From Paludibacteraceae bacterium (GTDB lineage: Bacteria > Bacteroidota > Bacteroidia > Bacteroidales > Paludibacteraceae), in assembly GCA_017559385.1 (NCBI GenBank), contig JAFYSK010000036.1, positions 18,364-82,363 of the forward strand: a stretch of DNA of 64,000 nt, written 5' to 3'. The position numbers were made by a program, and so were the translations under genes. Shown here one piece after another: positions 1 to 64,000 of the stretch (position 1 is the stretch's first letter; each line of letters begins with the position of its first letter). The notes beneath the pieces are model-generated. The model was given only the letters and a program-made list of their open reading frames with translations, was not told where the DNA came from and did not search any database.

Positions 1-195
1 TGTATGCTTGCCAGGTCCAAATTTGCCTAGCAATTGACCCTTTGAAAACAACAGCGCTACTTGGCTCTCACGAACGATCAGCTGAGTTGCAGTAGACAAA
101 TTATTTTCTGGATGGTGATACGCATAGATCACCTCCTTGCTTTGTGGACTCCATTCCACTACATCAATAAAAGGTTTTTTGAAAAAAATTCCCAT
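1..195 (-). CDS. SPFH-domain protein, N-terminal part
   Basis: The reverse strand reads from an ATG at 195 to the window edge without a stop, giving the first 65 residues (MGIFFKKPFIDVVEWSPQ...). A mixed alpha/beta start with a hydrophobic strand containing VALLFSKG and a GKFGPGKH turn is characteristic of the bacterial SPFH/YdjI-like family, membrane-associated scaffold proteins of poorly known role. The assignment rests only on the N-terminus, as the rest lies outside the window. The promoter at 281-311 gives a leader of about 80 nt. Confidence 0.6.
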   Translation of the reverse strand, partial: MGIFFKKPFIDVVEWSPQSKEVIYAYHHPENNLSTATQLIVRESQVALLFSKGQLLGKFGPGKHT

Positions 196-280
196 GATAT
201 TTTATGATTTAATTAATAATAATTATAAATGCATTTATCGGCGATTCATTTGATAAAACATACAAAATACAAAGATTCCG

Positions 281-311
281 CAAAGTTACTTTTTTTTTTT
301 AGTTCTACCAA
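281..311 (-). promoter_or_regulatory. Bacteroidota promoter for the SPFH gene
   Basis: On the reverse strand TTG (309-311) is followed after 20 bp by TAACTTTG (281-288), matching the TTG/TAnnTTTG consensus of the primary sigma factor in Bacteroidota. Confidence 0.75.
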
Positions 312-421
312 ATATTTTTATAAAAAAATATAAATTAATGACATTTGTATAGTTTTTCAACAGACAACAACAACATTTTGCTCACTAATCATCAATATTA
401 TCTAAAAAATATCATCTAATT

Positions 422-452
422 TTGGTAGAATAAAAAAAAAATATTACCTTTG
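422..452 (+). promoter_or_regulatory. Promoter for gmk-nadD
   Basis: TTG at 422-424, 20 bp, then TACCTTTG at 445-452. It lies 25 bp upstream of the gmk ATG and is the only such match ahead of the pair. Confidence 0.85.
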
Positions 453-477
453 CACAGAAAACAAAACTACGACATCT

Positions 478-1035
478 ATGATTATTATATTATGCGCACC
501 TAGTGGCTCTGGAAAATCAACGATGGTAAGGCATTTACTAGAGACCCACCCTGACAAGTACGAATTATCAATCTCAGCCACCACACGCGCACCTCGCGGA
601 CAAGAACAGTACGGCAAGGAGTATTATTTTATTAGCCGAGACGAATTTGAGCAGCATATTAACAACAAGGATTTTATAGAGTATGAACAAGTGTATGAGG
701 GTCTATACTACGGCACACTAAAATCTGAAATTGAACGCATACAATCTGCTGGACGCACTATTGTTTTTGACATAGATGTAAAAGGTGGTCTTAATTTAAA
801 AAAGATATTCAAGGACGAAGCACTATCCCTTTTTATCGCTCCGCCATCTATTGAAGAACTATCCAGACGACTACATGGCAGAGGTGATACAAGTGAAGAA
901 ATGATCGAGAAAAGGTTGGCTAAAGCTGAAATTGAAATGGCCGACGCCCCATACTTTGACAAAATCATCATCAACGACGACCTAAGCAAAGCAAAAGAAG
1001 ATTTAGATAGAGAAATTGCAAATTGGACCAAATAG
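478..1035 (+). CDS. gmk: Guanylate kinase
   Basis: Cytoplasmic kinase that phosphorylates GMP (and dGMP) to GDP using ATP, an essential step of purine salvage and synthesis. The 185 residues begin almost directly with the P-loop (CAPSGSGKST, residues 6-15), followed by the GMP-binding stretch with SATTRAPR and the EQYGKEYYF segment, and the RLAKAEIEM lid region towards the C-terminus. The length is normal for the family. The ATG at 478 leaves only five residues before the P-loop, as is usual. It is followed 15 nt later by nadD, so the two are probably cotranscribed. Confidence 0.95.
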   Translation: MIIILCAPSGSGKSTMVRHLLETHPDKYELSISATTRAPRGQEQYGKEYYFISRDEFEQHINNKDFIEYEQVYEGLYYGTLKSEIERIQSAGRTIVFDIDVKGGLNLKKIFKDEALSLFIAPPSIEELSRRLHGRGDTSEEMIEKRLAKAEIEMADAPYFDKIIINDDLSKAKEDLDREIANWTK

Positions 1036-1050
1036 AAACTTGCCTACCAC

Positions 1051-1584
1051 ATGAAAATTGGCATATACGGTGGATCATTTAACCCAATCCATTTTGGACA
1101 TACAGGCTTGGCTAATTGGATTATCAATAACACAGATATTGATGAAGTTTGGCTAATGGTATCGCCACACAATCCACTAAAAAGTTCATCTACTCTAGAA
1201 GATGAGCACAAACGACTAAACAGCGCAAAACTCGCCGTCAAAGACATGAAGAATATCATAGTAAGCGACTTTGAGTTTACCCTGCCACGACCCAACTACA
1301 CAGCAAACACATTGCGCAAGCTAGCTGAACAATTTCCTCAACACGAATTCACACTAATTATAGGAGAAGACAACCTTGGTATTTTTGATCAATGGCGTGA
1401 ATATATATATATACTAAGGTGTTATCGTATTTTTGTATACCCTCGTAGAGGCGCAGATACAGCAGCAGAAGAAATCATTAAAAAACTAAAAAAAGAAGGA
1501 ATAAAAGACCTACGCTATTTACAAGATGCTCCTTACTATGACATTTCATCTTCAGAAATACGAACAAATAAAAAAATAAATTAA
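1051..1584 (+). CDS. nadD: Nicotinate-nucleotide adenylyltransferase
   Basis: Joins nicotinate mononucleotide and ATP to give deamido-NAD, the penultimate step of NAD synthesis. The N-terminus has the nucleotidyltransferase signature GGSFNPIHFGH (residues 7-17). The C-terminal half carries the second signature as SSSEIRTN near residue 169, a variant of the usual SSTxIR. At 177 residues it is slightly short, with the C-terminus ending soon after that motif. It lies 15 nt downstream of gmk and shares its promoter. Confidence 0.92.
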   Translation: MKIGIYGGSFNPIHFGHTGLANWIINNTDIDEVWLMVSPHNPLKSSSTLEDEHKRLNSAKLAVKDMKNIIVSDFEFTLPRPNYTANTLRKLAEQFPQHEFTLIIGEDNLGIFDQWREYIYILRCYRIFVYPRRGADTAAEEIIKKLKKEGIKDLRYLQDAPYYDISSSEIRTNKKIN

Positions 1585-1603
1585 CTAAAAATCGCTTTTA
1601 CTC

Positions 1604-1634
1604 TTGCATAATTAAAAAAATAATCGTACCTTTG
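1604..1634 (+). promoter_or_regulatory. Promoter for the 1714 small gene, porin and apbE
   Basis: TTG at 1604-1606, 20 bp, then TACCTTTG at 1627-1634. The -33 region reads CTTGCATAATT, the extended form common in this window. The leader to the ATG at 1714 is about 75 nt. Confidence 0.82.
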
Positions 1635-1713
1635 CAACCGGAAACATGACATTAGTTGCAATATTTCACAGATAATAAATATAAAACATTAACTACTAAT
1701 AAAATAAGTTACT

Positions 1714-1956
1714 ATGATTCGCACAACATTCAACAAACTGAGAGAAGTGAAGGATAGCCTTCCAAAAGGTAGTTCAGCAGTAATTGCTGAAGAGTTAGGA
1801 ATTACTGCTGATGATGTTCGCGCATTTTTCAACGGTACCTCAACAGTTGGTTATCATATTGAACAAGGTCCTGATGGCGGTATCGTGATTCTTGAGGATA
1901 CAAAAATTTTAGATGTTGCGTTACGTATAGCATGGACTAGCAAGAACGCGCTTTGA
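1714..1956 (+). CDS. Small conserved-looking protein, function unknown
   Basis: An 80-residue soluble protein with its own strong promoter. The middle (about residues 20-42, with SSAVIAEELGITADDVRAFF) reads like a helix-turn-helix, in which a helix, a GIT turn and a second helix follow one another. The C-terminus continues with a short beta-rich stretch (GGIVILED). A nucleic-acid-binding role is possible but is inference from helix pattern alone. It sits 16 nt before a porin-like gene, so both may be cotranscribed. I do not recognise a named family. Confidence 0.7.
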   Translation: MIRTTFNKLREVKDSLPKGSSAVIAEELGITADDVRAFFNGTSTVGYHIEQGPDGGIVILEDTKILDVALRIAWTSKNAL

Positions 1957-1972
1957 TGAGCTAATTGAATAA

Positions 1973-2833
1973 ATGAAAAGATCAATCATCATTTTAGCAC
2001 TAACGCTCATCGGCGTTAGTGCTTTTTCTTTCAAGGTTTCGGCAGAAGAGAAAGAACCCAATTTTACCTTTGAAATAGGAGCCGATGTGGTAAGTAGTTA
2101 CCTATGGCGTGGACAAAACCTGGGTGGTTTGTCTATACAACCCTCTGTTACACTAGATTGGAAAGGTATATATATTTGCGGATGGGCTAATATAGGCGCA
2201 GACAACTGGAAATTCCAAGAACTCAATCCTGAATTAGATATTACCATAGGATATGATAATTACGGTGTCAAACTAGACCTCACACACTTCTACTATTTCT
2301 ATGGTGACAAGTATTTCAAGGGATTGGAGGATCCTAATAACAAATTCAGCAGTAGTACAATGGAATTACATGCAGGACTTGATGTTGGCGAATGGACAGA
2401 GATCGTCCCTCTCACCCTTGATTGGTATACCACTGTATTAGGATATGATCCTGTATTTGACGAAAACGACAATTTAGTTTTAAACGAGAATGGCAATGCA
2501 AAACGTGCCTTTTCAACCTACATTGAGCTTGGATATGACATTACATTACCACTGGATATCATATTAGGTCTAAAAGTTGGTTTTACACCCTGGAAGGGAA
2601 TGCTTACCGAATACAAAGAAGTTTGGAATAGTGGACAGACTGTTGGTCTTAACAACTTACAACTACGAGCAGAACGCGAATTTGAACTGAAGCACGCATG
2701 CTTTAACATATGGGGCGAAGTCATGTTCAACTGCTACGGTGTAACTAAAAATAATATTATTAACATCTTTGGAGAAGGAGCAACACAAAAGTTAAACGCA
2801 GGCCTTGGCGTCGGTATTTATTTTGGTAATTAA
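1973..2833 (+). CDS. Outer-membrane beta-barrel protein, TorF/Gcw_chp-like putative porin
   Basis: A signal peptide (residues 1-24, ending FKVSAEE) is followed by alternating hydrophobic/polar strands rich in Trp, Tyr and Gly that end near a C-terminal aromatic, as in outer-membrane barrels. The stretch DVVSSYLWRGQNLGG followed by QPSVTLDW is the start typical of the Gcw_chp/TorF family of putative porins. The substrate is unknown. The gene lies 16 nt after the 80-residue protein and its stop is separated from apbE by a single base, so the three form one unit. Confidence 0.75.
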   Translation: MKRSIIILALTLIGVSAFSFKVSAEEKEPNFTFEIGADVVSSYLWRGQNLGGLSIQPSVTLDWKGIYICGWANIGADNWKFQELNPELDITIGYDNYGVKLDLTHFYYFYGDKYFKGLEDPNNKFSSSTMELHAGLDVGEWTEIVPLTLDWYTTVLGYDPVFDENDNLVLNENGNAKRAFSTYIELGYDITLPLDIILGLKVGFTPWKGMLTEYKEVWNSGQTVGLNNLQLRAEREFELKHACFNIWGEVMFNCYGVTKNNIINIFGEGATQKLNAGLGVGIYFGN

Positions 2834-2834
2834 A

Positions 2835-3830
2835 ATGAAAAAATGGATAGCATTAGGATTGGCAATCTTAGCAGCAGTATTGTTGATATTCCTGCCCAAC
2901 CAACCTAAGTCACAATATTTTCACAACCAAGGAAACATTTTTGGAACATACTACAACATAAGATACGAATCTACAGAGGATCTACACGAAGAGATAAAGG
3001 CAGCATTACAAGCTGTGGATTATTCTTTAAGTATGTTCAATCAGAACTCTGTGATTTGTAAAATCAATCGCAATGAGAATGTTGTACTAGACTCGCTATT
3101 CATAAGTATGTTCCTAGAAGCACAGTCCATTAGTGCAATTTCAAAAGGAGCCTTTGATATCACAGTAGCCCCATTAGTTAATGCCTGGGGATTTGGAAAG
3201 AGCAAAGAAAAGAGCCCGCAAATAAGTGACATAGAGATAGACAGTCTCAAAGAATTTGTAGGATACGAAAAAATTATTCTACAGGAAGGTCAAATTGCCA
3301 AACAAGATCCACGTACAACACTTGATGCTAGCGCGATAGCAAAGGGATTTGGATGTGATGTAGTAGCGAATATACTACGCGCTAATGGATGCAAGAATCT
3401 GCTAGTAGAAATAGGAGGCGAAGTAGTACTTCAAGGAGTCAACGACAGGGGAAAACCATGGCATATAGGAATTAGCAAACCTAAAAATGATGCTTCAGGC
3501 GTAGAAAATGATTTACAAGAAGTTATCGCTAGTAGCAATCTGTGTATAGCGACATCAGGCAATTACTTACAATATTACTATGTAGACGGACAGCGTCGTA
3601 GCCACACTATAGATCCAAGAACTGGCTACCCGGTAGAACACTCATTATTAAGTGCAACAGTTACAGCTAGAAGTTGTATGCGAGCAGATGCCCTAGCTAC
3701 GGCATGTATGGTATTAGGTAAAAACGCAGCGCTTGAAATGATTGAAGAGATTCCTGATGCAGAATGCTATCTAATTGTAGCCCAATCTGATACATTGCAT
3801 ATTGAAACATCATCAAATTGGCAAAAATAG
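2835..3830 (+). CDS. apbE: FAD:protein FMN transferase (ApbE)
   Basis: Transfers FMN from FAD to a threonine of flavoprotein targets such as Rnf/Nqr subunits, outside the cytoplasm. Seen: an N-terminal membrane anchor (residues 4-20), TLDASAIAKGFGCD, LVEIGGEV, the pair WHIGISKP, and the C-terminal SHTIDPRTGYP motif of the flavin site. The ATG at 2835 was preferred over an in-frame start 30 nt upstream, because that one lies inside the preceding gene and would add a stretch ahead of the anchor. The 331 residues are normal for the family. No Rnf/Nqr genes lie nearby. Confidence 0.9.
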   Translation: MKKWIALGLAILAAVLLIFLPNQPKSQYFHNQGNIFGTYYNIRYESTEDLHEEIKAALQAVDYSLSMFNQNSVICKINRNENVVLDSLFISMFLEAQSISAISKGAFDITVAPLVNAWGFGKSKEKSPQISDIEIDSLKEFVGYEKIILQEGQIAKQDPRTTLDASAIAKGFGCDVVANILRANGCKNLLVEIGGEVVLQGVNDRGKPWHIGISKPKNDASGVENDLQEVIASSNLCIATSGNYLQYYYVDGQRRSHTIDPRTGYPVEHSLLSATVTARSCMRADALATACMVLGKNAALEMIEEIPDAECYLIVAQSDTLHIETSSNWQK

Positions 3831-3832
3831 AT

Positions 3833-4954
3833 CTAGAGAAATTTCAAGATTCTAGTTATAGTTTTTTGAACATTATTCATTGCAAACTCACGCTGCATGG
3901 CCACTTCTAGTGGCACCTTTTCTTCTAGAATTGGATATATTCCTGCAAATCCTAATTGCGATAAAGAATCACACATCTCGACACATCCTCCAATAGCCAC
4001 AACGGGGATGTGTTGTTTTTTTGCACGCGACAAGACACCTGCAGCGGTTTTACCTTTTGCTGTTTGAAAATCTATCTTGCCCTCGCCAGTAATAATAAGA
4101 TCAGCACCTGTTATCGTGGAATCGAAGTCAATCGCATCAAGTACCATATCTACGCCTTTTTTCAGCGTAGCACTCAAGAATGCAAGAAAAGCACCACCCA
4201 TACCCCCAGCAGCACCTGCACCTGCGACAGAAACAACATTGACAGCATACTTTTTTTCAATCACCCTGGCAAAGGATGCCATTCCATCGTCCAATAGACT
4301 GACCATGTCCACGTCAGCACCTTTTTGAGGAGCAAAGACTGGCGCTGCACCATTTGGACCACAAAAAGGCGTATCAACATCACAAGCTACTATAAAAACA
4401 GATTCTTTGACAGCTGTACTGACTAGGCTATCGTCTATTCGCGCAATAGTTCCTAAGACACCGCCTGAACCTCTTGTTATAAGTTCGTTATTCATATCAT
4501 AGAAGCGAAAGCCCATAGCTTGCAACATGCCCATGCCTGCATCATTCGTCGCACTACCTCCAATACCAACCAGAAACTTACGACAGCCTCGAGCTATCGC
4601 ATCCATAATCATCTCTCCTGTACCAAAAGTAGATGTCACCCATGGATTGCGTTCATTTACATGCAGAAGAGGCAAGCCACTAGCTGCAGCCATCTCTAGA
4701 ACAGCCGTATCACCAGCTATGCCATACGAAGCTTGGATTGGACGGCCCAAAGGATCACTGACCACACAGTTAACAATAGTACCCTTTAATGCACCAATAA
4801 TAGCATCAACTGTACCTTCTCCACCATCCGCTACATTCACCGCAACAACCTCATAATCAGGGCAAACACTCAGTATGCCAAGACGAGCACTGGCAGCCAC
4901 TTCAAGAGAAGTCATTGAGCCTTTAAAAGAATCAGAAGCAATAACTATCTTCAT
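3833..4954 (-). CDS. Glycerate kinase
   Basis: Phosphorylates D-glycerate, feeding it into lower glycolysis; the GarK/GlxK type gives 2-phosphoglycerate. The protein starts MKIVIASDSFKGSM, with the conserved VADGGEGTVDA stretch, GIGGSATNDAGMGM and ITGEGKIDFQTAKGK, all diagnostic of this family. An ATG at 4954 was chosen over a TTG two codons upstream. It sits 12 nt downstream of a GntP-type permease, which points to uptake and phosphorylation of glycerate as a unit. It ends two bases from the convergent apbE stop, with no visible terminator between them. Confidence 0.9.
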   Translation of the reverse strand: MKIVIASDSFKGSMTSLEVAASARLGILSVCPDYEVVAVNVADGGEGTVDAIIGALKGTIVNCVVSDPLGRPIQASYGIAGDTAVLEMAAASGLPLLHVNERNPWVTSTFGTGEMIMDAIARGCRKFLVGIGGSATNDAGMGMLQAMGFRFYDMNNELITRGSGGVLGTIARIDDSLVSTAVKESVFIVACDVDTPFCGPNGAAPVFAPQKGADVDMVSLLDDGMASFARVIEKKYAVNVVSVAGAGAAGGMGGAFLAFLSATLKKGVDMVLDAIDFDSTITGADLIITGEGKIDFQTAKGKTAAGVLSRAKKQHIPVVAIGGCVEMCDSLSQLGFAGIYPILEEKVPLEVAMQREFAMNNVQKTITRILKFL

Positions 4955-4966
4955 TTGCAATAAGAG

Positions 4967-6211
4967 TTAAAAAAGCAAATATGTCACAACACTACAAACG
5001 GTCAGCACTAATCCTACAATAGATTCATATGGGATAAGTTTGAGTCGTTCCTTCACGCTCATTCCCATAGAACCACCCGTTGCATGAAAAAAAGATCCAT
5101 GTGGTAAATGATCTAACACAGTTGCACCCGCATTAACCATTGCAGCCCCCCAAACAGCAGTAACACCTGCTGCAACAATGGCATCTGCAAAAGAGGCGGA
5201 AGCAATAGTAGCACCGGCAGTAGTAGACGCAGTAGCAGCAGACATCAAAGCACCTGCAATAGGAGACATCAAAGTGCCACCATTACTCCAGCCTGCTAGT
5301 AGGTTAACTAATACATCCTTAATTGCAGACGCCTTTATAATACCAGCTAATGTTCCTGTACCAACCAACAAAATAGCTATCGTAGACATTTTTTCCAATC
5401 CATAGGATAAACATTTGGACATATTCTTCCAATTTCCTGTAGCTATAATTCCTACCACACCACCTACAGGCAATGCGATCATCGGATCAACTACGACACC
5501 AACAATAGGTCGTAGCGCTAGTAGCAAAATAGTAACAATTGGTCCTAACAAACTGCGCCACAGGCTAGGTAACTGCTCATCCGTCTCCTTTTGCAAACTT
5601 CCTTCCATCAGTTCGCCCTTAGGCATCAATGGAATAATAACAAACACTGTTATCAACAATCCAATAATCGCAGGTATAATACCAGCTGCCATTACAGAAG
5701 ATAATGGTGCATCAAAATTCTCGGCTGCTATAATTGTATTTGGGTTAGGTGACAGGATATTTCCACACTTACCACCGCCTATCATAGCTAACAGAAGTTT
5801 TAACTTAGACAAATGTAACCGATTACCCATAATAATGGCAATAGGAGCAATAGTAATAACAGCCACATCAATAAACACGCCCATTGCAGTCAACAGCAGT
5901 GCAGACAAAGCTAAAGCTAAGTAGATGTATTTTTGCCCTAAGGCCTTGATTATACTACGGGCGATGGTAGAAGCAGCACCAGTCTTAACCAACATTCCCG
6001 TTAATACACCGGCGGCAATTATGCGAACTATTGCAGGAGTGATATCTTTCACCCCAGCAATCATCTCCGACACAGTAGTTTCCAACCCCCACCCAGCAAG
6101 CAGTCCACCAACCAAAGCACCTAAGATCAGGCTATAGACTGGTGATAATTTCCTAATTATCAATACAATTGACAGAATAAGTCCTATCAATGCAGCTAAT
6201 GCACTATTCAT
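4967..6211 (-). CDS. GntP-family permease, probably for glycerate
   Basis: A 414-residue inner-membrane transporter with about 12 hydrophobic segments. Gluconate:H+ symporter family traits are seen: the GGKCGNILSPNPNT loop, the TASTTAGATIAS stretch and the late DHLPHGSFFHATGG loop. The family carries sugar acids by proton symport. The adjacent glycerate kinase makes glycerate the best substrate guess, but gluconate cannot be excluded from sequence alone. The gene heads a two-gene unit with its own promoter at 6239-6269. Confidence 0.85.
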   Translation of the reverse strand: MNSALAALIGLILSIVLIIRKLSPVYSLILGALVGGLLAGWGLETTVSEMIAGVKDITPAIVRIIAAGVLTGMLVKTGAASTIARSIIKALGQKYIYLALALSALLLTAMGVFIDVAVITIAPIAIIMGNRLHLSKLKLLLAMIGGGKCGNILSPNPNTIIAAENFDAPLSSVMAAGIIPAIIGLLITVFVIIPLMPKGELMEGSLQKETDEQLPSLWRSLLGPIVTILLLALRPIVGVVVDPMIALPVGGVVGIIATGNWKNMSKCLSYGLEKMSTIAILLVGTGTLAGIIKASAIKDVLVNLLAGWSNGGTLMSPIAGALMSAATASTTAGATIASASFADAIVAAGVTAVWGAAMVNAGATVLDHLPHGSFFHATGGSMGMSVKERLKLIPYESIVGLVLTVCSVVTYLLF

Positions 6212-6238
6212 ATCACAAAATTAGATTTAAATGCCTTG

Positions 6239-6269
6239 CAAAGGTAATAAAATTCCACAACAAATACAA
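6239..6269 (-). promoter_or_regulatory. Promoter for the GntP-glycerate kinase pair
   Basis: Reverse strand TTG (6267-6269), 20 bp, TACCTTTG (6239-6246). It lies 28 bp from the permease ATG and back-to-back with the bamD promoter. Confidence 0.82.
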
Positions 6270-6295
6270 ATTTTAATGAAATTAATTCTATTTTC

Positions 6296-6326
6296 TTGCA
6301 TATCTCAAAAAAAAATTGTACCTTTG
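6296..6326 (+). promoter_or_regulatory. Promoter for bamD-omega-coaBC
   Basis: TTG at 6296-6298 (context CTTGCATATC), 20 bp, TACCTTTG at 6319-6326. Its position rules out the upstream in-frame start at 6316 and puts the RNA start near 6333. Confidence 0.85.
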
Positions 6327-6354
6327 CAGGCTGATTATGTATCTTAATAGAAAT

Positions 6355-7197
6355 ATGCATAAACGAATGGGAACCATCAAACATAAAATAGCAGTATTCT
6401 TATATTTTGCCGTGATGATATTTGGCATGCAGTCTTGTGGGGAGTATCAAGCAATACTGAAGTCCAAAGATCCTGAGTTGAAATATCAACGAGCACTGAC
6501 CTATTTTAACGACAAACAATATATCAAAGCACAAACTTTGCTTGACGAAGTCACCTCTTATTACCGAGGTACAGATCGTTCGCAAGATGTCTTGATATAT
6601 TTGTCTCGCTGTTATATGGGCCAAAAGGACTACACCACTGCAGCAGAATACTATCAAGCTTATATCCAAAACTATCCTAAAGGACGTTACATAATTGAAG
6701 CCAGATTTCAAGCGGGTCACTGCTATTACCTTAATGCCCCAGACTCAAGATTGGATCAGGCTGAGACAAAAAGGGCTATTGAGTTATTTACACAATTCGT
6801 AGAACTATACCCAGAAAGTCCTTACGCTAAGCAAGCATATGACGAAATGAACGAATTATATGACAGATTAGCATACAAAGAGTATCTCAACGCAAAGACA
6901 TACTACAATCTAGGTACCTACTTGGGGAATAATTATTTAAGCGCAGAGATCATTGCAAAAAATGCATTAGAAAAATATCCAACAAACAAATACCAAGAAG
7001 AATTAAACTGGCTAATATTACAAGCAAAATACCAACAAGTTATCAACTCATTTGATAATCGTCGCGAAGAGAGAGCCAGAGAAACCGAAGACGAATACTA
7101 TAGTTTTATAACCCAATACCCTAATTCCAAGCATATTCCAACGGCGGAAAAAATAGGTAAGGAGTTAAAAAAGATTTTGACGAAATACAACAAATAG
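6355..7197 (+). CDS. bamD: Outer-membrane assembly lipoprotein BamD
   Basis: Peripheral lipoprotein of the BAM complex that folds beta-barrel proteins into the outer membrane. Seen: a lipoprotein signal ending FGMQSCGEY, then five tetratricopeptide-like helical pairs (for example KYQRALTYFNDKQYIKA and AAEYYQAYIQNYPKG). The start is uncertain: ATGs at 6337, 6355 and 6367 are in frame. 6337 is almost at the predicted RNA start, so 6355 was chosen (280 residues). The order bamD, omega-like subunit, coaBC is a known Bacteroidota arrangement. Confidence 0.88.
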   Translation: MHKRMGTIKHKIAVFLYFAVMIFGMQSCGEYQAILKSKDPELKYQRALTYFNDKQYIKAQTLLDEVTSYYRGTDRSQDVLIYLSRCYMGQKDYTTAAEYYQAYIQNYPKGRYIIEARFQAGHCYYLNAPDSRLDQAETKRAIELFTQFVELYPESPYAKQAYDEMNELYDRLAYKEYLNAKTYYNLGTYLGNNYLSAEIIAKNALEKYPTNKYQEELNWLILQAKYQQVINSFDNRREERARETEDEYYSFITQYPNSKHIPTAEKIGKELKKILTKYNK

Positions 7198-7221
7198 AAT
7201 AATAAATTTAACACAACAAAT

Positions 7222-7557
7222 ATGATTGATTACAAGAAAACTACAGCCCCTAACAACACCATTACTAGGGACATGAACGAACTCACAGAAAAGGTAGGAA
7301 ACGTGTATGAGACCGTAGCTATCATTGGCAAACGTAGCAACCAAATTAGCACAGCTCTTAAAAAGGAGCTAGACGCAAAGCTACAAGATTTTTCAGTTCC
7401 TCAAGATTCGATGGATGACACTTATGAAAACCTTGAGCAAATTGAGATTTCTAAAAACTACGAAGCATTGCCAAAACCATCGTTGATTGCTACTCAGGAG
7501 TTCATTGATGGTCAACTCATTTATCGTGGCGGCAACAAAGACGAGGCTCTTAAGTGA
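7222..7557 (+). CDS. RNA polymerase omega-like subunit
   Basis: A 111-residue cytoplasmic protein. The stretch GNVYETVAIIGKRSNQIS matches the conserved omega/RPB6 core, in which a helix contacts the beta' subunit. The family helps assemble RNA polymerase. The Bacteroidota version is longer and more divergent than E. coli RpoZ, so the call depends on that core and on its position between bamD and coaBC. Its last four bases overlap the GTG start of coaBC (GTGA), implying translational coupling. Confidence 0.8.
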   Translation: MIDYKKTTAPNNTITRDMNELTEKVGNVYETVAIIGKRSNQISTALKKELDAKLQDFSVPQDSMDDTYENLEQIEISKNYEALPKPSLIATQEFIDGQLIYRGGNKDEALK

Positions 7558-8765
7558 TTCTTCAAGGCAAACATATTCTCATAGGAATTAGTGGCGGTAT
7601 AGCTGCATACAAGATTCCTGAATTAATACGCCAGTTACGCAAAGCAGGCGCAGAAGTGCAAGTGACAACTACCAAAAATGCATTGGAGTTTGTCACTTCG
7701 CTTACACTGCAGACTGTTAGCGGGCACAAGGTATATTCAGATGTGTTTGCCGCTATTAATGAACATAGCACCGAACATATATCCCTACCCGATTGGGCAG
7801 ACATGATGCTCATTGCACCTGCCACAGCCAATGTGCTTTGTAAGATGGCACATGGCATTGCAGACGACGCCCTCACTACGACTTTTGCTGCAATGCGCAA
7901 ACCAGTACTTATTGCACCAGCGATGAATACAAATATGTATGAATCGCCAGCAACGAAACAAGCTATCCAGCAATTATCACAATGGGACAATATAACCATG
8001 CTTGATGCAGCTAGTGGAGAATTAGCTTGTGGTACTAGCGGCAAGGGACGCATGCAAGAAATTGACGTACTGTTAGCAGCAGCCCAATATGTACTTACAC
8101 CCAAGACTCTAGACGGCAAACGAGTGCTTATTACCGCCGGTCCTACACACGAGGCAATAGATCCTGTTCGTTATATCACTAACGCATCGACAGGAAAAAT
8201 GGGATATGCCATTGCTAGCGCTTGTTTGAGGCGAGGAGCACAAGTTACATTAGTGAGTGGACCAAGCCAAATATCAATGAAGGCTTGGGAGGCATTTGCA
8301 CCATTAACCATAGTCCCCGTTACGTCTGCTATGGATATGTACAATGCTACACTTCATTCGTTTGACCAATCTGACATCAGCATACTCTGTGCCGCTGTCG
8401 CAGATTTTACGCCACAGACACAGGCATCTCAAAAGATCAAGAAAGAGAAAGGCCAAACCACAATGACTCTTGAGATGACAATAACGAAAGATATAGCTGC
8501 TAGTTTAGGAGAGATCAAGCGTAAAGATCAAAAACTGGTGGGCTTTGCATTGGAAACACATGATGAGTTGTCAAATGCTCAGCGCAAACTACAAACCAAA
8601 AACCTTGATATGATTGTACTTAATTCCCTCCAGGACAAAGGAGCAGGATTTGGTACAGACACCAATAAAGTGACATTTGTTTATCCAAATGGAACAACAA
8701 AAAACCTCCCCCTTATTTCAAAGGAAGAGGTAGCTGATGAGATTATCAATAATATATTAGAATAA
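7554..8765 (+). CDS. coaBC: Bifunctional phosphopantothenoylcysteine decarboxylase / phosphopantothenate-cysteine ligase
   Basis: Two consecutive steps of coenzyme A synthesis. The N-terminal flavoprotein domain (about 1-180) has GISGGIAAYK, the APATANVLCKMAHGIADDAL segment and the PAMNTNMY motif. The C-terminal ligase domain (about 188-403) has ITAGPTHEAIDPVRYITN and AAVADFTP. It starts with GTG, overlapping the preceding stop by four bases; no ATG lies near the expected N-terminus. The length of 403 is normal. It ends five bases from the convergent DUF3276 gene. Confidence 0.93.
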   Translation: MILQGKHILIGISGGIAAYKIPELIRQLRKAGAEVQVTTTKNALEFVTSLTLQTVSGHKVYSDVFAAINEHSTEHISLPDWADMMLIAPATANVLCKMAHGIADDALTTTFAAMRKPVLIAPAMNTNMYESPATKQAIQQLSQWDNITMLDAASGELACGTSGKGRMQEIDVLLAAAQYVLTPKTLDGKRVLITAGPTHEAIDPVRYITNASTGKMGYAIASACLRRGAQVTLVSGPSQISMKAWEAFAPLTIVPVTSAMDMYNATLHSFDQSDISILCAAVADFTPQTQASQKIKKEKGQTTMTLEMTITKDIAASLGEIKRKDQKLVGFALETHDELSNAQRKLQTKNLDMIVLNSLQDKGAGFGTDTNKVTFVYPNGTTKNLPLISKEEVADEIINNILE

Positions 8766-8770
8766 TCCTA

Positions 8771-9166
8771 TTAGAACTTCAAAATTCTTTTCAAGATTGA
8801 TTTATCTTCGTGTTTATCTTCAGTAACATTCTCTACTGAAGCCTCATTTTGGAATTCCTCTTTCTCAGGAACCCATTCTTTGCGTTCCTCAATCTCACCT
8901 AATTGATTTTGCACAAAAGCTATTACATCATTGAGGCCTTCTGTAAAGTGAGCGAAATCCTCCTTGTACAAAAATACTTTGTGCTTTTCAAACTGTGGAG
9001 CCTCAGCCTCGCCCATTTGCTTACGTTTGCTTTCAGTAATACACAAATACAAATCCTCATTGCGAGCTTTCTTAACATCTAAATAATAGATGCGTTTTCC
9101 CGCCTTAACTGAACGCGAATAAACAATTTCGGGTTCGTTCTTACCTTCAAATCTACGATTTTCCAT
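8771..9166 (-). CDS. DUF3276 / PUR-alpha-like nucleic-acid-binding protein
   Basis: A 131-residue cytoplasmic protein. Residues about 12-95 form the PUR repeat-like unit: a beta stretch with IVYSRSVKAGKRIYYLDVKKARNEDLYL, a second with HKVFLYKEDFAHF, and a helix with GLNDVIAFVQNQLG. The C-terminal tail is acidic and probably disordered. The family occurs in Bacteroidota and spirochaetes and binds single-stranded nucleic acid; the role in the cell is unclear. It is transcribed alone from the promoter at 9198-9228. Confidence 0.82.
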   Translation of the reverse strand: MENRRFEGKNEPEIVYSRSVKAGKRIYYLDVKKARNEDLYLCITESKRKQMGEAEAPQFEKHKVFLYKEDFAHFTEGLNDVIAFVQNQLGEIEERKEWVPEKEEFQNEASVENVTEDKHEDKSILKRILKF

Positions 9167-9197
9167 CTCTTATTAATGTTACATTAGTTTAACACCG

Positions 9198-9228
9198 CAA
9201 AGTTACATATATTTTTTGAATTATGCAA
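9198..9228 (-). promoter_or_regulatory. Promoter for the DUF3276 gene
   Basis: Reverse strand TTG (9226-9228, context TTGCATAATT), 20 bp, TAACTTTG (9198-9205). Confidence 0.82.
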
Positions 9229-9248
9229 CAAATTAGACAATTTTTATA

Positions 9249-9932
9249 CTAATATGTAGAATTTTCCGTCTTCAAATCAATTAAAAGTTCCTGCATCGAA
9301 TTAAAAACTTTGTCTGCACCTGCATTTAGTAAGTCTTCTCGCTCCAAAATACCAGTATTCACCGCATATACCACCAAACCTGCAGCTTTACCAGATTGAA
9401 TCCCCAAGGGGGCATTCTCCACCACGATACACTGTTCTTTTGCCATGCCTGAACGTTCCCACGCTTTTATATAGGGCTCGGGATCTGGTTTACCCTTTAC
9501 CACATCAAAAGCAGTAATCATTCTGTCTGTCGAAAAAACAGGAGGTAGCACCTTATTTAATTTATCTAATAACGTACGCATGCCACTTCCTGTCACGACC
9601 CAGATTTGATCGCCACAAGATTGCACAAATTCTAACACACTTGCTACTCCATTAATTACAGGTGTTCCTCCTGCTTTCTGCTCGAGCATTGTGTAGTATG
9701 AAGATTTTTCTGCATAAATTGTCTGGATCTCTTCTGGCGTAGCTTCACGACTATACGCTTTCAATATCGCTTCACGTATTACAGATTCACCAGTGCGACC
9801 TTCATTGATATAACAATCTCGCACTGTAAAAGGAAGACCATGTTGCTTCATAACCTCCTCCCAGGCTATAGCATGATTAGGCATAGAGTCGAAAAGCACG
9901 CCATCCATGTCAAAAAAATAAGCTTTATTCAT
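9249..9932 (-). CDS. HAD-family phosphatase, beta-phosphoglucomutase-like
   Basis: A 227-residue cytoplasmic hydrolase of the HAD superfamily with a C1 helical cap. Motif I is FDMDGVLFDS (residues 7-16), motif II the VVTGSG threonine, motif III the KGKPDPEPY lysine, and motif IV ENAPLGIQSG, in which the usual EDAxxG glutamate-aspartate appears as EN. It resembles sugar-phosphate phosphatases or beta-phosphoglucomutase; the substrate cannot be told. It is a single-gene unit with its own promoter. Confidence 0.82.
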   Translation of the reverse strand: MNKAYFFDMDGVLFDSMPNHAIAWEEVMKQHGLPFTVRDCYINEGRTGESVIREAILKAYSREATPEEIQTIYAEKSSYYTMLEQKAGGTPVINGVASVLEFVQSCGDQIWVVTGSGMRTLLDKLNKVLPPVFSTDRMITAFDVVKGKPDPEPYIKAWERSGMAKEQCIVVENAPLGIQSGKAAGLVVYAVNTGILEREDLLNAGADKVFNSMQELLIDLKTENSTY

Positions 9933-9952
9933 ATCGGATATTTATTTGCATG

Positions 9953-9983
9953 CAAAGGTATTACAAAAAATGCATATACACAA
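9953..9983 (-). promoter_or_regulatory. Promoter for the HAD phosphatase
   Basis: Reverse strand TTG (9981-9983), 20 bp, TACCTTTG (9953-9960), 20 bp from the ATG. Confidence 0.82.
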
Positions 9984-10021
9984 GTATCTGCACTATTTTT
10001 ATTATCTTAAATTCTATTTAT

Positions 10022-10052
10022 TTGCTTATTTCAAAATATTTTTATACCTTTG
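10022..10052 (+). promoter_or_regulatory. Promoter for the L7/L12-like membrane protein
   Basis: TTG at 10022-10024, 20 bp, TACCTTTG at 10045-10052; leader of about 75 nt. Confidence 0.82.
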
Positions 10053-10131
10053 CAGCCTAATATATACAAAAACATCTTCCTATTAAGAATAATACATTTA
10101 TATATTATAATACCTTCAATCTACTTTTATC

Positions 10132-10608
10132 ATGTCAACAAATGCTAAAACAAAGAAAGTGAGCGCATTAAAAGCTCAATGTATTACCCACATCCAGGCT
10201 GGAGAAAAATTGCAAGCAGTCAAAGTCTACAAAGAAGCCAAAGGCGTTAGTTTGGCAGAGGCGAAAGATGTTATCGACAGACTAGCCGAAAAATTGCAAG
10301 CAGAAGGTAGCATGCAATACGAGGCTGCTAATATTGAGCAACCAACAGAAACGCATGACCATTCTGCCCAAGAATCAGACGGATCACTCGAAGAAAGATG
10401 CCTAGAACTAATCAAATCAGGCAACATCCTTCAAGCTGTGAAATTATATAAAGACGAATCTGGTGCTGGACTAAAAGAAGCAAAAGACACCATTGATGCA
10501 TGGGTTGCAAAACTTAGAAACGATATTCCTAGTCCACAAAAAGGTTGCGGCGCAACCATTGTAATTGTTATTATCGTTACGACAATATTAGGATTAATCA
10601 TTATGTAA
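10132..10608 (+). CDS. Membrane-anchored protein with two L7/L12 C-terminal-like domains
   Basis: 158 residues built from two copies of the same short unit. Copy 1 (about 12-58) has QAVKVYKEAKGVSLAEAKDV; copy 2 (about 85-132) has QAVKLYKDESGAGLKEAKDT. This helix-turn-helix with LxEAKxxVD is the signature of the ribosomal protein L7/L12 C-terminal domain, the part that recruits translation GTPases. A hydrophobic helix (about 139-158) at the extreme C-terminus would anchor it with the repeats in the cytoplasm. It is a single-gene unit ending at a strong terminator. Function unknown. Confidence 0.8.
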   Translation: MSTNAKTKKVSALKAQCITHIQAGEKLQAVKVYKEAKGVSLAEAKDVIDRLAEKLQAEGSMQYEAANIEQPTETHDHSAQESDGSLEERCLELIKSGNILQAVKLYKDESGAGLKEAKDTIDAWVAKLRNDIPSPQKGCGATIVIVIIVTTILGLIIM

Positions 10609-10639
10609 TGTAATATCTTCTACTAACATTCCATAACAA

Positions 10640-10676
10640 AAGAACACCCTTTGCGTAAAGGGTGTTCTTCTTTATA
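10640..10676. terminator. Strong hairpin between convergent genes
   Basis: A perfect 13-bp stem (10640-10652 with 10657-10669) and a GCGT loop, flanked by A-rich sequence to the left and T-rich to the right, so it can end the forward gene at 10608 and the reverse gene at 10689. Confidence 0.9.
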
Positions 10677-10688
10677 TCTTAATATTCA

Positions 10689-12026
10689 TTATTGATGCTC
10701 TGGACGCAACAAATCATTTACTGTTTTTACTGGATTAAAAGTAGTAACCGGCACCTCTACAAATATTGTATTCCAGCGACTCATGGCCCCATTCCAAAGA
10801 CCAGGCAACTCAAGAGCAAGCAACTCTTTACCATCCTTTGACTTATGAGAAATAAAACCAGTCTTCTCATCTACGAAATCAGGTAAATGATAAGGTTTAC
10901 CTTCTGCATCACGAGTAGCACAAACTAGGTCCACCGGATTAAAGTGAGTTGCTTGTTGCATCAACGCTGGATCAGAAATTTGACTAGACTCCAATATTTG
11001 ACACGAGATAGTGCCGTCTTCCTCACGCACAAGGAAAGGGCCACCACCAGGTTCCCCTGTATTTTTAACTACTCCACACACACGCAATGGACGTTGCAAT
11101 TTAACTTTCTGCTCTGCTGTTAGGTTAGGATCCTGAAGTTTCTCAAACACCCTCTTTTGCTCGGTGACTAACACACCTGCAAGTAGTTGCTTATAACGAA
11201 CTGTATCATCCTTGAGGCGATCTGGAACCACATTATCGATATTCTTAATGAAGATCACATCTGCATTTTGTTCGTTGAGATTCTCAATGAGTGCGCCATG
11301 GCCACCTGGACGGAAGAGGAGTTTGCCATCCGCAGTGCGGAATGGTGTGCCATCAGGGTTAGCTGCGAGCGTATCGGTTGATGGTTTTTGCTCAGAATAT
11401 GAGATATGGAATTTCACGCCCAACTTCTCCTCGTAAGCAGCTTGATGCTCTGCCAAATGCGCTTGGAAGAGAGGCAAATGCTCATGACTAACGGTGAAAT
11501 GGATATTCACTTCGCCTTTTGAAGCTGCATACATAGCACCTTCAACCAGGTGTTCTAAAGCAGGAGTGCGAGCACCATCTTCGTATGAATGGAAGAGGAG
11601 CAATCCTTTAGGCAAATTGCCATAATTCATATCCTTAAGTAGATGACTTACAGCATCTTGTCCTTCAAGTCCTGCCAACTGATTAGCAAAAGCAAAATGC
11701 TCTTTTTCAGCGAGGAATTTCTCTATAAACTTTGTCTTTTCGCCAGTCTCGAGATACTCAAATAGGTCCTTAAACATACGACTAGCAGCACCGCTAGCAG
11801 GAACAAACTTCAGTACTGTATGTCCTTCGTTGAGGTAGTCCTGCCACGCTTTAACATAAGCATCAATCTCCTCTTCTGTAGGGTTGAGTACTCCGTTTTC
11901 TACTGATGCAGCAGAAACGATGTCTAATTCAGGAAAACCAGTAGCAAAGGATTGGAGTTGTTTTTCGGCTTTCTGTACAAAGATGCCACGCGCCTGAAGT
12001 TGCGCTAAGTCAGATGGTGTAAACAT
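10689..12026 (-). CDS. DUF4301 family protein
   Basis: A 445-residue soluble protein recognised as DUF4301, a Bacteroidota family. Conserved stretches include KFVPASGAASRMFKDL (about 78-93), FHSYEDGARTPALEHLVEG and the GALIENLNEQNADVIFIKNIDN segment. The last two together look like the substrate region of a nucleotidyltransferase-type fold, but the activity is not established and I do not assign one. It is monocistronic, with its own promoter at 12058-12088 and the bidirectional hairpin downstream. Confidence 0.8.
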   Translation of the reverse strand: MFTPSDLAQLQARGIFVQKAEKQLQSFATGFPELDIVSAASVENGVLNPTEEEIDAYVKAWQDYLNEGHTVLKFVPASGAASRMFKDLFEYLETGEKTKFIEKFLAEKEHFAFANQLAGLEGQDAVSHLLKDMNYGNLPKGLLLFHSYEDGARTPALEHLVEGAMYAASKGEVNIHFTVSHEHLPLFQAHLAEHQAAYEEKLGVKFHISYSEQKPSTDTLAANPDGTPFRTADGKLLFRPGGHGALIENLNEQNADVIFIKNIDNVVPDRLKDDTVRYKQLLAGVLVTEQKRVFEKLQDPNLTAEQKVKLQRPLRVCGVVKNTGEPGGGPFLVREEDGTISCQILESSQISDPALMQQATHFNPVDLVCATRDAEGKPYHLPDFVDEKTGFISHKSKDGKELLALELPGLWNGAMSRWNTIFVEVPVTTFNPVKTVNDLLRPEHQ

Positions 12027-12057
12027 GGTATAAATTGTGTTTTTTGGGTTAGCGTTG

Positions 12058-12088
12058 CAAAATTACGAAAAATATTTTATATACACAA
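12058..12088 (-). promoter_or_regulatory. Promoter for the DUF4301 gene
   Basis: Reverse strand TTG (12086-12088, TTGTGTATATAA), 20 bp, TAATTTTG (12058-12065). Confidence 0.8.
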
Positions 12089-12144
12089 AGATTTTTAATA
12101 GGAAATACGAGAAAGTAGTGAAATTGTTAGAAAGATTATACGGA

Positions 12145-12248
12145 GATCCTTCGGTGAGATTCCGATGAGGTTCCGATGAAGTCCCTATGAAGTCCCTATG
12201 CAGACAGAGGGCAAGATAAAGGTTTAGGGTTTAGAGGTGAGGGGTGAT
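12145..12248. repeat. 11-bp and 7-bp degenerate tandem arrays in the DUF4301/hemW gap
   Basis: Four 11-bp units at 12158-12201 (GATTCCGATGA, GGTTCCGATGA, AGTCCCTATGA, AGTCCCTATGC), preceded by a related GATCCTTCGGTGA. A 7-bp array follows at 12221-12248 (GGTTTAG twice, then AGGTGAG, GGGTGAT). They lie between two divergent promoters and code for nothing recognisable. Confidence 0.8.
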
Positions 12249-12273
12249 CTTTTGAAAATATTTGGCACTTAAC

Positions 12274-12304
12274 TTGTGTATGTGCATTTTTTTTACTAAT
12301 TTTG
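12274..12304 (+). promoter_or_regulatory. Promoter for hemW, abutting the start codon
   Basis: TTG at 12274-12276, 20 bp, TAATTTTG at 12297-12304. The hemW ATG at 12311 is only 6 bp beyond the -7 element, where the RNA itself should begin. Confidence 0.82.
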
Positions 12305-12310
12305 CACCCG

Positions 12311-13399
12311 ATGGCTGGAATATACATTCATATCCCTTTCTGTAAGAGTCGCTGCAAATACTGCGACTTTTTCTCTACTACGCAACTAGAGAAACGAGAA
12401 TCCTATATCCATGCAGTCATCCAGGAATGGCAAGCCTATCAATCCCAATGGAGAAAGCAAGATATTCGCACCATCTATATCGGCGGCGGAACTCCTAGTT
12501 TGTTATCTATTGAGAGCCTTCAGCACCTACTCCACTCCATCCTAAGTAGCATTCATTCCTCTCGTATTCAGGAGATTACGCTAGAAGCCAATCCTGGTGA
12601 TATAACAGCCGAAAAGATACAAGCATGGCGAAGTATAGGTATCAACCGATTAAGTATTGGTATTCAAAGTTTTAACGATCGGCTACTACAACTAGTAGGC
12701 AGACGACACACTGCCCAAGAAGCCATACAAGCGGTTAAGACAGTGCAAGCAGCAGGCATTACGAATATATCTATTGATCTAATGTACGCTCTGCCCACAC
12801 AGACCATGGCCGAATGGCAAAATGATGTCGTTCAAGCATTAAAACTCAATGTTCCCCATATTTCCAGCTACGGACTTATATACGAAGAGGGAACTCTGCT
12901 CACCCATTGGTTAGAACAAGGCAAGCTTCACGCCATTGACGAAGAAAAAGAGATGCTCATGTATGACCACCTAGTAGAGCAACTCACTCAACATGGATAC
13001 GAACATTATGAGGTAAGCAATTTTGCCCTACCAGGGCTATATTCCAAACACAATTCTAGTTATTGGAATGACACCCCATATTTAGGACTAGGCGCGGGCG
13101 CACACAGTTATGATGGAGAGAAACGATGGTGGAATGTGGCAGATATTGACCATTATATCACCCAAGCTACAAACCACCAATTAACCCCCGAAGAAGAAAT
13201 CATCACACCAGAAGCTCGACATACCGAGCAAGTGATGCTTGGACTACGAACTAGCAGAGGGATCAAATGCACCGCTGTTGATATGGAGAAAGCATCCGCC
13301 TATATTTCTAAAGGACTACTACAATTGCAAGACGATAACCTAGTCGCGACAACCAAAGGATACCATATATTGAATCGAATAATAGAAGACCTTGTTTAA
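12311..13399 (+). CDS. hemW: HemW, radical SAM heme chaperone
   Basis: A 362-residue cytoplasmic protein of the HemW (formerly 'HemN-like') family, which binds heme and a 4Fe-4S cluster and delivers heme to apo-proteins. The cluster motif CKSRCKYC lies at residues 12-19, within the family start MAGIYIHIPFC. GGGTPSLL, ISIDLMYALPTQT and the NSSYWNDTPYLGLGAGAHSY segment follow. The ATG at 12311 is preferred to a TTG nine bases upstream, since that lies within the -7 element. The messenger appears leaderless or nearly so. Confidence 0.92.
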   Translation: MAGIYIHIPFCKSRCKYCDFFSTTQLEKRESYIHAVIQEWQAYQSQWRKQDIRTIYIGGGTPSLLSIESLQHLLHSILSSIHSSRIQEITLEANPGDITAEKIQAWRSIGINRLSIGIQSFNDRLLQLVGRRHTAQEAIQAVKTVQAAGITNISIDLMYALPTQTMAEWQNDVVQALKLNVPHISSYGLIYEEGTLLTHWLEQGKLHAIDEEKEMLMYDHLVEQLTQHGYEHYEVSNFALPGLYSKHNSSYWNDTPYLGLGAGAHSYDGEKRWWNVADIDHYITQATNHQLTPEEEIITPEARHTEQVMLGLRTSRGIKCTAVDMEKASAYISKGLLQLQDDNLVATTKGYHILNRIIEDLV

Positions 13400-13439
13400 G
13401 ACCAATTATATGTTATACAATATAAAACGAGTTTTTTGT

Positions 13440-13470
13440 TTGCATATTTATATTTTTTTTAGTACCTTTG
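13440..13470 (+). promoter_or_regulatory. Promoter for the GHL10 gene
   Basis: TTG at 13440-13442 (TTTGCATATTTA), 20 bp, TACCTTTG at 13463-13470. Confidence 0.82.
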
Positions 13471-13510
13471 CCACAGATTTTGCAATAAGATAATTTTAAA
13501 TACGATTACA

Positions 13511-14701
13511 ATGAAGAAAACATTCTTAACTACTCTCTTTGCAATATGCGCAATTTTCGCATTTGCAAATGAGCCTTATTTCCGTGCTACATGGATTAGT
13601 ACTGTAAGTAACATTGACTTCCCTAGAGTAGCCGACAGAGGTAACTACGAAGCACAAAAGAAACATCTAGTTGAGATGCTTGATCAATTGCAAGCTACGA
13701 ATATCAATGCAGTTGTTTTCCAAGTTCGTCCTACAGCAGATGCGCTCTACAAATCTGAATTAGAGCCATGGAGCCATTGGCTAACCGGCAAACAAGGTGT
13801 TGCTGCCACATACGATCCATTGGAGTTAGTATGCGCCGAAGCACACAAGCGCGGAATTGATGTACATGTATGGATCAACCCATACCGCGTGACTATCCCA
13901 GGTATGAATGTGGAAAATCTTGCACCGAACCATATCTATCACAAACACCCAGAATGGTTTGTTAAATATGGTAAACAATGGTATTTCAACCCTGCATTAC
14001 AAGAGACACGCGATTTCTTGTGCCAAGTGGTAGCCGACCTGGTTAGCCGCTACGATATCCAAGCTATTCACATGGACGACTATTTCTATCCATATCCTAT
14101 CTCAGGTGAAGTATTCCCAGACACAACCAACTTTGCTAACGATCCTCGTGGCTTCAAGAATATTGGTGATTGGCGTCGTGACAATGTTAACCTAGCTATT
14201 AAGCAAGTACATGAAACTATCATCAGCATCAAACCAGAGGTTCAATTCGGTATTTCTCCATTTGGCATATGGCGCAACAAGAAGAATGATCCACGCGGTA
14301 GCGAGACCAATGGTCTGCAAAACTACGATCAACTCTATGCCGATATTCTGCTTTGGATGGAAAAAGGATGGATTGACTATGTTGTTCCTCAGCTCTATTG
14401 GGAGATTGGCAAGAAAGTAGCTGATTATAAAATACTTGCTCATTGGTGGGCACAACATGCTACTGACAAATGCCGCGTATACATTGGTATGGCTCCATTC
14501 CACCTTGGCAGCGAAAAAGGTGCAGCCGCATGGAGAGAAGGCAACGAAATTTGTCGCCAACTGCGTCTTAATGCAACTATTCCTGGTATTACTGGTGAGT
14601 GCTACTTCCGTGCTTGCGATTTGATTAACAACCGCTGCAACTTAACCGATAGCCTCAAGCAAGTATTCTACCCAACATATGTTCCTGCACCAAAGAAATA
14701 A
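13511..14701 (+). CDS. GHL10 family (DUF187) putative glycoside hydrolase, secreted
   Basis: A signal peptide (1-19, ending FAFANEP) precedes a single catalytic-type barrel. Family traits: FRATWISTVSNIDFP near the mature start, NAVVFQVRPTADALY, GIDVHVWINPYR, the IQAIHMDDYFYP acidic pair (about 190-200), FGISPFGIW, and DYVVPQLYWEIG. Related enzymes cleave glycans, some of them bacterial peptidoglycan-linked sugars; the substrate here is unknown. At 396 residues it lacks the extra C-terminal modules seen in longer relatives. It is monocistronic, between its own promoter and a terminator. Confidence 0.85.
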   Translation: MKKTFLTTLFAICAIFAFANEPYFRATWISTVSNIDFPRVADRGNYEAQKKHLVEMLDQLQATNINAVVFQVRPTADALYKSELEPWSHWLTGKQGVAATYDPLELVCAEAHKRGIDVHVWINPYRVTIPGMNVENLAPNHIYHKHPEWFVKYGKQWYFNPALQETRDFLCQVVADLVSRYDIQAIHMDDYFYPYPISGEVFPDTTNFANDPRGFKNIGDWRRDNVNLAIKQVHETIISIKPEVQFGISPFGIWRNKKNDPRGSETNGLQNYDQLYADILLWMEKGWIDYVVPQLYWEIGKKVADYKILAHWWAQHATDKCRVYIGMAPFHLGSEKGAAAWREGNEICRQLRLNATIPGITGECYFRACDLINNRCNLTDSLKQVFYPTYVPAPKK

Positions 14702-14728
14702 TTAAAAGTGCATAGGTAATTGGTAAAA

Positions 14729-14766
14729 AAGATACACGGACGGCAATATTGTCGTCCGTGTATCTT
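14729..14766 (+). terminator. Terminator hairpin after the GHL10 gene
   Basis: A 14-bp perfect stem (14729-14742 with 14753-14766) that can extend inward. The right arm ends on the TT of the next promoter's TTG, so the terminator and the rmuC promoter share bases. Confidence 0.75.
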
Positions 14767-14795
14767 GCATATATCAAAAAAAAATGCTACTTTTG
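14765..14795 (+). promoter_or_regulatory. Promoter for rmuC-SDR-metallopeptidase
   Basis: TTG at 14765-14767 (CTTGCATATATC), 20 bp, TACTTTTG at 14788-14795, 16 bp from the rmuC ATG. Confidence 0.82.
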
Positions 14796-14811
14796 CAAAA
14801 AAATATAATCT

Positions 14812-16122
14812 ATGGAAATTATTATTAGTATTGTTGCTTTAATCGCGGGCACCACTGTAGCATTTGTGGTATATTACATCATGCGTCAACAATTGACACG
14901 CCTGCAAGAACAGTTGGCAAAAACCGAGCAAAACCTGAGCATTGAACAAGAGAAATGCAAAGCAAAAGAAATTGAAGTTGCGGCTAAAACTGCAGAGTTA
15001 ACTTTTGAACGCAAAGCTACTGAAGAAGCACGCAAACAGGCAGACGAAAAGTTAGCAGAACAAATCAAATACCTGCAGACTGAACTAACTAACACTACGC
15101 AACAATTGCTGGATATTCGTAGTGCAAAGTTGGAGCAGTCCAACAAGACGCAAATGTCTTCCATCATTGATCCGCTCAAAGAGACTATCTCTAAACTGGA
15201 AAAAGAAATGAAGGAGACACAAACTCAACACGGCAATACCACTACTCGTCTGGAGCAAAGCATCAAGAACCTTGTTGAAAAAACTGAATCTATTGGTACA
15301 CGAGCTGACCGACTAGTAGAGACGTTACTCTATCAACCTAAATCACAAGGAGATTGGGGAGAATTGGTTGTAAAAGAGATGCTGGAAAGTCAAGGACTTA
15401 AAGAAGGTATACACTATGTGTACCAACCTACACTACGGGATGAGAAGGGTCAGACTCTGCGAAATGAGGAGACCAATAAAATCATGCGACCTGACTTCAT
15501 ACTCCACTTGGATGAAAAAGAAGATGTCATCATCGATTCCAAGATGACCATTACTTCTTATGACAATTATGTACATGCCAAGACAGATGAAGAACGCGAA
15601 CAATATGCTAAGGAAATTCTAAGTAGTATCCATGGTCATATTGCTGAACTGAAACGCGCCAATTACTCAGCATATATTGAAAATGGCAGACGATCAGCAG
15701 ATTTTGTGTTTATGTTTATTCCTAATGAAGGAGCTATGCAAGTAGCTATGGCTAACGAGAAAAACCTATGGCGTGACACCTTCCTTAATGACCGCATTTT
15801 TATCGTCAGCGAAATGAATCTCTATGCTGCACTACGCATTGTTAATGTTACATGGCGACAGATAGAGCAAAACAAAAGTTATGCAAAAGTATTCCAAACA
15901 GTAGGTTTATTGCTAGATCGTTTGAACGGATTCATCGAAAAATTTGGTAAAATAGAAAAGGGTCTTCAACAAGCATCTAAGGCATATGACGAAGCTAATA
16001 ACCAATTGATGATCAGTTCTCAAAGTGTATTGAGTACAGGAAAACGACTAAGCGAAATGGGTGTAAAGACCAAAAAGTCGCTTCCTATTGCCACCATAGA
16101 CTCCAACGACGAAAACGATTAA
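14812..16122 (+). CDS. rmuC: RmuC, DNA recombination protein
   Basis: RmuC limits rearrangements at inverted repeats and carries a nuclease-like fold. The protein has one N-terminal membrane helix (about 2-24), a long coiled coil rich in Glu, Lys and Gln (about 25-165), and the RmuC domain (about 180-400). Family signatures include KSQGDWGELVVKEMLESQGL, MRPDFILHL, VIIDSKMT and the MFIPNEGAM stretch. The 436 residues are normal. It is the first gene of a three-gene unit. Confidence 0.92.
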   Translation: MEIIISIVALIAGTTVAFVVYYIMRQQLTRLQEQLAKTEQNLSIEQEKCKAKEIEVAAKTAELTFERKATEEARKQADEKLAEQIKYLQTELTNTTQQLLDIRSAKLEQSNKTQMSSIIDPLKETISKLEKEMKETQTQHGNTTTRLEQSIKNLVEKTESIGTRADRLVETLLYQPKSQGDWGELVVKEMLESQGLKEGIHYVYQPTLRDEKGQTLRNEETNKIMRPDFILHLDEKEDVIIDSKMTITSYDNYVHAKTDEEREQYAKEILSSIHGHIAELKRANYSAYIENGRRSADFVFMFIPNEGAMQVAMANEKNLWRDTFLNDRIFIVSEMNLYAALRIVNVTWRQIEQNKSYAKVFQTVGLLLDRLNGFIEKFGKIEKGLQQASKAYDEANNQLMISSQSVLSTGKRLSEMGVKTKKSLPIATIDSNDEND

Positions 16123-16137
16123 TAATTTATTTATTAT

Positions 16138-16896
16138 ATGAACAAGATTGTATTTATCACAGGAGCGTCATCAGGTATTGGCGCTGCTTGTGCAAAAAGG
16201 TTTGCACAAGCAGGTTATGATCTAATACTAAATGCACGCAGCGAAGAAAAACTTCGCCCTCTACTAGAGGAATTAGCTCAATCCTACTCCATTCAGGTGT
16301 GTCCATTGATCTTTGATGTGCGCGATCGTAAGGCAGCCCAACAAGCCATAGATTCACTTCCAGAAGGATTCAAAGCGATTGATGTGCTGGTTAATAACGC
16401 AGGACTAGCACTGGGAATGGACAAAGAATACGAGGGCATAGAGGAGAACTACGACACCATGATTGATACCAATATTACAGCTCTGCTGATGATTACTCGC
16501 ATGGTAGTACCAGGTATGATTAAACGCGCAAAAGGACATATCATCAATATTGGTTCAGTAGCAGGAGATGCTGCTTATCCTGGAGGAAGCGTATATTGCG
16601 CAACAAAAGCTGCTGTTAAGGTACTAAGTGATGGTCTGCGTATGGACTTGGTTCATACTCCATTGCGAGTAACTAATGTTAAACCCGGATTGGTGGAAAC
16701 AAATTTTAGCATCACTCGTTTTGCCGGCGACAAAGAGCGTGCAGACAAAGTTTATCAAGGTATCAAACCACTGACTGGTGACGATATAGCTGATGTTGTA
16801 TTTTATGCTGCAAGCGCTCCCTCACATGTGCAAATAGCCGAAGTGCTAGTGTTAGCTACCCACCAGGCGAGTGGTAGTCTTGTATATAGAGAATAA
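16138..16896 (+). CDS. Short-chain dehydrogenase/reductase, YdfG-like
   Basis: A 252-residue NAD(P)-dependent oxidoreductase. Seen: the TGASSGIG cofactor loop (8-15), the NNAG motif, the catalytic Ser of INIGSVAGD and the YCATK tyrosine-lysine pair, then the NVKPGLVETNF loop. The overall look is close to YdfG-type 3-hydroxy acid (serine/3-hydroxypropionate) dehydrogenases; the natural substrate is not deducible. It is 15 nt after rmuC and 5 nt before the metallopeptidase gene. Confidence 0.85.
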   Translation: MNKIVFITGASSGIGAACAKRFAQAGYDLILNARSEEKLRPLLEELAQSYSIQVCPLIFDVRDRKAAQQAIDSLPEGFKAIDVLVNNAGLALGMDKEYEGIEENYDTMIDTNITALLMITRMVVPGMIKRAKGHIINIGSVAGDAAYPGGSVYCATKAAVKVLSDGLRMDLVHTPLRVTNVKPGLVETNFSITRFAGDKERADKVYQGIKPLTGDDIADVVFYAASAPSHVQIAEVLVLATHQASGSLVYRE

Positions 16897-16901
16897 CCAA
16901 T

Positions 16902-18938
16902 ATGAAAAAGGGTCTTATTATAGCTGGCATAATGACCATACTGATGGCTTGCCAAAATCAATCCAATACACCTATGATTTCAGAAGCGAGCATTCAACAA
17001 GCGCTCACATCTATCGTCCAATCTCATCCCAATGTAGATTCATTACTAACTGAGCGAGGAGTGAGACAAGTGGCTGCCTTATGGCAACAGACAGATGGTA
17101 CAGAGGCCGATTTTGTAGAATTGGTCACCACCCACTACGCAGCCACGGCAGAGGAGAGAAAGGTACTATTTGATAGGCTATCTTATATCCTTGAGCAATG
17201 CGGGCAAAGTGCTGATTTACTGAACAATACACTACAAGAGCCAACTACCCTAGTGGGCAAAGGAGAACCTTGTGTAGTAGATTGGATTATCAGCGGATAT
17301 AGTCCTATCGCCCATTTCACGGAAGATATGTTTGCCAACAAACTGGCACATATTTGCGTACTCAATTTTCCCTCGTACACATTGGAGGAAAAGAATTTAC
17401 TAGGGCAAGAATGGACTCGCCAAGAATGGGCTTATGCTCGTATGGGTGAGGTGTTTAACACCCGTATTCCAGGTAGTGTATATGCACATAGTTCACAAGC
17501 TATGAGTGAAGCAGAAAACTATATAGCTGGGTACAATATCATGATGCACTGCCTACGCAATGAAGAAGGAGAACAACTTTGGCAAGAGCCCATGGCATTA
17601 CTCTCACACTGGAATCTACGCGATGAATTGAAATCCAATTACGCCAATATTCCAAATGCTCATGAAAAACAAGAGATGATATATCAGGTCATGCTCCGAA
17701 TCATTCGCCAAGAGATACCTGAATGTGTGGTAAACAATGCTGATTATATTTGGCATCCTTTCTCCAATAATGTCCAAGACATCAAAGGTTCAAAGAATCA
17801 AGAATGTGGAAGAGAGCCTGATACACGTTACCAAAAAATCATCGATATCTTCCATGCTATGCAACAGATAGACACCTATCGTCCTGATGCTCCATCCCAT
17901 GTGTTGCGCACTTTCAACGAGGACTTAGAGATACCACAATCAGAGATAGAATCACTATTCATCCAACTTCTACAATCTGATGAGATCAAGGCTGTTGCAC
18001 AAATTATCCGCGAGCGTTTAGGACGAGATTTGCGCCCATATGACATTTGGTATGATGGTTTCAAAAGTCGAAGCAGTGTATCTGAAGATTTGTTAACATC
18101 TCAAACACAATCTCGCTACCCTACTGCCAAAGCTTTTGAGAAAGACATGCCACGCATGTTAACAGACCTTGGATTTAGCCAAGACAAAGCACAAGAGATT
18201 GCAGCTCATATCGTCGTGGAAGCTGCTCGTGGTTCTGGACATGCTCGTCCATGTGTTGGTCGTAACCAACCTGCGCGCTTGCGCACGCGTATTAATGATA
18301 AAGGTATGGACTACAAAGGCTACAATATAGCAGTACATGAGTTCGGACACAATGTAGAAGAAGTGATATCGCTCTACGATATAGACTACTATACCCTGGC
18401 AGGTATCCCTAATACGGGTTTTACGGAAGCAAGTGCGTTTTTGTTTCAGCAACGTGATCTGCAATTACTCGGCCATGGAAAACAAATCATGAGCAGAGAT
18501 GCCACACTAGATATAATTTGGAGTATGTACGAGATAATGGGTGTTAGTCTCGTAGATATGGCCATGTGGCAGTGGTTGTATGACAATCCAAAAGCTAATG
18601 CTGCTCAATTACGCGAGGCTGTTATTGCCATCGCAGGAGATATCTGGAACAAATACTATGCACCTTTACTCGGCGAGCAAGACTGCCCATTACTAGGTAT
18701 TTATTCACATATGATAGGTTATGCATTGTACTTACCGGGTTACCCTATTGGCCAATTGGTACAATTCCAATTAGAAGAACACTTAGCCAAATGCGAGACT
18801 CCTGCTGAATTTGCACAAGAGTACACACGCATCTACCAACAAGGAAAACTTACCCCTGATGCATGGATGCGAGGCGCTGTAGGAGAGGCAATAAGTGTAG
18901 AGCCTATTCTAAAAGCTGTGCGTAAGGCGATAAATTAA
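16902..18938 (+). CDS. Zinc metallopeptidase-like lipoprotein (HEFGH)
   Basis: 678 residues with a lipoprotein signal (LMACQNQ, Cys near residue 17), so probably in the periplasm or outer membrane. HEFGH lies at residues 479-483, with a glutamate at 509 (GFTEAS), a HExxH-plus-downstream-Glu layout as in gluzincin peptidases. The first ~470 residues are mostly helical without a motif I know. The C-terminal quarter is also helical. I do not recognise a named family; peptidase activity is inferred from the metal site. Terminator at 18962. Confidence 0.75.
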   Translation: MKKGLIIAGIMTILMACQNQSNTPMISEASIQQALTSIVQSHPNVDSLLTERGVRQVAALWQQTDGTEADFVELVTTHYAATAEERKVLFDRLSYILEQCGQSADLLNNTLQEPTTLVGKGEPCVVDWIISGYSPIAHFTEDMFANKLAHICVLNFPSYTLEEKNLLGQEWTRQEWAYARMGEVFNTRIPGSVYAHSSQAMSEAENYIAGYNIMMHCLRNEEGEQLWQEPMALLSHWNLRDELKSNYANIPNAHEKQEMIYQVMLRIIRQEIPECVVNNADYIWHPFSNNVQDIKGSKNQECGREPDTRYQKIIDIFHAMQQIDTYRPDAPSHVLRTFNEDLEIPQSEIESLFIQLLQSDEIKAVAQIIRERLGRDLRPYDIWYDGFKSRSSVSEDLLTSQTQSRYPTAKAFEKDMPRMLTDLGFSQDKAQEIAAHIVVEAARGSGHARPCVGRNQPARLRTRINDKGMDYKGYNIAVHEFGHNVEEVISLYDIDYYTLAGIPNTGFTEASAFLFQQRDLQLLGHGKQIMSRDATLDIIWSMYEIMGVSLVDMAMWQWLYDNPKANAAQLREAVIAIAGDIWNKYYAPLLGEQDCPLLGIYSHMIGYALYLPGYPIGQLVQFQLEEHLAKCETPAEFAQEYTRIYQQGKLTPDAWMRGAVGEAISVEPILKAVRKAIN

Positions 18939-18961
18939 AGGTGTGAGGTAAAGTCATAAAC

Positions 18962-18998
18962 AAAAAAAAGGGAGCACGAAACAATCTCCCTTTTTTTT
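18962..18998. terminator. Terminator between the metallopeptidase and gcvT
   Basis: A run of A's and GGGAG (18962-18974) pairs with CTCCC and a run of T's (18986-18998). It can act on both strands for the convergent units. Confidence 0.85.
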
Positions 18999-19031
18999 GC
19001 TATTTACATAGCACCAATCATTGGACTAGTT

Positions 19032-20099
19032 TTATACGATCTTAGCAGGAATCAATTTCTCGCGAATTTTGATATAGATGATAGTCTCCTTCTTTGCAAA
19101 AGCAGTCTTAACATAGCCCATACCTACACCTATCTTGGTAGTTGGCAACATAATACCACTCGTCACATTACCAATGGTATTACCCTCTGCATCACAGATC
19201 TCATATCCGCAGCGTGGGATAGCACGTTCTTGGCACTCAAAGTGTACCAACTTGCGTTGTACACCCTCAGCCTTTTGCTTGAGCAAGAACTCCTTATCAA
19301 TAAAATCCTTGGCATCAAACTTGGTGATCCATCCCAAGCCAGCCTCCAATGGAGAAGTGGTATCATCAATATCGTGTCCGTAGAGGCAATACCATTTTTC
19401 TAGACGCAAACTATCACGAGCACCCAAGCCAATAGGAGCTAAACCAAATGGTTTACCCACTTCAAAGAGTGCATCCCAGATTTGTTGGCTATGCTCTTTA
19501 GGGAAATACAATTCAAAACCACCTGCACCTGTATAACCAGTATTACTGAGGATAACACCCTGCACACCTGCGAATGACCATTCGCGGAATGCATAATATG
19601 GAATCGCGCTCAAATCTGCATCCGTCAACAATTGAAGCATCTCTGTAGCCTTAGGACCTTGAACTGCCAATTGACCATAGCGATCGCTTGCATTCTCTAG
19701 TTGTACACCAAAAGTGTTGTGCTCGTTTACCCATGCCCAGTCTTTATCAATATTACCAGCATTTACTACGAGCAAATACTTGGTGGTGGAATACTTGTAG
19801 ATAATCAAGTCATCTACGATACCACCTTTACCATTAGGGAAACAAGTGTATTGTGCTTTACCTGCCTCTAGTTTGCTTACATCATTGGTAGTGATATATT
19901 GCAAGAAATCAAGTGCTTTTTCACCTTTTACCCAAAACTCACCCATGTGGCTCACATCAAACACACCCACGCCTTCGCGCACAATAATGTGTTCTTGGTT
20001 GATACCAGTAGGATACTGAATAGGCATGTTAAAGCCTGCAAAATCTGCCATCTTCGCTCCCAAAGCGATATGGATGTCTGTAAATGGAGTTGTTTTCAT
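19032..20099 (-). CDS. gcvT: Glycine cleavage system T protein (aminomethyltransferase)
   Basis: Transfers the methylene of aminomethyl-lipoyl H protein to tetrahydrofolate, releasing ammonia. Signatures: [25 protein letters not shown], the TTNDV and [11 protein letters not shown] stretches, [11 protein letters not shown], and [20 protein letters not shown]. The ATG at 20099 was chosen over one nine codons upstream, because family members start at MKTTPFT. That leaves the repeats at 20111-20160 in the leader. No gcvH or gcvP is in the window. Last gene of a reverse unit with pepT. Confidence 0.93.
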
Positions 20100-20110
20100 A
20101 TATTCTTTAA

Positions 20111-20191
20111 GTTCAAGATTGTTCAAAATAGTTCAAAATAGTTCAAAGTTGTTTCAACGTTGAACTCGAAGCCTGTCACGCCAACGTGACA
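20111..20191. repeat. 10-bp tandem repeats and palindromes between pepT and gcvT
   Basis: Five 10-bp units at 20111-20160 (GTTCAAGATT, GTTCAAAATA twice, GTTCAAAGTT, GTTTCAACGT). A perfect palindrome TTCAACGTTGAA at 20153-20164 overlaps the last. An inverted repeat TGTCACG/CGTGACA with a CCAA loop (20174-20191) covers the pepT stop codon. Confidence 0.75.
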
Positions 20192-21387
20192 ATCTTCAAA
20201 ATTACTTGCATTGCCTTCTCCATAGAAGGAATAGGCAAATATTCGTAACGGCTGTGGAAGTTCACACCACCTGCAAAGATGTTAGGACATGGCAGTCCTT
20301 CGAATGATAGACGTGCACCATCTGTTCCTCCACGAATGGGTTGCACCTTAGGGGTTACACCCACCTCTTTCATTGCTTCTTCCACCAAAGTCACAATATG
20401 CATGACTGGCTCTACCTTCTCGCGCATATTATAGTATTGGTCTCGAATCTCAATTTCTACGGTGCCTTCACCATATTCTTGATTAATCTTACGCACCAAG
20501 TGCTCCATCTCACGCTTACGGCTCTCAAAACGAGCACGGTCATGATCACGGATAATGTATTGAAGCGTGGTCTCCTCTACACTACCATTCATAGCGATCA
20601 AGTGGTAGAATCCCTCGTAGCCTTGTGTATGTTCAGGAGTCTCCCAGCGAGGGAGCATCATAGCCAAATGGTTTGCAATACGCATAGAGTTGATCATCTT
20701 GTGATAACCATAACCTGGGTGTACATTCACACCATGAACCTTGATCTTACAACCCGCTGCGTTGAAGTTCTCGTACTCCAATTCGCCAATAGCACCACCA
20801 TCCATGGTATAGGCGAAGTCGCAACCAAACTTCTCCACATCAAAGTGATCTGCACCTTGACCGATTTCCTCGTCAGGTGTAAAGCCTACACGAATTTTAC
20901 CATGCTTGATTTCAGGATGTTGAATCAAGTATTCGCAAGCAGTTACAATCTCTGCCAAACCAGCTTTATCATCCGCACCAAGGAGTGTGGTACCATCAGT
21001 CATGATAATATCTTGACCTTTGTAATCAAGTATCTCAGGGTATTTAGCTACCTCAAACACGATATTCTTCTCTGCATTGAGCACCACATCATTGCCATCA
21101 TAGTTCTTGACGATATGCGCCTTGACATTCTTGCCGCTAGCATCTGGTGCTGTGTCCATGTGGGCAATAAAGCCAATAGTAGGCTTACCCTCTACATTAG
21201 CAGGCAAGGTAGCCATCACATAGCCATTATCGTCCAGTGTTACCTCTTGCATACCTATTTCCTTCAATTCAGCAGCAAGGTACTTAGCAAACTCCATTTG
21301 TCCAGGAGTGGAAGGAGTCATGTTGGTTTCTTCATCTGAAGTAGTGCAAAAACTCACATACTTCAAAAATCTTTCAGTAATGTTCAT
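20176..21387 (-). CDS. pepT: Peptidase T (tripeptidase)
   Basis: Zinc aminopeptidase of the M20 family that removes the N-terminal residue of tripeptides in the cytoplasm. Metal and catalytic motifs: HMDTAPD (about 79-85), [23 protein letters not shown], and the late [12 protein letters not shown] and HSRYEYLP histidine. The 403 residues are normal. The first four bases overlap the stop of the dehydrogenase gene upstream, and gcvT follows. Confidence 0.94.
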
Positions 21388-22301
21388 AGTACTATATTCA
21401 TTTTGTTAATATCTTGTTGTTTCCATGCAAGGATGTTGTCACAAACATTCTCACACATAGCGATTCTTCCTTCCCATGTTCCTGTTCCTGTATGAGGTGA
21501 GAGGACAACATTGTCTAATGTGAGTAACTCGGGATGAATTTGTGGTTCATGCTCATACACATCCATCGCAGCACCTGCAATCTCGCCCTTCTGGAGTGCC
21601 TCCACCAGAGCTTGTTCATCAACATGCGCACCACGTGCAGTATTAATGAGATAAGCCGTAGGTTTCATCATCTTCAGTTCTTTCTCCCCTATTAGATGCT
21701 TCACCTCGGGTGTATATGGTAGGTTGAGGCTCACAAAATCTGCTGTTTGGAGTAGTTCCTCTTTGCTCACATACCTCACCTCATAACCTAATTGTCCAAT
21801 GATCTCATCCCCCAATGGTTTACGATTATGATATATAATACGCATACCTGAAGCTACTGCTCTGCGTGCTAAAGCTTGACCAATACGTCCCATACCAATG
21901 ATTCCCAAGGTCTTACCATAAAGAGAGTGACTGAGATTATTCATTACCCCAAACGCTTCTGCAGTACCCAAACGTAGTTTTCTATCAAACTCCGCTGTAC
22001 GTCTTGCCACATCATGCATCAATGCAAAAGCCAATTCTGCAGTAGGTTCTATCACTGGCTGAGGGGTATTAGTCACACGTATACCACGCTCTCGGCAAGC
22101 ATCTAAATCTATATTATTAAAGCCTACTCCGAAATTAGTAATCAGGCGTAGGTATGGTGCACTATTGATCATTTCTCGCGTAACGCGATAATCAAAGGTA
22201 CTTACCAACACCTCAGCCTCCTCTAACGGAGCATAGAGTGTATGTCCTTGTAAACGTTGAAATCCCTCCTCAGGTAATATGGTCGTAAATGCTATTTTCA
22301 T
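21384..22301 (-). CDS. D-isomer-specific 2-hydroxyacid dehydrogenase
   Basis: A 305-residue NAD(P)-dependent dehydrogenase of the glyoxylate/hydroxypyruvate reductase kind. The dinucleotide loop is [12 protein letters not shown] (about 145-156). The catalytic residues sit in the usual places: [11 protein letters not shown] (Arg), YEHEP (Glu) and [11 protein letters not shown] (His). The substrate cannot be settled; glyoxylate, hydroxypyruvate or another 2-keto acid are possible. It lies 69 nt after mutS with no promoter of the common kind between, and overlaps pepT by four bases. Confidence 0.85.
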
Positions 22302-22315
22302 GGTATCTCTTATTA

Positions 22316-22374
22316 TCTAACATCCAACAGCGTAGCGGTCTAACTTCTAACTGCGTTAGCGATCTAATAACTAC
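22316..22374. repeat. 23/24-bp direct repeat in the mutS-dehydrogenase spacer
   Basis: Two related units, TCTAACATCC... (22316-22338) and TCTAACTTCT... (22339-22362), each ending in a GCG-T-AGCG core, plus the start of a third (TCTAATAACTAC). They fill the spacer between two cotranscribed genes. Confidence 0.6.
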
Positions 22375-25013
22375 TTCCCTCCTACGAGTTTCTTGATTTC
22401 GCTTAGTTTATTTAAAGCATCCAGCGGAGTCAAGTTATTGATATCCAAATTCTTTACCTCGTCTCGTATTTGCTCCAGTACAGGGTCATCTAGCTGGAAG
22501 AAACTCAATTGCATACCACTAGGTGCACTCACGGTAGCCTTGCCACTACCTATAGTATCTTGGCTATTGGTGATAGGTGATTGGCTATGGTCGGTCTCCA
22601 AGTCCTTGAGTATTTGATTAGCTCGTTGAATAATCGACGATGGCATACCTGCTAATTTAGCCACATGGATACCAAAACTATGCTCAGATCCTCCACGCAC
22701 TAACTTACGCATGAATATCACCTTGCCATTGGCTTCGCGAACTGAGACATTATAGTTACGAATCCTTTGGAAACTATCCTCCATTTCGTTGAGTTCGTGG
22801 TAGTGCGTAGCAAATAGCGTCTTAGCATGTCCTCGTTGTTCATGGATATACTCCACAATGGCCCATGCGATAGAGATACCATCATAAGTACTTGTTCCTC
22901 GTCCCAGCTCATCAAAGAGCACCAAACTGCGCTCACTCAAGTTATTCAAGATACTTGCAGCCTCGTTCATCTCCACCATAAAGGTACTCTCGCCCAACGA
23001 TATATTATCGCTGGCACCCACACGAGTAAAGATCTTGTCCACCACACCGATGCTAGCACTCTCTGCAGGGACAAAACTACCCATTTGTGCCATCAATACA
23101 ATCAATGCTGTTTGACGCAACAAAGCTGACTTACCCGCCATGTTTGGACCTGTAATAATAATAATCTGTTGTCCATTGTTATCAAGCAGCACATCGTTAG
23201 GTACATACTCTTCGTCCAATGGTAATTGCTTCTCTATCACAGGGTGACGACCTTGACGAATATCTATCACAAGACTATCATTGATAGCTGGGCATACATA
23301 CTTATTCTCCACCGCTACCGCAGCAAAACCCATCAAACAGTCTAGTTGTGCTATCACATTAGCATCCATCTGCATTTGGCTCACATACTCGGTAAGCGCC
23401 AACATGAGTTCGGTATATAGACGTGTCTCAATTATTTGAATCTGCCCCTCAGCATTGAGAATCTTGTCCTCATACTCCTTGAGTTCTTGTGTGATATAGC
23501 GCTCGGCATTGACGAGAGTCTGCTTTCTTATCCACTCCTCTGGCACTTGATCCTTGTAGGTATTACGTACTTCTAGGTAATAGCCAAAGACATTGTTGTA
23601 TCCTATCTTGAGGCTTGCGATACCTGTAGTTTCTATCTCACGTTGTTGTATCTGCAATAGTCGTTCTTTTCCATGTGCTTGGATATCGCGCAGATCATCT
23701 AATTCCGCATTGATACCTCTTGCAATAGTATTAGGACGTCCTTGTACTGCTGGTGGATCAGGTGTAATCTCACGTTTAATACGCTCACGAATCTCTGTAC
23801 ATAGGCTCAGTTGCTCACCTAATAGTTGCAAGTAGTTATTATCCGTTGCACGCTCACAGATTGCTTTGATAGGAGCAATAGCATCCAAAGCCACACCCAA
23901 CTGAATCATCTCGCGAGGAGAGATTCTGCCAGTAGATATTTTACTCACTATACGCTCCATATCCATGATACGCTCTAGACTCTCACGAATAACTGCTCGC
24001 TCTTGTGGGTGCTTAAACAGATACTCCACCACCGTCTGACGATTGCGGATAGCACGCACATCCTTTAGTGGGAAAGCTAGCCATCTATGTAGCAATCGTC
24101 CACCCATAGGAGTAGTGGTACGGTCAATAATCTGGTATAGCGTCACACTATCTTCTCGCTGACCGCCAAGTAACTCCAAGTTACGGATAGTAAAGCGGTC
24201 CATCCACACATATTTATCTTCCTCTATGCGACTAAGATGCTGTATATGACCTGTTTGCAAGTGCTGGGTAGCATCCAAATAGTGCAATATCGCACCCGCA
24301 GCTATCACACCCTCTGGCAATTGATCAACACCAAATCCTTTGAGGTTTTGTACTTGGAACTGCTTGGTCAAACGATCCATAGCTGCATCGTGCGTCATCA
24401 TCCAGTCATCCAATTCAAAAGTAAAGTACTTGGTTCCAAAAGCAGCCTCAAGGTTCGTCTTCTTGCCACGAAGATACAGCACCTCCTTGGGTGAAAAATT
24501 CACGAGTAGTTTATCTATATAATCAGCCGTCCCCTCCGCCACAAGGTATTCACCTGTAGAGATATCCAAAAAGGCTACACCCACACTCCTCTTACCAAAA
24601 TGCACACATGCTAGCCAGTTGTTTTCCTTTTGTTGTAGTGTGGTATCCGAATAACTCACACCTGGGGTCACCAATTCTGTCACACCACGCTTGACAAGCT
24701 TCTTGGTCAGTTTTGGGTCTTCCAATTGGTCACAAATAGCCACACGCATACCTGCTCGTACCAACTTAGGTAGGTAGGTATCTAACGCATGAAAAGGAAA
24801 ACCAGCCATCTCCAATGCTTTAGCCTCCTTGCTGGCACCATTACTGCGGTGAGTAAGAGTGATATTCAATATCTTACTTGCACGCACAGCATCCTCTGCA
24901 TATGTCTCATAAAAGTCACCACAACGAAACAGCAATATCGCATCTGGATATTGATTCTTAATCTCACGAAATTGTCGCATCATCGGTGTTTCTTGTACTT
25001 CTATCTTTGCCAT
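22371..25013 (-). CDS. mutS: DNA mismatch repair protein MutS
   Basis: Binds mismatches and starts repair. 880 residues in the usual order: mismatch-binding N-terminus ([30 protein letters not shown], with the FYE motif), connector, lever and clamp, then the ATPase with [13 protein letters not shown] (Walker A), the ST-rich [11 protein letters not shown] signature, [12 protein letters not shown] and ATHYHEL. Residues about 807-818, in the linker before the C-terminal dimer helices, are encoded by a 7-bp repeat array (22560-22594). It starts 2 nt after the TonB receptor stop. Confidence 0.96.
22560..22594. repeat. 7-bp degenerate repeat inside mutS
   Basis: Five consecutive 7-bp units on the forward strand: TTGGCTA, TTGGTGA, TAGGTGA, TTGGCTA, TGGTCGG. 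They code for the [10 protein letters not shown] linker. Confidence 0.7.
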
Positions 25014-25015
25014 AA

Positions 25016-27514
25016 TTATTTCAACATCACATCTAATTTCAGGTTAAACATTCTACCCGTTAGGGTATTAGGAGTTCTCCACTGTTGTCCCGTAGCATCT
25101 GTAGTCCAATAATAACTATTCACATTAGGTTCTCCTATCAAATTGAAGACTTCCAATTGCACGCTCCAACTATCCACATGTTTCGATTTTTTCATCCATT
25201 TATCGGTAGCTGCCGAGAATACACGGCTAGCTCCTATATCAACCCTCTGATAATCTGCCATATGTCCCATATAGCGCAATTTCTCATTGCGTGGATAACC
25301 ATAAGGCATACCCTCACTATAGATAAACTTGAGATGAACTTTGTATTGTGGCAATTGAGGCAGATAGTCTTGAAAATAAATAGTCAAGTTATATCGCTGC
25401 TCTTGTGGAGTTGGAATCCAGCCCAATTCATATTTGTCATCCACAAATCGCATTCTGCTGCGCATAGTGGAAAAACTAATCCATGAGTCTGCTCCTGGCA
25501 CCAATTCACCCATCAATTTCAAATCCAACCCAAGCGTATACCCCTCACTATCATTCACACCTGAATATCTCACGCGCACATTATCTACGGTATAACTCTC
25601 CATGCGATCAATGAGCTTACCATATGCTTCTGCAGTAAATTTAAATGGTCTTCCCCATGCCCTGAAATAATAATCAGCTCCCATTACCAACTGCCACGAA
25701 CGCTGTGCTTTCAGTTTATTATTTAGATGTATGCGATTCACCGCTCCATCATCTTGCACCACTTGGCGAAGCTCTTTGTAGAACGGAGCTTGGTAGTATA
25801 ATCCTGTAGCTACACGGAAAGTAAAATCTCGCTTCCAACCTGGCAACCATACTACACTCAGACGAGGACTTGGCAATACCTCATTGGTAAAACTCCACCA
25901 GTTCATACGCATACCTGCTGTCAGATACACCTTTCCTTGATCTGTTGACCATTGATAGGTGTTTTGTGCATAGGCTTGCAATCTACCACTCAACATGTTT
26001 GTCGTTCCTTTCAAAGCATAGTACAAAGCCATCTCTTGTTCCAAATTAGGCATACTATAGCCCATCGAATCACGCCATTCCCACTCGCTGATGCGATCAT
26101 TGATCATCTCTACTTGTCCACTAAGGCCCCATTGCAAGTTATTTTGCCCCTTTTTCCATACTCCTGAATGAGCCAATGTGATCATTCCTGCTTGTAGCCT
26201 ATTGCGGGCATGTTCATGAAATACACCCGTACCCAATATTCCTTCGCTCGTAAGATTACCACTTGTAATCTCTTCTCCCCTAGGATTACCTCCGCTTTCT
26301 GCATTATTACCGTCCTCACCCATATCCATTGGTTTCTCACTCAGAACATACTCATTCAGTATATCATAAGTCTCTGTCTCATGGGTATAAAATCCGCTTA
26401 GATCCAAATTCAGTCGTATATTGCGCGTAGGTTGATTACTGATATTCAGGGCTGCAAAAGCTGTACGGAACATATCTTTCTCTTGACCCTCAAAGTAAAT
26501 CTCTTTTTCCAAAGATTGTTGCAGGGTACCTGTTGCCATTCTGCTAGAATCTGGAGAAAAAACATAGCTATTCTGAGAGAAGTTTCCCAGCAAGGTAATA
26601 TCCCATCGGCGTTGCTTACCCACTTTCCATGTCATCTGCGTCTGATAATCCACATAGTTTGGATGATACTCACCCTTAGTGGCCATGGTTCCCAATAGGT
26701 AGCGTGAGGTTTTGTAGCGAATGCCATGCATCTGACTTTGCACACTATCACCCCAACCCACATAAGCACTAGCACCTAGCAAACTCAAACTCAAACGAGA
26801 CTCAAAGGCTGTTGGGCGCTTGTATTGTATATCCAACACGGATGACATCTTATCACCATATTTCACATCAAAACCACCTGCAGAAAACTCCACTCTCTCC
26901 ACCATATCTGGATTCACAAAACTCAAACCCTCTTGTTGTCCACTTCTAATCAACAAGGGACGATGAACCTCCAAACCATTCACATATACTGAGTTCTCAT
27001 CATAACTACCACCACGCACATTATACTGACTACTCATCTCGTTGTTCTGACTGACACCTGCAAAGGTTATCAGCAGGCTCTCTATACCACCACCTGTAGC
27101 ATCGGGCATCAAGCGTGCCGTCCCCACATCTATGTGGTCCATCGTATTGGTCTGATGTTTGATACCTCGCACAGTTATTTCACTCAGCATCTCCTCATTG
27201 GTGGGCAATACCACATTCACGCCCAACACATTATTCACCGTGTAAACCTGCTGACGTATAGTCTCATAACCTATCATTGAATACACCAACACCACTGTAT
27301 CTGTCAACTCCACATGCAGGTCATAATAACCATTTTGATTAGTCGAAGTTCCTGTTGTTGTACCTTCTACATACACATTGGCCAACTCTATTCCCCTATT
27401 ATCTGTATCCAATACATAGCCATACAAACGCACAGTATGAGCACTCACCGAAGCACTCATTACCAAACACAACAATAGGAATATATATCTTCTCAAACCA
27501 CCCATACTGAGCAT
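25016..27514 (-). CDS. TonB-dependent receptor with carboxypeptidase-like N-terminal domain
   Basis: An 832-residue outer-membrane receptor. Seen: signal peptide (about 1-25), a CarboxypepD_reg-like beta-sandwich (about 28-105, with [21 protein letters not shown]), a plug domain (about 110-225, with [20 protein letters not shown]), and a barrel of aromatic strands ending LDVMLK. The plug lacks SusC-type signature text and no SusD partner is nearby, so the ligand is unknown. It has a good promoter and runs into mutS with a 2-nt gap. A second ATG three codons in could be the real start. Confidence 0.88.
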
Positions 27515-27532
27515 TTACTCTAATTAGCCTAC

Positions 27533-27562
27533 AAAATTACTATTTTTTTTGCATATATGCAA
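27533..27562 (-). promoter_or_regulatory. Promoter for the TonB receptor-mutS unit
   Basis: Reverse strand TTG (27560-27562, TTTGCATATATGCA), 19 bp, TAATTTTG (27533-27540). The one promoter here with a 19-bp rather than a 20-bp spacer. Confidence 0.78.
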
Positions 27563-27604
27563 ACTATCGCTGATTTTTCACAAAAAAAACATGAAAACAC
27601 ATAT

Positions 27605-27868
27605 AAAGAAAAAAGCCGTCCTCGCGGCTTGGGATTGTATTGCTACGCTACGCTCCGTAATACAAAGAAAAAAGCCGTCCTCGCGGCTTGGGATCGTATT
27701 GCTGCGCTACGCTCCGTAATACAAAGAAAAAAGCCGTCCTCGCGGCTTGGGATTGTATTGCTGCGCTACGCTCCGTAATACAAAGAAAAAAGCCGTCCTC
27801 GCGGCTTGGGATTGTATTGCTGCGCTACGCTCCGTAATACAAAGAAAAAAGCCGTCCTCGCGACGGCT
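27605..27868. repeat. 59-bp tandem array: four full units plus a partial fifth
   Basis: Units start at 27605, 27664, 27723, 27782 and 27841, exactly 59 bp apart. Units 3 and 4 are identical; 1 and 2 differ from them by single bases. On the reverse strand every unit holds a hairpin AAGCCG/CGGCTT with a CGAGGA loop followed by a T-rich tail, and a second imperfect hairpin closed by GTATT/AATAC. The array fills the gap between a small-RNA promoter and the TonB receptor promoter. Confidence 0.92.
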
Positions 27869-27934
27869 ATTTTTCCATAGTATTAGTCTGTTTGATTTTT
27901 AAGGTACAAAAAAGATTGTGTCGATTTTTAAATC
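27840..27934 (-). ncRNA. Predicted small RNA ending at the first array terminator
   Basis: A consensus promoter at 27940-27970 should start an RNA near 27934. About 65 nt later comes a perfect terminator (27850-27868 plus a T-run to about 27840). The interval has only a three-codon frame (Met-Glu-Lys-stop), so the product is probably a ~90-nt RNA. No known family is recognised. Confidence 0.55.
27845..27868 (-). terminator. First and strongest terminator of the 59-bp array
   Basis: On the reverse strand AGCCGTC pairs with GACGGCT around a GCGAG loop (27850-27868) and is followed by TTTTT. The later units carry weaker versions of the same hairpin. Confidence 0.82.
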
Positions 27935-27939
27935 CGCTG

Positions 27940-27970
27940 CAAAGGTACTGCTTTTTTAGCAATGAAACAA
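27940..27970 (-). promoter_or_regulatory. Promoter with no gene downstream
   Basis: Reverse strand TTG (27968-27970), 20 bp, TACCTTTG (27940-27947). It points into the 59-bp array, 83 bp beyond the metallophosphoesterase stop. Confidence 0.8.
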
Positions 27971-28052
27971 TAGCAAATTGTATGTTCTATAACACTTTTT
28001 CGACACTTTTAGCCCAAACATGTTGTAAAACATATGTTTCTCGGCCAAAAAA

Positions 28053-28547
28053 CTATCTTTTTTCCAGTTCTATCACTTCCAAATCCTTGATCTTATCACC
28101 ATCTATTACAAAGCGCAACAATGTCTGCACCACTTGCCAACCTTGCTTGCCTGCCGCCCCTGGATTCATGGTCAACATCTGCCAGGTGCTATCATATTGT
28201 ACTTTCAAAATATGGCTATGTCCACATACAAACAACAACGGAGTCTCCTTCTTAAACATAGGCAACAACCAGGGATTATACTTACCTGGATAACCGCCTA
28301 TATGTGTCATCAACACATCCACTTCCTCCACACGAAACCTATAAAACTCACTCAACGAATACCTCACATCACCACTATCCATATTGCCATACACTGCTCG
28401 CGTAGGCTTATACTCACGCAGTTGCTGTAGCACTTCCATACTACCTATATCACCTGCATGCCATATCTCATCTACATCAGCAAAATGCTCCAGCACACGC
28501 TTATCCAGGTAACCATGAGTATCACTCAACAAACCTATCCTTGTCAT
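28053..28547 (-). CDS. YfcE/MJ0936-type metallophosphoesterase
   Basis: A 164-residue cytoplasmic phosphodiesterase of the calcineurin-like superfamily. Metal ligands are in place: LLSDTHG (5-11), HAGDIG, YGNMD, the THIGG histidine and CGHSH. The acceptor is unknown; characterised relatives cleave phosphodiesters in vitro. Its ATG overlaps the stop of the GldF-like permease by four bases, so both are translated from one message. That pairing has no obvious functional logic. Confidence 0.87.
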   Translation of the reverse strand: MTRIGLLSDTHGYLDKRVLEHFADVDEIWHAGDIGSMEVLQQLREYKPTRAVYGNMDSGDVRYSLSEFYRFRVEEVDVLMTHIGGYPGKYNPWLLPMFKKETPLLFVCGHSHILKVQYDSTWQMLTMNPGAAGKQGWQVVQTLLRFVIDGDKIKDLEVIELEKR

Positions 28548-29209
28548 CTCTTGCCTATCCTACCTGCTATCAATATACTTACTACTATTGCTGCCACTGC
28601 CACACTCACAAAGAACACCACATCTCTTAAATCTACCACGCCACGAGATATACTACGATAGTGATCTTGCAGGACTACCCAATACAGAACAAAGTTACTT
28701 ACTGCACCCAAGATAAAGGCCACCAACTGACTAGCTGTCATGGTACTACACAACATACCTATACCTGTAAACGATGCACTTAAAAACACCAATCCCATCA
28801 TCGAACCAGCAAACTGACCACCATCTATATTACCCATTGGCTCTGCCATATAAAACACAATAAAATAGTGCACTACACAGGGAAACAAGGCCAACACTGT
28901 CAGCACAAAAGCTGCCAAATACTTATAAACCACTATCTTCCACAACGCAATGGGCTGAGCTCTCAACAGCAACCATGTTCCACTCTGCTTCTCTTCTGCA
29001 AACAATCGCATAGTCAAGGCTGGACACACAAGCATCAGCAACCATGGAGCTATCTGAAACAAACCATCCACCTGGGCATACCCCGACTCTATCACATTCC
29101 ATTGTCCTGGTATGACCCATAAGAATAAACTAACTGCCAAGAGAAACAAACCAATCACTATATATGCAATCGGTGTAGAGAAATAATATGATAATTCTTT
29201 TTTGAACAT
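28544..29209 (-). CDS. ABC-2 permease, GldF-like
   Basis: A 221-residue inner-membrane protein with six hydrophobic segments. The start MFKKELSYYFSTPIAYIVIG and the AEEKQSGTWLLLRAQPI loop are those of GldF, the permease tied to gliding and exopolysaccharide functions in Bacteroidota. The usual ATPase (GldA) and GldG partners are not in the window, so this looks like an orphan permease needing a partner from elsewhere. It has its own promoter and overlaps the metallophosphoesterase. Confidence 0.82.
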   Translation of the reverse strand: MFKKELSYYFSTPIAYIVIGLFLLAVSLFLWVIPGQWNVIESGYAQVDGLFQIAPWLLMLVCPALTMRLFAEEKQSGTWLLLRAQPIALWKIVVYKYLAAFVLTVLALFPCVVHYFIVFYMAEPMGNIDGGQFAGSMMGLVFLSASFTGIGMLCSTMTASQLVAFILGAVSNFVLYWVVLQDHYRSISRGVVDLRDVVFFVSVAVAAIVVSILIAGRIGKR

Positions 29210-29607
29210 TTGCTAGTGCTGTTTAGTATGATCTTTCTAATTTTTCTGCAAAAGTAGTAGTTTATTTTGAATTGTGCAAATCTTTTATTAATTTTTCAAC
29301 ATATACTTGCATTTGTATACCCTTAGTATACCTTTGGTATAGGAAAAGCGACTCGCAGGTTCGGGACCACTATAGGAGATCTGTGGGCTTTCGGTGGCTT
29401 TTTATAACTATGTCTCTATAATAATGTTGCAAAAATCTTCGGCCTTGAAGGTATTTTGTGCCGAAGATTGGAGATTTTGGAATGGAAAGTAGTATATGAA
29501 GCATGCGGAAGTAGCTGTATTATAACCACTTCCGCATGGGTGTGTTTTTTTTCGAAAAAGTTTTCGTGTGCCGAAGATTGTGCCGAAGATTTCAAATATC
29601 AGCGAAA
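29210..29607. repeat. Repeat-rich 398-bp gap between gldF-like and tatC
   Basis: Besides the promoter it holds an 11-bp array (29315-29347: GTATACCCTTA, GTATACCTTTG, GTATAGGAAAA). The 10-mer GCCGAAGATT occurs three times (29460, 29570, 29582) and once inverted (29434-29443), giving a 10-bp hairpin at 29434-29469. A perfect 11-bp stem CATGCGGAAGT/ACTTCCGCATG (29502-29538) is followed on the forward strand by eight T's. No gene is seen. Confidence 0.75.
29249..29279 (-). promoter_or_regulatory. Promoter for the GldF-metallophosphoesterase pair
   Basis: Reverse strand TTG (29277-29279, TTTGCACAATT), 20 bp, TACTTTTG (29249-29256). An 11-bp array lies just upstream at 29315. Confidence 0.82.
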
Positions 29608-30399
29608 TTATTCTTTTACTTTCGTATGCGCCACGATATGAATACTCAGTTCGTAGAGCAGATATAGCGGTACTGTCACCAACAGCAAAGTGAATATATC
29701 AGCAGTTGGTGTAATAATAGCAGACAAAATGGCTAATACGACAATTGCATGTTTGCGGTATTGTATCAATAGAGGTTTATCTATTATTCCCAATTTTGCT
29801 AAAAAATAAGCAATAATCGGTATCTCAAATAATATGCCCAGCAATAAAGACAATACCAATAGCGTTGATATATATGACTTTAACGCAATTTGATTGACTA
29901 CAATTTCCTGTACTTGATAGGTGCTCAAAAAACGAAATGCGAAAGGAAATATCACAAAATAGTTAAGCAAAACACCTAACGCAAACAATATCACGCCAAA
30001 GAATATCAGCATGATTGAGTAGCGTTTCTCTTGGGTGTAGAGCGCAGGTGCAATAAATCCATATAGTTGAATAATCAAATACGGGAATGCAACCAAAATA
30101 CCCATAACCACTGCCACTTGCAAATGTGTAGTAAATTGCGAGGCGAGTTCGGTATTGATGAAGTTTACATAAAAATCACTTGGACATAGTGAGGGGATAG
30201 ATAATCGATCTGCCAACCAGCACAACCCGCGATAGAGAATAAAATCGGATTGCGAGGGTGCAAATAATACGCTAAAAAGTGCGTCCTTAAAGCAGAACGC
30301 AGCAATAGCACATATCAGCCATACTACCAAGCAACGGAAAACAACCTTTCGGAACACTTCGACATGTTCCCAAAAGGTCATCTTCTCCTCGTTATTCAT
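29608..30399 (-). CDS. tatC: TatC, twin-arginine translocase core subunit
   Basis: Polytopic inner-membrane protein that recognises twin-arginine signals and forms the Tat channel with TatA. The N-terminus [12 protein letters not shown] is the TatC cytoplasmic signature; six hydrophobic segments follow, and the [15 protein letters not shown] stretch is typical. A start at 30399 (MNNEEKM, 263 residues) was preferred over one far upstream that would run through tatA; 30381 is also possible. It overlaps tatA by 8 nt and is the last gene of the Cys-repeat operon. Confidence 0.93.
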
Positions 30400-30619
30400 C
30401 TCCATCTTTCGTTGGTGATTCTTCGGAGGCTGATTGAGATGGTTGTTCTTCCAAAGGGCGTTTGACTTCCTCTTCCATCTCATTCATACCCTGTTTGAAG
30501 GACTTAACACCTTTGCCCAAACCTTTCATTAGTTCTGGGATTTTCTTACCACCAAAAAGTAATAGCACAATGAGAAGTATTATAATAATCTCAGGTGCTC
30601 CAATCATCAATAGTGTCAT
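30392..30619 (-). CDS. tatA: TatA/E-type twin-arginine translocase subunit
   Basis: 75 residues: one N-terminal membrane helix (about 8-22), a [16 protein letters not shown] hinge and amphipathic helix, and a charged tail, the normal TatA plan. It forms the pore that lets folded proteins cross the inner membrane. No separate tatB is present, which is normal in Bacteroidota. It starts 6 nt after the small Cys-tailed protein gene and overlaps tatC, so it is in the same message as the Cys-repeat modification genes. Confidence 0.94.
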
Positions 30620-30625
30620 ATTTTT

Positions 30626-30919
30626 TTATTTATTGCAATTACAAGAATTATTACAAACTAAAAAGATCTCACATGTATCAAAATTAATCTCCCAATTTCC
30701 ACCTTGACATGATTCCCAATTATATTTAGCAGCCATATCATCCCACCACTTTTGGAATTTAGTACTAGTTTTTCCTAAATCCTTTACTAGTTTTTCGTAA
30801 AGTTCTGCATTATCAGCAGTAAGAATTTTTGCTAACTCATTTAACCCATTACGGCGTTCAAATAAAGCTTGAATGGTGTTTTTCTCTTCTAGAGTCACCT
30901 GTCCTACAAGTTTTTTCAT
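30626..30919 (-). CDS. Small Cys-tailed accessory protein of the CXXX-repeat system
   Basis: 97 residues. The first ~65 are helical and charged (start MKKLVGQVTLEEKNTI, then FERRNGLNELAKIL). The last 30 carry five cysteines at 71, 83, 89, 93 and 95, ending CNNSCNCNK. From memory it resembles the small 'CXXX repeat peptide modification system protein' that accompanies these maturases. It could be a carrier, recognition partner or second substrate; none is shown. It sits one base after the second maturase and 6 nt before tatA. Confidence 0.7.
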   Translation of the reverse strand: MKKLVGQVTLEEKNTIQALFERRNGLNELAKILTADNAELYEKLVKDLGKTSTKFQKWWDDMAAKYNWESCQGGNWEINFDTCEIFLVCNNSCNCNK

Positions 30920-30920
30920 A

Positions 30921-31874
30921 TTAATATTCCTCCTTTATATCAAATGGATCTAAGTATGTTATTTCTTTTATTTCATTCTTTATCAAATACCCGACCTCTT
31001 TCAATGCTAACTGCAAATCACGCGCCGCATTGCGCTCTAGATGTGCAAGTACACATTGTTGACGTGACGGTGTATTGTTGTCCCACGTCATTTTCTGATT
31101 GAGCCAAATACAGCGTTTACAATGGTATGCATCACAAATACGACAAAGAGGTGCATGATCAAGTTGCAGAAGTTGTTTGTTAGGTATATCAATACCATTG
31201 TCCAGATCCCCCACACTGCGCGATGCATCTTTAGTCTTGTGATTCATGCGGTTGCTGATACCCATTTGCTCATCATAGTAGAACGCAGGACAGAGATAGA
31301 ACTTGCCATTGGGAGCAATAGTGATGTTGCTTATTCCTGCTCCGCAATTGTGCATTTCAGTGAGTTGCATGCGGTCGGTTAGAATGTTCAACTGCGGACT
31401 CTTAACCTGTTTGTAGAGATTCAGCAATACAGCATTAAGTGTTGCCAACGCGTTCTTGTATTCTTCCATCTGCTCCTCTTGGAAGTTCTCTGTATCAGTC
31501 AAACAAATATTGATACGCTTAGCTTGTTGCAACAATGAGGCTATGTCATTCTGTTTAGTTATAAACTCATTTATTGTCAAACGTAAAACCAGATTATTAG
31601 TATATGCCATTTGTGGTACGCTATCATACACCAATACTTCACGTCCAATTTTGATATGATCAATACTCTCTATCACTTTATGGTATTCAACAGGCAGTTC
31701 GTAATTTGGATATACAAACTGAATCATCAAGTTTTGCTTCATACCAAAAAGAATAGCTTTACGCAATGTATCTAAAGGTATGAGTTTCGGCTCAGTAAGT
31801 GGATTATTGGCATGGCAGTAAGCCACGCTAGTATCATCCAATAGGATAACTAAATATTGCAAGTATGGTTTCAT
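30921..31874 (-). CDS. CXXX-repeat peptide maturase, SPASM-like, without the radical SAM motif
   Basis: 317 residues. The C-terminal third has the cysteine pattern of a SPASM/twitch auxiliary-cluster domain: C177 (NCGAG), C195 (FYLCPAF), C244, C247, C252, C255 and C274. The N-terminal half has only C20 in the first 120 residues and no CxxxCxxC, so it cannot form the usual SAM-cleaving cluster. It resembles what I recall as the 'CXXX repeat peptide maturase' family. It probably works with the true radical SAM enzyme encoded three bases upstream. Confidence 0.72.
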   Translation of the reverse strand: MKPYLQYLVILLDDTSVAYCHANNPLTEPKLIPLDTLRKAILFGMKQNLMIQFVYPNYELPVEYHKVIESIDHIKIGREVLVYDSVPQMAYTNNLVLRLTINEFITKQNDIASLLQQAKRINICLTDTENFQEEQMEEYKNALATLNAVLLNLYKQVKSPQLNILTDRMQLTEMHNCGAGISNITIAPNGKFYLCPAFYYDEQMGISNRMNHKTKDASRSVGDLDNGIDIPNKQLLQLDHAPLCRICDAYHCKRCIWLNQKMTWDNNTPSRQQCVLAHLERNAARDLQLALKEVGYLIKNEIKEITYLDPFDIKEEY

Positions 31875-31877
31875 GGC

Positions 31878-33110
31878 TTAGCAGATTACATCGTTAGACT
31901 GTTTTTTGTTTTGCTCATACTCCTCGCGTTTGCCTTCTAACTCCAATTTGCGATAGAGCTTGTTCCAATAATAATTATTCGCACGGACGCGCGCCTTGTG
32001 CATCTTGCAAATAGCTGTTGCACGCTCATATACGGTGTGCGTTTTGGCTGCATCAAAGTTTTCACCTTGACACCATGCACAACCCTCTGCTACTTCACAA
32101 TCGATACATTCGGGTGATGACTGCGTACAACGATCAAGCGTTAAGAAAGGACGCAATTTATTGTTATCAATGCCATCATTGATATTACCTATAATCCATG
32201 CCTCTTTATCTCGAAGTGAGTACTGTGCAAAACGAGTACAAGGATAGAAATTACCTTTTGCATCAATAGATAGCATCTTACCTGCTCCGCACCAGTTTTG
32301 ATTTTGGTACTTGCAATCCATCGGCTTGCCCATATGTTCAGTAAAGAACGAGCATGAGTAATCTTGATAGTAACCTTTGTCAATGATGATGTCTGCTAGT
32401 TGTACTAACTGCTCCTCAAATAGCATATCGTCTCCCTCTTTCCATACCACCTCAAATACGCAGTTAATATTCACTTGACGAATTCCTAACTCATAAAGAT
32501 GCAATACTGATTCACATATATAAGGTATATCTTCGCTACTGATGGTAACCTTGGTTCCTGCACCTGGAAATTGTTGCAACCAAAGTGGTATATTGCGTAC
32601 TACATCGTCATATGATCCACGCTCTGGTCCATTGCCCTTCCAAATACGATTTAGATCATGTTTGCGACGAGTTCCATCAATTGTGATGCCAATACTCAAG
32701 TGCTGACGATTCTTTTCAATGAACTTTTGTACCTTGTCACTATGGTAATTGATTCCGTTTGTGGAAAAAGAGAAACGATAAGAGTTGAACCAATGATGAT
32801 CTCTACGGAAAAGTTCCTGCTTGATATAATCGCAAATTCTATCGATAAGATCAATTTCCAAGAATGGCTCACCACCTATAAACTCCCAAACGACAGACTC
32901 AAAAGCGAAGTTCTGTTTATTTTCTCTATCAAGGATATAATCGATAGCAGCTTTAGCCACATCAAAGGACATTCGTTCCTTTTCGTTCTTACCTACAAGA
33001 TAGCAATATTTACATGCTAACTGACAATCTTTCGTAACGATAAAGGTAATGGATTTCGCCATACCTTCCTGCCAACCCGAATCGCCTGTTTTTATTTTTA
33101 GTTTGCGCAT
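31878..33110 (-). CDS. Radical SAM/SPASM peptide maturase, CXXX-repeat target type
   Basis: A 410-residue iron-sulfur enzyme. The SAM cluster motif CQLACKYC gives C29, C33 and C36; GGEP (79-82) binds SAM. The C-terminal SPASM domain has C274 (CGAGK), C291 (FYPC), C328, C335, C338, C344, C347 and C368 for two auxiliary clusters. Such enzymes install thioether, carbon-carbon or epimer changes in ribosomal peptides. The obvious substrate is the Cys-repeat protein in the same operon. Its start overlaps the lipoprotein gene by 13 nt. Confidence 0.9.
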   Translation of the reverse strand: MRKLKIKTGDSGWQEGMAKSITFIVTKDCQLACKYCYLVGKNEKERMSFDVAKAAIDYILDRENKQNFAFESVVWEFIGGEPFLEIDLIDRICDYIKQELFRRDHHWFNSYRFSFSTNGINYHSDKVQKFIEKNRQHLSIGITIDGTRRKHDLNRIWKGNGPERGSYDDVVRNIPLWLQQFPGAGTKVTISSEDIPYICESVLHLYELGIRQVNINCVFEVVWKEGDDMLFEEQLVQLADIIIDKGYYQDYSCSFFTEHMGKPMDCKYQNQNWCGAGKMLSIDAKGNFYPCTRFAQYSLRDKEAWIIGNINDGIDNNKLRPFLTLDRCTQSSPECIDCEVAEGCAWCQGENFDAAKTHTVYERATAICKMHKARVRANNYYWNKLYRKLELEGKREEYEQNKKQSNDVIC

Positions 33111-34177
33111 TTTGTTGCTTTCAATGATTTCATTATAAGAGATTTATGGAGTATACCCTCAATATTAGTATTGATAATATCGGCATGGTTTATCTTGTAC
33201 GGAGCTTTCTCTGGCATCGAAGTTGTGTTGGATGTTTTGGTCATTTCTACTTCTATAAATACTTCAAAACGATTGTAATTTGTTGGGTTCTCAGCTTCGC
33301 TGTATCTAAACACCATACCATTGGCGTATTTGCCAGTCTCTGGGTCTGGAGTATCAGATGCACCTAAACATAACTTGCCATTACTATTAAATGTGAGCCA
33401 AGCCTCTGCACATCCTTCGTATCCATTTCCCGAATACAGATAAGTGAACGTATCTTCATTTTTATTAGCATATACAGGATAGAATCTTGCAATGTATGAA
33501 ATGTCTTCGCCCGTAAATGTGAATGTTCGGTTGGTAAATTGCCATCCACTGAACAGACGAATACATTGCTTCTCGGCATCAAATTGACCCAAAGCTGTAA
33601 AGAAAGTATAACCTTCCCCTAGCAATATTCCTTCCACATATACCGCATTAGACCAATAATCCGTATTGTACGTTTTAATTTTCACTCCAGACCATGTTTC
33701 ATACGTTGCAGCATCCCAATTATAAGCTTTTAGAGAATATGTACCTAGAAAATCATTTATAGTGTACTTTTTGCCACCATCATCAGGATCATCATTTGGT
33801 TTTCCTGTCGTAGTCATCTTAAAGTACTTGATATCGCCGTAACTAGTACCTATATCATTAGTTGCATAAGCTCTATAAGTGTATGTGCCTGGTTCGACAC
33901 GTTCCAATATAGCAGAGAAAGAACCTTTTCCACTACCTGCACTAACTACATTATTTGATATAGTTGGCACGACTCCAGATGAAGAAGTTACATAGCATAT
34001 TCCTCTTTCTGTTACAACATCTCCCCCATCTGACTCAACATATCCGTTCAATTGTACAGTTTTTGCCGTTGCATATACAATAGCATCACCTGTTACTACA
34101 GTTGGGAATGTAGCCTTTTGCTCACACGAAATAAATGTCAAAGCAATTGTTGCTAAATACAAAAGTTTATTTTTCAT
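33098..34177 (-). CDS. Lipoprotein with an FN3-like domain, in the CXXX operon
   Basis: 359 residues. A lipoprotein signal (FISCEQ, Cys18) puts it in the periplasm or on the surface. Residues about 30-125 form a fibronectin-III-like unit of a Bacteroidota type, with VTERGICYVTSSSG and TYTYRAYATNDIGTSYGD. After a DDP-DDGG spacer, the second half is beta-rich without a family I know. It lies between the Cys-repeat protein and its maturase, so it may be a surface partner of the exported product. The 3' end overlaps the maturase start by 13 nt. Confidence 0.75.
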   Translation of the reverse strand: MKNKLLYLATIALTFISCEQKATFPTVVTGDAIVYATAKTVQLNGYVESDGGDVVTERGICYVTSSSGVVPTISNNVVSAGSGKGSFSAILERVEPGTYTYRAYATNDIGTSYGDIKYFKMTTTGKPNDDPDDGGKKYTINDFLGTYSLKAYNWDAATYETWSGVKIKTYNTDYWSNAVYVEGILLGEGYTFFTALGQFDAEKQCIRLFSGWQFTNRTFTFTGEDISYIARFYPVYANKNEDTFTYLYSGNGYEGCAEAWLTFNSNGKLCLGASDTPDPETGKYANGMVFRYSEAENPTNYNRFEVFIEVEMTKTSNTTSMPEKAPYKINHADIINTNIEGILHKSLIMKSLKATKCAN

Positions 34178-34200
34178 AGTATTACAAATTGATTCAATTA

Positions 34201-34905
34201 TTAACTAGTTGTTCCTTTGCATGTCATATCACATGTTCCCGAGCAATTACCTGCACATGCTGTACCGCAGGCTCTAGAGCATGTACCTGAGCAAATTGTA
34301 CAAGAGTACGGTCCGTATCCCATCGCTTGACAAGTAGTTTGGCATAACCCACCACAAGACCTATCACATGTAGTATCGCAATAGCCTGAGCAAGAGTTTT
34401 CACATCCGTAGCCACAATATTGCATACATTGTTTTGAGCACTCTACACATTGTCCAGCTGCAGTTCCAGAGCACGTGCCCGAACAATTAGAACCACAACT
34501 ACCCGTGCAAGAGCCTGAGCAGCCAGATGAACATCCTCCTGTACAAGTGGATTTACATGTACCAGAACAACCATTTCCACAGCCACCTGTACACGACGAA
34601 CTACAACTATTAGAACAGCTATCACCACAACCATCCGCACAATTCATCGTACAGTCTGATGCACATGTCGCCGAACAACTATTCTTACAAGTTTGTCCTA
34701 TAGCTGAACCTTCACAACTTGACGTACATGCGCCAGAACAACTACCTTCACAAGTAATTTCACAACTATTCTTACAATCCACGCGATGTATATCGCAAGA
34801 ATTGAGAAGAACAGATCCTACAAATGACATTCCTAAAATAGGCAACGCAGATTGCGCCGCTTTTTTAAAGAAAGTGCGTCTAGAATACAATTCATCGTCT
34901 TTCAT
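34201..34905 (-). CDS. CXXX-repeat protein: Tat-exported Cys-rich lipoprotein, probable maturase substrate
   Basis: 234 residues. The N-terminus has a twin-arginine motif SRRTFFKK (8-15), a hydrophobic stretch, and a lipobox LLNSC with Cys37, so it is read as a Tat-exported lipoprotein. Beyond it are 44 cysteines, nearly all in C-x-x-x-C register, the spacers rich in Gly, Ser, Thr, Asn and Asp. The register breaks at a few points (near SAIGQT, TAAGQ and AMGYGPY). The ATG at 34903-34905 was chosen because 15 further upstream codons would bury the Tat signal. It heads the operon. Confidence 0.9.
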   Translation of the reverse strand: MKDDELYSRRTFFKKAAQSALPILGMSFVGSVLLNSCDIHRVDCKNSCEITCEGSCSGACTSSCEGSAIGQTCKNSCSATCASDCTMNCADGCGDSCSNSCSSSCTGGCGNGCSGTCKSTCTGGCSSGCSGSCTGSCGSNCSGTCSGTAAGQCVECSKQCMQYCGYGCENSCSGYCDTTCDRSCGGLCQTTCQAMGYGPYSCTICSGTCSRACGTACAGNCSGTCDMTCKGTTS

Positions 34906-34954
34906 AACGCAAAAAAGATTGTTGGGAAGTAGGCTCCATAGTATTCCCATGGTT

Positions 34955-35228
34955 AAAAAGAAAGCGTGGAACCTTATGTCAACTTATTCTCTCTAACGAA
35001 GTTCCGGAAAGACTCTAATCCAAGAATAAGTAATAACGTCCACGCTGATATGTATAGACATTGCATGAACGCAAACCAATACATACCATCAGGACGCTTA
35101 CTGCATCTTGTTTCGGGGATTGAAATTTTCCGGATTTCGTTAGACCAAAACAAGCGTCAATAAACGCCTTTTTAATATGTCCGCGACCTCAGCTAGTGGT
35201 GTATAAACATCCTCCAGCGCAGGTTCAC
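34955..35228 (-). ncRNA. Predicted structured RNA, 6S-like rod, upstream of the CXXX operon
   Basis: It starts at a perfect promoter (35233-35263). The first nine bases (35221-35229) pair with 34965-34974, and a T-rich run (34955-34963) follows, closing the molecule like a terminator. Inside, 34993-35143 folds as one rod: CTAACGAA/TTCGTTAG, TCCGGAAA/TTTCCGGA, AATCC/GGATT, CGTCC/GGACG and TATGTAT/ATACATA, with a bubble at 35022-35029 opposite 35102-35116. A rod with a central bubble is the 6S RNA plan, but the ~274 nt length is above usual, so the family is unproven. Confidence 0.6.
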
Positions 35229-35232
35229 GTTG

Positions 35233-35263
35233 CAAAGATACAACAAATTTTGCGGATATGCAA
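35233..35263 (-). promoter_or_regulatory. Promoter for the structured RNA and probably the CXXX operon
   Basis: Reverse strand TTG (35261-35263, TTTGCATATCC), 20 bp, TATCTTTG (35233-35240). No comparable promoter is seen between it and the Cys-repeat ATG at 34905. Confidence 0.82.
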
Positions 35264-35294
35264 AAAAAAATCGCATTTTGGTGCGATTTTTTTT
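35263..35294. terminator. Terminator hairpin abutting the RNA promoter
   Basis: Eight A's and TCGCA (35263-35275) pair with TGCGA and eight T's (35282-35294) around a TTTTGG loop. It can insulate the promoter from transcription arriving from the right. Confidence 0.8.
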
Positions 35295-35365
35295 GTGTAG
35301 AGCTTATAATGTAAGGTGTAAAGGTGGATATGGTGTCGCAGTTTAGAAGCTCAATATTTTGGTCA

Positions 35366-35620
35366 AATCTTAAGAAACAGCACTTTTTGGTAATTGGGAG
35401 TTGAGTCGGAGTTCTCTCGGTCGTCTCTCGGAGTTCTCTCGGTAGAATTGGACAAGGTATAAGAGAGGTAAAAGAGATGGCAATCTTAATAAATGTACTT
35501 TTTTACGTTTGGGAGTTCTTAGGTCGTTCCTTGGTTCTTCCTTGGTTTCTCCTTGGTCTTTATCACGGAATATATAGAGAGGATACAACGGAATAGAATC
35601 TTAAGAAAAGTACTATTTTA
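35366..35620. repeat. Nested repeat: ~115-bp units each containing an 11-bp array
   Basis: A box AATCTTAAGAAA...TACTTTTT recurs at 35366, 35482 and 35597 (116 and 115 bp apart). After the first box are 11-bp units at 35409-35441 (GAGTTCTCTCG, GTCGTCTCTCG, GAGTTCTCTCG). After the second are units at 35523-35566 (GTCGTTCCTTG, GTTCTTCCTTG, GTTTCTCCTTG, GTCTTTATCAC). Together with the RNA this accounts for most of the 822-bp gap at 34906-35727. Confidence 0.8.
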
Positions 35621-35649
35621 GTTATAAACTATGTGTGATAAATGATAAA

Positions 35650-35684
35650 CAAAACCGCCATTCATGCTATATGCACAAATGGCG
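35650..35684 (-). terminator. Terminator after the nucleoside permease
   Basis: On the reverse strand CGCCATT pairs with AATGGCG (35656-35662 and 35678-35684), followed by GTTTTGTTT. Confidence 0.65.
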
Positions 35685-35727
35685 ATTGATGAGTACAAGT
35701 GTACTAAGATCTTTTGACAGCAGTCGG

Positions 35728-37014
35728 TTAGTCTTTCTTCACAGGAGTTTTTGGGAAGATCACCCAGAAGGCCAAAGCAACTACCAAAGCAAAGCCTGCA
35801 AAGATATACCAGCTAATCTGCCAACCTTGCCATACTGCCATTGCACCAGCGTCCACAACTTCCTTTGCATTAACAAAATGATTCACAATCGCTTGAGCTG
35901 CCAATGTTCCGATAGTTGCACCAAAACCGTTGGTCATCATCACAAACAAGCCTTGTGCACTTGAACGTTGACTTGGATCTGTCTCTTGATCTACGTAGAG
36001 CGAACCTGAGATATTGAAGAAATCAAATGCAAAACCATAAACAATGCAACTCAATACAAACAAGATCACACCTGGCATACCAGGATCGCCTGCACCGAAG
36101 AAGCCAAAACGCAATACCCATGCTAACATCGCCATCAGCATCACTGATTTGATACCAAACTTCTTCAAGAAGAATGGAATAAACAAGATACACAAGGCCT
36201 CACAGATTTGCGAAATAGAGATCAACATGTTCGCATGCTCTACACCAAAAGTGCCTGCAAACTCTTTAATCGCACCAAAACTTGTAATAAATGGATTTGC
36301 ATAAGCATTAGTGATTTGCAAACACATACCTAGCAACATTGAGAACACAAAGAATATCGCCATTTTCTTTTGTTTGAACAACGCAAAAGACTCCAATCCC
36401 AATGCCTCAATCAGTGACTTATTCTCCACTTTACCCTTCACTGGGCATGCTGGCAAAGTCAAGGAATACAACGCTAACAAAATGCTCAAGCCACCACTAA
36501 CGAGGAACTGATTTGGAGTTGCTTGGAAACCGCACAAATCCACCACCCACATAGTCACAATAAAACCTACTGTTCCCAACACTCGAATTGGAGGGAAGGC
36601 TTTCACTGTATCCATATTAGCTTGTGTTAATGCGGTGTAAGCCACTGAGTTACTCAAAGCCAAAGTTGGCATAAAGAACGCCACAGAAGCTGTGTATAGT
36701 GAGAATAATGTAGCAAATTGTACACCATCACCTGCCATCAATGCATATGCATATGCACCTGTAGCAATCATAAAGCTACCAGCCAAAGCATGACAGAGGC
36801 TCAATGCTTTTTGTGCAGGAATCCAACGGTCTGCCACAATACCCATGATTGCAGGCATAAACAGACTCACGATACCTTGAATTGAATAGAACCAACCAAT
36901 ATTAGTTGCCATACCATGCGTAGCAAGGTAGGTTCCCATTGATGTTAAATACGCTCCCCAAACTGCAAATTCGAGGAAGTTCATGACGGTCAAACGAAAC
37001 TTAATGTTCTTCAT
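35728..37014 (-). CDS. Nucleoside:proton symporter, NupG/XapB-like MFS permease
   Basis: 428 residues with 12 hydrophobic segments. The start MKNIKFRLTVMNFLEFAVWGAYLTSMG and the ADRWIPAQKAL loop between helices 2 and 3 are characteristic of the NHS nucleoside:H+ symporters. It would import ribo- and deoxyribonucleosides across the inner membrane. No nucleoside hydrolase or phosphorylase is adjacent. It follows prfC after a 71-bp spacer made of 9-bp repeats, with no promoter between, so read-through from prfC is likely. Confidence 0.86.
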   Translation of the reverse strand: MKNIKFRLTVMNFLEFAVWGAYLTSMGTYLATHGMATNIGWFYSIQGIVSLFMPAIMGIVADRWIPAQKALSLCHALAGSFMIATGAYAYALMAGDGVQFATLFSLYTASVAFFMPTLALSNSVAYTALTQANMDTVKAFPPIRVLGTVGFIVTMWVVDLCGFQATPNQFLVSGGLSILLALYSLTLPACPVKGKVENKSLIEALGLESFALFKQKKMAIFFVFSMLLGMCLQITNAYANPFITSFGAIKEFAGTFGVEHANMLISISQICEALCILFIPFFLKKFGIKSVMLMAMLAWVLRFGFFGAGDPGMPGVILFVLSCIVYGFAFDFFNISGSLYVDQETDPSQRSSAQGLFVMMTNGFGATIGTLAAQAIVNHFVNAKEVVDAGAMAVWQGWQISWYIFAGFALVVALAFWVIFPKTPVKKD

Positions 37015-37023
37015 ATTCTGTAT

Positions 37024-37077
37024 GTTTTAGAGGTTTTAAAAGTTTTAGAGGTTTTAGAAGTTTTAGGGGTTTTCAAC
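37024..37077. repeat. 9-bp tandem array between the permease and prfC
   Basis: Six 9-bp units: GTTTTAGAG, GTTTTAAAA, GTTTTAGAG, GTTTTAGAA, GTTTTAGGG, GTTTTCAAC. The same consensus recurs on the other side of prfC. Confidence 0.8.
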
Positions 37078-37085
37078 TGCGAAGT

Positions 37086-38672
37086 TTAAAACTCGCTGGT
37101 AAAGTGGAACTTGATATTCTTATAGTCATTTTGTGCCATTTGCAGAACATACCCACTATCTGCCATAAACACATCTCGTCCTTCTTTATCCTTAGCCATA
37201 TACTGAGCCTTGCGTTTCTTGAACATATCCAACTCTGCTGCATCATCTGACTCTATCCAACAAGCTTTAAACATCTGTAATGGTTCCCAGCGACATTTAG
37301 CCTGATACTCATGTTCCAAACGGTGTTGAATAACCTCAAACTGCAATTGACCTACAGTACCAACAATCTTGCGACCATTAAACTGGCTAATAAACAGCTG
37401 GGCCACACCTTCATCCATTAGTTGACTGACACCCTTATCCAATTGTTTTTGTTTCATAGGATCAGCATTCTCTATGTATTTAAACATCTCAGGAGAGAAG
37501 GATGGTAAGCCTTTGAAATGCAAGTATTCGCCTGCAGTTAATGTATCTCCAATCTTGAAGTTACCTGTATCTGGCAAACCCACTATATCACCTGCATATG
37601 CTTCATCCACAGTTTCCTTACGCTGAGCCATAAAGCATGTGGGAGCAGAGAAACGCATCTGACGATTCTCACGCACATGTTTATAATAGGTATTACGGAC
37701 AAACTTACCACTACAAATCTTGAAGAAGGCTATACATGAACGATGGTTGGGATCCATATTAGCATGTATCTTAAAACAGAAAGCTGTGAAGCCATCTTCC
37801 ATTGGTTCCACCTTACGCTCTACTGCTTCGACTGGTCGTGGAGATGGAGCTATCTGTACAAAACACTCCAGCAACTCCTTCACTCCAAATGTGTTCAGAG
37901 CAGAACCAAAGAACACTGGGGCTAGGTCACCGGCCAAATAGTCTTCACGATTAAATGGGTTATATACACCCTCAATCATCTCTAGGTCTTCTTGTAGTTT
38001 AAGCGCATCTTGATCTCCTACCAACTGAGCTATCTGAGGATCATTAACATCCTCAAAGCGCAGTGACTCAGTCACTTGAGTCTTGTTGGGAGTATAAAGA
38101 TCTAATGTTGATTGGAAGATATTATACACTCCTTTAAAGCGTTCGCCACTGTTGATAGGCCATGATAATGGGCGTACATGTATGCCAAGCTCGCTTTCTA
38201 CTTCATCCATCAAATCAAAAGGATCTTTACCTTCACGGTCCATCTTATTGACAAACACCATCACAGGAGTCTTACGCATACGGCAAACCTGCATCAAACG
38301 ACGGGTTTGGGTCTCAACACCCTTGGCTGAGTCTATGACAATAACTACCGAATCTACGGCTGTTAGAGTACGGAATGTATCTTCAGCAAAGTCTTGGTGA
38401 CCGGGTGTATCTAGGATATTGATATGATAGTTATTATAGTCAAAACCCATCACAGAGGTTGCTACTGAGATTCCGCGTTGTTTCTCTATCTCCATCCAGT
38501 CTGATGTAGCAGTCTTACGAATCTTATTGGATTTAACTGCGCCTGCCACATGGATAGCTCCTCCATATAGAAGAAGCTTCTCAGTTAATGTTGTCTTACC
38601 CGCATCAGGGTGAGAGATAATCGCAAAGGTTCTGCGACGAAGGATTTCCTGTTGTTCTGCGTTACTTAGCAT
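37086..38672 (-). CDS. prfC: Peptide chain release factor 3
   Basis: GTPase that removes RF1/RF2 from the ribosome after peptide release. 528 residues: the G domain has [16 protein letters not shown] (P-loop), RGISVATSV (switch I), [13 protein letters not shown] and [10 protein letters not shown]; domains II-III follow, with [16 protein letters not shown] near the end. The length matches E. coli RF3. It starts 70 bp after its promoter, and that leader is almost wholly 9-bp repeats. Confidence 0.96.
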
Positions 38673-38684
38673 TCGTTATATGAA

Positions 38685-38729
38685 GTTTTAAGAGTTTTAG
38701 AAGTTTTAGAAGTTTCTAATGTTCTAATT
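38685..38729. repeat. 9-bp tandem array in the prfC leader
   Basis: Five units: GTTTTAAGA, GTTTTAGAA twice, GTTTCTAAT, GTTCTAATT. They sit between the prfC promoter and ATG, so they are transcribed. Confidence 0.78.
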
Positions 38730-38742
38730 CTAAAAAAGCCTG

Positions 38743-38773
38743 CAAAGGTACGAAAAATTTGCGAAACTTGCAA
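38743..38773 (-). promoter_or_regulatory. Promoter for prfC
   Basis: Reverse strand TTG (38771-38773), 20 bp, TACCTTTG (38743-38750). Confidence 0.83.
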
Positions 38774-38782
38774 ATTTTTTTT

Positions 38783-38810
38783 GTTTAGAGTTTAGTGTTT
38801 AGTGTTTAGA
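38783..38810. repeat. 7-bp tandem array between prfC and ridA promoters
   Basis: Four units: GTTTAGA, GTTTAGT, GTTTAGT, GTTTAGA. It lies just upstream of the ridA -33 element. Confidence 0.75.
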
Positions 38811-38820
38811 GGAGATATAT

Positions 38821-38851
38821 TTGCATAATTAAAAAAAAAGTATTAACTTTG
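38821..38851 (+). promoter_or_regulatory. Promoter for ridA-DUF456-HAD
   Basis: TTG at 38821-38823 (TTTGCATAATT), 20 bp, TAACTTTG at 38844-38851, 25 bp from the ATG. Confidence 0.84.
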
Positions 38852-38876
38852 CAGCACATTTAAACATTATTATTTT

Positions 38877-39254
38877 ATGAAAGAGATTATTTCTACCACC
38901 AATGCACCTGCAGCTATCGGTGCTTACAGTCAAGCAGTAGTAGCCAATGGCATGTTATTTGCCAGTGGACAATTGGGTATTGATCCTGCAACAGGTGAAT
39001 TTGCAGGTACAGACTTCCGCAGCCAGGCTGAGCAAGCTGTCAAGAATGTAGCAGCTATCCTTCAGGCAGCAGGCACAGATGCTAGTCATGTGGTTAAGAC
39101 TACTGTATTCTTGACTGATATGGCTAATTTCGCTGTATTAAACGAGGTTTACTCTACTCTCTTCAATGCTCCATTCCCAGCTCGTTCTGCTGTTGCTGTA
39201 GCTGCATTACCTAAAGGAGGACTCGTTGAAATCGAGATTTTAGCAGTTCTTTAA
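38877..39254 (+). CDS. ridA: RidA family enamine/imine deaminase
   Basis: Hydrolyses reactive 2-aminoacrylate and related imines made by PLP enzymes, protecting the cell. The 125 residues carry the family marks APAAIGAYSQAV, FASGQLGIDP, the substrate arginine in PARSAVAVAALPKG and EIEILAVL at the end. The length is typical. It is the first of three forward genes, with 10 nt before the DUF456 gene. Confidence 0.93.
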   Translation: MKEIISTTNAPAAIGAYSQAVVANGMLFASGQLGIDPATGEFAGTDFRSQAEQAVKNVAAILQAAGTDASHVVKTTVFLTDMANFAVLNEVYSTLFNAPFPARSAVAVAALPKGGLVEIEILAVL

Positions 39255-39264
39255 TACCATAAAC

Positions 39265-39816
39265 ATGGATATTGTTCTAATTGTCTTAGGGGCCATTTGC
39301 CTCCTAGTTGGTATTGCTGGTTGCATACTTCCTGTTTTGCCGGGTGTACCATTGGCATATGCTGGACTAGTGCTACTACATTTCACAGAAAAAGTAGATT
39401 TCTCCTGGCAGTTCCTCACCATTTGGGCTGTTGTTACTATTGTTGTACAAGTGCTTGATTATTTTATTCCTGCATGGGGAACAAAGAAGTTTGGAGGCAG
39501 TAAATGGGGTGTATGGGGAAGTACTATTGGTATGTTCGTCGGACTAGCTATGGGACCATTAGGCATTATCATAGGACCATTCATTGGTGCCGTTGTTGGT
39601 GAACTAATGTACTTTAACAGACAGCCTAAGACTACTGAGATACAAATACATTTTGATGTACAACAACCTAGCCCAGAGCAACAATCCAGCAACTCTAATC
39701 TACGCAAGGCACTCAGAGCAGGCTTTGGTTCATTCATTGGATTACTAGCTGGTACTTTGCTTAAGATAGTTTGTTGCACATGGATGGCTGTGGAGTTCGT
39801 GAAAGTGCTAGTGTAA
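39265..39816 (+). CDS. DUF456 membrane protein
   Basis: 183 residues with five hydrophobic segments. The first loop GCILPVLPGVPLAYAGL and the glycine-rich GMFVGLAMGPLGIIIGPFIGAVVGE pair are characteristic of DUF456, an inner-membrane family of unknown role. A hydrophilic insert (about 120-148) with PSPEQQSSNSN precedes the last helix. The last codons and stop (GTGTAA) are the first unit of a 7-bp repeat, GTGTAAA/GTGTAGA/GTGTAAA (39811-39831), which continues into the spacer before the next gene. Confidence 0.82.
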   Translation: MDIVLIVLGAICLLVGIAGCILPVLPGVPLAYAGLVLLHFTEKVDFSWQFLTIWAVVTIVVQVLDYFIPAWGTKKFGGSKWGVWGSTIGMFVGLAMGPLGIIIGPFIGAVVGELMYFNRQPKTTEIQIHFDVQQPSPEQQSSNSNLRKALRAGFGSFIGLLAGTLLKIVCCTWMAVEFVKVLV

Positions 39817-39841
39817 AGTGTAGAGTGTAAAGGCAAAGAAA

Positions 39842-40672
39842 ATGAAAGAGAAAAGTTTGCCCGTAGTGGCGATGGTATATGACTTTGATGGTACCTTGGC
39901 TCCTGGTAACATGCAGGAGTTTGGACTATTGAAGGCTCTTGGATACGACAATCCAGGTAACTTCTGGGATCTTTGCGATAAACTTGCTAAAACCAATGAT
40001 GCAGGTAGTATTGCCGTAGTAATGTATGCCTTGCAAGCAGAGGCTAAGCGAGTTGGTATACCCCTTACACGAAAGCGCCTTAAAGAATATGGGCAACAAG
40101 TAAGTTTCTTCCCTGGCGTTCTAGATTGGTTTGATAAAATCAACGCCTATGCAGCAGAAATAGGTGTACAAGTCAAACACTATATAAATAGTTCCGGAGT
40201 CAAGGAGATGGTAGAAGGTTGTGCTATTGCTAAGCACTTTGAAAAGATATATGCATGTACTTACCTATATGATACCCAAGGAGAAGCATGTTGGCCTGCA
40301 CTAGTAGTGGACTATACCAAAAAGACTCAGTTCCTATTCAAAATAAGCAAAGGGGTATTAGAAGTAAGCGACCGAGTTAGGGTTAATGAATACATGCCTG
40401 AAGATGAGCGACCTGTGCCTTTTGATAGGATGATTTACTTTGGTGATGGAGAAACAGATGTGCCATGCATGCGAACAGTTAAGTCTGAAGGAGGATATAG
40501 TTTTGCTGTCTATGGTAATGAGAAAAAACGAGATGTAGCTCAGCAATTACTATCTGAAGGCCGTGTTAACTTTGCTTGCGAAGCAGACTATACCGAGGAT
40601 GGCGAAATTATGAATATTGTTCGCCACATCCTAGACAAGGTTAAAGCTGATTATGCTTTGAGCATCGTTTAG
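39842..40672 (+). CDS. HAD-superfamily hydrolase
   Basis: 276 residues. Motif I is YDFDGTLAPG (about 13-22); a helical cap follows, then a motif II serine in YINSSG, a lysine in YTKKTQF, and motif IV YFGDGETDVPCM. This arrangement resembles phosphoserine phosphatase-like HAD enzymes, but the cap is not one I can match to a substrate. Last gene of the ridA unit. Its terminator appears to lie inside the convergent purN gene. Confidence 0.82.
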   Translation: MKEKSLPVVAMVYDFDGTLAPGNMQEFGLLKALGYDNPGNFWDLCDKLAKTNDAGSIAVVMYALQAEAKRVGIPLTRKRLKEYGQQVSFFPGVLDWFDKINAYAAEIGVQVKHYINSSGVKEMVEGCAIAKHFEKIYACTYLYDTQGEACWPALVVDYTKKTQFLFKISKGVLEVSDRVRVNEYMPEDERPVPFDRMIYFGDGETDVPCMRTVKSEGGYSFAVYGNEKKRDVAQQLLSEGRVNFACEADYTEDGEIMNIVRHILDKVKADYALSIV

Positions 40673-40717
40673 AGAAAATCTTTATCAAGCCTAACGACAC
40701 AAACTATAGTTTAAGAG

Positions 40718-41260
40718 TTAATGCTTACATAAATCTCCTATCACTTGTGGTAGGAGTTTTTTTTCGGTTTGTTGTACGCGTTGGGCCAAACTATCTGGAG
40801 TATCATCTTGCATTACAGGCACCACAGATTGGGCTATAATACTACCACCATCTACCTCAGCACTCACATAATGAACCGTACAACCCGACTGTTGTTCACC
40901 AGCACTTACAACCGCTTTATGTACATGCATACCATACATACCCTTACCTCCAAACTTAGGAAGAAGTGATGGATGAATATTGATAATCTTCTTATCCCAC
41001 TTCTCACAAAACCATTGGGGTATAATAGCCAAGAAACCAGCTAATACAATCATCTGTATCTGATGCTCTGCTAATACTTGATCTATCTGCATCCAATCTT
41101 TTGACAATAAAGTACTGATTCCAGAGTCTTCAGCTCGCTCTCTTGCTTGACACACACGATTAACTACTACCAAAGAGATTTGGTAATCATAATACACTTG
41201 ATTATCTATCAGCGCTTGCAATGTAGTTCCTGTACCAGAAGCAAAAACCGCTATCTTCAT
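40718..41260 (-). CDS. purN: Phosphoribosylglycinamide formyltransferase
   Basis: Third step of purine synthesis: formyl transfer from 10-formyl-tetrahydrofolate to GAR. 180 residues with FASGTGTTLQALID (phosphate loop), VLAGFLAIIP, the catalytic Asn/His of INIHPSLLPKF, the GCTVHYVSAEVDGG stretch and an aspartate in QDDTPDSL. Slightly shorter than the E. coli enzyme. It lies 22 nt after the CotH gene. Its 3' end hosts the terminator of the opposing unit. Confidence 0.93.
   Translation of the reverse strand: MKIAVFASGTGTTLQALIDNQVYYDYQISLVVVNRVCQARERAEDSGISTLLSKDWMQIDQVLAEHQIQMIVLAGFLAIIPQWFCEKWDKKIINIHPSLLPKFGGKGMYGMHVHKAVVSAGEQQSGCTVHYVSAEVDGGSIIAQSVVPVMQDDTPDSLAQRVQQTEKKLLPQVIGDLCKH
40735..40764 (+). 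terminator. Forward terminator embedded in the purN coding end
   Basis: CTCCTA (40735-40740) pairs with TAGGAG (40751-40756), followed by eight T's. It would end the ridA-DUF456-HAD message 60-90 bp past its last stop, within the antisense of purN. Confidence 0.7.
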
Positions 41261-41282
41261 TTAATAAGCTATGTTTATATCA

Positions 41283-43016
41283 TCAAGGATGAACAAATAT
41301 TTTCTTTCCGTTCTCTATATATATACCCGATTTCACCGGAGTATTCACTGGTTGTCCTAATATATCAAAGGTTCTATTATCCACTGGACGATCTAGATCT
41401 TCGACACAGGTAGAAACATTATCTTTATAGAATTCACCATTATTTAGAAAAGCAAACCTTCGTTGTATCCAATCATAGATGAAATCCAATTCTTGCTGTA
41501 GGTTAAGCTCGTATCCACCTATATCCGAGTCTCTACTCCACTTCTCTTCCTCACGCGCTGCTGCACCACCACGCATAAAATGACTAATATACTGTTCATA
41601 ACGAGCATACAATGAATCTGGATTAAGATGCGTTTGATACAGCTCCCAATAACGATCTCGAACTGCTTTATTGTACTCGGGTATCTTTATCATTCGATCT
41701 AATACTTTTAGTAGATTCTGGGTACGCATGTCAATTTCTGGACCAAAGCCACTAGGATGTGGTTTTGCTGGATTATATCCTTGTCCTGCTGTACAATCCA
41801 AATCCCAAACTGCAATAGTTAACTTCTTATCAAGCTCTCCATCATAGCAAACCCAGAACATATTCTTTCCATTATTATCTTGAGCTACTAAAACATTGAT
41901 TAACAGGTAATAATCGATCAACACTGGTATATCAAAATATTCATCTAAGAAGAGTTTAAACTCTGCATCTGTACTATTCAATGCAAAATTAATAGCATTA
42001 TACAATATAGAATAATCTGTTGGATTCACATCCTCGAAATCAGGATACTTAGTCTCAAATCCACGATACACTTCTTGGGTGTTATCATAGTCTTTGATAT
42101 CATACATACTTGTTCCATCCCAAGAATCAGACTTCCACAAGTGGCCATGGAAGATATTCTGATCTTCGTCATGTTCAACGATCTGTGTTTGCTCTTGATC
42201 TATATTCTCAGTTAAGGAATATATACCGCGATATTCATCATTGAGAAAAACTTCTACGAACTGCCCTCTAACACTAGTCAGAGCATCTGGTGCTTGATCT
42301 ATATAATAAGGTTTACGAGCTATATCATTCCACAACTCATGCCCTACCTGATTACGACAACGAGATAAGTCAACTTGACCTGCATTTAGTATCCATTGGT
42401 TATGGGTTCGTAATCCAAAGAACTGGCGTTTTTGTTTCTTATCATTCTGGTTAAGGAATTTAATAGTATAATTTCGTTTGTGTTTATTCTTGCCATTGGT
42501 ACTACCTCCACGCCATTTGATTTTAGCGCGCATCTGCCGAAAAGCCATAGTGGTATCAGTAGATAGTATCATGACTGTACCTGGGGTATAATCATTGCCA
42601 AACTGTCCTTGCAGACGAACGATAGGAAGGTTAGTAAATGTAATCGGATAAGACATAGTAGAACCATCGTTAAAATGAGCTACTAATGGATATATTTTTC
42701 CGCCATAAATATCACTAAAAGTAATAGTATCATGTGCATGATAGATATCAGCACCTAGTTGGATAGAATCCCATTGCAAGGTATCTAGCATTAAGTTTCC
42801 ATCCACATTTTTTGTCCGATAAATGGTTTCCGACTGGATAACTGCATCAAAATCATACCCAAACAACGAATCTGGAATAGGACACATGAATGCTCCCTGT
42901 GCACTATTATAGAGTATATTGTGTCCATCTACCTTAAATTGCGCACGCACAATAGTTGGTAGTGACAGCAATAGCCACATCAAAAGTACAGATATGATTT
43001 GTTGTTGCAGTCTCAT
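41283..43016 (-). CDS. CotH kinase-like secreted protein with type IX sorting tail
   Basis: 577 residues. A signal peptide (about 1-25, ending IVRAQF), a beta-rich N-terminal part, then a CotH-type kinase fold (about 165-490) with KIKWRGGSTNG, a lysine-rich KHKRNYTIKF, YRGIYSLTENID and WDLDCTAGQGYNP. The end FDILGQPVNTPVKSGIYIENGKKIFV fits a type A type IX secretion signal, so it is probably exported to the surface. CotH proteins phosphorylate protein targets in spores and host contacts; the target here is unknown. It shares one base with the preceding gene. Confidence 0.85.
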   Translation of the reverse strand: MRLQQQIISVLLMWLLLSLPTIVRAQFKVDGHNILYNSAQGAFMCPIPDSLFGYDFDAVIQSETIYRTKNVDGNLMLDTLQWDSIQLGADIYHAHDTITFSDIYGGKIYPLVAHFNDGSTMSYPITFTNLPIVRLQGQFGNDYTPGTVMILSTDTTMAFRQMRAKIKWRGGSTNGKNKHKRNYTIKFLNQNDKKQKRQFFGLRTHNQWILNAGQVDLSRCRNQVGHELWNDIARKPYYIDQAPDALTSVRGQFVEVFLNDEYRGIYSLTENIDQEQTQIVEHDEDQNIFHGHLWKSDSWDGTSMYDIKDYDNTQEVYRGFETKYPDFEDVNPTDYSILYNAINFALNSTDAEFKLFLDEYFDIPVLIDYYLLINVLVAQDNNGKNMFWVCYDGELDKKLTIAVWDLDCTAGQGYNPAKPHPSGFGPEIDMRTQNLLKVLDRMIKIPEYNKAVRDRYWELYQTHLNPDSLYARYEQYISHFMRGGAAAREEEKWSRDSDIGGYELNLQQELDFIYDWIQRRFAFLNNGEFYKDNVSTCVEDLDRPVDNRTFDILGQPVNTPVKSGIYIENGKKIFVHP

Positions 43017-43471
43017 TATTGTTTGATAAAGCGCACTACCTGTGTTCCTATTTGCAGCAAGTATGTTCCCTCAGGAAGACCAGCTACAGCTATCTGATTG
43101 CCGTGATCAGTAAGTAGCATACGCCCCTGCAGATCAAACACACGCAAATCAGTAGGCTTAATACCATCAACATGGATAATATCGTGCGAAGGATTAGGAT
43201 AAATCATTATCGGTGTTGGCTGCAAGCTATCAAGATCAGTAGCAACATCTTCTACGAAGGTTATTTTACGAACATTACCGATAGTTTCTACAGCTAAGAC
43301 ATTACCTAATTTATCCACTAGGCGTATTTCATCATCCACAAAAATCAGTTTGCCTATCGTGGCTATATCCTGCGACGACTGTGCTCCCGAAGTAGATTCT
43401 AGGCGTATATTAACTGCAAGCATATGCATGCTACAGAGCATTGCAAAAACAAAAAATAAAAATGATCTCAT
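43016..43471 (-). CDS. Small secreted protein with type IX (Por) sorting domain
   Basis: 151 residues: a signal peptide (about 1-19), a short beta region (about 25-75) with KLIFVDDEIRLVDKLGNV, and a type A sorting domain for about the last 70, starting IMIYPNPSHDIIHVDG and ending GTYLLQIGTQVVRFIKQ. Nearly half the protein is the export signal. It precedes the CotH gene with a one-base overlap and may be its partner. No standard promoter is seen, so it may depend on pheT read-through. Confidence 0.82.
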   Translation of the reverse strand: MRSFLFFVFAMLCSMHMLAVNIRLESTSGAQSSQDIATIGKLIFVDDEIRLVDKLGNVLAVETIGNVRKITFVEDVATDLDSLQPTPIMIYPNPSHDIIHVDGIKPTDLRVFDLQGRMLLTDHGNQIAVAGLPEGTYLLQIGTQVVRFIKQ

Positions 43472-43505
43472 ACTCTTGATATCGTTTTTTCTATATTAAA
43501 TACTA

Positions 43506-43619
43506 TTAGTGTCCTCTGACAAAAACACCTTCTGCTTGATTATCAACAAAACAGCACTCATCCGAATGCTCTTCGGCGAATGCTGCTTGTTGCTCTTGTA
43601 TATACTCCTCGTAAGTCAT
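43506..43619 (-). CDS. Possible 37-residue protein after pheT
   Basis: A short frame ATG to TAA, 23 nt after the pheT stop: it starts MTYEEYIQEQQAAFAEEHSD and is followed by a CC pair and a FVDNQAEGVFVRG end. It is acidic, without a signal or membrane segment. Support is limited to its tight position in a reverse operon and a protein-like composition. It may be noise. Confidence 0.35.
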   Translation of the reverse strand: MTYEEYIQEQQAAFAEEHSDECCFVDNQAEGVFVRGH

Positions 43620-43642
43620 TGCGATTTACGATTTATAATATC

Positions 43643-46126
43643 TTAGCGAAGTTTTGCAGCGAACTTCTCTTCGAAAGTCTTTTGCAGTTTAGCCATGATA
43701 GCTTCGATCTGCTTGTCTTTCAAAGTATTCTCAGTATCTTGAAGGATAAAGGAAAGAGCATAGCTCTTCTTACCAGCCTCAAGGTTCTTACCCTCGTACA
43801 CATCAAAGAGAGTCACTTGCTTGAGCAATTTCTTCTCTACAGCACAAGCAGCTTGAGCCAAGTCAGCAAACTTAACAGACTTGTCAACGAGCAATGCCAA
43901 GTCACGTTTTACTTCAGGGTACTTAGGCAGATCGTTGATTATAGGTTTGTATTGTTTGTGAAGGCGGAGAACCATGTTCCAATCCAAATCAGCATAATAT
44001 ACAGGATTATCAATATCAAATGCCTTAAGCTGTTTCCTAGCCACCATAGCCATGATACCAATTTGTTTACCATTAAGAGCCAGGATTGCCATTCCATCGT
44101 CGTATAACTCGTTAGCTGCCAAAGGTGCTAGTTTGTAAGCTACACCTAAACGGCGAAGTACATTAGCCACATACGCATGGAGTTGATAGAATGAAGTTTT
44201 CTCCTCTTTCATCACCCAAGATTGAGCAGTTTTGTTACCGGTTACCCACAATGCCAAGTGTGGCTCCTCGTTGTAAGCATAAAGTGGATCATATACCCAA
44301 TGTGGATCTTTAGCTTGACGAGTAGCAATCTTCTCTGCATCATAGTGATAGCAGTTACCAAACTCATAGAACTTAAGGTCAGCATTCTTGCGGTTAGCAT
44401 TACGTTGGATACTCTCCAAACCACCAAAGAGGAGGGTTTGACGCATCACGCCAAGGTCTTGGCTGAGTGGGTTCATGATCTTCACACAAGTAGCCAAAGT
44501 ATATGTTTCCAAAGCCTCGTAGTAACCCATCTTGGTGAGTGAGTTATTGAGAATCTCGTTGAAACCTTGAGCAGTCAATTGCTCAGAGATACGAATTTGC
44601 AGAGCAACTGGATTAGGTTTTTGGCTATAACTGAGGCTAGTATTGAGTTTCTCTGGGAACTCCACATTATTGAAACCATATATACGCAAGATATCCTCTA
44701 CCACGTCGCACTCACGTTGTACATCAACACGATAACGAGGTACACCAATGTTCCACACATTGCCATTCTTGCTATAAATCTCTACCTCAAGTGCTTTGAG
44801 GATTGTTTCGATCAACTCTTCACCTAGTTCTTTACCAATAAGTGCGTTGGTACGATCAATATTAAGCTCGATATGGAATGGTTCGAAAGTAGTTTGGCCT
44901 TGATCAGTAACCTCCATAGCAATCTCACCACCAGCCACCTCTTGGATAAGCAATGCACAGCGTTTCAATATATATAAGGTGTTGTTTGGATCGCAACCAC
45001 GCTCATAACGGAAACTAGCATCAGTTGACAACTGATGACGACGGGCTGTCTTACGAATACTTACAGGATCAAAATATGCACTCTCAAGGAAGACATTGGT
45101 GGTTTGCTCCGTGATACCAGAGTCTTGACCACCAAATACACCCGCAATACACATTGGCTCTTCGGCATTACAGATCATGAGATCAGCTGCAGATAAAGTG
45201 CGCTCTACTCCATCCAAAGTAACAAACTTTTGTCCCTCAGTAGCATTCTTAACGACTACCTTGTTTCCTTTGATTTTATCGGCATCAAATGAGTGCAAAG
45301 CTTGCCCCATCTCGTGGAGAACAAAATTGGTCACATCCACCACATTGTTGATAGGACGAATGCCAATAGTAGAAAGCGATTTCTTCAGCCAATCAGGTGA
45401 CTCCTTGATAGTCACGCCTTTGATGCTCACACCTGTATAACGAGGACATGCCTGTGCATTCTCCACTACCACTTCAATAGGAAGATTATCGCTATCCACC
45501 TTGAAAGCCTCTACAGAAGGCTTGGTAAGTTCAACGTTTTGACCATGCGCTCGGTAATAAGCATATAAGTCACGGGCCACACCATAATGACTAGCACCAT
45601 CCGCACGGTTAGGCGTAATATCTACTTCTATGAGCGTATCATCTTCCACGCCAAAATACTCTTTCGCAGGCATGCCTACAGGGGTATCCGCTGGCAACAC
45701 CATAATACCATCGTGACTAGAACCAACGCCTATCTCATCCTCGGCACAAATCATGCCCAATGACTCCTCGCCACGGATCTTGCCTTTCTTGATGATGAAC
45801 TTCTCATCACCATCATAGAGCACTGTACCTACGGTAGCTACAATAACTTTCTGACCAGCAGCTACATTTGGTGCGCCACACACTATTTGCAACGGTTCTG
45901 CATCAGGTGCTACACGAGTAGTGGTGATATGCAAGTGGTCTGAATTAGGATGATCTACACATGTAATCACCTCACCCACAACGAGTCCTTCTAGACCACC
46001 TTTGATGGTTTGAACTTTTTCTACTTTGCCTACTTCCAATCCAATAGAAGTAAGGATTTGAGCTACTTGTTCAGCGCTATCTGTCAGCGCAATGTAGCGT
46101 TTGAGCCAATTGTACGAGATATTCAT
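43643..46126 (-). CDS. pheT: Phenylalanyl-tRNA synthetase beta subunit
   Basis: 827 residues; with the alpha subunit charges tRNA-Phe. The N-terminal tRNA-binding OB-fold (about 38-150, with VVGEVITCVDHPNSDHLHI), B3/B4 editing domain, B5 (about 400-475) and C-terminal FDX-ACB anticodon-binding domain are all visible, the last with YPEVKRDLALLVD and DVYEGKNL. The ATG at 46126 was chosen because an upstream in-frame start lies inside the promoter; MNISYNWLKRYI is the usual start. pheS is not in the window. Confidence 0.95.
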   Translation of the reverse strand: MNISYNWLKRYIALTDSAEQVAQILTSIGLEVGKVEKVQTIKGGLEGLVVGEVITCVDHPNSDHLHITTTRVAPDAEPLQIVCGAPNVAAGQKVIVATVGTVLYDGDEKFIIKKGKIRGEESLGMICAEDEIGVGSSHDGIMVLPADTPVGMPAKEYFGVEDDTLIEVDITPNRADGASHYGVARDLYAYYRAHGQNVELTKPSVEAFKVDSDNLPIEVVVENAQACPRYTGVSIKGVTIKESPDWLKKSLSTIGIRPINNVVDVTNFVLHEMGQALHSFDADKIKGNKVVVKNATEGQKFVTLDGVERTLSAADLMICNAEEPMCIAGVFGGQDSGITEQTTNVFLESAYFDPVSIRKTARRHQLSTDASFRYERGCDPNNTLYILKRCALLIQEVAGGEIAMEVTDQGQTTFEPFHIELNIDRTNALIGKELGEELIETILKALEVEIYSKNGNVWNIGVPRYRVDVQRECDVVEDILRIYGFNNVEFPEKLNTSLSYSQKPNPVALQIRISEQLTAQGFNEILNNSLTKMGYYEALETYTLATCVKIMNPLSQDLGVMRQTLLFGGLESIQRNANRKNADLKFYEFGNCYHYDAEKIATRQAKDPHWVYDPLYAYNEEPHLALWVTGNKTAQSWVMKEEKTSFYQLHAYVANVLRRLGVAYKLAPLAANELYDDGMAILALNGKQIGIMAMVARKQLKAFDIDNPVYYADLDWNMVLRLHKQYKPIINDLPKYPEVKRDLALLVDKSVKFADLAQAACAVEKKLLKQVTLFDVYEGKNLEAGKKSYALSFILQDTENTLKDKQIEAIMAKLQKTFEEKFAAKLR

Positions 46127-46165
46127 AATGTTTACAGTATTTACTGGTTTTGCAAAATTAACTTG

Positions 46166-46196
46166 CAAAGGTACAACAAAAAACGGACATATGCAA
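46166..46196 (-). promoter_or_regulatory. Promoter for pheT
   Basis: Reverse strand TTG (46194-46196, CTTGCATATGTCC), 20 bp, TACCTTTG (46166-46173). Divergent from the dapB promoter 40 bp away. Confidence 0.84.
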
Positions 46197-46233
46197 GATT
46201 TCTTATAAAAAAATCAATTTCACCATCAAATCT

Positions 46234-46264
46234 TTGCATATATGAGGCTTTTTTCGTACCTTTG
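46234..46264 (+). promoter_or_regulatory. Promoter for dapB
   Basis: TTG at 46234-46236 (TTTGCATATATGA), 20 bp, TACCTTTG at 46257-46264. It excludes the upstream in-frame start at 46242. Confidence 0.85.
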
Positions 46265-46292
46265 CAGAAATTTACAACAAATTAAGAAGATT

Positions 46293-46973
46293 ATGAAAAT
46301 TGCATTGATCGGATACGGAAAAATGGGACATATGATCGAATCCATCGCTAAAGAAAGAGGACACAAGATCGTAAGCATTATAGATCAAAATAATCTCGAT
46401 GAATTCGAGTCAATTGCATTTGCTTCTGCCGATATAGCCATTGAATTCACCACCCCTCAAACTGCTGCTAGCAATATCCTTCGTGCATGGGCTGCTGGCA
46501 TCCCTGTAGTATGCGGTACAACAGGATGGAACGTAGACTCAATCAAGCAAGAAGCAGAAAACAAAAAAGCCGATGGAGTCGGCCTTATGTGGTCATCCAA
46601 TTATAGTATTGGCGTCAACATTTTGTTTGCTATAAACAAGCAGTTAGCCAAATTTATGGAAGCATACCCCAACTACACACCACACCTGACAGAGGTACAC
46701 CACATCCACAAACTAGATGCACCCAGCGGAACAGCTAAGACACTGCAAGAAGACATCGGAGATAGCAAATTAGCAATTAAAGACATCGAGTCCATCAGAG
46801 AAGGAGAAATAGCAGGCATCCACACCGTAACATGGGATAGCGAAATTGACACCATCAACATTAGCCACTCCGCTAAAAGCCGAAAGGGATTTGCACTAGG
46901 TGCTGTCATAGCCGCAGAGTGGATGAAAGGAAAGACAGGTTGGCACGATTTCAACGAAGTAATATCTCAATAA
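46293..46973 (+). CDS. dapB: 4-hydroxy-tetrahydrodipicolinate reductase
   Basis: Lysine and diaminopimelate synthesis. 226 residues starting MKIALIGYGKMGHMIE with the dinucleotide loop; then VVCGTTGWN, SSNYSIGVNI, the EVHHIHKLDAPSGTAKTL catalytic stretch (His and Lys) and KGFALGAVIAAEW. It is shorter than the ~270-residue E. coli enzyme, which fits the compact Bacteroidota form. The order dapB-lepB-WbqC gene is conserved in the phylum. A terminator follows. Confidence 0.94.
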   Translation: MKIALIGYGKMGHMIESIAKERGHKIVSIIDQNNLDEFESIAFASADIAIEFTTPQTAASNILRAWAAGIPVVCGTTGWNVDSIKQEAENKKADGVGLMWSSNYSIGVNILFAINKQLAKFMEAYPNYTPHLTEVHHIHKLDAPSGTAKTLQEDIGDSKLAIKDIESIREGEIAGIHTVTWDSEIDTINISHSAKSRKGFALGAVIAAEWMKGKTGWHDFNEVISQ

Positions 46974-47002
46974 AATCGGTATTTTGAGTAAACAATCTTT
47001 AT

Positions 47003-47034
47003 AAAAACGACATCGTTTTCGCGTTGTCGTTTTT
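47003..47034 (+). terminator. Terminator after dapB
   Basis: AAAAACGACA (47003-47012) pairs with TGTCGTTTTT (47025-47034); 10-bp stem with a T-tail. Confidence 0.82.
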
Positions 47035-47075
47035 CATTTCTAGCAGACTCTGAAAATACATTTTCATCTTTTTTC

Positions 47076-47106
47076 TTGCACATATGCATTTTTTTTTGTA
47101 CCTTTG
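47076..47106 (+). promoter_or_regulatory. Promoter for lepB-WbqC-ilvE
   Basis: TTG at 47076-47078 (CTTGCACATATGCA), 20 bp, TACCTTTG at 47099-47106. Confidence 0.85.
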
Positions 47107-47132
47107 CGCGTTTTTTGGAATAAAACGAACTT

Positions 47133-48554
47133 ATGAAGACTTTTCAAGATAGAATCAAAGAAGTTACCACCAAGGGTTGGATAGCTTGTGGTGCATGGGG
47201 CACCATCTACATCGCATTTGTTATTTGGGTGGCATGGGGCGACTGGACTAGCCTAGGTTGGATAGTGCTATTGCCTATTATAGCAGACATCTTCACAACC
47301 AAGTATATCCCATGGAATTGGTGGAAGAAATACAAGCCATTAACAAAGGAAGAAGAGGCCGAAGGCAAGCAAAATCCCCATGCCAATGCTACACTCTACA
47401 CAATATGCTCATGGATAGATGCCATATTATTTGCATTGATCGCCGTATATTTTATCAATGTGTACATCTTCCAAAATTATCAAATTCCTACCTCATCCTT
47501 AGAGAAGACATTGCGAGTCGGTGACTTCCTATGCGTAAACAAGATGAGCTACGGAGCACGTGTACCCAACACACCACTCTCGATGCCATTAGTACAACAC
47601 ACTTTCCCTTGGGGCAGCAAGAGTTATATCGAAAACCCACAATGGGAATACAAACGCCTCAAAGGCTGGGATAAAGTAAAGAAAGGCGACATTGTTGTAT
47701 TCAACTTCCCCGCAGGAGATACTGTTTGCACAAAGGCACAAAACACAGACTATTACACTCTGTGCCATTATTATGGCAAAGAGACTGTCGATACGAGAAA
47801 AGACATCTTCGGAAATATCGTAGTACGACCTGTAGATCGTCGCGAAAACTATGTTAAACGCTGCGTAGGAACCCCTGGCGACTCGTTACAAATCATTGAC
47901 AATGTAATACACATAAACGGCACTGCCGAACCAAGGCACCCATACTTGCAATACAATTACATTGTAAAAACCGACGGAACCATATTGAGTTACAAATACT
48001 TAGCCAAACTAGGCATTTCCAAAGAAGATTACAATGACGGCAAAAGCAATGACCCTAGCACATATTTACTTCCACTAACCACAGCCATGAAGGACGAGTT
48101 AGAGAAGAACAGCCATATTGGCAGCATTGAAATCGAACCTGAGATCAGCGAACTGCGCGAAGGAAACAACACAAAATTGATACCTACAGGCGGCGATGTA
48201 TATCCACTTGGCAACAACAGATGGACACGCGAAAATTACGGTCCAATCTACATCCCAGCCAAGGGAGATACAATCATGATTACAGAAGACAATTTCTGGC
48301 TATACAAACGCATTGCTGATGCATATGAGTTCAAACCAATAACGATAGGTCAGCCATATGTCTTTGAAATGGATTACTATTGGATGATGGGCGACAATCG
48401 CCACAAATCAGCCGACAGTCGCTATTGGGGTTTTGTGCCAGAGGATCATATCGTAGGTCGCCCGATGTTCGTGTGGTTAAGCATCGATAAAGATAAGACC
48501 TGGGGCGATGGACACATTCGCTGGAACAGAATCGGATTGAGCAACTTTGAGTAA
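47133..48554 (+). CDS. lepB: Signal peptidase I
   Basis: Membrane serine protease that removes signal peptides. Three N-terminal hydrophobic stretches (about 18-34, 38-52 and 88-110) precede the catalytic IPTSSLEKTLRVGDFL (Ser about 121), the KRCVGTPGDSL lysine region and the late GDNRHKSADSRYWGFVP box E. At 473 residues it is long, with a large insert between the lysine and box E, as is usual in Bacteroidota. First gene of the unit with the WbqC and ilvE genes. Confidence 0.93.
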   Translation: MKTFQDRIKEVTTKGWIACGAWGTIYIAFVIWVAWGDWTSLGWIVLLPIIADIFTTKYIPWNWWKKYKPLTKEEEAEGKQNPHANATLYTICSWIDAILFALIAVYFINVYIFQNYQIPTSSLEKTLRVGDFLCVNKMSYGARVPNTPLSMPLVQHTFPWGSKSYIENPQWEYKRLKGWDKVKKGDIVVFNFPAGDTVCTKAQNTDYYTLCHYYGKETVDTRKDIFGNIVVRPVDRRENYVKRCVGTPGDSLQIIDNVIHINGTAEPRHPYLQYNYIVKTDGTILSYKYLAKLGISKEDYNDGKSNDPSTYLLPLTTAMKDELEKNSHIGSIEIEPEISELREGNNTKLIPTGGDVYPLGNNRWTRENYGPIYIPAKGDTIMITEDNFWLYKRIADAYEFKPITIGQPYVFEMDYYWMMGDNRHKSADSRYWGFVPEDHIVGRPMFVWLSIDKDKTWGDGHIRWNRIGLSNFE

Positions 48555-48587
48555 GAAACTTTGCATCCTGAGTCCTAACTCCAAGAG

Positions 48588-49190
48588 ATGATTTTGCCAA
48601 CAACATATATGGGTTCTGCAGAATGGTATCGCCAGTTTTTGGTGAATCCATCGAAAGTACAGATAGAAGTCATGGAGAGTTTCCCAAAACAAACCTATCG
48701 CAATCGCTGTACAATTACTATGCCCGTAGGAGATAAGAAAAAAGGCGAAAGGAAAAATACAAACAACACATTTCCCTGTGGGGGAAGTATGAGGGGAGGC
48801 TTATTAACCCTCACTGTACCTATCAAACGAGCTGACAGCAAGCAATTCACACGAGATGTTGAGATTAGCTATCAACAACGCTGGCAACATCAACATTGGA
48901 TCGCTCTCACTAGTGCCTACAAACGCACCCCATACTTTGACTATTACGCCGATTTCTTCCGTCCATTCTATGAGCGAGAGACACGCTTTTTGGTCGATTT
49001 CAACGAGGGTTTACACGAGGTGATAGTTCGTTTGATGGCAAACCAAGAGCCAGAAACCAGGAACCAAGAACCAAGACTAAGCACTACCTCAGACTGGACT
49101 GGCCTAAATTTGGAATCATGCTTCGGCAATGGACAAAGTATATTAGATTGGTTATTTGAATATGGTCCAGAAACTATTATGAAGATATGA
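48588..49190 (+). CDS. WbqC-like family protein
   Basis: 200 residues. The start ILPTTYMGSAEWYRQFL and the KQTYRNRCTI, LTVPIKRAD and HWIALTSAYKRTPYFDYY segments mark the WbqC family, which is linked to cell-surface glycan synthesis without a settled activity. Two stretches look inserted: about 48-71 (GDKKKGERKN...), and about 151-165, where NQEPETRNQEP is encoded by five 7-bp repeats (49042-49076). Its stop overlaps the ilvE start by four bases. Confidence 0.82.
   Translation: MILPTTYMGSAEWYRQFLVNPSKVQIEVMESFPKQTYRNRCTITMPVGDKKKGERKNTNNTFPCGGSMRGGLLTLTVPIKRADSKQFTRDVEISYQQRWQHQHWIALTSAYKRTPYFDYYADFFRPFYERETRFLVDFNEGLHEVIVRLMANQEPETRNQEPRLSTTSDWTGLNLESCFGNGQSILDWLFEYGPETIMKI
49042..49076. repeat. 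7-bp degenerate repeat inside the WbqC gene
   Basis: Five units: ACCAAGA, GCCAGAA, ACCAGGA, ACCAAGA, ACCAAGA. It is coding sequence, and the period is not a multiple of three. Confidence 0.78.
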
Positions 49191-50224
49191 ACATCAACTG
49201 GAAAGAACTCACATTTCATTATACCGAGACGGACTATATCATTCGCTCAGCATGCAAGAATGGCGTATGGGAACAACCATATGCCACGCGCGATAAGATG
49301 ATTCCCATCCATGCCGCAGCCACCGGTCTGCACTATGGTCAAGAATGCTTTGAAGGACTCAAAGCATTTCGTGGCATCGACGGCAATGTGCGCATCTTCC
49401 GCATGGAAGAGAACGCAAAGCGCATGTACCAATCCGCCGAAGGACTACTCATGACACCCGTTCCTATCGAACTATTTTGCAAGGCAGTACTATTGGCCCT
49501 AAAAATGAATATCAACTTCCTCCCACCTTACGAGACAGGAGCCACACTCTATTTCCGCCCATTATTGGTAGCCACTACACCTGATATTAGCGTTGGACCC
49601 GGAAAAGACTGCGAATTTGTAGTTATCCCTACCCCTATAGGCCCCTACTTCCCCAACGGCTTCAAAGGCATGCCTGCTTTGATCAACCGCACCGTTGATC
49701 GTGCAGCATCGCAAGGCACAGGTTGCTGGAAAGTGGGAGGAAACTACGCAGCGTCTTTCCGTGCTAGCGAAGCCGCGCACGCCATGGGCTACGAATGTAT
49801 GTTCACCGACACCAAGACTCATAAGTATATTGACGAATGCACTGCCTCCAATTTTATTGGCATACGTACAAGAAACAACGCTACACAACGCTACGAATAC
49901 CTCACCCCTCGCAGCTCCGCCATATTGCCTAGTATCACCAACGACTCACTCATGACACTAGCTCGAGAGATGGGAATGAAAGTTACTCGCCGTCGCATCC
50001 GTGTAGAGGAATTAGCTTACCTACAAGAAGCAGCAGCATGCGGAACAGCATGCGTGATTTCACCCCTAACCAAAGTTATTGACCCAGACAACAACATCAC
50101 CTACACCTTTGGCGACAAACCAGGTCCTATCTTAACTAAACTCTACCATGCTCTGCAAGACATTCAATACGGAAGAGTACAAGACAAACACAACTGGTGC
50201 ACAGTGATTAAACAAACAACGTAA
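49187..50224 (+). CDS. ilvE: Branched-chain amino acid aminotransferase
   Basis: PLP enzyme for the last step of valine, leucine and isoleucine synthesis. 345 residues of fold type IV: HAAATGLHYGQECFEGLKAF, IFRMEENAKRM, the lysine region in GCWKVGGNYAAS, EC-TASN and a late GTACVISPL. It overlaps the WbqC gene (ATGA), so it is part of the lepB unit. Confidence 0.94.
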   Translation: MNINWKELTFHYTETDYIIRSACKNGVWEQPYATRDKMIPIHAAATGLHYGQECFEGLKAFRGIDGNVRIFRMEENAKRMYQSAEGLLMTPVPIELFCKAVLLALKMNINFLPPYETGATLYFRPLLVATTPDISVGPGKDCEFVVIPTPIGPYFPNGFKGMPALINRTVDRAASQGTGCWKVGGNYAASFRASEAAHAMGYECMFTDTKTHKYIDECTASNFIGIRTRNNATQRYEYLTPRSSAILPSITNDSLMTLAREMGMKVTRRRIRVEELAYLQEAAACGTACVISPLTKVIDPDNNITYTFGDKPGPILTKLYHALQDIQYGRVQDKHNWCTVIKQTT

Positions 50225-50744
50225 TTACACTATTTGCTTATATAGTATTAAAGTGTCTGAAAAATCAACGGACTTTCTCCAGAAGATATCCTGAAGATAC
50301 CCCGAAGATAGCGCATACATAATCAGCGAATATTTCAAATAGATTCATCTATTTCACCTGACGCATACGCTCGTGCGAACTCGCTCATACACAGATAAAT
50401 CATACAATTTTCACACACCCAACCTTAACATATTTGCATATTTGCATGAACTAAATCTCTTTCCTTACCATCCAATCGCCCAAATCACTCTTTAAAAAAC
50501 GGTGTTTTTTTAGGGAGCACGAGTAGATAATTATTATGCGACACATACCATTCAACTCTTTTTATTTTAAAGAATTGAATGAACATAAACAACATACTAG
50601 TTGTTAAAATTCACTAGTAAAATACACTTATTACGCAGCCTAACTACACACCATCATACATCCTCTCAAAAGGATTATCTCATACCATTCTTTATTAATC
50701 TGAATAGATAAATCTATTGTTTTAAAAAATAATCTTCTAATTAC
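50225..50744. other. Long gene-free stretch between ilvE and the esterase
   Basis: Up to the promoter at 50745 it holds a 3-unit 11-bp array at 50279-50311 (CCAGAAGATAT, CCTGAAGATAC, CCCGAAGATAG) and an imperfect hairpin at 50549-50581 (CATTCAA.../...TTGAATG). The rest is A/T-rich with no convincing ORF, RNA family or second promoter. Confidence 0.6.
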
Positions 50745-50775
50745 TTGCACATATCGTTTTTTTTTTGTAACTTTG
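50745..50775 (+). promoter_or_regulatory. Promoter for the esterase-POT unit
   Basis: TTG at 50745-50747 (CTTGCACATATC), 20 bp, TAACTTTG at 50768-50775. Confidence 0.84.
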
Positions 50776-50813
50776 CAGCGATTTATTAACAAACAAAAAC
50801 AAAATAGCAGGAA

Positions 50814-51656
50814 ATGAAAAGCAAAATCCTATTAGCTTTGCTAATTATATCCATAAATTGCTACCCAAAGGCAAAATCATCTATCTCCCCAAGTCAAGTA
50901 GTAGTCACCTCCTACTCCTCTACCATTGGAGAGGCTGGAGTTGCTGTCTATTTACCTGCTGGATATGCTATTTCCAAAACCACCTATCCTGTGCTCTATC
51001 TATTACATGGTAGTGGAGACGATGAGATTGGATGGCTCACAAAAGGCCAAGCCAAAGCCATCCTTGACTCACTCATTGCTCATCAATTATGCCCGCCTAT
51101 GATTGTCGTTATGCCCAACGGTTATCTTGAGCAAACAGGCAAGTATTATCCAAAAGAGTCACGTCTCTGGATGGAAAGCACTTTCGAGGAGAACTTTAGC
51201 CAGCTCATCGCATGGACCGAAGCACACTATCGCACCATTGCAAACAAACAACATAGAGCCATTGCAGGTCTATCTATGGGTGGTTTCCATACCATGCACA
51301 CCGCCGCCCTGCTCAATCAATCGTTTGATTATGTCGGTATATTTTCCGCACTATATGTTCCATATATGAGCGAGCATCGCTCAGAGCGCACCTTGGCAAT
51401 CAGCGATTTGGCGCTATCAGAAAAGCCTGCCTACCAACAAACAGAGGCATTACTCGCACAACAGTTTGCCACCCCACCCCAACTCTACTGGATCGCTTGC
51501 GGAAAAGAGGATTTCCTCTATCAAGACAATGTCGTTTATAGACAATATTTGAACGAGAAACAATATCCATACGAATACCACGAATCAGCCGGAGGACATT
51601 CCTGGAAAAATTGGATGGACTATCTGACCATCTTTGCACAACGAATATTCAAGTAG
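50814..51656 (+). CDS. Secreted esterase, esterase D/feruloyl esterase-like
   Basis: 280 residues with a signal peptide (about 1-20). The alpha/beta-hydrolase fold shows YPVLYLLHGSGDDE (oxyanion region), PMIVVMPNG, the nucleophile elbow AGLSMGGFH, an aspartate region near CGKEDF and a final histidine in AGGHSWKNW. It most resembles the Esterase D / acetyl-xylan or feruloyl esterase group. The substrate is not deducible. A peptide transporter gene follows after 34 nt. Confidence 0.86.
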   Translation: MKSKILLALLIISINCYPKAKSSISPSQVVVTSYSSTIGEAGVAVYLPAGYAISKTTYPVLYLLHGSGDDEIGWLTKGQAKAILDSLIAHQLCPPMIVVMPNGYLEQTGKYYPKESRLWMESTFEENFSQLIAWTEAHYRTIANKQHRAIAGLSMGGFHTMHTAALLNQSFDYVGIFSALYVPYMSEHRSERTLAISDLALSEKPAYQQTEALLAQQFATPPQLYWIACGKEDFLYQDNVVYRQYLNEKQYPYEYHESAGGHSWKNWMDYLTIFAQRIFK

Positions 51657-51690
51657 CAAAAATAATTATTAACTATAAAACCACTTATTT

Positions 51691-53220
51691 ATGTTTGAAA
51701 ATCAACCAAAAGGTCTGTTTGCATTGGCACTTGCCAACACAGGCGAACGATTTGGCTACTACACCATGTTAGCCGTATTTGCACTCTTCCTCCGTGCTAA
51801 CTTCGGACTGGAAGCTGCTACCGCAGGACAAATCTATTCCACCTTCCTCGCGCTAGTATATTTCTTGCCTCTCATAGGCGGTATCTTGGCTGACAAGATT
51901 GGCTACGGCAAGTGCGTGACCATCGGTATCATGGTAATGTTCCTCGGATATGTCCTGCTGGCTATTCCACTGGGAGCAGATACCCCTGCTATGGTAGCAA
52001 TGGTGGCTGCCTTGGTACTCATCAGTTTCGGTACTGGCTTGTTCAAGGGTAACTTGCAAGTGATGGTGGGTAACCTCTATGATGATCCTAAATATGCTGA
52101 CAAGCGCGATGCTGCATTCTCACTCTTCTACATGGCAATTAACATTGGTGCTATGTTCGCTCCTACCGCAGCGGTGAAGATCATGGATTGGGCACAAACC
52201 AGTCTTGGTGTCAGCGTGAACGACAGTTATCACTTCGCTTTCATGGTAGCTTGCGCATCACTCGTATTGAGTATTGCTATCTACTATGCATGCCGTCCTT
52301 GGTTCAAACATGTGGAGAACTCTGCTAAGCAAGTGGCTGCTACCGGTGGCGCAAAGGTAGAGGAGCTCACCCCAGAGCAAACTAAGAAACGTATTGTGGC
52401 TTTGTGCCTAGTATTTGCTGTGGTTATTTTCTTCTGGATGGCCTTCCACCAAAACGGTTTGACCCTTACCTACTTCGCTAACGAGTTCGTTCAACCACTC
52501 TGCACAGGCGTACAGACCATGTGGTTTGACATCATCAACCTAGTAATGATCGTAGTGATTGTATATGCTGCATTCTCCCTCGTACAAAGCAAAGAGAAAA
52601 AGACCAAAGCTATCTCTGGCGTAGTTATCGCAGCTGCTTTGGGCGTGTTGGCATACAAGTATTTGAACATCTCTGCAGAGGGTATCACCTTGAGCGCACC
52701 TATATTCCAACAGTTCAACCCATTCTATGTAGTGGCATTGACTCCATTCAGCATGGCCTTGTTTGGCGCATTGGCTAAGAAAGGCAAAGAGCCATCTGCT
52801 CCACGCAAGATTGCACTCGGTATGGTGGTAGCAACTATCGCGTACATCGTGATGGCTGTAGCATGTATCGGACTCCTCACTCCTAACGCACAAGAGTTGG
52901 CTCGCGTAACGGGTGATCCTACATTTGTAAATGCAAACGTATTGATCTACACATACTTGATTCTCACCTTCGCTGAGCTGCTACTCAGCCCAATGGGTAT
53001 CTCATTCGTAAGTAAAGTAGCTCCTCCTAAGTTCAAAGGTATGATGATGGGTGGCTGGTTCGTGGCTACCGCTATCGGTAACTACCTCGTATCTATCGGT
53101 GGTAACCTCTGGGGCGACATGCCATTGTGGGGTGTATGGAGCGTATTCGTTGCTGTATGTGCGATAGCTGCCATCTTCATGTTTGCTATGATGAAAAAAC
53201 TAGAAGACGCTACCAAATAA
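51691..53220 (+). CDS. POT/PTR2-family peptide:proton symporter
   Basis: 509 residues with about 14 hydrophobic segments. The N-terminal ANTGERFGYYTMLAVFALFL holds the ExxERFxYY motif of POT transporters. GGILADKIGYGKC and FSLFYMAINIGAMFAP are the other signatures. It takes up di- and tripeptides with protons at the inner membrane. Codon use is noticeably richer in G/C third bases than the neighbours, suggesting high expression. Confidence 0.92.
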   Translation: MFENQPKGLFALALANTGERFGYYTMLAVFALFLRANFGLEAATAGQIYSTFLALVYFLPLIGGILADKIGYGKCVTIGIMVMFLGYVLLAIPLGADTPAMVAMVAALVLISFGTGLFKGNLQVMVGNLYDDPKYADKRDAAFSLFYMAINIGAMFAPTAAVKIMDWAQTSLGVSVNDSYHFAFMVACASLVLSIAIYYACRPWFKHVENSAKQVAATGGAKVEELTPEQTKKRIVALCLVFAVVIFFWMAFHQNGLTLTYFANEFVQPLCTGVQTMWFDIINLVMIVVIVYAAFSLVQSKEKKTKAISGVVIAAALGVLAYKYLNISAEGITLSAPIFQQFNPFYVVALTPFSMALFGALAKKGKEPSAPRKIALGMVVATIAYIVMAVACIGLLTPNAQELARVTGDPTFVNANVLIYTYLILTFAELLLSPMGISFVSKVAPPKFKGMMMGGWFVATAIGNYLVSIGGNLWGDMPLWGVWSVFVAVCAIAAIFMFAMMKKLEDATK

Positions 53221-53229
53221 CAACCAACT

Positions 53230-53958
53230 ATGATGAATGATAATTTAATTCAAGTTCTGAACACTTACACAAGCACTCTAGAGCAGCAACTGGCTGCTCT
53301 AGAGACTCGTGTAACACAGTTAGAAGAGTTATTGGTTGATGTAAAAACACAAAATGACATAGCCAACCAACAAATAGCCACATTGCAAGCTGAGATAGTG
53401 GCATTAACAACAGATCATGTTTGCACAAACGAAACAGAAGAACCTGAAGTTGAGATTGAACTCATCCTTGATGAAGAAGAAGTAGAAGAAGAGACTGCTG
53501 AAGAAACAGTCGTTTCGAACGAAGAAATCATTGAGGAAAATGCAGAAATAGACATCAAATCAACAATAGCCGAAACAGTTGAAGATTCTCCTGTAGAGGA
53601 AACAATAGAACATACTGAACAAGAGGAAAAGATTGCTGAAGAAGCTGTAGCAGAAACGACTGAAATAATCGAAGAAGCACAAATTGCTCATCCCAAATCT
53701 AGTGCTAATCCACAACCTACCCTTTGCGGACCTGCAGTAAGCGACATCCGTCAGGCTATTTCGTTGGGTGACCGCTTTTTATTCCAACGCGAATTGTTTG
53801 CTGGCAATGGCGAACAAATGCAAAAAACATTGGAAGAACTGAATGGGTTACACACTCTCTCTGAAGCAATATCATATGTCCAGGAACATTTTGATTGGGA
53901 TATGGAATCGACTGCTGCTGGCCTCTTTGTTAATGTATTAAAAAGAAGATTCAATTAA
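53230..53958 (+). CDS. Acidic coiled-coil protein, conserved C-terminal domain
   Basis: 242 residues in three parts: an N-terminal coiled coil (about 10-58), a highly acidic, Glu-rich middle (about 68-165), and a compact helical C-terminus (about 175-242) with SDIRQAISLGDRFLFQRELF and SEAISYVQEHFDWD. The last part is a unit I recognise from many Bacteroidota proteins without a known role. Its TAA overlaps the rsmI ATG (TAATG), so translation is coupled. No signal peptide. Confidence 0.78.
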   Translation: MMNDNLIQVLNTYTSTLEQQLAALETRVTQLEELLVDVKTQNDIANQQIATLQAEIVALTTDHVCTNETEEPEVEIELILDEEEVEEETAEETVVSNEEIIEENAEIDIKSTIAETVEDSPVEETIEHTEQEEKIAEEAVAETTEIIEEAQIAHPKSSANPQPTLCGPAVSDIRQAISLGDRFLFQRELFAGNGEQMQKTLEELNGLHTLSEAISYVQEHFDWDMESTAAGLFVNVLKRRFN

Positions 53959-54623
53959 TGCTATACATTGTTCCTACACCCGTTGGCAATCTGGAGGACA
54001 TCACATTTCGTGCGCTGCGCGTCCTGAAAGAAGTGGATCTTATCTTAGCAGAAGATACCCGTACATCCTCTATACTACTCAAACACTACGACATTCATAC
54101 TCCGCTCAAAAGCCATCACAAATTCAATGAGCACGAGACCTGCGATGATATGGCCACCCGCATTGCTGCAGGCATGACCGTAGCACTCATCTCTGATGCA
54201 GGTACACCATGTATCTCAGACCCAGGATTCATGCTTGTACGTGCTTGCGTAGAGAAAGGTGTAGAAGTGCAGTGTCTGCCTGGAGCTACCGCATTTGTTC
54301 CTGCATTAGTCAATTCGGGCTTGCCTAATGACCGTTTCTATTTCGAGGGATTCCTTCCACAAAAGAAAGGACGACAAACACGCCTCAAAATCCTCGCCGA
54401 ACAAACGCACACAATGATTATCTACGAATCGCCATTCCGCCTAGTAAAAACCTTAGAACAACTTGCGGAATTCATGGGTAACGAGCGCCGCGCTAGTGTT
54501 AGCCGAGAGATTAGCAAACTACACGAAGATACCCAACGAGGAACATTACAAGAACTAGCAACACACTACAAACAAACACCTCCCAAAGGTGAGATCGTAT
54601 TAATCGTAGAAGGGAAAAACTAG
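53958..54623 (+). CDS. rsmI: 16S rRNA (cytidine(1402)-2'-O)-methyltransferase
   Basis: Methylates C1402 of 16S rRNA using SAM. 221 residues of the tetrapyrrole-methylase fold: YIVPTPVGNLEDITFRAL, LAEDTRTSSILLKHY, LISDAGTPCISDPGF, PGATAFVPAL and FEGFLP. It lacks the C-terminal extension of the E. coli protein, a common difference. It starts on the last base of the preceding stop. Confidence 0.94.
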   Translation: MLYIVPTPVGNLEDITFRALRVLKEVDLILAEDTRTSSILLKHYDIHTPLKSHHKFNEHETCDDMATRIAAGMTVALISDAGTPCISDPGFMLVRACVEKGVEVQCLPGATAFVPALVNSGLPNDRFYFEGFLPQKKGRQTRLKILAEQTHTMIIYESPFRLVKTLEQLAEFMGNERRASVSREISKLHEDTQRGTLQELATHYKQTPPKGEIVLIVEGKN

Positions 54624-54658
54624 GTTAAAAATTAAAGACAACTGATCAAAGGCTAGCA

Positions 54659-56176
54659 ATGAGCAATCTGCAAGTTAAAATATTAGCCAAAGAGACCGCT
54701 ATTTATGGCGCATCCAGTATCGTAGGAAAATTTCTCAACTGGATGTTGGTTCCACTATATACCTATGTACTTGAGCAGCAATCAGATTATGGTATAGTTA
54801 CAAACTTATACGCCTGGACTGCCTTGCTGCTAGTCATTCTTACCTATGGCATGGAGACTGGTTTCTTTCGTTTTTCCAATAAGGAAAACGAGAATCCACA
54901 AGCAGTTTTCACCACTTCACTCATCACACTATTCACTACATCGCTGATATTCGCCGTCGCATGTGTAGTTTGGCAAACACCAATAGCCAATGCTTTGGGA
55001 TATCCTAACCACACCGAGTTTATTGCCATGCTAGGAGTCGTAGTGGCCATAGATGCTTTTGCAAGCATACCTTTTGCATATCTACGATTCAAGAAACGAC
55101 CAATACAATTTGCAGGATTCAAATTGCTATTTGTATTATTAAACATTTTACTAAACCTATTCTTCTTAGTAATCTGTCCTAAAATACAAGATTGGAACAT
55201 CATCGCATCATGGTACGACCCAAGCTACGGAGTGGGATATGTATTCGTTGCAAACATCCTATCTACTGCTATACAGACATTATGTCTCCTACCTGCAGTA
55301 ATAGAAGGTTTCCGAGGAGCCTCAATTCATGAATTATTCTCATGGTCACTGCTCAAAAAACTATTAAAATACTCACTTCCCCTTCTCATACTTGGTGTAT
55401 GTGGTATCATGAACCAAACTCTAGACCGCATCTTATTCCCTATATTTTATACAGGTCAAGATGCTGAAGCACAACTCGGTATTTATGGAGCATGCTTCAA
55501 AGTCGCTATGGTTATGATGATGTTTACACAAGCATTCCGATATGCTTACGAGCCTTTTGTTTTTGCCAAACATAAAGACAAAAAATCGGTAGAAGCATAC
55601 GCCGATGCTATGAAATACTATATCATCTTTTCATACATGATATTGTTAGGAATGATATTCTACCTTGATCTATTGAAGTTTATTATTCACCCTTCATACT
55701 GGGAAGGACTACGCATAGTACCAATCGTATTGTGGACTTATATATTCCAAGGAATATACTTCAATCTTAGTTTCTGGTACAAATTAACAGACAAGACACA
55801 ATGGGGTGCCTATTTCTCCATCATAGGCGTTATTATTACATTTGCGCTACAAGCCATTTTTGTCCCACGAATAGGCTACATGGCTTCCGCAGCTAGTAGT
55901 ACAATCTGCTACCTTATCATTATGACAATGTCATACTTTATTGGACGCAGACATCTAAACATCCCATACGACATGCGACGAATAGGTATATACACTGCAG
56001 TTGTAGTGATATTATTGACTATTTACTACTTCATCGCTAGCCTAACTTCGCTCAACGATTGGGCAAAAATGGGAGTGGGCACAATTTTATTTATTATATA
56101 TTGTATTATTTTCTACAAATTAGACTTTTATGTTTTCAGGAATCGTGGACGCGATGGCTCAAGTCATCAAGATTGA
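54659..56176 (+). CDS. Polysaccharide flippase, MATE/Wzx-like
   Basis: 505 residues with 12-14 hydrophobic segments. The start LAKETAIYGASSIVGKFLNWMLVPLYTYVL is typical of the polysaccharide-export (MOP) family that flips lipid-linked sugars across the inner membrane. The cargo is unknown; no glycosyltransferases adjoin. The last 47 bp are also the start of ribE, so the C-terminal tail is under double coding. Confidence 0.85.
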   Translation: MSNLQVKILAKETAIYGASSIVGKFLNWMLVPLYTYVLEQQSDYGIVTNLYAWTALLLVILTYGMETGFFRFSNKENENPQAVFTTSLITLFTTSLIFAVACVVWQTPIANALGYPNHTEFIAMLGVVVAIDAFASIPFAYLRFKKRPIQFAGFKLLFVLLNILLNLFFLVICPKIQDWNIIASWYDPSYGVGYVFVANILSTAIQTLCLLPAVIEGFRGASIHELFSWSLLKKLLKYSLPLLILGVCGIMNQTLDRILFPIFYTGQDAEAQLGIYGACFKVAMVMMMFTQAFRYAYEPFVFAKHKDKKSVEAYADAMKYYIIFSYMILLGMIFYLDLLKFIIHPSYWEGLRIVPIVLWTYIFQGIYFNLSFWYKLTDKTQWGAYFSIIGVIITFALQAIFVPRIGYMASAASSTICYLIIMTMSYFIGRRHLNIPYDMRRIGIYTAVVVILLTIYYFIASLTSLNDWAKMGVGTILFIIYCIIFYKLDFYVFRNRGRDGSSHQD

Positions 56177-56747
56177 GCAAGAGCAAAGCAATAAACACTT
56201 TACCCTACGCAACCCATATACCGAAACAATGGGTATAGACCAATCCATTGCACATAATGGTGTGTGCCTTACTGTAGTACGAAACGAAGGCGACAACTAT
56301 GTGGTAACCGCAATGCAAGAAACCCTTAATCGTAGCAACCTGGGTGTAATTAAACAGGGAGATTGGATCAATCTAGAACGCGCTATGGTGCTTGGTGACC
56401 GCTTAGATGGACATATTGTACAAGGACATGTTGATCAAACAGCACGATGCATCGAGATCAAAGAAACCGAAGGCAGCTGGTATTTCCGCTTTGAGTATCA
56501 ACACACACCAGACATGCCTCAGCGAGGATATTTCTGCGTGGATAAAGGTTCCGTATGTATCAATGGCGTCAGTTTGACTGTTTGCGAACCAGAGGTAATA
56601 GGAGACAAAGGTTATGTAAGCGTGTGCATCATTCCATACACGTATGAGAACACAAATTTCCGCCACATCAAAGTGGGTAGCATTGTCAATCTCGAATTTG
56701 ACATCATCGGCAAGTATTTTGCACGCATGAATCAACTATACAAATAA
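56130..56747 (+). CDS. ribE: Riboflavin synthase, alpha chain
   Basis: Converts two lumazines to riboflavin. 205 residues made of two homologous barrels: the start MFSGIVDAMAQV, HNGVCLTVV, GDRLDGHIVQGHVDQT, then the second barrel with INGVSLTVCEPE and IPYTYENTNF. Because MFxGI(I/V) is the invariant family start, the 47-bp overlap with the flippase is real and not a start-choice artefact. E. coli calls this gene ribC/ribE depending on naming. Confidence 0.93.
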   Translation: MFSGIVDAMAQVIKIEQEQSNKHFTLRNPYTETMGIDQSIAHNGVCLTVVRNEGDNYVVTAMQETLNRSNLGVIKQGDWINLERAMVLGDRLDGHIVQGHVDQTARCIEIKETEGSWYFRFEYQHTPDMPQRGYFCVDKGSVCINGVSLTVCEPEVIGDKGYVSVCIIPYTYENTNFRHIKVGSIVNLEFDIIGKYFARMNQLYK

Positions 56748-56774
56748 GAACAAACATTAAAAAACTTATAAATC

Positions 56775-57359
56775 ATGGACAAAATTAGTTATGCAATTGG
56801 CCTTAGCATGGGTCAAAATTTAATGGGAAGTGGCGTCACCTCCCTTGAATACGCTGATCTTGCAGCAGGTATTAAAGATGTTTTAGAGCACAACAAACCA
56901 CAAATCTCTTATCAAGAAGCTCAAGAAGTATTAACTAACTTCTTTAGCCAATTAGAGGAAAAAATTGTAGGTGAAGCGAAAGCAGCAGGTGAAGCATTCT
57001 TAGCTGAAAACGCAAAACGAGAAGGTGTTAAGGTTACAGAAAGTGGTCTCCAATACGAAATACTAGAAGCTACTATAGGTCAAAAACCTAAAGCCACAGA
57101 TAAAGTTCGTGTCCACTACGAGGGAACACTCATTGATGGTACAGTTTTTGATAGTTCATACAAACGCGGCGAGAGCATCACTTTCGGCTTGAACCAAGTT
57201 ATCAAAGGTTGGACCGAAGGTCTTCAACTCATGTCTGTTGGTAGCAAATACAAACTCTATTTGCCATACCAATTAGCATATGGTAAGAGCGGTGCCGGAG
57301 CAAGTATACCTCCTTACTCTGCCCTCATCTTTACAGTAGAATTACTCGGTATAGAATAA
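56775..57359 (+). CDS. FKBP-type peptidyl-prolyl isomerase (1 of 3)
   Basis: 194 residues, no signal peptide. A helical dimerisation domain (about 1-88, start MDKISYAIGLSMGQNLMGSG) and an FKBP catalytic domain (about 100-194) with VRVHYEGTLIDGTVFDSS, QVIKGWTEGLQLM and the IPPYSALIF end. It is of the FkpA/Mip type but apparently cytoplasmic. It starts a cluster of three related genes. Confidence 0.9.
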   Translation: MDKISYAIGLSMGQNLMGSGVTSLEYADLAAGIKDVLEHNKPQISYQEAQEVLTNFFSQLEEKIVGEAKAAGEAFLAENAKREGVKVTESGLQYEILEATIGQKPKATDKVRVHYEGTLIDGTVFDSSYKRGESITFGLNQVIKGWTEGLQLMSVGSKYKLYLPYQLAYGKSGAGASIPPYSALIFTVELLGIE

Positions 57360-57363
57360 TTAT

Positions 57364-58650
57364 ATGCAAAAAAAAATTACACTCCCAATCATTGCGTTAT
57401 GTACACTAGCAATGGTTGCTTATGCTAAAAAGCCACAAACAGAGGTACTCACGCTGAACAATCTAAATGATAGTATAAACTATGCTCTTGGAGTGCTCAA
57501 CGGGGATCAAATCCAAATGTATTACCTAAAAGGGGAAGCTACACCTATTGTTATCAACGAGTTCATTGATGCTCTTCAAAATGGCTATGATGGTACGATA
57601 GAGCAATTGAGCAACAGTGCTAAAATAGGAAAAAACATTGGCATATCAATCAAAAATGCAAAAGAGAAAGGCCTTGCCGACAATCCTGCTTGGACAATTA
57701 ATCAAAAAATATTCTTTCAAGGGCTTGTAAATGGTTTGTACCAAGACTCTAGTATGATGAATAAAGCAGATGCTCTTAACTATTTCCAAACAGAATATCA
57801 AGCTTCTGCATCATCCAATGATAGTATTGTAACAAGTAAACCTATTCTCGGCACTTGCCCTAATAAAGTAAAGCAGATTAAACTAACAAGCAAAAACGAT
57901 AGTTTGAACTACACATTTGGCCTTATTAATGGTTTTGAGTTAGCACAACATGTTCTTTCTGAAGATGCAGATGGCAAACTGAAAACAGAGTTTATCAAAT
58001 ATGTTAATGCTGGACTCAAAAGCCAAATAACGAATCCAAGTATCGTTGAAATCGGACAAAAAATAGGCCAAGAACTTAAGAAACAAGAGCAGACTGGTTT
58101 ATTTGGAATGCCTGACCTAATTACCGACTTTGCACGCATCAAACAAGGTTTACTGCATGGACTGACAGGTAATACAGAGATATGGAATAGCAAAGTAGCT
58201 AGCGAATATGTACAAAACACCATGACTGACATCAAATATGGTAAACAAAAACAGGACGCTGAACAATTCCTTGCAGAAAACAAAAGCAGAGAAGGAGTGA
58301 TTACTACCGAAAGTGGCCTACAATACGAAGTAATAACCCTAGGAACTGGCATCAAACCGACAATTCATGATGAAGTTAAAGTACATTATCATGGAACGAT
58401 GATTGATGGAACAGTGTTTGACAGCAGTGTTGAGCGTGGCGAACCTATCACATTTGCCCTCACACAAGTTATTCCTGGATGGACTGAAGGACTACAATTA
58501 ATGCCTGTTGGTAGTAAATTCATATTTTACATCCCATACAATTTAGGATATGGCGAACAACAAGTGGGTCCGATAGCTCCATATTCCACACTTATTTTTG
58601 AGGTTGAACTTCTAAGTATAGAAGTTGAAGTTCTAGATTATATAGAATAA
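57364..58650 (+). CDS. FKBP-type isomerase with doubled N-terminal domain (2 of 3)
   Basis: 428 residues with a signal peptide (about 1-21). The helical N-domain occurs twice: NDSINYALGVLNGDQ (about 35) and NDSLNYTFGLINGFE (about 180). The FKBP domain (about 315-420) follows with [18 protein letters not shown]. It ends with a short acidic tail. It is likely a periplasmic folding helper. It is 4 nt after its shorter relative and 24 nt before its close paralogue. Confidence 0.88.
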   Translation: MQKKITLPIIALCTLAMVAYAKKPQTEVLTLNNLNDSINYALGVLNGDQIQMYYLKGEATPIVINEFIDALQNGYDGTIEQLSNSAKIGKNIGISIKNAKEKGLADNPAWTINQKIFFQGLVNGLYQDSSMMNKADALNYFQTEYQASASSNDSIVTSKPILGTCPNKVKQIKLTSKNDSLNYTFGLINGFELAQHVLSEDADGKLKTEFIKYVNAGLKSQITNPSIVEIGQKIGQELKKQEQTGLFGMPDLITDFARIKQGLLHGLTGNTEIWNSKVASEYVQNTMTDIKYGKQKQDAEQFLAENKSREGVITTESGLQYEVITLGTGIKPTIHDEVKVHYHGTMIDGTVFDSSVERGEPITFALTQVIPGWTEGLQLMPVGSKFIFYIPYNLGYGEQQVGPIAPYSTLIFEVELLSIEVEVLDYIE

Positions 58651-58674
58651 TAACAATAACTAAAAATTATAACA

Positions 58675-59937
58675 ATGAAGAAAATTTGTATTCTCATCAT
58701 TGCAGCAGTAGCAATGATTTCGTGCGGAAAAACTTACACCGCACAAACAGTAGTACTTAACGACCAAAACGATAGTCTTAACTATGCCGTAGGTCTCATG
58801 AATGGCGTTCAGATTAAGATGATGCAATTTCGCGATGATTCTGTACAAGATCAAGCCGTAACCGAGTTTATCGATGCACTTCAACGCGGTTACGAAGAAA
58901 CTGTAGAAGAACTGAGCGACGCAGCCATTGCAGGTAAAAGCTTTGGCATGAGCATCAAAAGTTCAGAAGAAGTTGGCCTTGCAGATAATCCAGCATGGAC
59001 ATTCAACGAGAAAGTATTCTTCCAAGGTCTAGTAAACGGATTGTACCAAGACACTACCGTCATGACTCAAGAAGTAGCTGACAATTATTTCTCTAGCGAA
59101 TACCAAAAATCAGCTATGTCAAATGACACTACCCTCAAGGCAGGTAAAACCATCAAAGGAAAATGTCCTAAATCTACCAAAAAGATCGAGCTCACAAATA
59201 ATATAGATAGCCTCAACTACGCATTTGGTTTCCTTAATGGTATGGGTATTAGCCAATACAAATTCACCCAAGACAGCACCAACGAAGAAAAAGAAGAGTT
59301 TATCGCTTATATCAACAAAGGTCTTAAGAGCAAAATCAAATACCCACAATTGGTAGAAATGGGTGAACAAATCGGAAAAGTACTTCTTTCACAAGAAGAA
59401 ACAGGTTTCTTAGGTGAACAAAGCATCGCTGTCAACTTTGAACTTATCAAACAAGGTATGATCAATGGTTTCCTTGGTGCTGAAGAACAATGGAACAGCA
59501 ATGATGCTGGTGCATATGTTCAAGAAACTATGATCAATATCAAATATGGTTCTGCAAAAGCTAAAGGCGAGGCATTCCTAGCAGAAAATGCAACACGCGA
59601 GGGCGTTACTACAACTCCAAGCGGTTTACAATATGAGGTAATTAAAATGGGTAAAGGTAAAAAGCCTGTTGCTACAGATAAAGTAAAAGTACACTACCAT
59701 GGTACATTAATCGACGGCAATGTATTTGATAGTAGCGTTGACCGTGGTGAGCCTATCACTTTCGCATTGACTCAAGTGATTCCAGGTTGGACCGAAGCCC
59801 TCCAATTGATGCCAGTAGGTAGTAAATTCAAACTCTACATACCACAAAATTTGGGTTACGGTAGCCAACAAGCAGGTTCTATCCCTCCATTCTCAACACT
59901 AATTTTCGAAGTTGAGCTCCTCGGCATCGAGAAGTAA
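58675..59937 (+). CDS. FKBP-type isomerase lipoprotein with doubled N-terminal domain (3 of 3)
   Basis: 420 residues. A lipoprotein signal (AMISCGK, Cys16), then two helical N-domains ([15 protein letters not shown] and [15 protein letters not shown]) and an FKBP domain with [18 protein letters not shown]. It matches the second gene over its whole length, so the pair arose by tandem duplication. The chief difference is membrane anchoring. Both likely act in envelope protein folding. Confidence 0.9.
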
Positions 59938-59949
59938 TAACAAACATTC

Positions 59950-61479
59950 ATGGGCATCATCGCCAAACAAAGTATACAAGGTACCATCGTCACCTATTTA
60001 GGGGTGGCGGTGGGCTTTGTTACTACTTTTTTTGTTCTGACCCGTTTCCTCACAGCTGAGGAGATTGGTTTAGCACGAGTACTGGTCGATGCTGCTACAC
60101 TCTTTATTGGATTGGCGCAGTTGGGTACATCGTCATCCATTATACGATTTTATCCACACTTTAAGAGTTCAGGAGCTACTTCTGAACCTGCGCAAAGCGC
60201 GTCTGAACACGGATTCTTCTTCTGGACCATCCTAATTCCACTCGTGGGATTTGCCATTTTTGCGGCACTCTATTGCGCATGTTATACGCCTCTCAGTCAA
60301 TGGTTTGGCGAGAAGTCACCGCTTTTTGTAGAGTACTACTACATGGTGCTTCCAATGGCGTTCTTCATGCTCTACCAAACCATCTTTGAAACCAACGCCA
60401 ATGTTCGTATGCATATTGTTATCCCACGTGCCGTACGTGAACTCATCACACGCATTGGACTGTTGGCTGCTTATCTACTCTACTCTTTCCGCGTAGTAGA
60501 TATAGATGGGTTTGTGATTGCGTTATGTGCGGTGTATGCCGTAGCAATGCTTTGTAATATCATCTATCTCTTTTCGCTAGGTGAGGTGTCGCTGCGTCCT
60601 GATTGGCAGTTCATACGCAACAATCCTCAACTAGTCAAACAATATGCCCTCTACACGGGTTTCTTGCTCGTTTCGGCAGTTACTTCGGTGCTCGCCCCTA
60701 CTCTATCTAGTTTCTTTATTACCGCAGAGATGGGATTGAGTTATACGGGTATCTTTGCCATTGCTACTTATATCGCAGTGATGGTTAGTATCCCTTACCG
60801 TTCGGTGACAGCTATTGCTGCGCCCCAATTGGCAAATGCCATCAAGAATAACAACCAAACCGAAATCACCCACCTCATGCAACAAGTCAGCAGCAATCTG
60901 TTGCTCATTGGTGGTATGATTTTGTGTGCCATTTGGCTCAATATCGACTTGATTTTCCATATTTTACCGAATGGTGCCACCTATGCCGAAGCGCGACAGG
61001 TGGTGCTTATGTTAGGTGTAAGTCAATTGATTATAGCCACAGGCTCATTTACCTTGAACACCCTTAACTATTCACGTTTCTACGCTTTCTCGTTATTGTT
61101 TTCTTTTATCCTAACAGCCTCCTCTATCCTGCTCAACAACACCCTCATCCCAGTACTAGGGATGAATGGTGCAGCGGTGAGCAATCTACTCTCTTACGCT
61201 TTGTACTTTATACTCATTATAATAACGGTGCGTTTGACTGTTCAAGCGCCTACTTTCACCCGTCAGCATGTGAAGATTATCCTTCTTCTTTTGTTGATAC
61301 TCGGCACGAACACCCTTTGGCTCAAGTATTTGCCAATCAGTAATATATGGATTAGTAGTATCCTTCGCACATTGGTACTTATGGGCGGGGCTTGTGCTAT
61401 TGCGTGGAGCAAAAATCTCTCCCCAGAGATCAACCAACAAGTGCGTACATTAGGCGAGAGGTTAAAGGTTAAAGGTTAA
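59950..61479 (+). CDS. Second polysaccharide flippase, MATE/Wzx-like
   Basis: 509 residues with about 14 hydrophobic segments, start MGIIAKQSIQGTIVTYLGVAVGF. Same family as the gene at 54659, but sequence similarity is low by eye. The last residues (RLKVKG) are encoded by a 7-bp repeat (61460-61494, GGTTAAA three times, GGCGAAA, GGCGAAG), so the repeats set the C-terminus. The cargo is unknown. Confidence 0.84.
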   Translation: MGIIAKQSIQGTIVTYLGVAVGFVTTFFVLTRFLTAEEIGLARVLVDAATLFIGLAQLGTSSSIIRFYPHFKSSGATSEPAQSASEHGFFFWTILIPLVGFAIFAALYCACYTPLSQWFGEKSPLFVEYYYMVLPMAFFMLYQTIFETNANVRMHIVIPRAVRELITRIGLLAAYLLYSFRVVDIDGFVIALCAVYAVAMLCNIIYLFSLGEVSLRPDWQFIRNNPQLVKQYALYTGFLLVSAVTSVLAPTLSSFFITAEMGLSYTGIFAIATYIAVMVSIPYRSVTAIAAPQLANAIKNNNQTEITHLMQQVSSNLLLIGGMILCAIWLNIDLIFHILPNGATYAEARQVVLMLGVSQLIIATGSFTLNTLNYSRFYAFSLLFSFILTASSILLNNTLIPVLGMNGAAVSNLLSYALYFILIIITVRLTVQAPTFTRQHVKIILLLLLILGTNTLWLKYLPISNIWISSILRTLVLMGGACAIAWSKNLSPEINQQVRTLGERLKVKG

Positions 61480-61494
61480 AGGCGAAAGGCGAAG
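61460..61494. repeat. 7-bp repeat across the flippase stop codon
   Basis: GGTTAAA (three times), GGCGAAA, GGCGAAG in strict 7-bp register; the TAA stop lies in the third unit. Confidence 0.8.
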
Positions 61495-61498
61495 AACA

Positions 61499-62254
61499 AT
61501 GCGTTATTTTATTAAGTTTTCATATTTAGGAACGGAGTTTCATGGTTCGCAGCGTCAGCCTAATGGCATTACGGTGCAAGAGACCATGGAGCAAGCTCTC
61601 AAGATGATCTTCCGCGAGGAAGTTCCTCTTACCTTTGCAGGTCGCACAGACGCTGGCGTTCATGCCCGCGAAATGTATGCGCATATGGATGTAGGCGATG
61701 AGGCGATGAGGCGAGAAGGCGAAAGGCTAGTTTTCCGTCTTAACGGAATACTTCCCAACTCTATTGCCATTCACGATATTGTGCCAGTAACCGATGAGGC
61801 GCATGCTCGTTTTACGGCTAAGAGTCGCACATACGAATACCATATTGTGGATCACAAAGATCCATTTGTACACGATTTAGCTACTCGTGTAAGACCAGGA
61901 TTAGACTTCAATGCTATGAATGAGGCATCTAAGTATCTTATTGGAAAACAAGACTTTGCCTCTTTCTGCCGCAGTAATACAGATGTCAAGACCACCATCT
62001 GTGACTTGACCTATGCCCAATGGGAAGTCAAGGAGAATGGTCATGCTGTATTTACCATTACCGCAGACCGTTTCTTGCGCAATATGGTGCGTGCGGTGGT
62101 AGGTACTTTGTTCGAAGTGGGTCGTGGAAAAATGACCATTGAGCAATTTGCCGAGGTTATTACTCAACACACTCGCACCGCAGCAGGCGACTCTGCCCCA
62201 GCAGAGGGTTTGTACTTGACTCAAATTATCTATCCCGAAGATATTTGGGTGTAG
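61499..62254 (+). CDS. truA: tRNA pseudouridine synthase A
   Basis: Makes pseudouridine at tRNA positions 38-40. 251 residues: SYLGTEFHGSQRQPNGITVQE, the catalytic FAGRTDAGVHA (Asp about 51), FRLNGILPNSIAI, ARFTAKSRTYEYHI, FASFCRSN and FLRNMVRAVVGTLFEVGRGK. The stretch GDEAMRREGERL (about 66-77) is encoded by an 8-bp repeat (61693-61724, AGGCGATG-like). It sits 19 nt after the flippase. Confidence 0.94.
   Translation: MRYFIKFSYLGTEFHGSQRQPNGITVQETMEQALKMIFREEVPLTFAGRTDAGVHAREMYAHMDVGDEAMRREGERLVFRLNGILPNSIAIHDIVPVTDEAHARFTAKSRTYEYHIVDHKDPFVHDLATRVRPGLDFNAMNEASKYLIGKQDFASFCRSNTDVKTTICDLTYAQWEVKENGHAVFTITADRFLRNMVRAVVGTLFEVGRGKMTIEQFAEVITQHTRTAAGDSAPAEGLYLTQIIYPEDIWV
61693..61724. repeat. 8-bp repeat inside truA
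   Basis: AGGCGATG, AGGCGATG, AGGCGAGA, AGGCGAAA in consecutive 8-bp register. It shares AGGCGAAAGG with the array 230 bp upstream. Confidence 0.75.
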
Positions 62255-62273
62255 AAGTTTTAATTTAATTTCT

Positions 62274-62361
62274 GTTAATCCATAGTTAACCTTTGGTTAA
62301 GCTTTAGTAATCATTCGTTATCCCTTCGGTATCCCTACGTAGTGGTATCGGAGTGGTAACG
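62274..62361. repeat. Eight-unit 11-bp array between truA and the hydrolase gene
   Basis: Consecutive 11-mers: GTTAATCCATA, GTTAACCTTTG, GTTAAGCTTTA, GTAATCATTCG, TTATCCCTTCG, GTATCCCTACG, TAGTGGTATCG, GAGTGGTAACG. The longest of the 11-bp arrays. It fills most of the gap and codes for nothing recognisable. Confidence 0.85.
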
Positions 62362-62474
62362 GGGAAGATAGCTAATTATGAAGTATGAACTATGAGTAAT
62401 AAGTGATAAGTTTAGCATAGTTTTTGTAGGAGATAGGCATATACATTAAACCTAACCTAAAAAATACAAAAATT

Positions 62475-63707
62475 ATGAAACCAAAACTCCTTCTTCTAAC
62501 GCTTGCACTATGCAGCGTAATGGCATTACCTGCTACGGATTATGTCATGCTTAGTCCATTGGACACCGCAGTTCTTCCCGAAATACCCACCAAGGATCAT
62601 GGTGGAGATGTAGTACGTTCTGTACTCAACAAAAACGGCATTTGGCAAAATACTCAGCGAAACTTGAGAAGACAAAATTTCTCCGATAAGAGTATATACA
62701 AGGTAATGAAGCAACTCTACCAATACACCCACAAGCATTTTGTCACTTTCCCTGTTGCTTATTGGAGTCAAACGCCTCAAGGCGATTCATTGCTTGTTTC
62801 TGGACGAGTATATCTCCCTAAAAATCGCATACTAAACGGCATTATCGTAGCAAACCACTACACCATGACCTCGGATGAAGAAGTGCCAAGCAACAGAGTG
62901 TCCATGGAGATGATTTTTCTAATGAAAGGTTATGCGGTAATCATGCCCGACTATGTAGGATATGGTCTATCACGCGAAGAAGTCCATCCCTATTTGCATT
63001 GGCGTAATGCTGCGCAAACAGCCGTTGATCTGCTGAACTGCATGCCCGAATTGCTAGATTATTATGGTTATTCCTATCCTAAGGATGTGGTCGTAACAGG
63101 TTATTCACAAGGCGGTGCTGTGGCACTAGGTGTAGCAAGAATGATTGAAGAAAACTACCATCAAGAAAATGAATGGACAGTGCGCAAACTCTATGCAGGA
63201 GCAGGTCCGTATGATCCAGCAGGCACATACCTATTCAGTATGGAGCGCAACGAGATGGGCATACCTGCAGCTATCCCACTGATTGTAATGGGATTAAATG
63301 ACGCATACGAATTGGGATTCACACTGGATGAGTTCTTTCTCGATCCTCTTTTGTCTAACTACGAAGATTGGGTTGTATCCAAAGAATACACCGTGGGACA
63401 AATCAATCAGTTGATGGGTTCCACCATCATGAGCGAACTAATGACCGAAGATGCGCTGACTCTAGATAGCCCACAAGCAGACATGCTCTACGAAGTATTG
63501 CTTTGGAATAGCAATGTGGGGTACGATTTGCAAGCACCTGCATACTTCCTTCATAGTCTAGAGGATGAGGTTGTTCCTTTGCTCAATAGTATCAATCTAG
63601 AAGCAGAGATGCCCGACAAAGAGGAAAAAACATTCGATTTTGACTACTACGGATCGCATATGGAAGCTAGCGTACCATTTATCCAATATGTCTATCAAGA
63701 TCTGTAA
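62475..63707 (+). CDS. Secreted alpha/beta hydrolase, lipase-like
   Basis: 410 residues with a signal peptide (about 1-20). The fold shows NGIIVANHYTM, IMPDYVGYGLSREEVHPYLH, the nucleophile elbow VVTGYSQGGAVALG (Ser about 215), and a final YFLHSLEDEVVPLLNS (Asp/Glu) with a late histidine in YYGSHMEAS. It resembles secretory lipase-like hydrolases. The target is unknown. It is monocistronic with a terminator. No clear consensus promoter was found in its 220-bp upstream gap. Confidence 0.8.
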   Translation: MKPKLLLLTLALCSVMALPATDYVMLSPLDTAVLPEIPTKDHGGDVVRSVLNKNGIWQNTQRNLRRQNFSDKSIYKVMKQLYQYTHKHFVTFPVAYWSQTPQGDSLLVSGRVYLPKNRILNGIIVANHYTMTSDEEVPSNRVSMEMIFLMKGYAVIMPDYVGYGLSREEVHPYLHWRNAAQTAVDLLNCMPELLDYYGYSYPKDVVVTGYSQGGAVALGVARMIEENYHQENEWTVRKLYAGAGPYDPAGTYLFSMERNEMGIPAAIPLIVMGLNDAYELGFTLDEFFLDPLLSNYEDWVVSKEYTVGQINQLMGSTIMSELMTEDALTLDSPQADMLYEVLLWNSNVGYDLQAPAYFLHSLEDEVVPLLNSINLEAEMPDKEEKTFDFDYYGSHMEASVPFIQYVYQDL

Positions 63708-63743
63708 ATAACATACAACATATTGCCCAAACAAATAACTCTT

Positions 63744-63776
63744 CTCCCTCGAATACCAAACTCGAGGGAGTTTTTT
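63744..63776 (+). terminator. Terminator after the lipase-like gene
   Basis: CTCCCTCGA (63744-63752) pairs with TCGAGGGAG (63762-63770), followed by six T's. Confidence 0.9.
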
Positions 63777-63807
63777 GTAAAAAAACAAAGTTTATAGAAC
63801 TCATCTC

Positions 63808-63838
63808 TTGCATATATGCAAGATTTTTTGTAATTTTG
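63808..63838 (+). promoter_or_regulatory. Promoter for argS
   Basis: TTG at 63808-63810 (CTTGCATATATGCA), 20 bp, TAATTTTG at 63831-63838, 23 bp from the ATG. Confidence 0.85.
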
Positions 63839-63861
63839 CGCCATATTTTATACATACGCAT

Positions 63862-64000
63862 ATGAAACTAGAAGAAATACTTATTCCACAGGTACAAGAG
63901 GCTGTAAAAGACCTCTATGGTATCGAGATAACTGCTGAGCAAGTGCAGTTACAAAAGACACGTGCAGAATTTGAAGGCGACATCACTCTCGTGGTGTTCC
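63862..64000 (+). CDS. argS: Arginyl-tRNA synthetase, N-terminal part
   Basis: 46 codons to the window edge, starting MKLEEILIPQVQEAVKDLYG and continuing VQLQKTRAEFEGDITLVVF. That text closely fits the start of Bacteroidota ArgS (the N-terminal additional domain that reads the tRNA D-loop). The catalytic core lies beyond the window, so completeness cannot be judged. Confidence 0.82.
   Translation, partial: MKLEEILIPQVQEAVKDLYGIEITAEQVQLQKTRAEFEGDITLVVF

Follow-up and report, generated by a model that had tools for sequence, protein, structure and literature searches.

A CXXX-repeat radical SAM operon of Bacteroidales with its own tatA-tatC pair: a probable route for the production and export of a RiPP-like envelope protein

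Seven tightly packed minus-strand genes, extending from 34905 to 29608 in a 64,000-nucleotide stretch of contig JAFYSK010000036.1 from a Paludibacteraceae gut bacterium (the window), probably constitute a self-contained route for the synthesis and export of a RiPP-like protein of the envelope. In the proposed pathway, a radical SAM enzyme, a SPASM-type partner, and a small protein (TIGR04116) would recognize a leader at the N terminus, possibly via K/R-X-X-L-P, and modify the CXXX repeats of the substrate in the cytoplasm, most likely by forming thioether cross-links from the cysteines. Because a cross-linked chain could no longer be threaded through Sec, the leader would double as a twin-arginine signal. 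Once matured, the protein would leave through the TatA-TatC pair encoded alongside; that of the window would then acquire a lipid at Cys37 and become envelope-anchored, presumably at the surface. With somewhat less assurance, we favor the wider reading that these operons represent a new class of RiPP export, in which a leader has been turned into a twin-arginine signal served by a private TatA-TatC pair, with an ABC exporter and a leader lacking twin arginines in divergent relatives.

Table 1. Features of the operon and its upstream region, in window coordinates
Feature	Position	Strand	Remarks
Promoter-like TTTG-N20-TATCTTTG	35233..35264	-	upstream of operon; pattern match
Conserved structured leader RNA (model R1)	34944..35189	-	just upstream of substrate gene
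CXXX-repeat substrate	34201..34905	-	234 aa, 45 Cys
Tat-type signal	34795..34905	-	SRRTFFKK, LP-containing hydrophobic stretch, lipobox at Cys37; may double as maturase leader
CXXX repeat region	34219..34776	-	Cys44 to Cys229
Lipoprotein	33098..34177	-	359 aa, no Pfam family
Radical SAM/SPASM maturase	31878..33110	-	TIGR04115
SPASM-type partner	30921..31874	-	TIGR04119; no radical-SAM motif
Small CXXX-system protein	30626..30919	-	TIGR04116
tatA	30392..30619	-	
tatC	29608..30405	-	alternative start 30399

The open reading frames and their order agree with the original prediction (Table 1), as do the first five gaps (23, -13, 3, 1, and 6 nt); the sixth, given there as -8, corresponds to a tatC start at the next in-frame ATG, 30399, and becomes -14 if tatC starts at 30405. 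On the minus strand between 29281 and 38742, the sole two-box match to a Bacteroidetes-type promoter, based on a -33/-7 consensus, is that at 35233-35264, upstream of all seven genes, and the scan found no terminator-like site between the small gene and tatA, so that a single transcript for the seven genes is likely from the sequence. Two-box pairs number 13 in the window, compared with 2.24 expected. A sigma-70-type scan gave six weak minus-strand sites within the operon, one of which (30610-30582) is just inside tatA; such sites are fewer overall than in shuffles (17 versus 21.7). Terminator-like sites are commoner than in shuffles (9 versus 4.0), and four on the minus strand are inside operon genes. 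The region upstream of the substrate gene (34906-35228) has a fold z score of -6.43, and leader RNA model R1 has covariation support, matching the window RNA, one of its training sequences, at 222.7 bits; no Rfam family fits this RNA. The structured leader RNA is multicopy, which, together with its presence in genomes that lack the CXXX system, rules out its being specific to that system.

The CXXX-repeat radical SAM system is represented in NCBIfam by models TIGR04114 to TIGR04119, and the window radical SAM enzyme (TIGR04115, 626 bits; cut-off 350), partner (TIGR04119, 212.5 bits; cut-off 150), small protein (TIGR04116, 101 bits; cut-off 50), and substrate (TIGR04114, 35.2 bits; cut-off 20) all score over the cut-offs, the substrate being just under that of TIGR04117 (45 bits; cut-off 50). 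As far as we are aware, the system is known from these models alone, in which a link to an operon-borne tatA-tatC pair is not visible, and a literature search on the family names found no paper. Of the radical SAM maturases originally predicted, one is borne out; the partner lacks a radical-SAM motif while retaining SPASM-type cysteines, and the operon therefore has a single radical SAM enzyme. Ten cysteines are invariant in the alignment of the radical SAM enzyme (A1) and eight in that of the partner (A2). The description of the small protein as Cys-tailed holds for the window member, but the tail is found in just 4 of 27 aligned members, the window protein included, which eliminates it as a second substrate. 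A sequence search gave no convincing PDB relative of the small protein (best E 0.19), and a Pfam search with the 359-residue lipoprotein matched no family; related lipoproteins adjoin the radical SAM or substrate genes in 13 of 80 loci, these being the best 80 of 409 relatives and not a random sample. The partner is fused to the radical SAM enzyme in locus L170 and to the TIGR04116 protein in L157, which suggests that the three proteins form a complex. A role in defense was discarded, as the PADLOC matches of the radical SAM enzyme are weak viperin ones.

In the PDB, the radical SAM enzyme matches entry 5wgg (E 4.6e-34), named as CteB in PMC10470005; the SPASM region of the same entry matches the partner (E 3.8e-5). 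The PapB family, NF047865, matches the enzyme with an E of 5.4e-58 and 196.8 bits, below the cut-off of 340. Ten cysteines are likewise reported for PapB (PMC10470005), and PapA/PapB (freyrasin; ranthipeptides) and CteB (SCIFF) resemble the window system in having a SPASM radical SAM enzyme with ten conserved cysteines that acts on Cys-rich peptides. The CXXX system differs from both in having no Asp/Glu acceptor, an extra SPASM partner, a twin-arginine signal where those systems have a plain leader, and CXXX repeats that reach, at their highest content, 62 cysteines (L112). Kinship with PapB and CteB points to thioether cross-linking of the repeats, but the bond would differ from that of freyrasin since the Cys-X3-Asp/Glu motif of PapB has no match in the substrate, where the position four residues after a cysteine is the next cysteine. 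The third X residue of the repeats is Ser or Thr in 48.6% and Gly in 21.8%, and Asp, Glu, Asn, and Gln together account for 14-19% at X1 to X3 (2,638 repeats).

The 44 cysteines originally counted in the substrate are those besides lipobox Cys37, the total being 45. Another cysteine stands exactly four residues after 38 of the cysteines; when the sequence starting at Cys37 was shuffled 10,000 times, this number averaged 9.9 and never exceeded 20. The twin-arginine motif and the lipobox (LNSC, after the signal) are both present as predicted. Among relatives, the twin-arginine motif occurs in 155 of 168 CXXX-like ORFs and in 25 of 2,280 control ORFs, the former scanned over whole frames and the latter over their first 60 residues only; the ORFs and starts are mechanical calls, five duplicate loci (L166, L171-L174) were left out, near-copies such as L106 and L107 were kept, and the substrate rule missed three short precursors of L159-L161, which were found by reading upstream of the radical SAM gene. 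With E values up to 1 allowed, 15 of 18 signals are matched by TIGR04117 in their signal region (best E 5.5e-6), so that the makers of this model may have noticed the signal; the general Tat-signal model TIGR01409 matched 2 of the 18 at E up to 1, and a search of 20 genomes with PF10518 matched no CXXX locus. A short motif, K/R-X-X-L-P, is common to the Tat-type signals and to the leaders of L159, L160, and L161, which lack twin arginines and belong to one lineage with an ABC exporter, and the signal may therefore double as the maturase leader; the motif is missing in the L170 precursor.

Tat is the classical route for cofactor-loaded proteins, and a chain with 45 cysteines in 234 residues might instead be a metal carrier that binds metal or Fe-S clusters in the cytoplasm and folds, Tat being needed for the metallated fold and the radical SAM changes being minor. 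Bufferins, which are exported, Cys-modified, copper-binding RiPPs (PMC12452194), offer a parallel. We nevertheless consider such a carrier quite improbable, since the radical SAM enzyme, partner, and TIGR04116 protein recur together, and the first two are also found with small precursors and ABC exporters, which fits peptide modification; most clusters of flanking genes are unannotated, so a recurring metal gene may lie among them.

TatA and TatC of the window exceed the cut-offs of TIGR01411 (74.3 bits; cut-off 53.9) and TIGR00945 (155.2 bits; cut-off 132.7). In the 71 related loci with room downstream, tatA and tatC are both present in 60, tatA only in 4, and neither in 7; the recurring order is substrate, radical SAM enzyme, partner, small protein, tatA, and tatC, where the small gene is mostly separated from tatA by -4 to +16 nt. 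These frequencies, with that of the twin-arginine motif, agree with the prediction that tat genes and Tat signals would accompany homologous loci; no locus was seen that combines a lack of tat genes with a Sec-type substrate signal, as judged from the sequence motifs. As far as gene content and motifs can tell, the Tat link is conserved, and the earlier interpretation of cytoplasmic maturation followed by Tat export is supported by the tat adjacency and twin-arginine motifs.

Chance adjacency is ruled out by this recurrence and by tatC copy number. Two tatC genes are found in 7 of 13 genomes of the family sample with the system and in 0 of 137 without it (Fisher p 6e-9), and in the window's genus tatC is present in 4/4 genomes with and 1/9 without (p 0.007), where "with" means TIGR04115 over cut-off and genomes are treated as independent. 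The window genome has a second tatC (G000:C13), 50% identical to that of the operon, which rules out for this genome that the cell's only tat merely sits here. It is conceivable, though doubtful, that the modification is real and that another Tat of the cell performs the export, the adjacent tat genes being passengers or serving only to raise Tat capacity. The substrates of the 11 of 71 loci without adjacent tatC have twin arginines, as do nearly all substrates, and their genomes have tatC elsewhere, as is also true of the divergent L157, L158, L167, and L168. Set against this are the confinement of a second tatC to family genomes with the system and the long-lived groups that operon tatC genes form. 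In a tree of 117 TatC sequences, several with long branches, they cluster with 5 label changes compared with 36.7 in shuffles, and in four genomes the operon tatC shares 40-50% identity with the other tatC. In addition, every tatC found in G050, G087, G142, G131, and G145 adjoins a CXXX radical SAM gene, the last two assemblies being 81 and 78% complete, respectively, with operons judged from coordinates only; a search of sole-tatC genomes with the CXXX-type signal profile gave CXXX loci only. G067 is not counted among these cases: it carries ordinary Tat-like signals, as does its congener G015, a genome with a second tatC. The G067 assembly is 90% complete, and a second tatC may be missing from it. 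We lean toward the view that, in the proposed export class, the operon TatA-TatC is the sole Tat found in some species, with no other recognized client, and that maturation and export are coupled.

RiPP precursors usually leave the cell through ABC transporters, and four loci in two divergent lineages, L159, L160, and L161 (one genus) and L170, have an ABC exporter, precursors without twin arginines, and no tat genes. This exchange fits the Tat link as a natural contrast. The TIGR04116 protein was not found in L159-L161 but is present in L170 and is thus tied to neither exporter. Genomes in which TIGR04115 exceeds its cut-off number 13 of 150 for the family, 12 of 393 for the order, and 6 of 395 for the phylum, each count including the window's own genome; the system is patchy yet reaches many gut Bacteroidales, such as Xylanibacter rarus 109 (L080).

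The lipidation originally predicted for the substrate fits the lipobox of the window protein, but substrates of lipobox type are a minority among relatives: the first cysteine is at a lipobox-like distance in 53 of 155 substrates and later in 99 (median 91 residues from the twin arginines on), so that, by sequence, lipidation would be a feature of one of two substrate classes. In the later class, a loose AxA-like stretch precedes that cysteine in 92 of 99 and a strict AxA in 28. Such sites, with the presence of several substrate paralogs in a single locus (as many as eight in L075), could indicate an antimicrobial or signaling peptide of bacteriocin type that is cut from its leader and released. 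This seems unlikely given the window lipobox and the flanking genes, among which no family but the lipoprotein recurs in over 6 of 80 loci (the best 80 of 409), most families being unannotated, so that no shared immunity gene is evident.

Among known systems, bufferins, MNIO-modified RiPPs, are alike in using a signal peptide as leader, in the export of Cys-modified products, and in being in part lipoproteins, but they have Sec signals and an unrelated enzyme, whereas the window substrate has twin arginines and its enzyme is a radical SAM protein; the sections of PMC12452194 consulted mention no dedicated translocon and call Sec signals on RiPP precursors highly unusual. Tat export of cofactor enzymes likewise involves a twin-arginine signal, TatA, and TatC. 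The window has both proteins and a substrate with the motif and a hydrophobic stretch, from which Tat export is predicted, but its translocon is within the maturation operon and the substrates are repeat peptides without a recognized enzyme domain. If the proposal is correct, a dedicated Tat route would explain how bulky modified chains leave the Gram-negative cytoplasm, and these operons would provide candidate single-client Tat translocons and a way to ask whether Tat inspects the maturation state of its cargo.

The seven closely packed minus-strand genes of the operon are confirmed at the places assigned to them in the original prediction. The substrate has 234 residues including 45 Cys, 38 of which have another Cys exactly four residues on, as compared with at most 20 in 10,000 shuffles. 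All four CXXX-system proteins score above the NCBIfam cut-offs, the substrate as TIGR04114, the radical SAM/SPASM maturase (rSAM) as TIGR04115, the small protein as TIGR04116, and the partner as TIGR04119; TatA and TatC likewise pass theirs, and no Pfam match (E up to 0.1) was found for the substrate, lipoprotein, or partner. The nearest three named relatives, among the best 80 of 409, come from MAGs of Paludibacteraceae recovered from the gut of sheep and roe deer, with rSAMs 83-86% identical. The genome of the window is a 2.0-Mb assembly of 70 contigs that is 85% complete.

Coordinates of features in the window, its genome, and related loci
Feature	Sequence	Position	Strand	Basis or remark
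Structured leader RNA	window	34944-35189	-	fold, covariation, model match
Promoter-like site	window	29249-29280		precedes GldF-like ABC permease gene
GldF-like ABC permease gene	window	28544-29209	-	downstream of operon; match below family cut-off
Second tatC of the genome of the window (G000)	L002, contig C13 of G000	9434-10117		at contig end; adjoins apparent alkaline phosphatase gene
Further leader RNA copy	contig C18 of G000	832-1109
Further leader RNA copy	contig C59 of G000	50061-50307
tatA-tatC adjoining aldo/keto-reductase-ferredoxin with twin-arginine motif and polyferredoxin with internal twin-arginine motif	locus L175	6577-10718		protein identities by eye
ABC exporter, subtilase-family protein, fused rSAM-partner, precursor without twin arginine	locus L170	4076-9588

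Ten Cys are invariant in an alignment of 13 rSAM proteins: three form a CX3CX2C motif, and the other seven lie in the SPASM part. Ten cluster cysteines are reported for PapB in a passage of PMC10470005, and their putative assignment to the operon rSAM is our own; the solved structure closest by sequence is 5wgg, which the same passage names CteB. Eight Cys are invariant in the partner and 29 relatives, seven of them at SPASM-like places, and the CX3CX2C motif is absent from this alignment. In 5wgg, the profile of the partner matches the SPASM region (E 3.8e-5), and we read the partner as a probable auxiliary-cluster protein rather than a second radical SAM enzyme. The radical SAM maturases originally predicted in the plural are thus reduced to one. 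A sequence search of the PDB gave no convincing relative of the small protein. The rSAM and partner are fused into one protein in locus L170, as are the partner and TIGR04116 in L157; these fusions point to joint action of the three. Parts of PMC9413430 describe PapB as joining Cys to Asp or Glu within C-X3-D/E motifs, whereas the 2,638 CXXX repeats examined have no acidic preference, X3 being Ser or Thr in 48.6% and Gly in 21.8%, and X2 Gly in 35.3%.

The association with tat genes recurs among relatives. Of the best 80 of the 409 rSAM relatives, nine are in sequences that stop within 2.6 kb past the rSAM gene (three with tatA and tatC visible); in the 71 with room, tatA and tatC follow in 60, tatA only in 4 (L103, L109, L110, and L113), and neither in 7 (L079, L082, L085, L106, L107, L119, and L123). 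For all 11 loci of the 71 that have no downstream tatC, one is located elsewhere in the genome; the genome of L106 has two, one inside a second CXXX operon. In a divergent set of 14 loci (L157-L170, with L166 a duplicate of L125), tatAC is present in L162-L166 and L169 and absent from L157-L161, L167, L168, and L170.

Among 150 family genomes, TIGR04115 scores over cut-off in 13; tatC is present in 103, and all 7 genomes with two copies fall among these 13 (Fisher p 6e-9). By coordinates, tatC lies close behind the rSAM gene in 11 of the 13, the contig ending first in the other two (G009 and G026). Within the genus of the window, tatC is found in 4/4 genomes with the system versus 1/9 without it (p 0.007). 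In six genomes (G050, G087, G142, G131, G145, and G067, the last being set aside), tatC occurs solely beside CXXX rSAM genes, and in these a profile of 18 CXXX signals (20 genomes, E up to 0.1) matches CXXX loci only. The genus exception, G134, has tatAC beside an apparent (by eye) aldo/keto-reductase-ferredoxin with a twin-arginine motif, and in G015 and G017 the second tatC has PF10518 signals at a distance of 2-4 kb (on contigs C9 and C33, respectively); the G134 tatAC and both second tatC copies look like a housekeeping set. The two apparent ferredoxin-type proteins of L175 are likely to be ordinary Tat clients in this family.

When 117 TatC proteins are placed on a tree, 5 changes of the operon label are needed, versus 36.7 in shuffles, and a single clade (100/100) holds 51 operon copies. 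The TatC of the window belongs to a second, open operon group of 17 (88/92), of which one member, from G009, begins at a contig edge; this group is nested in a well-supported set of 26 (99/98) that also includes eight other copies found in these or related genomes. Since the starred branches force at least three label changes, the tree is compatible both with a single gain followed by losses and with repeated gains. In four genomes, the operon TatC shares 40-50% identity with the other TatC.

Substrates were collected by a mechanical rule (at least 6 Cys, at least 4 of them, and at least 40%, with a Cys four residues on) after removal of five duplicate loci. Of 168 such CXXX-like ORFs, 155 have a twin-arginine motif with a hydrophobic stretch behind it, versus 25 of 2,280 other ORFs of at least 100 aa scanned over the first 60 residues only. 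The 13 exceptions comprise 5 antisense artefacts, 2 ORFs cut by contig ends, and 6 others (in L053, L061, L078, L080, L112, and L170). General Tat models match these signals poorly. The residue three past the first Arg is Phe in 151/155 signals; Leu and Pro stand 12 and 13 past it in 136 and 143, respectively, and Lys or Arg precedes this Leu by three residues in 116. We take this conservation of Phe and Leu-Pro to exceed what a Tat signal alone would need. The substrates fall into two classes, and the one that would be lipidated, to which the window substrate belongs, is the minority: the first Cys is 20-32 residues past the twin arginine, a lipobox-like distance, in 53/155, although some of these lack a good lipobox (median 32 Cys and a length of 184 counted from the twin arginine). 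It comes earlier in 3 and later in 99 (median length 91, 13 Cys), and of the last group 92 have a loose AxA-like stretch ahead of it and 28 a strict AxA.

Searches of the open-access literature did not find "CXXX repeat" together with "radical SAM," TIGR04115 by name, or "twin-arginine" together with "SPASM domain," nor "twin-arginine" in any of 11 papers listed for RiPP terms. "Ranthipeptide" and "twin-arginine" do occur together in two genome reports, and TatC with "radical SAM" and "ribosomally synthesized" in one multi-omics paper. The main text of a Bacteroidales RiPP survey (PMC10352776) contains neither tat nor twin-arginine; in parts of a review (PMC5682303), "CxxxC" denotes an enzyme motif only, and a rumen survey (PMC13289728) states in part of its text that ranthipeptides, defined there by TIGR03973, are largely absent from Bacteroidota.

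A different exporter accompanies the rSAM and partner in two lineages, on which the case for an exporter swap depends. In L159, L160, and L161, from three genomes of one genus, rSAM and partner are present, neither tat nor TIGR04116 was found at the loci, and an ABC exporter lies behind the partner (Pfam-checked in L159 and L161, by similarity in L160; the L160 and L161 exporters share 61% and 64% identity, respectively, with the L159 one). Short CXXX precursors upstream of the rSAM gene (66, 66, and 68 aa from chosen starts) have no twin arginine and, by eye, no hydrophobic stretch; their C-terminal ends are near-identical, and they were overlooked by the substrate rule. L170, a separate lineage, has an ABC exporter, a subtilase-family protein, the fused rSAM-partner, TIGR04116, and a precursor without twin arginine that scores 33.4 bits for TIGR04118, below the cut-off of 35. 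All four genomes have tatC elsewhere. When 94 loci and part of the window were searched with these ABC exporters, the only other matches were to L062 (29% over 425 aa, with its substrates ~3 kb downstream) and, over ~200 aa, to L056 and L109. The L159-L161 leader reads R/K-K-T-L-P, and automatic alignment sets its L-P onto that of the Tat signals; the motif is short and absent from the L170 precursor. The simplest reading is that a K/R-x-x-L-P part of the leader docks to the maturase and that a twin arginine and a longer hydrophobic stretch may have turned this leader into a Tat signal. As inferred from the protein families, cross-links made in the cytoplasm would block threading through Sec, which would account for the use of Tat.

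The 5' leader of the operon has a much more stable predicted fold than its 100 shuffled versions (z -6.43) and resembles stretches ahead of the substrate genes of relatives. In an alignment of 12, from which the structure was itself derived, 97.9% of cells are paired, as compared with 38-55% in slid controls, and in 15 pairs both partners have changed. Four of the five measures beat all 500 shuffles, and the fifth, pair types, was reached by 84 of them. A model was searched over the 80 named loci, a further six, and the window itself. Apart from the window, 60 loci gave 62 matches with E below 1e-4, of which 45 (34/51 non-training) lie no more than 700 nt ahead of a substrate start. In the family, 108/150 genomes contain the RNA at E up to 0.01, with as many as 13 scored matches in a single genome; being multicopy and found also in genomes without the CXXX system, it is not specific to that system. 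No Rfam family fits its ~250 nt, and it is possibly a new class of regulatory leader. Many of 20 further copies precede, by eye, genes for lipoproteins or BspA-like repeat proteins, a hint that the operon is one of a group of genes for envelope proteins. Among flanking genes, no other family occurs in more than 6/80 loci, most being without annotation, but a lipoprotein family is found in 13/80 (of the best 80 of 409), with 14/14 members on the same strand; fn3, Big_2, or InlB-type repeats score over cut-off in 3/6 flanking lipoproteins scanned. Our best guess is that the product has a role at the cell surface.
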